Source: a virus. From it: 24,641 bases of DNA. Location: the IMG/VR virus record IMGVR_UViG_3300025030_000400, positions 1 to 24,641 of that record; one strand, 5' to 3'. Every line of letters starts with the position of its first letter. The first letter of the stretch is position 1. The translations under genes were made by a program, and so were the position numbers. The notes under the pieces are model-generated. The model did no database searches, was not told the DNA's origin, and was given only the letters and a program-made list of their open reading frames with translations. Shown here in pieces: positions 1 through 24,641 of the stretch.

Positions 1-456
1 GCCAAAATTACCACCCCGCACCAGCAGAACGGCAAGAACTACGGAGACAGCAAGGAGACCATGGACCGCTACCAGGTTATTGCATACCACAAAGGCGAGT
101 TCCGCAGCCTGATAACTTGCCGCACCTACATGGCACGCAGCAGCCAGGCCCAGGTGGTCTATGCGTCGATATGGGTCAGCGCACCCAGCCGACCGGGGAA
201 GCCTGAAGTATACGCAGCAGGACACGGCAGCGCCGGGGGATACGGCTACCACAAGAGCAGTGCCGCCATTCAGGAGGCAATCAGCAGCGCCGGAATCAAG
301 TTATACGGCAGCGCATACGGACCCCGCCACAACGAGCCGGAAGACTTTAAGAAGGAATGCCACATCGATGGAGTGGGGGAGCAGGCTATTGAATACGCAT
401 TAACCGCCATCGCCGCCGCGCTGGGTTACCACAAAATATACATTTGCAAAGGGTGA
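1..456 (+). CDS. Phage protein of unknown function (5' end outside window)
   Basis: The reading frame is open from the first base of the window to the stop at 454-456, so the gene is treated as cut at its 5' end. An in-frame ATG exists at 61, but the 20 codons before it (beginning AKITTPHQQNGKNYG) read like ordinary protein, and no clear Shine-Dalgarno site precedes 61. The true start is probably just upstream of base 1. The central segment GHGSAGGYGYHKSSAAI is a signature I associate with a small phage protein family of unknown role. No transmembrane segment or catalytic motif is visible. It heads a tight rightward run of small phage genes. The family resemblance is from memory and was not checked. 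Confidence 0.75.
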   Translation, partial: AKITTPHQQNGKNYGDSKETMDRYQVIAYHKGEFRSLITCRTYMARSSQAQVVYASIWVSAPSRPGKPEVYAAGHGSAGGYGYHKSSAAIQEAISSAGIKLYGSAYGPRHNEPEDFKKECHIDGVGEQAIEYALTAIAAALGYHKIYICKG

Positions 457-460
457 CGCT

Positions 461-637
461 ATGTACGCACGTATCCAGATGTACAGGGGATGGAAGATAG
501 GCCACGCAATAGAGGGATGGTACGTTGAACGGTGGGGTGTTCGATTGAACGTCAACAACCCCGAACACGGACGCCGCCGCATTGACGAGAGAGCAAAAGA
601 ATATCCATGGGAAGTAGACCCCGACCCAAGATCGTAG
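461..637 (+). CDS. Small phage protein, unknown function (58 aa)
   Basis: The ATG at 461 lies four bases after the previous stop, preceded by AAAGGGTGA as a weak ribosome binding site, and the frame runs to TAG at 635-637. The product (MYARIQMYRGWKIGHAIEG...) is rich in Arg, Trp and Tyr and ends in a Pro/Asp-rich tail. I do not recognise a domain. Close spacing to both neighbours supports it as a real gene in the small-gene operon. Confidence 0.5.
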   Translation: MYARIQMYRGWKIGHAIEGWYVERWGVRLNVNNPEHGRRRIDERAKEYPWEVDPDPRS

Positions 638-661
638 CCACACCGCCAAGGAGCCACGCCA

Positions 662-778
662 ATGACCCGACAACTCACCACCCCCGACCCCCACCAGATG
701 ACGGACCACCCCAACTATACCGCGGCATGTGACGAACTGTCACGCCGCTGCAGCACCGCCAGCAGCCAGGAGGCATAA
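662..778 (+). CDS. Small phage protein, unknown function (38 aa)
   Basis: An AAGGAG site at 650-655 precedes the ATG at 662 at suitable spacing. The 38-residue product begins MTRQLTTPDPHQMTDHPNY. Its stop (776-778) lies in the leader of the next gene, so the two are probably translationally coupled. No domain is recognised; coding status rests on the ribosome binding site and packing. Confidence 0.4.
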   Translation: MTRQLTTPDPHQMTDHPNYTAACDELSRRCSTASSQEA

Positions 779-780
779 CC

Positions 781-1107
781 ATGAGCACACAACACACGCC
801 GGGACCATGGTATTTATCGGATAGAGAAATCCGCACGGAAGCAAATTATCAAGCGATATGTGAAATCTACAAAGGTGGACCACCCAACCCCGACGATGCC
901 ACCGCGCAAGCCAACGCCCGATTGATAGCAGCCGCACCCGCCATGTTCGACGCCCTCGCCTATGTGGTGAACTGGCACCGGGAGCATGACAGCGGGGAGG
1001 GGGAGCTTTTCGGGCTCGACTATGTGACCGATTGCATATCAGCACTCCGCCAGGTGGACCCCGAATGGCACACCACCAGCACCCAGGAGGCCCACGCCAA
1101 TGACTGA
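781..1107 (+). CDS. HTPGPW / ANARLIAAAP family small phage protein
   Basis: A strong AGGAGG (769-774) precedes the ATG. The 108-residue product has two hallmarks of a widespread phage/prophage family of unknown function: HTPGPW near the N-terminus (residues 5-10) and ANARLIAAAPAMFDAL in the middle. The family usually occurs among small accessory genes of temperate and virulent phages, which fits the location. The C-terminal tail is poorly conserved-looking. No enzymatic motif is visible, and the role is unknown to me. Confidence 0.8.
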   Translation: MSTQHTPGPWYLSDREIRTEANYQAICEIYKGGPPNPDDATAQANARLIAAAPAMFDALAYVVNWHREHDSGEGELFGLDYVTDCISALRQVDPEWHTTSTQEAHAND

Positions 1108-1165
1108 ACTATTAGCCGCAGCATCCGTGATTATCTACTGTGTAGTCAAGTGGAGTAGATGTTAA
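1100..1165 (+). CDS. Possible 21-aa hydrophobic peptide
   Basis: The ATG at 1100 overlaps the end of the preceding gene and sits nine bases after a strong CCAGGAGG (1083-1090). It encodes MTELLAAASVIIYCVVKWSRC, mostly one hydrophobic segment. The leader matches those of the neighbouring small genes, which is the main support. It could be a small membrane peptide or only a translated leader. Confidence 0.3.
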   Translation: MTELLAAASVIIYCVVKWSRC

Positions 1166-1194
1166 CCGGCCCGAGCGGCCAAGGAGGTAGAGCG

Positions 1195-1440
1195 ATGAAA
1201 CTCGAACGGATCATAGACGCAGGAGAGAAATTTGCAGATCGTTATGTTTGTGAGTTCGACAATGGTGATGTGTACAACCTATCTGCCAACGCCAACCAAC
1301 CGAACGGCGTTTGCATGTATGTTGGCAACGTAGACGAGGGAACCGCTGGGGTAGACGACAACGCGCCGGAAGTAGCGTGCAAACAAGCGCCAGAAGGAAC
1401 CCGGCGAATGATCGAACGCTTAGAGAACGAGCAACCGTAG
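1195..1440 (+). CDS. Small phage protein, unknown function (81 aa)
   Basis: The start is set at ATG 1195 because AAGGAGG (1181-1187) lies eight bases upstream. An earlier in-frame ATG at 1159 has no such site and overlaps the preceding frame. The product (MKLERIIDAGEKFADRYVC...) is acidic in its second half and has three scattered cysteines. It has no recognised domain. It is part of the rightward small-gene operon. Confidence 0.6.
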   Translation: MKLERIIDAGEKFADRYVCEFDNGDVYNLSANANQPNGVCMYVGNVDEGTAGVDDNAPEVACKQAPEGTRRMIERLENEQP

Positions 1441-1510
1441 CCACACCCCACCCACCAACACAAATAAAGCCCGGTAACCGCTCACAACGGCACCGGCCAG
1501 GAGGCAACCA

Positions 1511-1711
1511 ATGAAAATAACCGAGCAACACACACCTGTAGGAGTGTACACCACGATAGACCATGAGGGCGTCGAATTGACCGTTAGGACAGACCACGGA
1601 CACCTCACCGAACTCAGACTATTAGCCGTCGAGTACGACCAGCAAGCGGCACACGCGACCCGCACAGCCAACCTTATCAGGGAGGCATGCAAGCAAATAG
1701 CAGCCACCTAA
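1511..1711 (+). CDS. Small phage protein, unknown function (66 aa)
   Basis: The CAGGAGG site at 1498-1504 precedes the ATG at 1511. The product begins MKITEQHTPVGVYTTIDHEG and ends in an alpha-helical-looking segment with alternating charges. The early HTP motif recalls the gene at 781, but the rest does not match. It is the last gene before the terminator at 1745-1792, so it closes the small-gene operon. Confidence 0.55.
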   Translation: MKITEQHTPVGVYTTIDHEGVELTVRTDHGHLTELRLLAVEYDQQAAHATRTANLIREACKQIAAT

Positions 1712-1744
1712 AATCCTTTCGGTCCCGACTTCATAAACCGAGCG

Positions 1745-1792
1745 AAAAAATCCCTGTAGAACCGTATTGCAAGCGGCTTTACAGGGATTTTA
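1745..1792. terminator. Bidirectional intrinsic terminator between convergent operons
   Basis: A perfect 12-bp stem is formed by 1747-1758 (AAAATCCCTGTA) and 1780-1791 (TACAGGGATTTT), with a 21-base loop that can pair further (CCG with CGG). The plus strand ends the stem in TTTT. The minus strand continues into six Ts (complement of 1745-1750). It lies between a rightward gene ending at 1711 and a leftward gene ending at 1831, the expected position for a shared terminator. Confidence 0.85.
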
Positions 1793-1830
1793 CTTGTCTA
1801 AAAACTATGTGCTGTAATCCAGTTTTGCGC

Positions 1831-2046
1831 CTACCTCATCACCCCTTCAAGCGACCACCTGAGCCGAACACACTCTTGACACTCATCCGAGAACGCCAAC
1901 CGCTCAGGAGCCACGCAACCACACCGCTTGCACGCCCGCACTGACCTGTAGCAAGCAGTCCGAGCCGAACCAATACCCCCCGCACGCATGGCAGCGTGAC
2001 GAGCCGCCTTGTCTATTGTTGCTGCCCTTGGATACCTCAGTTTCAT
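1831..2046 (-). CDS. Small zinc-ribbon protein (71 aa)
   Basis: Read leftward, the ATG at 2046-2044 directly follows the stop of the large zinc-ribbon gene, and GGGGAGAAATTCTAA supplies a Shine-Dalgarno site about eight bases upstream. The N-terminal half is Arg/Ala-rich and helical-looking. The C-terminal half has CKRCGC ... CQEC, two cysteine pairs spaced as in a zinc ribbon. A DNA- or RNA-binding accessory factor is plausible but not shown. It forms a two-gene leftward operon ending at the 1745-1792 terminator. Confidence 0.6.
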   Translation of the reverse strand: MKLRYPRAATIDKAARHAAMRAGGIGSARTACYRSVRACKRCGCVAPERLAFSDECQECVRLRWSLEGVMR

Positions 2047-2955
2047 TTAGAATTTCTCCCCAGGATGATCCAGCTCCCATTGACGCTTCCGCCGTTCACC
2101 CTCTTCCGCTGTGATTCTGGGAGCGACGTTTACGCCTTCCTGTCTATGCGTGTTATTGTTCCAGCCGCAATAAAAACACACACCACTTTTAGGCGAATAT
2201 TGGTGATAACCGTCGGCGTCATGTGGTACCAGTTTACCATCATTACCCACGAACCACCGACGCACACAGTTATACATTAATGGTTTTTCTATCTCGTTCC
2301 ATGCGGCTTTCAACGCCTCATCGCTCCATGAGTTCGACTTGCACGACGGACATATTTTAGGCAAGCCCTCAATCCTACTCACCCAGGCGTTACCACACTT
2401 CATGCAGTCATACCTCCCCGCGTCAAGTAGCCCATCGGGGTCAAACGGATCGACGCCCGCCCACTTTGTCTTTTTGCACTTAGGGCATTGCCGAGGCACT
2501 GTCGCAGCCGACCGGGACATCCAGGAACCACCACACAGGATGCACTTGCACGGCACGCCCGTAACCACATTGCCAACCTGCCACCTTGTGCTTTTGCACT
2601 TGTGGCATTGTTTAGGTACCGTCTCAGCACTACGGCTTACCCACTCACCGCCGCACACCTTGCACACACAACTGACACCCTCATCCGGTTTATTACCAAC
2701 CTGCCACCTTGTGCTTTTGCAATTAGAACAAATTGACGGGTCGGGCCTGTGACTCACCCACTCATTACCACACAGCTTGCACCTACACACATGTTTGCCG
2801 GCGTAGTTTACCCGCTCATTGAGAAGCCGACCGTAGGAGTTGTGATAACCATCCCAATCCTTACGCTTACACTTTGGACACTGGATAGGAGACCTCAACA
2901 TTTTACTAACCCACCTGTTACCACACTTTTGACACGTGCATTTCGTACCCTTCAT
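2047..2955 (-). CDS. Tandem zinc-ribbon protein (about five repeats, 302 aa)
   Basis: The start is placed at the ATG 2955-2953 because GAGGTG lies seven to eight bases upstream; an upstream TTG would extend it by five residues. The protein is almost entirely a repeated unit of about 35-45 residues with pattern CxCxxCGxxWVSR...CxxCKSxxW. Five clear copies precede a diverged sixth segment (CVRRWF...CFYCGW). Each unit offers four or more cysteines for zinc. Two units are near-identical at DNA level, suggesting recent duplication. A segment between ribbons contains DPFDPDGLL, also seen in two other proteins here. Such arrays usually bind nucleic acid, so a regulator is likely, but the family is not identified. 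Confidence 0.75.
   Translation of the reverse strand: MKGTKCTCQKCGNRWVSKMLRSPIQCPKCKRKDWDGYHNSYGRLLNERVNYAGKHVCRCKLCGNEWVSHRPDPSICSNCKSTRWQVGNKPDEGVSCVCKVCGGEWVSRSAETVPKQCHKCKSTRWQVGNVVTGVPCKCILCGGSWMSRSAATVPRQCPKCKKTKWAGVDPFDPDGLLDAGRYDCMKCGNAWVSRIEGLPKICPSCKSNSWSDEALKAAWNEIEKPLMYNCVRRWFVGNDGKLVPHDADGYHQYSPKSGVCFYCGWNNNTHRQEGVNVAPRITAEEGERRKRQWELDHPGEKF
2573..2721. repeat. Internal DNA duplication within the zinc-ribbon gene
   Basis: A 26-base block is identical at 2573-2598 and 2696-2721 (offset 123 bases, 41 codons). It encodes CKSTRWQVGN in both places, in frame. This indicates a recent unit duplication or conversion in the repeat array, while the flanks have diverged. Confidence 0.8.
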
Positions 2956-3015
2956 TTTGACACCTCGCAAAATAGTAATTTGATTCCCTGTGTTCCGGTA
3001 GTATCATGATAACCC

Positions 3016-3033
3016 GTTGCCTACAAGGGCAAT
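3016..3033. promoter_or_regulatory. Operator-like site, copy 1 (GTTGCC-N6-GGCAAT)
   Basis: The sequence is GTTGCC TACAAG GGCAAT. The pairing arms are TTGCC (3017-3021) and GGCAA (3028-3032), with six bases between. The same 6+6 bases recur at 3451-3468 with an unrelated spacer, so the arms are conserved and the middle is not, as expected for a dimeric repressor site. It lies about 60 bases upstream of the leftward zinc-ribbon start. A weak leftward promoter could overlap it (minus-strand TATCAT at 3011-3006). Confidence 0.6.
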
Positions 3034-3100
3034 AGCCATTATTTTTCGCTAACCAAAACAGCCGACGCCGTAACACCTTGAAATGCCAATGTAGCAGCCC

Positions 3101-3141
3101 CCGCTACTCCAGCACTGCTTTTTACCCTAATGGAGTAGCGG
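3101..3141. repeat. 11-bp perfect inverted repeat / hairpin
   Basis: CCGCTACTCCA (3101-3111) pairs perfectly with TGGAGTAGCGG (3131-3141) around a 19-base loop containing a T5 run. No T-tract follows on either strand, so it is not a standard terminator. It may be a regulatory RNA hairpin, a protein-binding site or a replication-related structure. Confidence 0.65.
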
Positions 3142-3325
3142 CATCCCAATTATTTCAGTAGTTTAACCCTTCTCTCGGTTACTTCCCTTAACTACTTCTA
3201 TCAGAGAAGATCAGAGATGGATAAAAAAAGAAAGTAGGAGAAAGAGAAAAGAGAGAAGAGAGAGAAATACACAATAATACTTCTTTTATATACTATCCAT
3301 CATTGACCCTAAAGGGTAAGCACTC

Positions 3326-3416
3326 GGTGGCGGGGTGGCGGGGAATCAGTTATAGTTTAATGATGTCAACTACTTGCAGCCCCCTTGAGGTGGCGGGGGG
3401 CCTGTGGGGTGGCGGG
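3326..3416. repeat. Four GGTGGCGGG repeats upstream of main promoter
   Basis: Exact copies of GGTGGCGGG lie at 3326-3334, 3334-3342, 3389-3397 and 3408-3416, just upstream of the promoter at 3444. Spacing is uneven. They could be activator or recombinase arm-type sites; the G runs could also form a quadruplex on this strand. No function is demonstrated. Confidence 0.6.
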
Positions 3417-3443
3417 AGCCGCCAGTGTGATCATATGCACCGC

Positions 3444-3473
3444 TTGACAAGTTGCCCCGATAGGCAATATAAT
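3444..3473 (+). promoter_or_regulatory. Perfect-consensus sigma-70 promoter with embedded operator
   Basis: The -35 TTGACA (3444-3449) and -10 TATAAT (3468-3473) are both exact consensus with an 18-base spacer. The spacer holds the second copy of GTTGCC-N6-GGCAAT (3451-3468), ending at the first base of the -10. A protein bound there would block polymerase, so repression is the expected control. The first gene downstream starts at 3521, giving a 5' leader of about 40 bases. Confidence 0.88.
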
Positions 3474-3520
3474 GCGCCCACAGAAGCAGTGAGTACACAA
3501 CCTACACAGGAGTGAGTGCA

Positions 3521-4099
3521 ATGAGTACACAGATGAGCGATCCTTTTGATCCTACAGGAGTTTTTGCGGCAGCGGAGGCAGGTGTGGCTACTCACACAAC
3601 GCCACAACGGACATACCAGACAAAGAAGGGCAAAACTGTCACTCTACCGATCAAAGAGAAGGGAGTGCTCAATAAATCCACCAGGAAGGCTGTAAAACTC
3701 GTTGTAGAGCATGGAGTTGCGCCTAAAGATGCATGGGAGCTAGTGAACGGTAGAACCGCCACCAGCGCAGCCGTAACGAATCTTAAAGCCAAGTGTACCG
3801 ATTACAGCTTGAAAGGGGAGGAAATGCAGCGTCTGTCTCACCGAGTGGTGAAAAATACCCTCAGAGGCAAACCACTGGAGACCAGGCGACCCCAGATCGA
3901 CAAGGCAACGGGTATGCAGGTAAAGGACGATAAGGGGCAACCTATTGAAATCATTGAGTGCCAATACCCCAGCCATACAAACATGCTGGCCGCCGCCTCA
4001 ATGGTCCAGGATCGAGTTGACCCGATTGTCCGGCAGAACATCAACCTCAACGGCAATTTGGCAGACTTCTTGCCGTTTGAACTGGATAAGTATCGGTAA
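3521..4099 (+). CDS. Putative small-terminase-like / HTH phage protein (192 aa)
   Basis: The start is ATG 3521, eight bases after AGGAG (3508-3512); an in-frame GTG at 3512 overlaps that site and is rejected. The N-terminus carries DPFDPTGVF (residues 7-15). A Lys-rich stretch precedes a helical segment (STRKAVKLVVEHGVAPKDAWELV), then a middle with TLRGKPLET and a C-terminal region SHTNMLAAASMVQDRVDPIV. The last pattern, a helix ending in a DRVDP-type motif followed by a short Asn-rich tail, reminds me of phage small terminase or DNA-binding proteins. The distance to TerL (3.8 kb) is unusual for a TerS. The role is uncertain; an early regulator is an alternative. It is expressed from the promoter at 3444-3473. 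Confidence 0.6.
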   Translation: MSTQMSDPFDPTGVFAAAEAGVATHTTPQRTYQTKKGKTVTLPIKEKGVLNKSTRKAVKLVVEHGVAPKDAWELVNGRTATSAAVTNLKAKCTDYSLKGEEMQRLSHRVVKNTLRGKPLETRRPQIDKATGMQVKDDKGQPIEIIECQYPSHTNMLAAASMVQDRVDPIVRQNINLNGNLADFLPFELDKYR

Positions 4100-4178
4100 G
4101 CGGGCGGCAGCTCGACCATGCCCCGGGACCAGGAGACAAGGGGTCATCTTGCAAGTGGTTGATTTTTCAGGGGTTCTA

Positions 4179-4205
4179 ATCGCAACTACTAGTCATAGTT
4201 GCGAT
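4179..4205. repeat. 10-bp inverted repeat with 7-base centre; candidate recombinase core (attP-like) site
   Basis: ATCGCAACTA (4179-4188) and TAGTTGCGAT (4196-4205) are perfect inverted copies around CTAGTCA. Two opposed arms of 9-13 bp around a 6-8 base centre is the known geometry of tyrosine-recombinase core sites. It lies about 260 bases before the recombinase gene in a non-coding stretch. It could instead be an RNA hairpin, though no T-tract follows. Confidence 0.5.
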
Positions 4206-4257
4206 CAACTGGAAGCCGGAAAACAGGTGTTGTAGTGATTTCAGTAACTTACGTGGA

Positions 4258-4297
4258 ATCTGAATATATGAGTCCGAAAATATTCATATATTCAGAT
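4258..4297. repeat. 14-bp perfect inverted repeat
   Basis: ATCTGAATATATGA (4258-4271) and TCATATATTCAGAT (4284-4297) are exact inverted copies with a 12-base spacer. It is strongly AT-rich against its surroundings. It lies between the candidate core site and the recombinase promoter. Possible roles are an excisionase or regulator binding site, or a second recombination site. Confidence 0.7.
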
Positions 4298-4406
4298 ATG
4301 ACCCCCGGTGGCCTACCATTTTCAGCGGCTGTGCTGCCAAGGCCGCCACCCACCTGTCAGGGTGACGAATATTTTCTGGTATCGGTATCTAATAGCAACT
4401 ATTTAC

Positions 4407-4446
4407 TTGTCACTTGGGATTATTGGTGGTATATGTCTCCTATACC
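4407..4446 (+). promoter_or_regulatory. Probable promoter of the recombinase gene, with overlapping inverted repeat
   Basis: TTGTCA (4407-4412), 17-base spacer, TATATG (4430-4435) gives a reasonable sigma-70 promoter. The -10 is overlapped by GGTATA (4428-4433) and TATACC (4441-4446), inverted arms around a seven-base spacer. This suggests local control, possibly by the recombinase itself. The gene starts at 4464 after AGGAGG at 4452-4457. The rest of the 4100-4463 gap holds the two inverted repeats listed separately and no gene I can support. Confidence 0.55.
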
Positions 4447-4463
4447 AACACAGGAGGCATACC

Positions 4464-5057
4464 ATGAGCACACAGGCAATGAACCACCCACCCAAGGGTA
4501 AATGCATCATCGTAGACCCTATCCGATCCCTGGATGATGTTGCTGCTATCAAGCAGTACATAGCGCGATCCCCACGCAATCTGGCAATGTTCACGCTGGG
4601 TGTGAACACCAACCTCAGAGCTGGTGACTTGTTGCGGCTCACCATGGGCGACATCGACTGGTTCCTGGGCCGCCTGCACATCAAAGAGGGCAAGACCAAA
4701 AAGAACCGGTCGATACCCCTGTCAGCCGGCGTGTTGGAACTCCTGGTGGACTACTGTAAGCCGGGCAGGCAACACAGGAAGGATGAATTACTGTTCCCCA
4801 GCAGCAAGGGTGGTGGACCAATTACGGTCTCATCGTTCAACAACATGGTCAAAAAGTGGTGCAAAGACTGTGACCTCATCGGTAACTTCGGTAGCCACTC
4901 CCTACGCAAGACCTGGGCGTATACTCAGCACAACGTGTTCAAGACCGACATGGCCGAGATATCCAAGGCAATGAACCACTCCAGCATGAGTGTGACATTC
5001 CTGTACCTCGGTATTGACGAAGCGGCTCAGGCCAAAATGTACGGTAATTTTATATGA
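4464..5057 (+). CDS. Short tyrosine recombinase (catalytic domain only, 197 aa)
   Basis: The start is ATG 4464 with AGGAGG seven bases upstream; the longer frame from 4308 runs through the promoter region and is rejected. The tyrosine-recombinase active site is complete: Arg52 (NLRAGD), a Lys near 77-79 (EGKTKK), His145 and Arg148 (HSLR), His172 (MNHSS) and Tyr181 (FLYLG). The protein is almost all catalytic domain and lacks an obvious N-terminal arm- or core-binding domain. At about 200 residues it has the size of FimB/FimE-type recombinases rather than a lambda-type integrase (about 350). It likely integrates or inverts DNA; the repeats upstream are candidate substrates. Its stop overlaps the next start (ATGA), implying coupled expression. 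Confidence 0.88.
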   Translation: MSTQAMNHPPKGKCIIVDPIRSLDDVAAIKQYIARSPRNLAMFTLGVNTNLRAGDLLRLTMGDIDWFLGRLHIKEGKTKKNRSIPLSAGVLELLVDYCKPGRQHRKDELLFPSSKGGGPITVSSFNNMVKKWCKDCDLIGNFGSHSLRKTWAYTQHNVFKTDMAEISKAMNHSSMSVTFLYLGIDEAAQAKMYGNFI

Positions 5058-5998
5058 AGCATGACCCGTTCGACCCCAAAGGGTTGTTGACCCCACCCCG
5101 CCAGATGACCGAGGGACTGCTGAAATCGGTTTTTCTGTCACAGCGGCAGGGGATGACCCTCGGTCAGAAAATTTCCATGTCTCTGCGTCGTATCCGCCAC
5201 TGGTACGAGTTGTACGACGGGAACGTGCATGTGACATTCTCAGGCGGGGCTGACAGCACAGTGCTACTCGACATGGTGAGATCGATCTACCCCCACGTAC
5301 CCGCCGTATTCGTTGACACAGGTGTGGAATTTCCTGAGATACGGGAGTTTGTGCGTACTGTTGATAACGTGGTATGGGTCAAACCAAAAAAGACGTTCAA
5401 ACAGGTTTGCCAAGAGTACGGGTATCCTGTCGTCAGCAAGGAAACCAGTCAGAAATTGCACGAAGTGCGTACCACCAAGTCTGAGTTCATGATGAAACTG
5501 AGAACCACCGGTGTAGAGGGCCGTAAGCGCCAGACTATCCCCAAAAAATGGCAGTATCTCATCGACGCGCCGTTCAAAATAAGCCACAAGTGCTGCTACT
5601 ATCTGAAAAAAGAACCATTGTTCCGCTATGAGCGGGCTACGGGGAGCAAACCGTTTGTGGGTGTAATGGCCGCCGAGTCGTGTGCTCGGTTGCAATCTGC
5701 AACCGAGCACGGGTGCTTCATGTTCGGAAAGCACCCGATGTGCCGACCAATGTCCTTCTGGACGCAGGCTGATAGCCACGCGTACCTGGCAATGATTGAC
5801 CACTGCGTTCTGTACGACCCACCGTTCAATTTCACCCGCACCGGCTGCATGTTCTGCGGATACGGAGTCGATCAGGAAAGCCCGAATAAATTTCAGAAAA
5901 TGGCTGTCACACACCCCCGCATCCACCGACTAGCCCTGCCTGCTATGGGTATCGACAAGGTGATGGAGTTCATGAAGCAGCCTATAGGAGCCACCTAA
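5054..5998 (+). CDS. PAPS-reductase-family PP-loop ATPase (314 aa)
   Basis: The start ATG overlaps the recombinase stop. After a 60-residue N-terminal segment beginning MKHDPFDPKGLL comes the PP-loop SGGADST (residues 63-69), the ATP-pyrophosphatase signature of the PAPS reductase/DndC/tRNA-thiolation superfamily. A Cys pair (SHKCCYYL) and a C-terminal GCMFCGYG segment could hold a metal or Fe-S cluster, as in DndC-like proteins. Phages often encode such proteins, but their substrate is mostly unknown. Candidates are adenylylation or thiolation of DNA or tRNA, or sulfur assimilation. No dnd partners (DndB, DndD, DndE) are in the window. The DPFDP motif is shared with two neighbouring proteins. 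Confidence 0.85.
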   Translation: MKHDPFDPKGLLTPPRQMTEGLLKSVFLSQRQGMTLGQKISMSLRRIRHWYELYDGNVHVTFSGGADSTVLLDMVRSIYPHVPAVFVDTGVEFPEIREFVRTVDNVVWVKPKKTFKQVCQEYGYPVVSKETSQKLHEVRTTKSEFMMKLRTTGVEGRKRQTIPKKWQYLIDAPFKISHKCCYYLKKEPLFRYERATGSKPFVGVMAAESCARLQSATEHGCFMFGKHPMCRPMSFWTQADSHAYLAMIDHCVLYDPPFNFTRTGCMFCGYGVDQESPNKFQKMAVTHPRIHRLALPAMGIDKVMEFMKQPIGAT

Positions 5999-6195
5999 TG
6001 CCACCACGCAAGACCACTTACCAAACCCAACTCGGCGGCATGACCTACCAGCAAATCGCCGCGGTCCTGGGCGTCTCACACACCCGCGTCCAGCAAATCG
6101 AGGCCGCCGCACTGGCTAAGATCAGGGCACAGCTACACCCCGACCTGATACCGGACGACCCGGGGGCTGCATGGGTGGAGCCATCGCACTGGTAG
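5998..6195 (+). CDS. Sigma-70 region 4-like HTH protein (65 aa)
   Basis: TAATG overlap links it to the gene before, with AGGAG at 5987-5991 as ribosome binding site. Residues 12-45 (GGMTYQQIAAVLGVSHTRVQQIE followed by AALAKIR) match the region 4 helix-turn-helix of sigma factors, where this pattern contacts the -35 element. It is far too short for a full sigma factor, so it is a stand-alone HTH that may bind promoters or modulate host polymerase. Similar mini-proteins occur in phages. Its role in late gene control is inferred only. Confidence 0.7.
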   Translation: MPPRKTTYQTQLGGMTYQQIAAVLGVSHTRVQQIEAAALAKIRAQLHPDLIPDDPGAAWVEPSHW

Positions 6196-6222
6196 CCACA
6201 GACAACCAAGGAGGATGTGAAT

Positions 6223-6474
6223 ATGAGCACATGGTACGAGACAATGATCGCGCAGAAATTGGGTTTTGCCGTAGGTGAGATTGTAGAGGTCAGAAGTCAA
6301 GGGTTCGGTGGATGGGGTCGCCACAGGATAGAGCGGATAGAACCAGGCATTTCGTTGATGTGCCCCCTGCCAGTCGCTCGACTATCTGGTGGCTGCCACA
6401 TCGTACTCGGTGGCGACGGTATCCGCAAGTTCGTCGGTCCACTGCCTGAATGGGAGATGCGCGTTTACGCTTGA
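6223..6474 (+). CDS. Small phage protein, unknown function (83 aa)
   Basis: AAGGAGG at 6208-6214 is eight bases before ATG 6223; an in-frame GTG at 6217 is too close to that site. The product (MSTWYETMIAQKLGFAVGE...) has a beta-rich-looking middle (VEVRSQGFGGWGRHRI). No domain is recognised. Its TGA stop (6472-6474) lies inside the -35 box of the promoter at 6471-6500. Confidence 0.6.
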   Translation: MSTWYETMIAQKLGFAVGEIVEVRSQGFGGWGRHRIERIEPGISLMCPLPVARLSGGCHIVLGGDGIRKFVGPLPEWEMRVYA

Positions 6475-6500
6475 CACAGTGTGGGTGTATGGTGTATTGA
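6471..6500 (+). promoter_or_regulatory. Probable promoter upstream of tRNA-Pro
   Basis: A perfect -35 TTGACA (6471-6476) is followed after 18 bases by a poor -10 TATTGA (6495-6500). The tRNA begins 28 bases further on. The -35 overlaps the stop codon of the preceding gene, as at 7255. The exact -35 gives most of the support. Confidence 0.45.
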
Positions 6501-6527
6501 CTTGGGGGGCAACAACCACACACGCAT

Positions 6528-6604
6528 CGGAGCGTAAGTCAGCCTGGTAGACACCCCGGCCTGGACCCGGGAAGCCGTTGGTTCGAATCCAACCGCGCCG
6601 ACCA
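6528..6604 (+). tRNA. tRNA-Pro (anticodon UGG), atypical anticodon loop
   Basis: The 77-base sequence folds as a tRNA with encoded CCA (6602-6604). The acceptor stem CGGAGCG/CGCGCCG has one A-G mismatch. The D arm contains AGCCTGGTA, the anticodon stem CCCGG/CCGGG is perfect, and the T arm is GTTGG-TTCGAAT-CCAAC. C1-G72, A73 and the D-loop text are typical of bacterial tRNA-Pro. The anticodon loop is C-C-UGG-A-C, with the anticodon at 6562-6564. Position 33 is C instead of the almost universal U, and position 37 is A instead of the G normal for tRNA-Pro. It may be partly decayed or specialised. A promoter may lie at 6471-6500. Confidence 0.9.
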
Positions 6605-6627
6605 TATAACCACACGGAGGTGTGACC

Positions 6628-6813
6628 ATGGACTACACAAAACGGTTCTACTGCAAGACGGTCACAGAGCATGTGGACGCCCTCACTGTGAGCAAGGACG
6701 CAGGCACAGACTGGTCAACGGTCGAGATGCAGGGCCAGGGCACGATCACCCTTCGCAGCAGGGAACACGCCGAGTCGCTGGTCCACATACTCAACCAGAT
6801 GCTGGGGCGGTAG
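6628..6813 (+). CDS. Small phage protein, unknown function (61 aa)
   Basis: Start ATG 6628 follows CGGAGG (6615-6620) at seven bases; a GTG at 6622 is too close. The product (MDYTKRFYCKTVTEHVDAL...) is a short alpha/beta-looking sequence without known motifs. It starts 24 bases after the tRNA, so it may be read through from the tRNA promoter. Confidence 0.55.
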   Translation: MDYTKRFYCKTVTEHVDALTVSKDAGTDWSTVEMQGQGTITLRSREHAESLVHILNQMLGR

Positions 6814-6815
6814 CC

Positions 6816-7055
6816 ATGACCATGAAACAACCACTCAAACTCAGCATCGTGCCGAAATACAACGCCCAGACAGTCGATCTGCTGACCGAACTGCTGGAAC
6901 AGGCCAAAGCCGGTGGGATAACTGAAATGACGGTTACCACTCGCTGCAGCGACGGCACGTACACCCACAGTTGGACCGGGTGTGAAAACCTCATGGAGCT
7001 GGTTGGCGTGCTTGAACGGCAGAAACTGGCTACTCTCAGACGGATGGACCAATAA
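6816..7055 (+). CDS. Small phage protein, unknown function (79 aa)
   Basis: It begins two bases after the previous stop, at ATG 6816 or ATG 6822; the upstream site is weak, so coupling is likely. The product starts MTMKQPLKLSIVPKYN and ends with a charged helix (LVGVLERQKLATLRRMDQ). No domain is recognised. Confidence 0.55.
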   Translation: MTMKQPLKLSIVPKYNAQTVDLLTELLEQAKAGGITEMTVTTRCSDGTYTHSWTGCENLMELVGVLERQKLATLRRMDQ

Positions 7056-7066
7056 GGAGACCAACA

Positions 7067-7258
7067 ATGTCATATTCGTTCAACGACCCCTGCTTCAAAT
7101 GCCTCAAAAAGACCAAATGCACCGACGCCGCTGTGATCCGTGGTGCAATATCGGCAATCCACAGTATGCCATCCGGCGTGGGGCACCTTGGCGCTGGCAC
7201 AGTCACACTCCAGTGCTGGAACTTGGATGAGAAGCCCGAGCCAGTAGATAACGATTGA
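7067..7258 (+). CDS. Small cysteine-containing phage protein (63 aa)
   Basis: AAGGAGA (7054-7060) precedes ATG 7067. The product has an early CFKCLKKTKC cluster (three cysteines in ten residues), which might bind a metal, then a short acidic tail ending EPVDND. No family is recognised. Its stop lies in the -35 box of the promoter at 7255. Confidence 0.55.
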   Translation: MSYSFNDPCFKCLKKTKCTDAAVIRGAISAIHSMPSGVGHLGAGTVTLQCWNLDEKPEPVDND

Positions 7259-7284
7259 CAAACACCGCCACACAGCGTTAATGT
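7255..7284 (+). promoter_or_regulatory. Probable promoter of the packaging genes
   Basis: TTGACA (7255-7260) is followed by TAATGT (7279-7284) at 18 bases or TTAATG at 17. The spacer includes ACCGCCACACA, also present in the promoter at 10728, suggesting related promoters or a shared binding site. It lies in the 120-base gap before the HNH gene. The -35 overlaps the stop codon of the preceding gene. Confidence 0.55.
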
Positions 7285-7378
7285 GTTTGCGCTCCTACCT
7301 TTAGCGGGGGAACATCTGGCACCACACCAGACCGGAGCGCAAAATTTACCATGTGGAACGCCGAGTGGAGGTGTGACA

Positions 7379-7930
7379 GTGAAGAAACCCCGCGCAAAAC
7401 GTATCAACGGTTCACTCAGAGACAGTTTCATGGCGAAGTTTAAAGAGGACTTCTGGACCGGCTGCTGGTTGTGGACCGCTTCTACCGATCAAAAAGGCTA
7501 CGGCCATCTCAGACACGGTGGCAAGGATTACAAGGCACACCGTCTGTCATATGAATTTTTTAAAGGCCCAATACCGGAGGGTGAAGGGTTCCATGGTACG
7601 TGCGTTCTCCACACTTGCGACACACCAAACTGCGTTAATCCAGAACATCTGACGTTGGGCACCAACCTCGACAACATTTTGGATATGAGAGCAAAGGGTC
7701 GTGACATCAGCAAGGGTGAGAACCGGTACAACTCCAAGTTGACCGAGGAAGACGTTGCAAAAATCAAAAAAGACCCGCGCACACTCGCGCAAATAGCCGC
7801 CGATTACCCTGTGGGGTACAAACAGATCGGCAGGATCAAACAGGGCGTTCGGTGGAGACACACCAATCGGCCAGAGGTGGTAGCGATTGGCAATCAACTT
7901 CACACCACACCCCCAAATCGCCCCATGTAA
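7379..7930 (+). CDS. HNH endonuclease (183 aa)
   Basis: Start is GTG 7379, preceded by GGAGGTGTGACA; longer in-frame starts cross the promoter. Residues 28-96 form an HNH_3-type nuclease: a GCWLWTAS entry motif, AHRLSYEFFKG, then VLHTCDTPNC and NPEHLTLGTN, with catalytic/metal His78 and His90 and zinc-type Cys. The C-terminus (SKLTEEDVAKIKK ... YKQIGRIKQGVRW) resembles a NUMOD/HTH DNA-binding tail, typical of free-standing homing endonucleases. Small HNH proteins next to TerL also take part in cos-type DNA packaging in some phages, so either role is possible. It overlaps the terminase gene by 44 bases. Confidence 0.85.
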   Translation: MKKPRAKRINGSLRDSFMAKFKEDFWTGCWLWTASTDQKGYGHLRHGGKDYKAHRLSYEFFKGPIPEGEGFHGTCVLHTCDTPNCVNPEHLTLGTNLDNILDMRAKGRDISKGENRYNSKLTEEDVAKIKKDPRTLAQIAADYPVGYKQIGRIKQGVRWRHTNRPEVVAIGNQLHTTPPNRPM

Positions 7931-9692
7931 GAGTGTTTACGACTCCGATCTACTGGAGTTACGCAAACGGCTCGGCCTCAGTCACAAACTCCAGGGTGAC
8001 GACATACAGGAACTTACCACACATCCCGAGTTCCCGTGGGTCACTTGGTACGCACACAATTATGAGGCAATGTTCCGCGACATAGCTGGTGGTGAGGACC
8101 ATGACCGCGAGGCCCGGGCCAAGGGGTGTCAACGTGCTTTGATCAAAGGCGACCTGTTCTACATCGTCGCGTGGGTCATGGAAGTGCCGATGGACATCTG
8201 CAACCACCCGTATGTGGTCAAGAGTTGCCACGAGATCGAGAGCAGTTCACCCGATGGCGGTTTGGGTATGACCGACATACTGGACATCGAGTCTCGCGAA
8301 CATTTCAAAAGTACAACAAGAACAATAGCACTCACGATCAAGCGTGTTGTCAACGATCCTGACTGCTGCACAGGCATATTTTCCTTCAAAAAAGACGCAG
8401 CCACCAAGTTCCTACAGTCGATCAAGGAGACTTTTGAGCGGCAGTTGCTCATTTGGGCATTCCCTGAGATTTTTTACAGCAACCCGCATCACGAATCACC
8501 ATCATGGTCATTGCAGAACGGTATCTGCGTCAAACGCAAGTCATCCAGCCGCCGTGAGCATACCGTAGAGGCGTTTGGTCTTGTCGAGGGGATGCCCACA
8601 GGCTCACACTTTTGCCACCGGATTTACGACGACGTGGAGACGTTTGACATCGCAAAATCTGCCGGCCAGATGGAAATCTGCTTTAATTCCTTTGAAATGT
8701 CGTTCTCACTCGGACGGCAGGGTGGTACAGAGATTATTCAAGGCACGTACTACCATCACATGGGGGTATTGGCGAGGATCAGGGACAAAAAGAAGGCTGA
8801 TGGAACACCCGTCTACCGACTGATCATCAAACCCTGCACTGAGGATGGTACTCGGACAGGTAAACCGGTCCTATTCTCCCCCGAATACCTGCAGCGGTGT
8901 ATCGAGAAGTCAGGCAAGCAGTTCGACAGCCAGTATTTGTGCAACCCGACCCCTGTGGACACGATAACACTCGACAAATCCATGCTCAACCGCATCGACC
9001 CGGCATTCCTGCGAACTGGCAAGTGGGCTGATCGGTACAAATTTTTAATTGTCGACCAGGCGGGCGGCACGGACACCAACATCAGCGGCCCAGGCGACAT
9101 GTGGGCTATCGGAGTTGTGAGCATCGTGCCCAGCGTCAGCCTGGCGAGTCGCACCGGAGCCGAGGCGACCGACGACGACTTGGGTATCTCGGACATCTGT
9201 GTGGAAGACCTCATAGCCGACCGATTTACACATTCTCAGGCGGTAGATACCATTGTCAGGATGTACCTTAAACACGGCATGATCATGCAGGTAGGCGTGG
9301 AAAAAGTGGCTCTCAGTACCACAGAGATACACGTAGTCGATGCACTGGCAGCCAAGGGGCGCAAGTTGAGTGTACAGCACGGTAATCTATTTTTACTTAG
9401 GCCGGCTGGTCGAAAACTTGAGAATCGCATCAGCTCGGCGTTGGAATGGCCTCTGAACAACGGTCATATCTCGTATTCAACTGGTATTGACCCTGAGTAC
9501 ATTGAAAAAATGAAGCAGGAGATGGACCAATTCGGGTTCGGGCACTCGGATATCCTGAACATCATCAGCTACAGTTACGACATGTTCCGAGTGTTCCCAT
9601 TCCACAGGTACGCAAAGCGCAAGGTAGTCAGTGTCACATCATTAATGGCCGCTGGATCGGCTGGCGGTCGTGTAAAAGGCGAGTGGGGTTAA
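7887..9692 (+). CDS. terL: Terminase large subunit (601 aa)
   Basis: The DNA-packaging motor ATPase/nuclease. The likely start is TTG 7887 after AGAGGTGG, since no ATG with a ribosome site lies close. An N-terminal adenine-binding-like region leads to a Walker A-like SREHFKST (residues 136-143), with Phe where a Gly or Ala is usual. A Walker B-like IYDDVE lies at 246-251. The C-terminal half begins an RNase H-like nuclease at FLIVDQAGGTD (Asp390), ending in a lysine-rich tail. Size fits TerL proteins (450-650 residues). The neighbours, HNH nuclease before and portal after, confirm the role. It is probably transcribed from 7255. Confidence 0.88.
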   Translation: MAINFTPHPQIAPCKSVYDSDLLELRKRLGLSHKLQGDDIQELTTHPEFPWVTWYAHNYEAMFRDIAGGEDHDREARAKGCQRALIKGDLFYIVAWVMEVPMDICNHPYVVKSCHEIESSSPDGGLGMTDILDIESREHFKSTTRTIALTIKRVVNDPDCCTGIFSFKKDAATKFLQSIKETFERQLLIWAFPEIFYSNPHHESPSWSLQNGICVKRKSSSRREHTVEAFGLVEGMPTGSHFCHRIYDDVETFDIAKSAGQMEICFNSFEMSFSLGRQGGTEIIQGTYYHHMGVLARIRDKKKADGTPVYRLIIKPCTEDGTRTGKPVLFSPEYLQRCIEKSGKQFDSQYLCNPTPVDTITLDKSMLNRIDPAFLRTGKWADRYKFLIVDQAGGTDTNISGPGDMWAIGVVSIVPSVSLASRTGAEATDDDLGISDICVEDLIADRFTHSQAVDTIVRMYLKHGMIMQVGVEKVALSTTEIHVVDALAAKGRKLSVQHGNLFLLRPAGRKLENRISSALEWPLNNGHISYSTGIDPEYIEKMKQEMDQFGFGHSDILNIISYSYDMFRVFPFHRYAKRKVVSVTSLMAAGSAGGRVKGEWG

Positions 9693-9712
9693 CAGGCTGG
9701 AGGGCCACACAC

Positions 9713-9847
9713 ATGGGAGTCAAGGTAACACAGAATCAACCAGGCAGATGGGTCTGCAAAGGCCCACAAGGGCACGTAGGCAAGGGGAGCACCCGCACAG
9801 CGGCTATGGTCAGCTACAGCCAGCGGCGGGTTGCAAGGGAGGTGTGA
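9713..9847 (+). CDS. Small basic phage protein (44 aa)
   Basis: ATG 9713 follows GGAGGGCC (9699-9706). The product MGVKVTQNQPGRWVCKG... is basic, ends VAREV and is closed by TGA at 9845-9847, inside the leader of the next gene. No domain is recognised. Tight packing supports it. Confidence 0.5.
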   Translation: MGVKVTQNQPGRWVCKGPQGHVGKGSTRTAAMVSYSQRRVAREV

Positions 9848-9849
9848 CA

Positions 9850-10014
9850 GTGACGCCAGAACAGATCGAGCGGATTTCAAGAGAGGTGAAGGACGGGATA
9901 GCAATCCGAAACCTCGCCAAACGGATAGGTGAATTGGACGACAACATAGCCGACTGCCACACACGCCGCAAGGCAGCTATCATGCGGGCGGCTCAGGCCG
10001 TCAGGGAGGTGTGA
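9850..10014 (+). CDS. Small phage protein, coiled-coil-like (54 aa)
   Basis: The start is GTG 9850 in the cassette GGAGGTGTGACAGTG (9838-9852). The upstream in-frame ATG at 9748 lies within the preceding gene. The product (VTPEQIERISREVKDGIAI...) is almost all charged helix. Its stop is part of the next identical-looking leader. The role is unknown. Confidence 0.55.
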   Translation: MTPEQIERISREVKDGIAIRNLAKRIGELDDNIADCHTRRKAAIMRAAQAVREV

Positions 10015-10016
10015 CT

Positions 10017-10721
10017 GTGGATTTCAGAGTAATGTTGGAGTCAGGAGATGATGAATACCCGGGGTGCTTTTTGGTCCTCGGGTTGGGTAAATGGCGCAAG
10101 CAAATTGCTATCCCTGCGATAGTCAAACCGGGCGTGTGCATGGTCAGAGGTCAGTACAACTACGACGAGTTCATAGAGAGCCGTTACGGTGTGTACCTCT
10201 TTGAAAATCACTTCAACATCTGTTACGGGCGCGGGGATGCCAATTTCAACCGTGACATTTTCGGTGAGGAACAGCGGTGGAGTTGCTTCTTGCCTTGGAT
10301 GGAATGGCGGCACGTTCGCCACAGTCTATACGACCTGTCGGGTGGGCACGTCTTTACTCAGTTCGACCGGGACGCAGCCAAAGGTGTGAAACAATACGAG
10401 GATTTCCGCAAACAAGAACCCATCTGCCCCAAAAGGGTATTCACTTTCAGGGATTTCGATGGCGAAGAAATCGAAGCCACAACCCACATTGAAGAACGAG
10501 AATGGCACCGTGGTGAAGGTTGGTTCAAATGGTTGTCATGGTTTACACCCGCCAAAATTCGGCGTAGTCTCGACATCCAGTTCAACAAAGAGACAGGTAA
10601 ACGTAAGGGATCGTGGAAAGGTGGGACTATTGGACACGGGATCGACATGCAGCCTGGCGAGTTGCATGAATCGGCGTTTAGACGGTACTGTGTGAAGCAC
10701 GGTATGACATTCGTCAAATAA
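10017..10721 (+). CDS. Phage protein of unknown function (234 aa)
   Basis: Start GTG 10017 lies eight bases after GGAGG (10005-10009); GTG 10011, overlapping the previous stop, is an alternative adding two residues. The protein is rich in Trp, Phe, Tyr and Arg, with segments such as GLGKWRKQIAIPAIVKPG and EREWHRGEGWFKWLSWF. A repeated basic C-terminus includes GKRKGSWKGGTIGHG. No domain is recognised. It lies between TerL and portal, a common site for unknown genes in such phages. Confidence 0.75.
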   Translation: MDFRVMLESGDDEYPGCFLVLGLGKWRKQIAIPAIVKPGVCMVRGQYNYDEFIESRYGVYLFENHFNICYGRGDANFNRDIFGEEQRWSCFLPWMEWRHVRHSLYDLSGGHVFTQFDRDAAKGVKQYEDFRKQEPICPKRVFTFRDFDGEEIEATTHIEEREWHRGEGWFKWLSWFTPAKIRRSLDIQFNKETGKRKGSWKGGTIGHGIDMQPGELHESAFRRYCVKHGMTFVK

Positions 10722-10727
10722 AAACCC

Positions 10728-10756
10728 TTGACAACCGCCACACACTAGCATACGCT
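10728..10756 (+). promoter_or_regulatory. Probable promoter of the structural operon
   Basis: TTGACA (10728-10733), 17-base spacer, TACGCT (10751-10756). The spacer begins ACCGCCACACA, as in the promoter at 7255. It sits six bases after the previous stop and 78 bases before the portal start, so the leader has room for control. The exact -35 and the repeat support it; the -10 is weak. Confidence 0.55.
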
Positions 10757-10833
10757 GCCAGCCGACACTCACACAACCGCATTTCGGGGGTTGTGTGCAA
10801 AGACCGATAGCCAAACTGGAGGACATCGGCACA

Positions 10834-13071
10834 ATGGCAAAACGCACCATCACTACATCCGGCACCAGTGCCACTGCCACATGGCTCTCAGCCCGCGTGA
10901 AGGAACTCGACGCCGACCTCTTGGCCGATCAACACAATAGGCAAGCGGCCATCGAGGACTTGAAATTCGCACTCGGGCAAGGCAACCAGTGGGACCCCGC
11001 CGTTCGTGCCGAGCGTGAGGCCGATGGTCGTCCTACGCTTGAAGTAAACCTATTTCCCCAATTCATCAGCCAGGTGACCGGCGACATTCGCCACAATCGC
11101 CCCCGCGCCCGTATCACCCCCGGTGACTCCACAGCAGACGTTCAGATCGCCCGTATCCGTGAGGGTATCATTGCCGACTCTGAGTACCAGAGCAACAGCG
11201 ATTATATCTACGTCGAGGCGGCGACCAGCAACGTGACGTGTGGCTATGGTGCATGGCGTGTGCGTACCCGCTACACCGAAGAAAACCCCTTTATTCAGGA
11301 ATTCTACGACGAGCTCATAGACAACCCATTCACGGTCGTCATGGATCGCCATGCCAAGTGTCCCATCTATTCCGACGCTGGGCACGGCTGGATCATCGGC
11401 AAGATGCCCGTCGAGGACTTCAAGAAGGAGTATCCTGGCAAGCGGCTCCCCGGCGACTCGCTGTCACCCGGTGAAGGTCTTAGCTATCAGAACTGGTACG
11501 ATGACGAGACTGTCACCGTTGCCGAGTATTTCGTCCGCACCAAGGTCAAAAAGACAATCTGCCTGATGTCCGATGGCAGCGTAATCGCCAAGGCCGATGT
11601 GGCTGAGGCAACCAGATCGGTGCCGCTTGAGTTGAGTTCGGAACAGCCCCTTGCCCCTCCCAATGAGCTACCCGCAAATCCTCAAGCGGCACCGGTACCC
11701 CTACCAGCAGCGCAGCCGGCACAGGCGACCCCGCAAGCGGCACTGGCACCCCCGGTCGCGGCTCCTGTTGCTGCTGGTGCATCACCCCTGTCCATAGTCA
11801 AGGAGCGCGAGACCGAATACACCACGATCAAACGCTACGTCATCACAGCGTGTGACATTCTGAGCAAGAACGGTCTGGACGGTGAGGATGTCCCGGGAAC
11901 GATCATACCGATCATCCTGCTGACCGGCCACCGCACCAACATCGAGGGCAAGACATACATCAGCGGTCTGGTCCGCAACGCCAAGGATGCCGCCAAGAAC
12001 GTCAACTACTGGGTGAGTGCCCTTGCCGAGCGGATCGCCCTGGAGCCGAAAGCACCGTGGATGGCTACGCCGCGACAGATCGAAGGGTTTGAGAACGACT
12101 ACATCAGCACCAACAAGAAAAACCTGCCGGTGCTGTTCTACAACCCCGACCAGACGGAGAGCGGTCAACCACTTCCCCCACCCATGCGCCAAGGCCCGGG
12201 TGCCGTACCCGGCGCTCTGTTCACACAGCTCCAGAGCAGTATGAGCATGTTTGAATCGGCAATCGGTATGACCGGCACCGACCTGGGTGCATCCGGCCCC
12301 GAGCGCACCGGGGCGGCTGTGACCGCTCGCCAGAAGCCCGGTGACGTTCGGACGTTCAGTTACATCGACAACCTGGCCCGGGGCATCGCACACGGTGCCA
12401 AGATCAAGAACGAGATGATTAGTGAACTGTACGACACACCCCGCGACGTGCGGTTGCGTGGTCTGGATGACACCGAGACCTACCTACCGGTCAACATGCC
12501 AGTGCGGGACGCCTACAATATGATCCAGGCGCATCCCGAGCGGTACAAGGGTATGAACACCACTAAGCTGATCGCCGCGGCGCAGCAGCAGGGGTGGGAC
12601 GCCAAGTTCAACGACATCACAGCCGGCAGATACGCGGTCAGGGTCACAGTCGGCCCGAGCTACGCCACACAGCGCCAGGAGTCAAGCGAGTACATGCTGC
12701 GTCTGGTCAGTGCCCTGCCCAAGCAGATGGGTCTCGGTGCCGACCTGATCGTGGGCAACTCGGGTGTGGTTGGTGCCGAGGTGCTTGCCGAGCGGATCAA
12801 GAAAACCTTACCCCCAGGCATCGCCAAACCGACCCCGGGCGAAGACCCGCCGTTGCCGCAACCCACCCCACCGCAAGTCATGCTGCAGATGGAGAAGGCC
12901 AAACTGGAGCAGCAGAAGGTCATGCTGCAAACAGCCAAGGTCGAGGTGGAAAAGCTGCGCGTGGCTAAAGAGGCGCAGGGTGAGATGAGTAACATACGAC
13001 AAGAGATTCTGAGCGTGCTGGCCGAGTTACATGGCCACACGCCTACCACCGAGGGAGGGATGCCACAGTGA
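10834..13071 (+). CDS. Portal protein, P22 gp1-like (745 aa)
   Basis: The head-neck connector that forms the DNA channel. Start ATG 10834 follows CTGGAGGACA; an earlier in-frame GTG at 10795 lies upstream of that site. P22-type features are visible: FPQFISQVTGDIRHNRPRARI near residues 70-95, and a C-terminal helical barrel segment with QMEKAKLEQQKVMLQ and a heptad-like run, matching the portal barrel. Length is close to the P22 portal (725). Residues about 266-319 (nt 11631-11790) are an Ala/Pro/Gln-rich linker with repeated PLPAAQPAQ-like text, not usual for this region. It overlaps the next gene by GTGA. Confidence 0.9.
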   Translation: MAKRTITTSGTSATATWLSARVKELDADLLADQHNRQAAIEDLKFALGQGNQWDPAVRAEREADGRPTLEVNLFPQFISQVTGDIRHNRPRARITPGDSTADVQIARIREGIIADSEYQSNSDYIYVEAATSNVTCGYGAWRVRTRYTEENPFIQEFYDELIDNPFTVVMDRHAKCPIYSDAGHGWIIGKMPVEDFKKEYPGKRLPGDSLSPGEGLSYQNWYDDETVTVAEYFVRTKVKKTICLMSDGSVIAKADVAEATRSVPLELSSEQPLAPPNELPANPQAAPVPLPAAQPAQATPQAALAPPVAAPVAAGASPLSIVKERETEYTTIKRYVITACDILSKNGLDGEDVPGTIIPIILLTGHRTNIEGKTYISGLVRNAKDAAKNVNYWVSALAERIALEPKAPWMATPRQIEGFENDYISTNKKNLPVLFYNPDQTESGQPLPPPMRQGPGAVPGALFTQLQSSMSMFESAIGMTGTDLGASGPERTGAAVTARQKPGDVRTFSYIDNLARGIAHGAKIKNEMISELYDTPRDVRLRGLDDTETYLPVNMPVRDAYNMIQAHPERYKGMNTTKLIAAAQQQGWDAKFNDITAGRYAVRVTVGPSYATQRQESSEYMLRLVSALPKQMGLGADLIVGNSGVVGAEVLAERIKKTLPPGIAKPTPGEDPPLPQPTPPQVMLQMEKAKLEQQKVMLQTAKVEVEKLRVAKEAQGEMSNIRQEILSVLAELHGHTPTTEGGMPQ

Positions 13072-13343
13072 GCCAGTTACCACTTTACAAATGTCACAAG
13101 ATAGTCAGGGCGGCCAAGATTGTAGGGATCGAACCGTGCGACAACGAGTTACGTACCGGTCTTTTACTTGAAATCCCAGGACAGACCGAGAAAGAACGTG
13201 TGGTGGTTGACACCACATGGAAAACTCGTAACCCAGCGTGTGCTGTCGGCGGCTACTTTGTGGAGTATCAGGAGGGCGACAAGTACACCAGCTACAGCCC
13301 CGCTGGTCCGTTTGAGGGTGGGTACACTCTGGCGGCTGAATGA
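13068..13343 (+). CDS. Small virion-cluster protein, unknown function (91 aa)
   Basis: The GTG start overlaps the portal stop (GTGA), with GAGGGAGG upstream. The product begins MSQLPLYKCHKIVRAAKIVG and has two further cysteines and a beta-rich C-terminus (GYFVEYQEGDKYTSYSP). Small proteins of this size at this position occur in many phages. The role is unknown to me. Confidence 0.75.
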   Translation: MSQLPLYKCHKIVRAAKIVGIEPCDNELRTGLLLEIPGQTEKERVVVDTTWKTRNPACAVGGYFVEYQEGDKYTSYSPAGPFEGGYTLAAE

Positions 13344-13666
13344 AATTGTTCGCGTTCAACAAAGACATCCCGTACAACTGTGGGCCGACCGAATGGGCGT
13401 GGGTCACATTCACCACGTTCAAGGACGCACCGGGGTGGGGTCTGTTCATCCACTTACCGTTGCCCATCAAACGCAACAGCTACGACATTCACACAAATCA
13501 GCAAACCCGTGGGTGGCATGTTCCGTTGATAGGATTTCGCCACGATCAGGCTGACTGCTGGTTGATCAAGATTTTAGTGCAGTGGTACAAGGTGGTGCCG
13601 ACCTACGGGCAAGTAGCAAATAATAGGGATGCCGCCGACCATCGGGCAATTGGAGAGGAATCATGA
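13340..13666 (+). CDS. Small phage protein, unknown function (108 aa)
   Basis: It overlaps the previous stop (ATGA) and the next start. The product is rich in aromatic residues (FNKDIPYNCGPTEWAWVTF, GWGLFIHLPLPI) and ends in a charged tail. No domain is recognised. Coupled translation on both sides suggests a conserved operon position between portal and scaffold. Confidence 0.7.
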   Translation: MKLFAFNKDIPYNCGPTEWAWVTFTTFKDAPGWGLFIHLPLPIKRNSYDIHTNQQTRGWHVPLIGFRHDQADCWLIKILVQWYKVVPTYGQVANNRDAADHRAIGEES

Positions 13667-14577
13667 TCATCAGACGACTGTTTGCACCTGACGGAGTACC
13701 CCAAGGCAGTGTGACCATAACCGAGGGCACACCCACCCCTGCACCAGCAACACCGGCCCCCACGCCCACCGAACCCCCGGCGCCGGTAGAGCCACCCGCA
13801 GCATCGACCGACGAACCATCGGCACCAACCGACCCCCCGGCACCCGCTCCCGAGCCTGACAGCGCAACGGGTCTCAAGGCGGCAGCAGCGGCAGAGCGCA
13901 GGAAGCGGCAGGAAGCACAGGAGCAGGCGCGACAGGCACGCGAGGAAGCAGCATTTCTCCGTGGGCAGCTTGCCGCGGCGACCCCGGCAGCACCAGCCGA
14001 GCCAGTGGCACCTACCGGCCCCCCGGTCGCACCCCGTGCAGATGATTACGAGCACTGGGATGACTTCCAGGCAGCCGACCGTCAGCACATCGTCAAGTTG
14101 GCCGAGTATAACGTCATGCAGAACCTGCAGACCATCGAGCAGCAGCGCACCGCACAGCGCACGCAGCAGGAGACGGAGACCAACTGGCAGCAGCGCCGTA
14201 CCACAGCCGTTGCCAAGTACCCCGACTTCAACGATGTGATCAGCAACCCCGACTTCACTCAGTCGGCAACCGTAGCGGATGTGATCAAGACGCACGATCA
14301 GGGGCCTGACCTGGCTTACCATCTCGGGACCAACCTGACCGAAGCAGCACGCATCAACGCCCTGCCGCCCATCCAGGCTGCCATGGCACTCGGGCAGATC
14401 GCCGCAACCCTCGCCAACAAACCGGCACCGGCACCGCCCCGAGTTGTGTCACAGGCTCCTGAGCCGATCAGCACCGTACCGCTGACCGTGGCACCCACAC
14501 AGTTCGACCCCGAGACGGCCTCCATGGCTGAGTACCGAGCATGGCGGCAATCACAGATGAGACCACAACGCAGGTAA
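13663..14577 (+). CDS. Scaffolding-like protein (304 aa)
   Basis: It lies directly before the coat gene, the standard place of scaffolding proteins. After 22 residues comes a long Pro/Ala/Thr/Glu-rich disordered stretch (residues 23-70), then a helical charged region (ERRKRQEAQEQARQAREEA) and a Gln/Arg/Thr-rich helix in the middle. A basic C-terminus (EYRAWRQSQMRPQRR) could be the coat-binding end, as P22 scaffold binds coat with its basic C-terminal helix-turn-helix. ATG start after GGAGAGG, overlapping the preceding stop. The low sequence complexity prevents a firmer family call. Confidence 0.75.
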   Translation: MIIRRLFAPDGVPQGSVTITEGTPTPAPATPAPTPTEPPAPVEPPAASTDEPSAPTDPPAPAPEPDSATGLKAAAAAERRKRQEAQEQARQAREEAAFLRGQLAAATPAAPAEPVAPTGPPVAPRADDYEHWDDFQAADRQHIVKLAEYNVMQNLQTIEQQRTAQRTQQETETNWQQRRTTAVAKYPDFNDVISNPDFTQSATVADVIKTHDQGPDLAYHLGTNLTEAARINALPPIQAAMALGQIAATLANKPAPAPPRVVSQAPEPISTVPLTVAPTQFDPETASMAEYRAWRQSQMRPQRR

Positions 14578-14594
14578 TATAAGGAGATAAATTA

Positions 14595-15929
14595 ATGGGA
14601 GCCAATGTTGTATTGACCGACTCGGTAATTGCCAAAGAGGCAATGATGGAGTTTCAGAACCAGATCGGATTCCTGAAAGGCGTCCGCAAGCAGTATTCCG
14701 ACCAGTTCGCAAGGACCGGCGCCAAGATCGGCGACACGATCAACGTCAAGAAACCGAAACGTTGGACCGTCCAGCAGGGGCCGGGGATCATCCCGCAGGG
14801 TCAGACCGACGAGACCGTGCCGCTCACCCTCAATCGCTTCTGGACCATCCCGATGTCCTTCAGCGATGTGGAGCGTACCCTGCACATCGATGAGTTCCGC
14901 AAGCAGTATATCGTGCCGGCGATCAGCAAGATGGCATCGCAGATGGACTGGGAATGCCATGTGGCTGCGATCACCGGCCTCTATCCGACCGCCAACAGCC
15001 TCGGTTCCTACGCCTGCCCCGGCGCCGGCCCCGTCAACACCGTAATCGGCACCCCCGGCACCACCATTGGCACGGCAGGTGGTTCGGCCACTGGCCTCCT
15101 GCAGTACAACGCACCGACCGCGTTCTTGAACGCCGGTATGCTGCTCGACAATGCCTGCGCACCGGACGACGGCAACCGCCACATGCTGCTCAACTCCGCA
15201 GCACAGGCTTCCAGCATCGGCAGCCTGACCGGCCTGTTCAATCCGCAGGGGATCATCTCCGACCAGTACCGTAAGGGTGTCTTGGGCGATGCGCTGCGAT
15301 TCAAGTTCGCCATGGATCAGAACTGCCACGTGTTCACCGCCGGCAGCCGCGCCATCAGCGGCAACGAGACTACCACCACGTCCGCATGGACTGCGGGTGC
15401 CACCCCGTCGGCAACCATGGTCTTCACCGCGGCAGCCGGCGACAACACCAAAACTCTTGTCCCGGGTGATACCTTCACCGTAGCCAACGTCTACGCGGTC
15501 AACCCCGACAACCAGCAGAACACCGGCATCCTGTACCAGTTCGTCGTGGCCGAGGCGGTCACCCTGGCAACCGGCGCCAACAACGTGGTCGTCGCCAACC
15601 CGCCCCGCGTAGCCGGGCCTACCACCGCATACGGCACCGTCGTCCTGACCGGCACCAGCGCCACCGCAGCCGTGGTGTTCACGACCGGCGCGGCCAGCAC
15701 CGTCAGCCCGCAGAACCTGGCTTTCCACGAATCGGCGTTCACCCTGGGTACCGCTGACCTCCCGGTTGACATGCCGAATTGCCGCGCCACCCGCGTCAGC
15801 GAGGAAGGGATCAGCATGAGAATCGTAACGGGCTATGACATTATGAGTTCCAATGTCATAACGAGGCTGGATGTGCTCGGGGGCTTCTCCACCCATCGCC
15901 CCGAATGGGCTGTGAGACTTGCCTCGTAG
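14595..15929 (+). CDS. Major coat protein, P22 gp5-like HK97 fold (444 aa)
   Basis: The main capsid subunit. AAGGAG (14580-14585) precedes ATG 14595, giving strong translation. The N-terminus (MGANVVLTDSVIAKEAMMEF) and the segment GDTINVKKPKRW, then SFSDVERTLHIDEF, match P22-type coat proteins of about 430 residues. The middle (residues about 250-380, Thr/Ala/Val-rich, with FTVANVYAVNP) fits the inserted I-domain of this family. A longer Gly/Thr-rich loop near residue 150 (GTPGTTIGTAGGSATG) is an addition. The long leftward frame opposite it is a shadow. Confidence 0.92.
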   Translation: MGANVVLTDSVIAKEAMMEFQNQIGFLKGVRKQYSDQFARTGAKIGDTINVKKPKRWTVQQGPGIIPQGQTDETVPLTLNRFWTIPMSFSDVERTLHIDEFRKQYIVPAISKMASQMDWECHVAAITGLYPTANSLGSYACPGAGPVNTVIGTPGTTIGTAGGSATGLLQYNAPTAFLNAGMLLDNACAPDDGNRHMLLNSAAQASSIGSLTGLFNPQGIISDQYRKGVLGDALRFKFAMDQNCHVFTAGSRAISGNETTTTSAWTAGATPSATMVFTAAAGDNTKTLVPGDTFTVANVYAVNPDNQQNTGILYQFVVAEAVTLATGANNVVVANPPRVAGPTTAYGTVVLTGTSATAAVVFTTGAASTVSPQNLAFHESAFTLGTADLPVDMPNCRATRVSEEGISMRIVTGYDIMSSNVITRLDVLGGFSTHRPEWAVRLAS

Positions 15930-15938
15930 CACACCCAC

Positions 15939-15967
15939 GACAACCGGCCCGGTGTGACAACCGGCCC
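15939..15967. repeat. 12-base direct repeat before the small head gene
   Basis: GACAACCGGCCC occurs at 15939-15950 and 15956-15967, 17 bases apart, in the 64-base gap after the coat gene. TATACT at 15968-15973 follows but no well-spaced -35 is present. The function is unknown. Confidence 0.5.
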
Positions 15968-15993
15968 TATACTACCAATAAGGAGAATATATC

Positions 15994-16218
15994 ATGTCTT
16001 TGGACTCCCACACCACCACCATCATGGGTCCGCTGTCGGGCACCATTCCGGTCGGCATGAGGGCAGGCGCTGCCCAGGCAGCCGTCACCACGACCGCTGC
16101 GACATCCACCACGCCTTACGGGTTCGGTGCAGCGGCCCAAGCTGACGCAATAGTAACGCTCGTTAATGAGATCAGGGCCACCCTGGTCGCAGCAGGCATC
16201 ATGAAGGGCGAAGCCTGA
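15994..16218 (+). CDS. Small virion protein, head-fibre/decoration-like (74 aa)
   Basis: AAGGAG at 15980-15985 lies before ATG 15994. After a Thr/Ala/Ser-rich N-terminal half (TTTIMGPLSGTIPVG) the C-terminus ADAIVTLVNEIRATLVAAGIM is a short helix pattern I know from phage head-fibre and decoration-type proteins, where it forms a trimeric coiled coil. Position directly after the coat gene agrees. Alternative: an assembly cofactor. Confidence 0.55.
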   Translation: MSLDSHTTTIMGPLSGTIPVGMRAGAAQAAVTTTAATSTTPYGFGAAAQADAIVTLVNEIRATLVAAGIMKGEA

Positions 16219-16331
16219 TGAAACAGATGCCCACGATCCAAGGCAAGAAGCCCCCCATCAAGACCCGCAAGGGTAAACCGGTCGGCAAGATGGTCATCAC
16301 GGTCGGCAAGCCGATGGGCGACAAGTGCTAA
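16218..16331 (+). CDS. Lysine-rich peptide (37 aa)
   Basis: ATG overlaps the preceding stop (TGATG) after GAAGGGCGAAG. It encodes MKQMPTIQGKKPPIKTRKG..., with a repeated basic theme (GKP, KPVGK). It ends eight bases before the terminator stem. Basic composition could mean nucleic-acid binding or a virion-internal peptide. The overlap supports a real gene. Confidence 0.5.
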   Translation: MKQMPTIQGKKPPIKTRKGKPVGKMVITVGKPMGDKC

Positions 16332-16338
16332 ACCAACC

Positions 16339-16374
16339 AAGGCCGGTGTGACTATTTACCACCGGCCTTGCTTT
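16339..16374 (+). terminator. Intrinsic terminator after the capsid operon
   Basis: AAGGCCGGTG (16339-16348) pairs perfectly with CACCGGCCTT (16360-16369), an 11-base loop between, followed by GCTTT. The 10-bp GC-rich stem and short T-run suit partial or full termination after the highly expressed coat region. Confidence 0.85.
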
Positions 16375-16392
16375 ACGCTGGAGGGCGGGGCG

Positions 16393-16668
16393 ATGGGTAA
16401 TCTGGTCAAAGAATGTGTTTCGGTGATGAGAACAAAAAGGCTTGATGATATTCTTCAAGAACTTTGTCGGTATGGCAAACCTCGGTTGTCAAATACTGGT
16501 TCAATCGGCCAGCAAGAATGGTACTGTAACATGGAGATGTTCGCTCAAGGAAAAGGTGTAGAGTTCAAGATCGCGTCTGATTTTAAACATTCTACACCCA
16601 CAGAGGCGGCGTTAATCTGTTATGAGAGAATGGTGGCAGCTCTTGAAACACTCGGGGTGACCGCCTAA
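16393..16668 (+). CDS. Phage protein of unknown function, AT-rich (91 aa)
   Basis: Start ATG 16393 after GGAGGG (16380-16385); an in-frame GTG at 16348 lies inside the terminator stem. The product (MGNLVKECVSVMRTKRLDDI...) has several cysteines and a helical C-terminus. It is visibly richer in A/T codons than its neighbours and sits just after a terminator, which is how moron-type additions look. The role is unknown. Confidence 0.6.
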   Translation: MGNLVKECVSVMRTKRLDDILQELCRYGKPRLSNTGSIGQQEWYCNMEMFAQGKGVEFKIASDFKHSTPTEAALICYERMVAALETLGVTA

Positions 16669-17318
16669 TGCGCGTCCTATTCGCCACCCCCTCATACCGC
16701 GGTATCACCTACGCACCGTTCCTCGAATCGCTTGAGGCGACCACCGCACTGCTGGCCGAACACGGCCACCAAACCGAATTTTATCTGCTCACGGGTTGCT
16801 GCTACGTGCAGACGGCTCGTAACCAGATTGTCAAGCATTTTCTCGGGTCCGATGCTGATGTGCTGTTCTTCCTCGATGACGACATATCCTGGCCCGCTGG
16901 TGCAGCTCTCAAATTGATTGAGACTCCCGGTGAAGTAGTGGCCGGCATATACCCGCTCAAGTCAGAACCACTCGGCTTTCCGGTAGTCATCCATACCACG
17001 CTGGAAGACGCCCCTGTGCAGCGGGCTGACGGCTGTGTGGCTGCTGATGCGGTGCCAACTGGCTTTCTGTGTATCCACCGCTCGGCCCTGGAGCGCATGA
17101 TCGTCGCGTATCCGGGCCAACGGTACGTGTGCGACGAGAGTGGTGAGATGTACGACCTGTTCCCGCAGGGTGTCCACGGAGGTAGGTGGGTCGGTGAGGA
17201 CTTCGCATTCTGCCGCCTGTGGAGGGAAATCGGCGGCGAGATGTGGGTCCAGTGCAATATTTCATTTACACACGCGGGGCGGCATGGTAATTTCATGCAT
17301 TATTTGCAGGAGGGTTAG
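16668..17318 (+). CDS. GT-A family glycosyltransferase-like protein (216 aa)
   Basis: The protein resembles small nucleotide-sugar glycosyltransferases of phages. It opens MRVLFATPSYRG, has a conserved-looking TARNQIVKHFL segment, then the acidic motif DDD (residues 70-72, in FFLDDDISW), the usual metal/sugar-nucleotide ligand of GT-A folds. Further on are GFLCIHRSALERM and WVGEDFAFC (an ED-type acceptor-site motif), and a C-terminal HAGRHGNFMHYL. No membrane segment is seen, so it is cytosolic. It overlaps the previous stop by one base. Plausible jobs: modifying host surface glycan or a virion protein; the acceptor is unknown. Confidence 0.75.
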   Translation: MRVLFATPSYRGITYAPFLESLEATTALLAEHGHQTEFYLLTGCCYVQTARNQIVKHFLGSDADVLFFLDDDISWPAGAALKLIETPGEVVAGIYPLKSEPLGFPVVIHTTLEDAPVQRADGCVAADAVPTGFLCIHRSALERMIVAYPGQRYVCDESGEMYDLFPQGVHGGRWVGEDFAFCRLWREIGGEMWVQCNISFTHAGRHGNFMHYLQEG

Positions 17319-17600
17319 ATGACAAGGGTAAACGTAGGCAAGAGAATATTCCAAGACCCTGTGACCCAGGTGTTCAAGACCATATCGGTTTTCAGTGAGA
17401 TTGAACCTGAACCGGAAGTCAATCAGATTCGCGAATACCGACCGAACCTGGCTGAGATATTGGCTGCCGCTGCCGCCGAGCAGGTAGCACCCACGGTTGA
17501 GGTAGTCACACTGCCCCCGGTACCGGTCGAGCCACCCGTCAAACCGAAACGCATCTGGAAACCGAGACCCAACCGCAAGAAGGGAGCTGCCAAACCATGA
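17319..17600 (+). CDS. Pro/Lys-rich phage protein, unknown function (93 aa)
   Basis: AGGAGGG at 17308-17314 precedes ATG 17319. An N-terminal globular-looking half is followed by an Ala run (AEILAAAAAEQ), Val/Pro-rich text (LPPVPVEPPVK) and a strongly basic tail (KPKRIWKPRPNRKKG). The layout suggests a linker or nucleic-acid or capsid binding tail. No family is recognised. Confidence 0.65.
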   Translation: MTRVNVGKRIFQDPVTQVFKTISVFSEIEPEPEVNQIREYRPNLAEILAAAAAEQVAPTVEVVTLPPVPVEPPVKPKRIWKPRPNRKKGAAKP

Positions 17601-17881
17601 GACGCCTACCGTTCCTGTTCAGCACCGACGACCATGGGAGGTTCATTGCCAAGTACCATGACGCCTTTGAAACGGTACGCATGGACATGAACAGTGAGCC
17701 GAAGTACTACGGCGACCTCCACAGTGAGGGGTATTTCACCATACGCCGCCACACTGATACCGCTGGCGACGAGCATATTATGTTCTACATCGGTCAGCCT
17801 GACGAAACGCTGGCAACCAAATGGGCAGACAGGGCGACTCTCACCTATGTGGAGTATGATCAGGTCGAGGTGATGATATGA
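17597..17881 (+). CDS. Small phage protein, unknown function (94 aa)
   Basis: ATGA overlaps join it to both neighbours. The product begins MRRLPFLFSTDDHGRFIAKY and is soluble-looking, beta-rich and acidic. No motif is recognised. Translational coupling on both sides indicates a real operon member. Confidence 0.65.
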   Translation: MRRLPFLFSTDDHGRFIAKYHDAFETVRMDMNSEPKYYGDLHSEGYFTIRRHTDTAGDEHIMFYIGQPDETLATKWADRATLTYVEYDQVEVMI

Positions 17882-20448
17882 TGTGGCTACTGGTAGCACT
17901 GGCTCTGGTGATCGGGTATCTGATTGGTCGGTACTGCCGACCGGGCACGCCGGCAGTGGTAGCACAGGAGGCACCCACACAGCTGGAGCCGCCGCCCGTC
18001 ACGCCGGCAAAATACCGGTATGACCCCGACACCCACAAACTGATACGCCACTGTGTGGTCGTCGGTCTGTTGCTGACTGCCGCTGTGTCTTCCCAGGCTG
18101 GTAACATAGCGGTCATGGACCCGTTTACCAAGGGTCCGAAAAACCTTGTCCCGGGCGCGGGGATAGCATTTACCGGAACAACCATTTCCGCAACCGGTGT
18201 GCCTGCTGGCGGTGTCACCGACATCACATTCAAGAACTACACTGGAGCAGAAGGGGGCAGAGCTACCAACGACCGTGTGGACTTCGTGCAGGAACAGGTG
18301 ACTGGGCAGGCTACTGGGGCGGCTCTCGGGGCCACTGCGCTACAACCCGGCGCACCAGCAACATCCATAGCCAACACCCCTGCAGGGTCGATAGCAGCTA
18401 CGGACGTGGACGCTGCGCTGAGAGAGTTGGATGCGGAAAAGGCTACGGCGGCGCAGGGGGCGAAGGCGGATAGCGCGTTGCAGCCTGGGAACGTTGTTAA
18501 TGATCTGATAAGCGGCGGGGTGGCTGTTCCTTTAAGTGCTGAACAAGGTAAATCTTTGCAAACTTCTAAACAGGAGCTACTGACAGGTGTGGCTGGTTTT
18601 GACCTAAATGCTACGGGTACAGGCGACCGTAATGGGTTGATTGATCTTCACGCCTCTGACCTTGCAGCGCAATCAGACTATTCATCCAGAATTATTAGAT
18701 CAAATGGAGATGGGGGCCTTCGGTTTTTCAACCGCTACGCAAACTCCAATCCTGCTGGTAGTTACGCTTTTTATTTCAGTTCTGACAATGCATCAGCAGG
18801 CAACAGCGGCGGTAATTTCACTATTGCTAACGGGGGGGTCTTCCACAGGATTACAGCACCGACTTACGCATGGAATATGTGGCCTGCGGTCGAACATTCT
18901 GTTGAGTTCCCGCTTCTTGGGGTAGGTGGGGCGAATAGTGGATTTGCGCAGTGGTTGGTTTCTGCTGGGCCTACTCCAGCACAGGTAGCCGCGAATAGCA
19001 ACGGTGCAAATTGGGGGATAATAGGCAGCGAGATTAACACATTCGAACGCACTGCTGATGCAGGGTATATGGAGTCGCGAGTCGGACGTTTTTCTGTTGG
19101 GCTCCAGTTGGTACCCGAATCGGAGTTGTCCATTTTTGGGGGCGCGCCTCAACAAGGGTACAACGGATCATTTGGTTTGATGATTGGTGGCTCTGATGCT
19201 TCGGCCCCGAGAACATACCCTTCAGCTAAGTGGCACGTACCTCTGATGATACATTTAAACGGGACCGCGCCGGGGGGTACATCTATGCTCCTACGTGGGG
19301 GGGGTGACGATTCTAACGACCCTAATATAGCCGTTAAAATTATGGATTACCAAAACATTGGGATAGATACTTCATCGGCAACGATGGCATCAGATGCTAT
19401 TCGCCTCGGTCCTACACATACAATAGGTGACGGCACCAACAGTTACACACTTGCACAACTAGCGGAGGGGGGTAGCGCAGGAACCCCTGCATCTACAGTA
19501 ACGACTCAAGCCTTTGCCGATGCTGGCACTGTGGGCGTTTCAACCGATTACGCAAGGGGCGATCATAAGCACGCGATGCCAATTACTCCGCTGACTACCA
19601 CATCTATGAGTGCGTCTTCTGGTGTTGCTACGTCAAGGGCTCAACCAGATCTTGATACAGCCAATAGGTACAGCGTCGTGACAACAAATTATACAGCCAC
19701 GGATACAACACCGGCCGTAGGATCATCTTTGGCTGGTATAGATATTAATGCACAATACAGCGGGGATAATAGCTCAGGTAATGCTGTTGATGCTGTTTAT
19801 GGGGCATTCCTTAGTGCGCGTAACACAGGGGTAGGACGGGTAGATAATCTTGGCAACTATAGTTGGCTACGAAATACCTCCACTGGTACGGTTAAATATT
19901 TGGATAACTTTTTCGCTAAATCCCCAACTAACGCAGGAACGCTTTCAGCCGGTGGTCGCAGTACGGGGTTTTACTCCGAAAACATGGGGCTTACTGGTAT
20001 GGCTGCATCCTACGGTCTATTTATAGCTAATCAGAGCGGGTCAACTCTTAACTACGCCATCAAGACCGGCACCGGCAAGGTTGAATTTGGTGATAACGTA
20101 ACTGTTTCCGGCGACATCCTCGAATCAGTCCAATCCACAGCAACCGACGCCAACCTGACCGCCACGGCGGCGTACTCAAAGCTGACCGTGACTACGACCA
20201 CCCAGAGAACTGTCACGCTCCCTGCTGTTGCTAACATCGGCATGACCACCAAGCTTATTGAGATTTGCGGCACTGCCGTTGTGCCCAACGTAGCATGGGC
20301 GGCGGGCGCTGGCTCGGTGACATGGGGGGATACGGGAGCGCCTACGTTCACCTCGGGGAAATGCCAGTATGTCTCAGCAATCACGACCAACACGGTGGCT
20401 ACCTCTACGGCGGCATGGCGGCTGATGACAGATGGGAGGACGTGGTAA
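17878..20448 (+). CDS. Large tail-fibre-like protein with N-terminal membrane/signal segments (856 aa)
   Basis: The N-terminus has a hydrophobic segment (MWLLVALALVIGYLIGRY), a Pro-rich linker, then a second signal-peptide-like segment at residues 60-77 (VVVGLLLTAAVSSQAGN). No separate start with a ribosome site precedes the second one, so this reads as a fusion. The body looks like a phage fibre: helical Ala-rich repeats with ALQPG twice, long Gly/Ser/Asn-rich beta text, and GDHKH near residue 560, typical of fibre proteins. The C-terminal part (TATAAYSKLTVTTTTQRT) resembles fibre ends. Positions about 18530-20050 are AT-richer than the ends, suggesting a mosaic exchange. It likely binds host receptors; the membrane segments are unexplained. 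Confidence 0.72.
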   Translation: MMWLLVALALVIGYLIGRYCRPGTPAVVAQEAPTQLEPPPVTPAKYRYDPDTHKLIRHCVVVGLLLTAAVSSQAGNIAVMDPFTKGPKNLVPGAGIAFTGTTISATGVPAGGVTDITFKNYTGAEGGRATNDRVDFVQEQVTGQATGAALGATALQPGAPATSIANTPAGSIAATDVDAALRELDAEKATAAQGAKADSALQPGNVVNDLISGGVAVPLSAEQGKSLQTSKQELLTGVAGFDLNATGTGDRNGLIDLHASDLAAQSDYSSRIIRSNGDGGLRFFNRYANSNPAGSYAFYFSSDNASAGNSGGNFTIANGGVFHRITAPTYAWNMWPAVEHSVEFPLLGVGGANSGFAQWLVSAGPTPAQVAANSNGANWGIIGSEINTFERTADAGYMESRVGRFSVGLQLVPESELSIFGGAPQQGYNGSFGLMIGGSDASAPRTYPSAKWHVPLMIHLNGTAPGGTSMLLRGGGDDSNDPNIAVKIMDYQNIGIDTSSATMASDAIRLGPTHTIGDGTNSYTLAQLAEGGSAGTPASTVTTQAFADAGTVGVSTDYARGDHKHAMPITPLTTTSMSASSGVATSRAQPDLDTANRYSVVTTNYTATDTTPAVGSSLAGIDINAQYSGDNSSGNAVDAVYGAFLSARNTGVGRVDNLGNYSWLRNTSTGTVKYLDNFFAKSPTNAGTLSAGGRSTGFYSENMGLTGMAASYGLFIANQSGSTLNYAIKTGTGKVEFGDNVTVSGDILESVQSTATDANLTATAAYSKLTVTTTTQRTVTLPAVANIGMTTKLIEICGTAVVPNVAWAAGAGSVTWGDTGAPTFTSGKCQYVSAITTNTVATSTAAWRLMTDGRTW

Positions 20449-20927
20449 TGAGAGCTTTAGTTTTCCTACTGGCTTTATTGACAGCGGCTCCTGCGTTTGC
20501 GGGGCCGGGGGTGCGGAGTGTTATGAGGGCGGATAACAAGCCCACCCACATTACCAGCACCTTTGAAACCGGCTTTGACGGCTGGACCGTCTCTGGCAGC
20601 GTCACGCGCACCACCGACGACTCGCAACCAGTGGGCGGCTATTCCGTACGGATTCCAGGAGGATCGGATCAACTTATCTCTAAGACGTTCACTCACTCCA
20701 CAGCGGGAACCATAAGTTTTTGGCACGACTACACAGGCAATGGCACCTTTTTTTACACAGTTGTCCACTCTGGTGGAACTGTCGAGGACGGTATATCTGG
20801 CTCCGGGGCTTGGGCTCAGGTCACACTTGGGCCATACCCAGCAGGGACCACGACACTGACACTAACCTACAATCTTGGCTCTGGATACGACGTAGAGGTT
20901 GACACTATCAGGTATCCGGCACCGTAA
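20448..20927 (+). CDS. Secreted carbohydrate-binding-like protein (159 aa)
   Basis: Start ATG 20448 overlaps the previous stop by one base. The N-terminus is a classic Sec signal peptide: MRA, hydrophobic core LVFLLALLTAAP, cleavage site AFA-G. The mature part begins near residue 19 and contains FETGFDGWTVSGSVTRTTDD, then Gly/Ser/Thr-rich strands ending VDTIRYPAP, similar to jelly-roll carbohydrate-binding modules. In a Gram-negative host it would reach the periplasm or outside. Placed between tail genes, it could be a surface-modifying or superinfection factor, or a tail part. The fold call is from pattern only. Confidence 0.65.
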   Translation: MRALVFLLALLTAAPAFAGPGVRSVMRADNKPTHITSTFETGFDGWTVSGSVTRTTDDSQPVGGYSVRIPGGSDQLISKTFTHSTAGTISFWHDYTGNGTFFYTVVHSGGTVEDGISGSGAWAQVTLGPYPAGTTTLTLTYNLGSGYDVEVDTIRYPAP

Positions 20928-20938
20928 CGGAGACACAC

Positions 20939-21655
20939 ATGCTAGTCAAAGAACTCTTCAAATCAATACTCGAAATCTGCGGTGTGACTACCCTGGACGA
21001 AGAACCCGACGCCAGCGACATGCAGAAAGTCAAGCGGCACGTCAACCTGCTACTCGACAGCCTGTCAGCACGCCGGCTGATCCAGCTCTCCACAACCAGC
21101 GAGTCCCACACGCTCACCCCCGGCACACGCAGTTACACCATCGGCTCAGGGGCCGCGTTCAACACCGACAAGCCGATCAACCTGACCAGCGCGTATCTGG
21201 TGGACACCTACGGCGACCGGCATCCGGTGGAAATAGTCACTCAGGTCGAGTACCAGTTGTGGGATGACAACCCGGGCCGACCGACCGAGTTGTACTACGA
21301 CGCCGGGGCCACTCAGGCAGCCACGCCCGTAGGCACCGTGTGGCTTAACCCCGTGCCGGATACCGCGGCATCGCTGGTCATTGACTCAGTGAAGTACCTG
21401 ACCGAGTTCAGCAGTCTGACTGCCAGTGTGAACTTCCCCAAGGCGTACCACGCAATGCTGGTCCATAACGGGGCGATGGCTTGCTGGAGGCCGCTCGGGC
21501 GCACCGGCCCCCCGCCAGGCGACATACGGTTGATGGCTGAGAGGACCATGAAGGTGATCGAGACCATGAACGCTCGACAGTCGATAATGATGACCGACTT
21601 ACCCGCTGGCGCGGGTAGCGGTGGGCAGTGGAACATATTGACAGGGGGTTACTGA
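20939..21655 (+). CDS. Tail accessory factor, P22 gp4-like (238 aa)
   Basis: In P22 gp4 binds below the portal and closes the neck. Start ATG 20939 with CGGAG upstream. The N-terminal helix pair (VKELFKSILEICGV, KVKRHVNLLLDSLSARRL), then TPGTRSYTIGSG, a beta middle and a C-terminal MKVIETMNARQSIMM fit gp4-like adaptor proteins. Length is larger than P22 gp4 (166 residues), but similar to many relatives. Its neighbour gp10-like protein follows with a one-base overlap, the usual P22 order. Confidence 0.82.
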   Translation: MLVKELFKSILEICGVTTLDEEPDASDMQKVKRHVNLLLDSLSARRLIQLSTTSESHTLTPGTRSYTIGSGAAFNTDKPINLTSAYLVDTYGDRHPVEIVTQVEYQLWDDNPGRPTELYYDAGATQAATPVGTVWLNPVPDTAASLVIDSVKYLTEFSSLTASVNFPKAYHAMLVHNGAMACWRPLGRTGPPPGDIRLMAERTMKVIETMNARQSIMMTDLPAGAGSGGQWNILTGGY

Positions 21656-23358
21656 TGCGTCTACCGTGGGTGCCCTCCGCGTACGCAGGCCGCAGCATCA
21701 ACCAAGAGTCAGCCCGTCTGATCAACCTCTACGCCGAGTTGACCAACGCGCCAGGCTCCACCTCGATTGCCATGCTGCTCGGCACCCCGGGTCTACGTCT
21801 CTTCTCAGCGGGTATAGCTGCCCCCGTGAGGGGTGTGATCAACGGACCAGATGGTATGCTGTACGCTGTCCAGAGTAACGCGCTGGTCTCGGTCAGTGCC
21901 ACCGGGCAGGTGTCAGCATCCCTCGGGTCGCTTGGCACCTCGACCGGTCGGGTGAGCATGGCTCAGAACGGTCTGTTGGCTGACGGGATCGGCGGCAACC
22001 AGATAGCCATGTGTGACGGTGTAGCAACCCACATCTACAACACGTCCACTGGCGTATTCACCACCGTTGCCCTGCCGTTCACCCAGATCGAGTACATCGA
22101 CGGCTACTTCATCGGCATCGACGGCACCATGTCAGCCTACGCCAGTGACCCGTATGACGGGCTGACGTGGAATCCTCTTGCCACCACGCCGGTCCAGGCA
22201 TCCAGTGATAGCATCCAGACGGTCCTGAGTCTGTACCAGCAACTGTTCTTCATCAAGGAGTACAGCACCGAGATTTACTACAACAACGGCACCCCGACCA
22301 GCACTGGATTCCCCTACAGTCGCATGGCCGGCGCGGTTATCAACTACGGCACCCCCGCCCCCTGGTCGGTCGCCCTCGGTGGCTCGTCGGCGTTCTTCCT
22401 GGCACATGAGCGCACGGCAGGAGGACCGCAGGTAACCGGTGTGGTCATGCTCCAGGGTTACATGCCGGTCGTGGTCAGCCCGCCAGCGGTCATCTGGCAC
22501 ATCAGCCAGTCCACCGACCTGAGCCAGTGTTTCGGCTACTGCTACAGCGACGAGGGTCATACGTTCTACGTCCTGACCAATCCGGTTGACAACTGGACCT
22601 GGGTCTATGACATGACCACGCAGATGTGGCATGAGCGAGTGAGTGGCGGCACCACGGGCAGGCACAGAGGCGACTGCTACGTGCGGGCCTACGGGATGCA
22701 CTTGGTGGGCGACTACCAGAGCGGTCGGCTGTACGAGATGAGTAGCCGGTTCTACACGGACGCCGGCCAACCGATCACCAGCCTCCAACGCACTCAGCAT
22801 CTGGTCGATGGTGATAAGGGGGATATTTTCATCGGTGAGCTGCAGGTTGACGTGGAGTCGGGTGTGGGGTTGGACGGGCCAGCAATCCCGGCGACAGCCA
22901 CCGCAACACTGGACCCATCAGGCGGAGTCAGCGGTGTGACGGTCACATACCCCGGTGCCGACTACACCAGGGACCAGTTCGACGATGACCCCCTGCCAGC
23001 CGTCAAGGTGTTGATCGAATCAGTCGATGGTAACGGGTCCGGCGCTACCGCCACCGCCATGCCAACGCATGGCAGCGTGCTCGACATAACGGTGACTAAC
23101 CCAGGCAGTGGGTACACCAGAGCACCCCGAGTCACGATATTGGGCCAACGTGTCGATGCGATAGCGGCACTCAGTATCAGCAAGGACGGCGGTCACACCT
23201 GGAGCAGCGAGTACACGCGTAGCATGGGTGGCCCCGGGCAGTATCGCAAACGGCTCATGTGGCGGGCGCTCGGTCGGGCAAGAGACAGGGTGTTTCAGCT
23301 ACGGATCAGCAGCCCGTGTAAGCGAGTGGTCCTTGGTTACTTGGTGCAACCGACATGA
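21655..23358 (+). CDS. P22 gp10-like packaged DNA stabilisation protein (567 aa)
   Basis: Start is ATG 21655, overlapping the previous stop by one base. The N-terminus (MRLPWVPSAYAGRSINQESA, RLINLYAEL) and GTPGLRLFSAGIAAPVRGV match gp10, which seals the neck after packaging, below gp4. The C-terminus KRLMWRALGRARDRVFQLRIS is the family's usual ending. Between them, near nt 22870-23150, lies an added Gly/Thr/Val-rich stretch with two similar units (VTVTYPGADYT and ITVTNPGSGYT), not typical of gp10. P22 gp10 has 472 residues, so the extra length is partly this insert. Confidence 0.85.
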   Translation: MRLPWVPSAYAGRSINQESARLINLYAELTNAPGSTSIAMLLGTPGLRLFSAGIAAPVRGVINGPDGMLYAVQSNALVSVSATGQVSASLGSLGTSTGRVSMAQNGLLADGIGGNQIAMCDGVATHIYNTSTGVFTTVALPFTQIEYIDGYFIGIDGTMSAYASDPYDGLTWNPLATTPVQASSDSIQTVLSLYQQLFFIKEYSTEIYYNNGTPTSTGFPYSRMAGAVINYGTPAPWSVALGGSSAFFLAHERTAGGPQVTGVVMLQGYMPVVVSPPAVIWHISQSTDLSQCFGYCYSDEGHTFYVLTNPVDNWTWVYDMTTQMWHERVSGGTTGRHRGDCYVRAYGMHLVGDYQSGRLYEMSSRFYTDAGQPITSLQRTQHLVDGDKGDIFIGELQVDVESGVGLDGPAIPATATATLDPSGGVSGVTVTYPGADYTRDQFDDDPLPAVKVLIESVDGNGSGATATAMPTHGSVLDITVTNPGSGYTRAPRVTILGQRVDAIAALSISKDGGHTWSSEYTRSMGGPGQYRKRLMWRALGRARDRVFQLRISSPCKRVVLGYLVQPT

Positions 23359-23375
23359 GCCGCAGGGAGAACGTG

Positions 23376-23783
23376 ATGAAAGTATTGTGGATGACGGTTG
23401 GATTGCCCCGGTCAGGCAAAAGTACAAGCAGTAAAGGTATGGGTTTTCCGGTCGTAAGTTGCGATGCCATAAGGCAGTCGCTTGGGTGCTATCCGTTTAC
23501 ACCGGTCATGGAACCTTATGTGTGGGCGATAGCTCGGACGATGGTTGAGTCACTGTTTAACGCCGGTCACTCAGACGTAATCCTTGACTCCTGTTCACAA
23601 ACTCGGTCGCGCAGAAATGATTGGAAATCCAGTAAATGGCAACGGAAGTACGTCATAGTCAACACCCCACCGAGTATTTGTATCCAACGTGCCCACGCAA
23701 CCGACCAGTCATACTTAGTACCAATCATTGAAAAGATGGCTGCTGAGTATGAGGATGTATCTGACGACGAGCGTGACGCATGA
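23376..23783 (+). CDS. P-loop kinase, polynucleotide kinase-like (135 aa)
   Basis: Start ATG 23376 after GGGAGAACG; the ATG at 23355 overlaps the gp10 end without a good site. Walker A is GLPRSGKST (residues 9-17), and ILDSCSQTRSRRNDW resembles the acidic/TN-R-type segment of the T4 polynucleotide kinase-like group. A small AAA-type kinase of nucleotides or nucleic acid ends is likely; the substrate is unknown. It is odd in a tail-gene cluster and uses more A/T-rich codons than gp10, so it may be a late addition. Confidence 0.72.
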   Translation: MKVLWMTVGLPRSGKSTSSKGMGFPVVSCDAIRQSLGCYPFTPVMEPYVWAIARTMVESLFNAGHSDVILDSCSQTRSRRNDWKSSKWQRKYVIVNTPPSICIQRAHATDQSYLVPIIEKMAAEYEDVSDDERDA

Positions 23784-24641
23784 GAGCGCCAGTCGAAGCA
23801 CCCATGAGGCATAACGACCCCGCCAGCACCGTGACCAGCCCTCACTGGCTCCAATGGTTCCAGCAGTCGTTCGACAGGCTGATGCTGTCGTTCAACGGGC
23901 GGCGGGGCGATGTGATGCCTGCTACGGGCGACTACACTGCCGCTCAGGTGGGTGCCGATGCCACTGGTACGGCTGCATCCGGCGATGCCGCTCACCTGGT
24001 CGCATACGATCACCCGGACTACGACACCCATGTGGCTACCACCAACGGCAACCCGCACGGGACTGATCACGATCAACTCGATGGGTTGGCTGACGATGAC
24101 CACACGCAGTACCTGCTGCTTGCTGGTCGTGCAGGACAGAGAGTGGACACACCTCTCAAGTTGGGTACTGCCACCGATTACACCGAGTTTGAGACGGATG
24201 GTACGGTGGTGTTCAACGGCGAGGCTATCGTTTGGAAAGATATATTTTTCCCAATGGCCCCACCAAAGACAACAGGAGCGGGGAACCCGACACTGGTAGT
24301 ATGGAACGGTAACCTGCGTGGTTACTCGTTCGCCGTCGGGGATACCCACGACTTCGACCCGCAGGAGTTTGCCCACGATGGCAAGCAGGGATCGACCGCG
24401 ACATTTCACATACATTTCGTGAGCCGCACAAACGTGGCAGCAGATAGAGCGGTCAAATGGCAACTTGAATACTCACAAGCGAACCGTAATGGTGTTTTCC
24501 CTGCGCCCACCACGATCAGTATTGAGGTTACGATACCGTCCGGTACTACAACGCTCACACATGTTGCCGAGGACATAGCATCGTTCACTACCGGCGATGT
24601 TGCCGGTCAGATGTTTACCAAACTGACCCGAATAGCTGCTA
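23780..24641 (+). CDS. Tail fibre/virion protein (partial, 3' end outside window)
   Basis: ATG 23780 overlaps the kinase stop (ATGA). The frame stays open to the window end, about 287 residues. The motif GLADDDHTQYLLLAGR (near residue 110) is a widespread hallmark of phage fibre and virion surface proteins. The N-terminal segment (SPHWLQWFQQSFDRLMLSF) is helical and could be the attachment end; the later part is beta-rich (FHIHFVSRTN, KWQLEYSQANRNGVF). It lies after gp10, where needle or tailspike genes are found in P22-type phages. The exact role, needle, spike or fibre adaptor, is undecided. Confidence 0.75.
   Translation, partial: MRAPVEAPMRHNDPASTVTSPHWLQWFQQSFDRLMLSFNGRRGDVMPATGDYTAAQVGADATGTAASGDAAHLVAYDHPDYDTHVATTNGNPHGTDHDQLDGLADDDHTQYLLLAGRAGQRVDTPLKLGTATDYTEFETDGTVVFNGEAIVWKDIFFPMAPPKTTGAGNPTLVVWNGNLRGYSFAVGDTHDFDPQEFAHDGKQGSTATFHIHFVSRTNVAADRAVKWQLEYSQANRNGVFPAPTTISIEVTIPSGTTTLTHVAEDIASFTTGDVAGQMFTKLTRIAA

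Follow-up and report, generated by a model that had tools for sequence, protein, structure and literature searches.

The window, by which we mean the whole 24,641-nt stretch of viral DNA analysed here, carries three copies of a nonapeptide in three neighbouring genes, one leftward and two rightward, upstream of the large terminase and portal genes. The features on which the argument draws are as follows.

2047..2970, minus strand: zinc-ribbon repeat protein of 307 aa, with a variable number of CxxC ribbons and weak zinc-ribbon matches
2425..2451, minus strand: motif copy 1, DPFDPDGLL, at residue 174 of the 307-aa ORF 2047-2970, in a linker between zinc ribbons
3512..4099, plus strand: small terminase (TerS) by predicted fold, from an AF2 model, six best VIA-align matches that are all TerS, and motif-bearing orthologues
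3539..3565, plus strand: motif copy 2, DPFDPTGVF, at residue 10 of ORF 3512-4099 (residue 3 from a later ATG), in the N-terminal tail of TerS, which is predicted to be disordered
4308..5057, plus strand: tyrosine recombinase, a short integrase (PF00589, 4.6e-25; phrog_216)
5054..5998, plus strand: PAPS-reductase-like PP-loop protein (PF01507, 2.6e-17; phrog_424, 1.5e-40), whose start overlaps the recombinase stop
5063..5089, plus strand: motif copy 3, DPFDPKGLL, at residue 4 of ORF 5054-5998, in an N-terminal extension of the PAPS-reductase-like protein
7283..7930, plus strand: HNH endonuclease before TerL, without the motif (PF13392, 1.1e-7)
7887..9692, plus strand: large terminase (TerL; phrog_38, 2.2e-17), used to find relatives and a possible candidate partner
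10795..13071, plus strand: P22-type portal protein (PF16510, 7.5e-133), a possible candidate partner

All three peptides lie in open frames, on both strands, exactly where an initial sequence-only reading of the window had placed them, and six of their nine residues (DPFDP-G) are identical throughout. No further copy of the nonapeptide occurs in any of the six frames of the window, and the exact DNA pattern for DPFDPxG[LVF][LF], which matches three times, was not found in 100 dinucleotide-preserving shuffles. That reading had also held that the three carriers have no other visible homology; indeed, Pfam, PHROGs and NCBIfam revealed no domain common to them, giving PAPS_reduct for the third carrier, weak zinc-ribbon matches for the first and nothing convincing for the second.

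Distribution of the motif

Searches with TerS and TerL recovered a small lineage that has no close named member and comprises G001 (locus L011), the near-identical contigs G002-G004, G005, G006 and G013. The related contigs are few and fragmentary, and a gene-content comparison for the partner was limited by G004 and G016, both of which stop within the replication module. By tblastn, neither TerS nor TerL nor the zinc-ribbon protein has a relative among GenBank phages. Ranked by portal, the nearest named phages are Vibrio VvAW1 and Thalassomonas BA3; the stretches of them that were read contain no FDPxG, and TerS is unrelated in the named P22-type phages whose portals are nearest. A prophage search of 84,980 species genomes with TerS and TerL profiles gave no match.

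The core FDPxG[LIVMF][LFI] occurs 14 times in the 83,231 predicted residues of the six contigs that carry motif copies (the window, G001, G004, G005, G006 and G013); genes were called by longest ORF and residue totals are approximate. Residue shuffles of the same contigs gave a mean of 0.035 cores (maximum 2) and 119 permuted versions of the core a mean of 0.08 occurrences, which agrees with the original view that the similarity is unlikely to be due to chance. The 14 copies are not independent, as six belong to TerS orthologues; independence holds for the five kinds of carrier, namely TerS, the zinc-ribbon protein, the PAPS-reductase-like protein, an HNH protein and an HNH-AP2 protein. In all five the motif lies in a tail or a linker. 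The core is absent from 61,670 residues of four motif-less relatives.

Across 2.9 million viral contigs, the exact pattern was found in 13 stretches, seven in relatives and six in unrelated contexts, two of these six being the same protein. A relaxed pattern gave 48 stretches, and contigs with two or more of them occurred in this lineage only. Random frequency in unrelated proteins had been named as a result that would speak against the motif; outside the lineage the scan returned isolated singletons. Those in L004, L005/L012, L009, L010 and L013 are single copies in different phages and were judged coincidental. The same verdict applies to GLFNPQGII in the coat protein (window about 15231-15257), which resembles the motif core; this FNPQG is found in the window's sublineage only and is lacking there in relatives that have the TerS motif. 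The peptide was not mentioned in any phage paper of the literature searched.

The motif is conserved as a peptide rather than as DNA. When carrier families are compared, the four invariant residues have a wobble identity of 0.37, where codon usage would predict about 0.42, and the flanks have an identity of 0.25. Variation at the wobble bases is thus what codon usage predicts, and most flanks show no relationship, which places selection on the peptide, and a DNA-level element was rejected as the general cause; the exception is one pair of genes with common leader DNA, discussed below. As a separate observation, 13/14 copies encode the motif glycine as GGA or GGG, compared with a share of 36% within those genes (nominal p 1.5e-5, with copies in the window, G001, G004, G005, G006 and G013 that are not independent).

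The carrier proteins

Its predicted fold makes ORF 3512-4099 a small terminase. No TerS model of Pfam, PHROGs or NCBIfam matched it, and Foldseek alone gave no significant match. In the AF2 model (nine sequences, mean pLDDT 67) the first 32 residues are disordered, an HTH starts near residue 52, and a helical core and a beta hairpin are also present; the top six VIA-align matches, at modest Z of 4.6-5.2, are all TerS (2cmp, 4zc3, 6ejq, 3zqq, 6v1i, 6w7t). A TerS is characterised by an HTH with a helical oligomerisation core after it and by a gene upstream of TerL, and the model and the gene order show this arrangement. Around the motif pLDDT falls to about 40, which with so low an overall confidence and so shallow an alignment is weak evidence of disorder.

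Motif-bearing TerS orthologues were found at L011, L019, L020, L069 and L081, and the tails in the lineage read NDPFDPTGVF, EDFDPEGIF, TDPFDPEGFF, MDPFDPDGLF and NSFDPDGLF. FDPxG[VIFL]F is invariant in the tails of six phages, while the rest of the tail hardly aligns and the proteins are elsewhere as little as ~40% identical. Two sublineages keep the motif in TerS even though their coat proteins are only about 24% identical, which makes TerS its likely first user. The motif is absent from the TerS orthologues of G014, G015 and L097 and from the different TerS of G016. These distant motif-less orthologues coexist with TerL proteins 40-57% identical to those of motif carriers, so the motif is not needed for packaging in general.

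TerS has a second conserved segment, a C-terminal tail P-[IVF]-[DE]-L-x-x-[YFW], which is likely a docking tail for TerL or the portal. It is also conserved in TerS proteins that lack FDPxG, so FDPxG probably serves another contact. We observed this C-tail at 4043-4096 of the window and also at L103 (4394-4936), where the TerS differs in sequence. TerL is bound by the C-tail of TerS in lambda and P22 (PMC9611059). Our motif resembles the docking tails described there in being a short, flexible terminase segment, theirs docking to a packaging protein; it differs in being an extra N-terminal tail before the HTH, and in that the same peptide occurs on unrelated proteins.

The zinc-ribbon protein (mean pLDDT 55) has values below 50 at residues 165-181, around motif copy 1, again weak evidence of disorder from a shallow alignment. 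Its counterparts in G004 and G005 keep VDPFDPxG although ribbon number and linkers differ and the sequence before the motif cannot be aligned with that of the window. A related zinc-ribbon protein in G006 lacks the motif.

ORF 5054-5998 contains a PAPS_reduct PP-loop domain (PF01507, 63.9 bits, where the cut-off is 22.5) and is placed in the family by this domain; the NCBIfam PAPS-reductase equivalogs score far below cut-off. Its orthologue in G005 is 44% identical and has the motif at the C-terminal end (WVTDPFDPQGLLAF), so that orthologous proteins carry it at opposite ends, and the G005 gene lies ~30 kb from TerS, in another part of the genome. In the window protein the motif lies in an extension beyond the conserved domain; it is absent from 12 PAPS homologues outside the lineage, where the proteins either begin downstream of the extension or carry different tails. 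Loss from orthologues was the other outcome said to weigh against the motif, and here the picture is divided: the motif is kept inside the lineage and missing from distant TerS and PAPS homologues. Judged from the sequences compared, it is specific to the lineage, homologues of its carriers elsewhere being without it.

The slot behind TerS holds a tyrosine recombinase in the window and a serine recombinase in relatives. In the window, G001, G004, G005, G006 and G013, the recombinase is followed, with a short overlap, by a cargo gene. In G005 and G001 an HNH protein encoded behind the recombinase, near TerS, has DLFDPMGLL or DDFDPNGIL at its N-terminal end. In the same slot, an HNH-AP2-HTH protein of G004 has DLFDPAGLI between the AP2 domain (104-153) and a resolvase HTH (208-241), and a resolvase-like HTH is seen in the HNH cargo of both G004 and G006. 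HNH nucleases work with terminase in HK97-type packaging and are often encoded beside it (cited in PMC9611059). In the passages of that source consulted here, recruitment by a peptide in common with TerS is not described.

A probable docking motif and its possible partner

We think it probable, though far from certain, that [D/E/N]-x-F-D-P-x-G-[LIVMF]-[LFI] is a lineage-specific short linear docking motif, displayed in flexible tails and linkers, that would most likely bind one pocket of a common partner. It would be oldest in the N-terminal tail of TerS; in one sublineage the zinc-ribbon and PAPS-reductase-like proteins and two kinds of HNH nuclease would have gained it later, and such a gain would bring accessory proteins to the partner used by TerS. 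This reading follows from the unrelated carriers, the flexible positions, the changing ends and the retained core: the motif recurs in non-homologous proteins above chance and lies in tails or linkers, with predicted disorder around two of the window copies. The sequence-only reading had offered two explanations, a short linear motif for a common partner and a marker of a mobile gene set. The short linear motif is strongly favoured by the five kinds of protein, the placement at either end of the PAPS protein, the synonymous variation and the random flanks, and its common partner we infer from the same pattern. Counting against docking, the carriers have no evident common pathway, and a gene slot with a conserved leader accounts for part of the pattern without any function.

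As a guess, the partner would work alongside TerS on the phage DNA at a late stage of infection, and could be the portal, TerL, or a replication or packaging protein; we rate such a partner slightly above a hub protein of the host. TerL itself is not an obvious candidate: it is usually bound by the C-tail of a terminase, and motif-less TerS orthologues occur together with similar TerL proteins. Nor would a purely packaging role explain all carriers, given the distance of the G005 PAPS gene from TerS.

A host hub protein, such as the sliding clamp, RNA polymerase or a protease adaptor, which the motif would recruit or hijack with TerS as one client, is possible but on the unlikely side. The PAPS-reductase-like, HNH and zinc-ribbon carriers look like accessory genes, one of them far from the terminase genes, and a host target would allow the motif to persist in two sublineages with such divergent coats; most carrier genes, however, cluster within a few kb of TerS. 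The 20-residue consensus had no match in PDB sequences, a weak test for so short a query. The bacterial sliding-clamp binding motif is of the QL[SD]LF type, with a glutamine anchor. Like ours, it is short, occurs in tails or linkers of many unrelated DNA-acting proteins and has a bulky hydrophobic end. The peptides described here bear no resemblance to that canonical sequence: they have an invariant F-D-P-x-G, are confined to one phage lineage and lack a conserved glutamine, the single Q among the 14 being at the free x position.

It is distinctly unlikely that the motif targets its carriers to the virion or procapsid, so that they would be loaded into or onto the head via portal, scaffold or ejection proteins. 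The copies are short and often N-terminal, an idea comparable to the T4 capsid-targeting sequence, an N-terminal peptide that is removed on head maturation and likewise marks unrelated phage proteins. Most of our carriers are encoded in the packaging region, and delivery of nucleases and enzymes together with the DNA would be reasonable. Here, however, the motif may be N-terminal, C-terminal or internal, TerS, which is not normally a virion component, is among the carriers, and the two sublineages that keep the TerS motif have strongly different coats and scaffolds.

That the motif is a by-product of the mobile-gene slot, a common leader behind the recombinase spread by DNA copying without a function of its own, seems very improbable, yet one pair of genes fits it. 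From the motif on, the leaders of the window PAPS gene and the G005 HNH gene are identical at 33/48 bases (global score 15.5 versus 2.2 +/- 1.35 in shuffles), although the recombinases upstream (tyrosine and serine) and the gene bodies downstream are unrelated. This single pair is suggestive of a leader that may have stayed while the cargo was swapped. Apart from it, the flanks of different carrier families show only chance similarity, and their wobble bases differ; the copies on the opposite strand, at the PAPS C-terminal end and in the interdomain linker cannot derive from the leader, and the invariant residues outlast the sequence around them. As a marker of a mobile gene set, then, the motif would serve only for the slot behind the recombinase, the TerS and zinc-ribbon carriers being resident genes.

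Chance similarity of acidic, proline-rich peptides, to which the six background stretches of the strict pattern might point, is refuted by the shuffle counts, the three copies in 24.6 kb and the conservation in orthologues.

The docking reading has a more elaborate form, which we regard as rather doubtful: a phage tagging system, in which the TerS docking peptide would be fitted to resident and incoming accessory proteins and the leader of the recombinase slot would tag each new cargo. Docking peptides common to several proteins are familiar from eukaryotes and from a few bacterial hubs. If the docking reading is true, a motif that one phage lineage places on its terminase and on unrelated enzymes would point to a hidden interaction hub and provide a handle on orphan accessory genes, and a nine-residue peptide is directly testable.

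Three further features were observed. A tRNA-Pro(TGG) lies between TerS and TerL in the window (6528-6604) and in its relative G004 (L067, 14502-14578). The TerL genes of G005 (48663-51617) and G006 (3060-5804) have intein-like insertions at about the same site near Walker A. Finally, the protein encoded at 10011-10721 of the window matches, almost from end to end, the CBASS inhibitor Acb3 (PF25187, E 2.2e-74).
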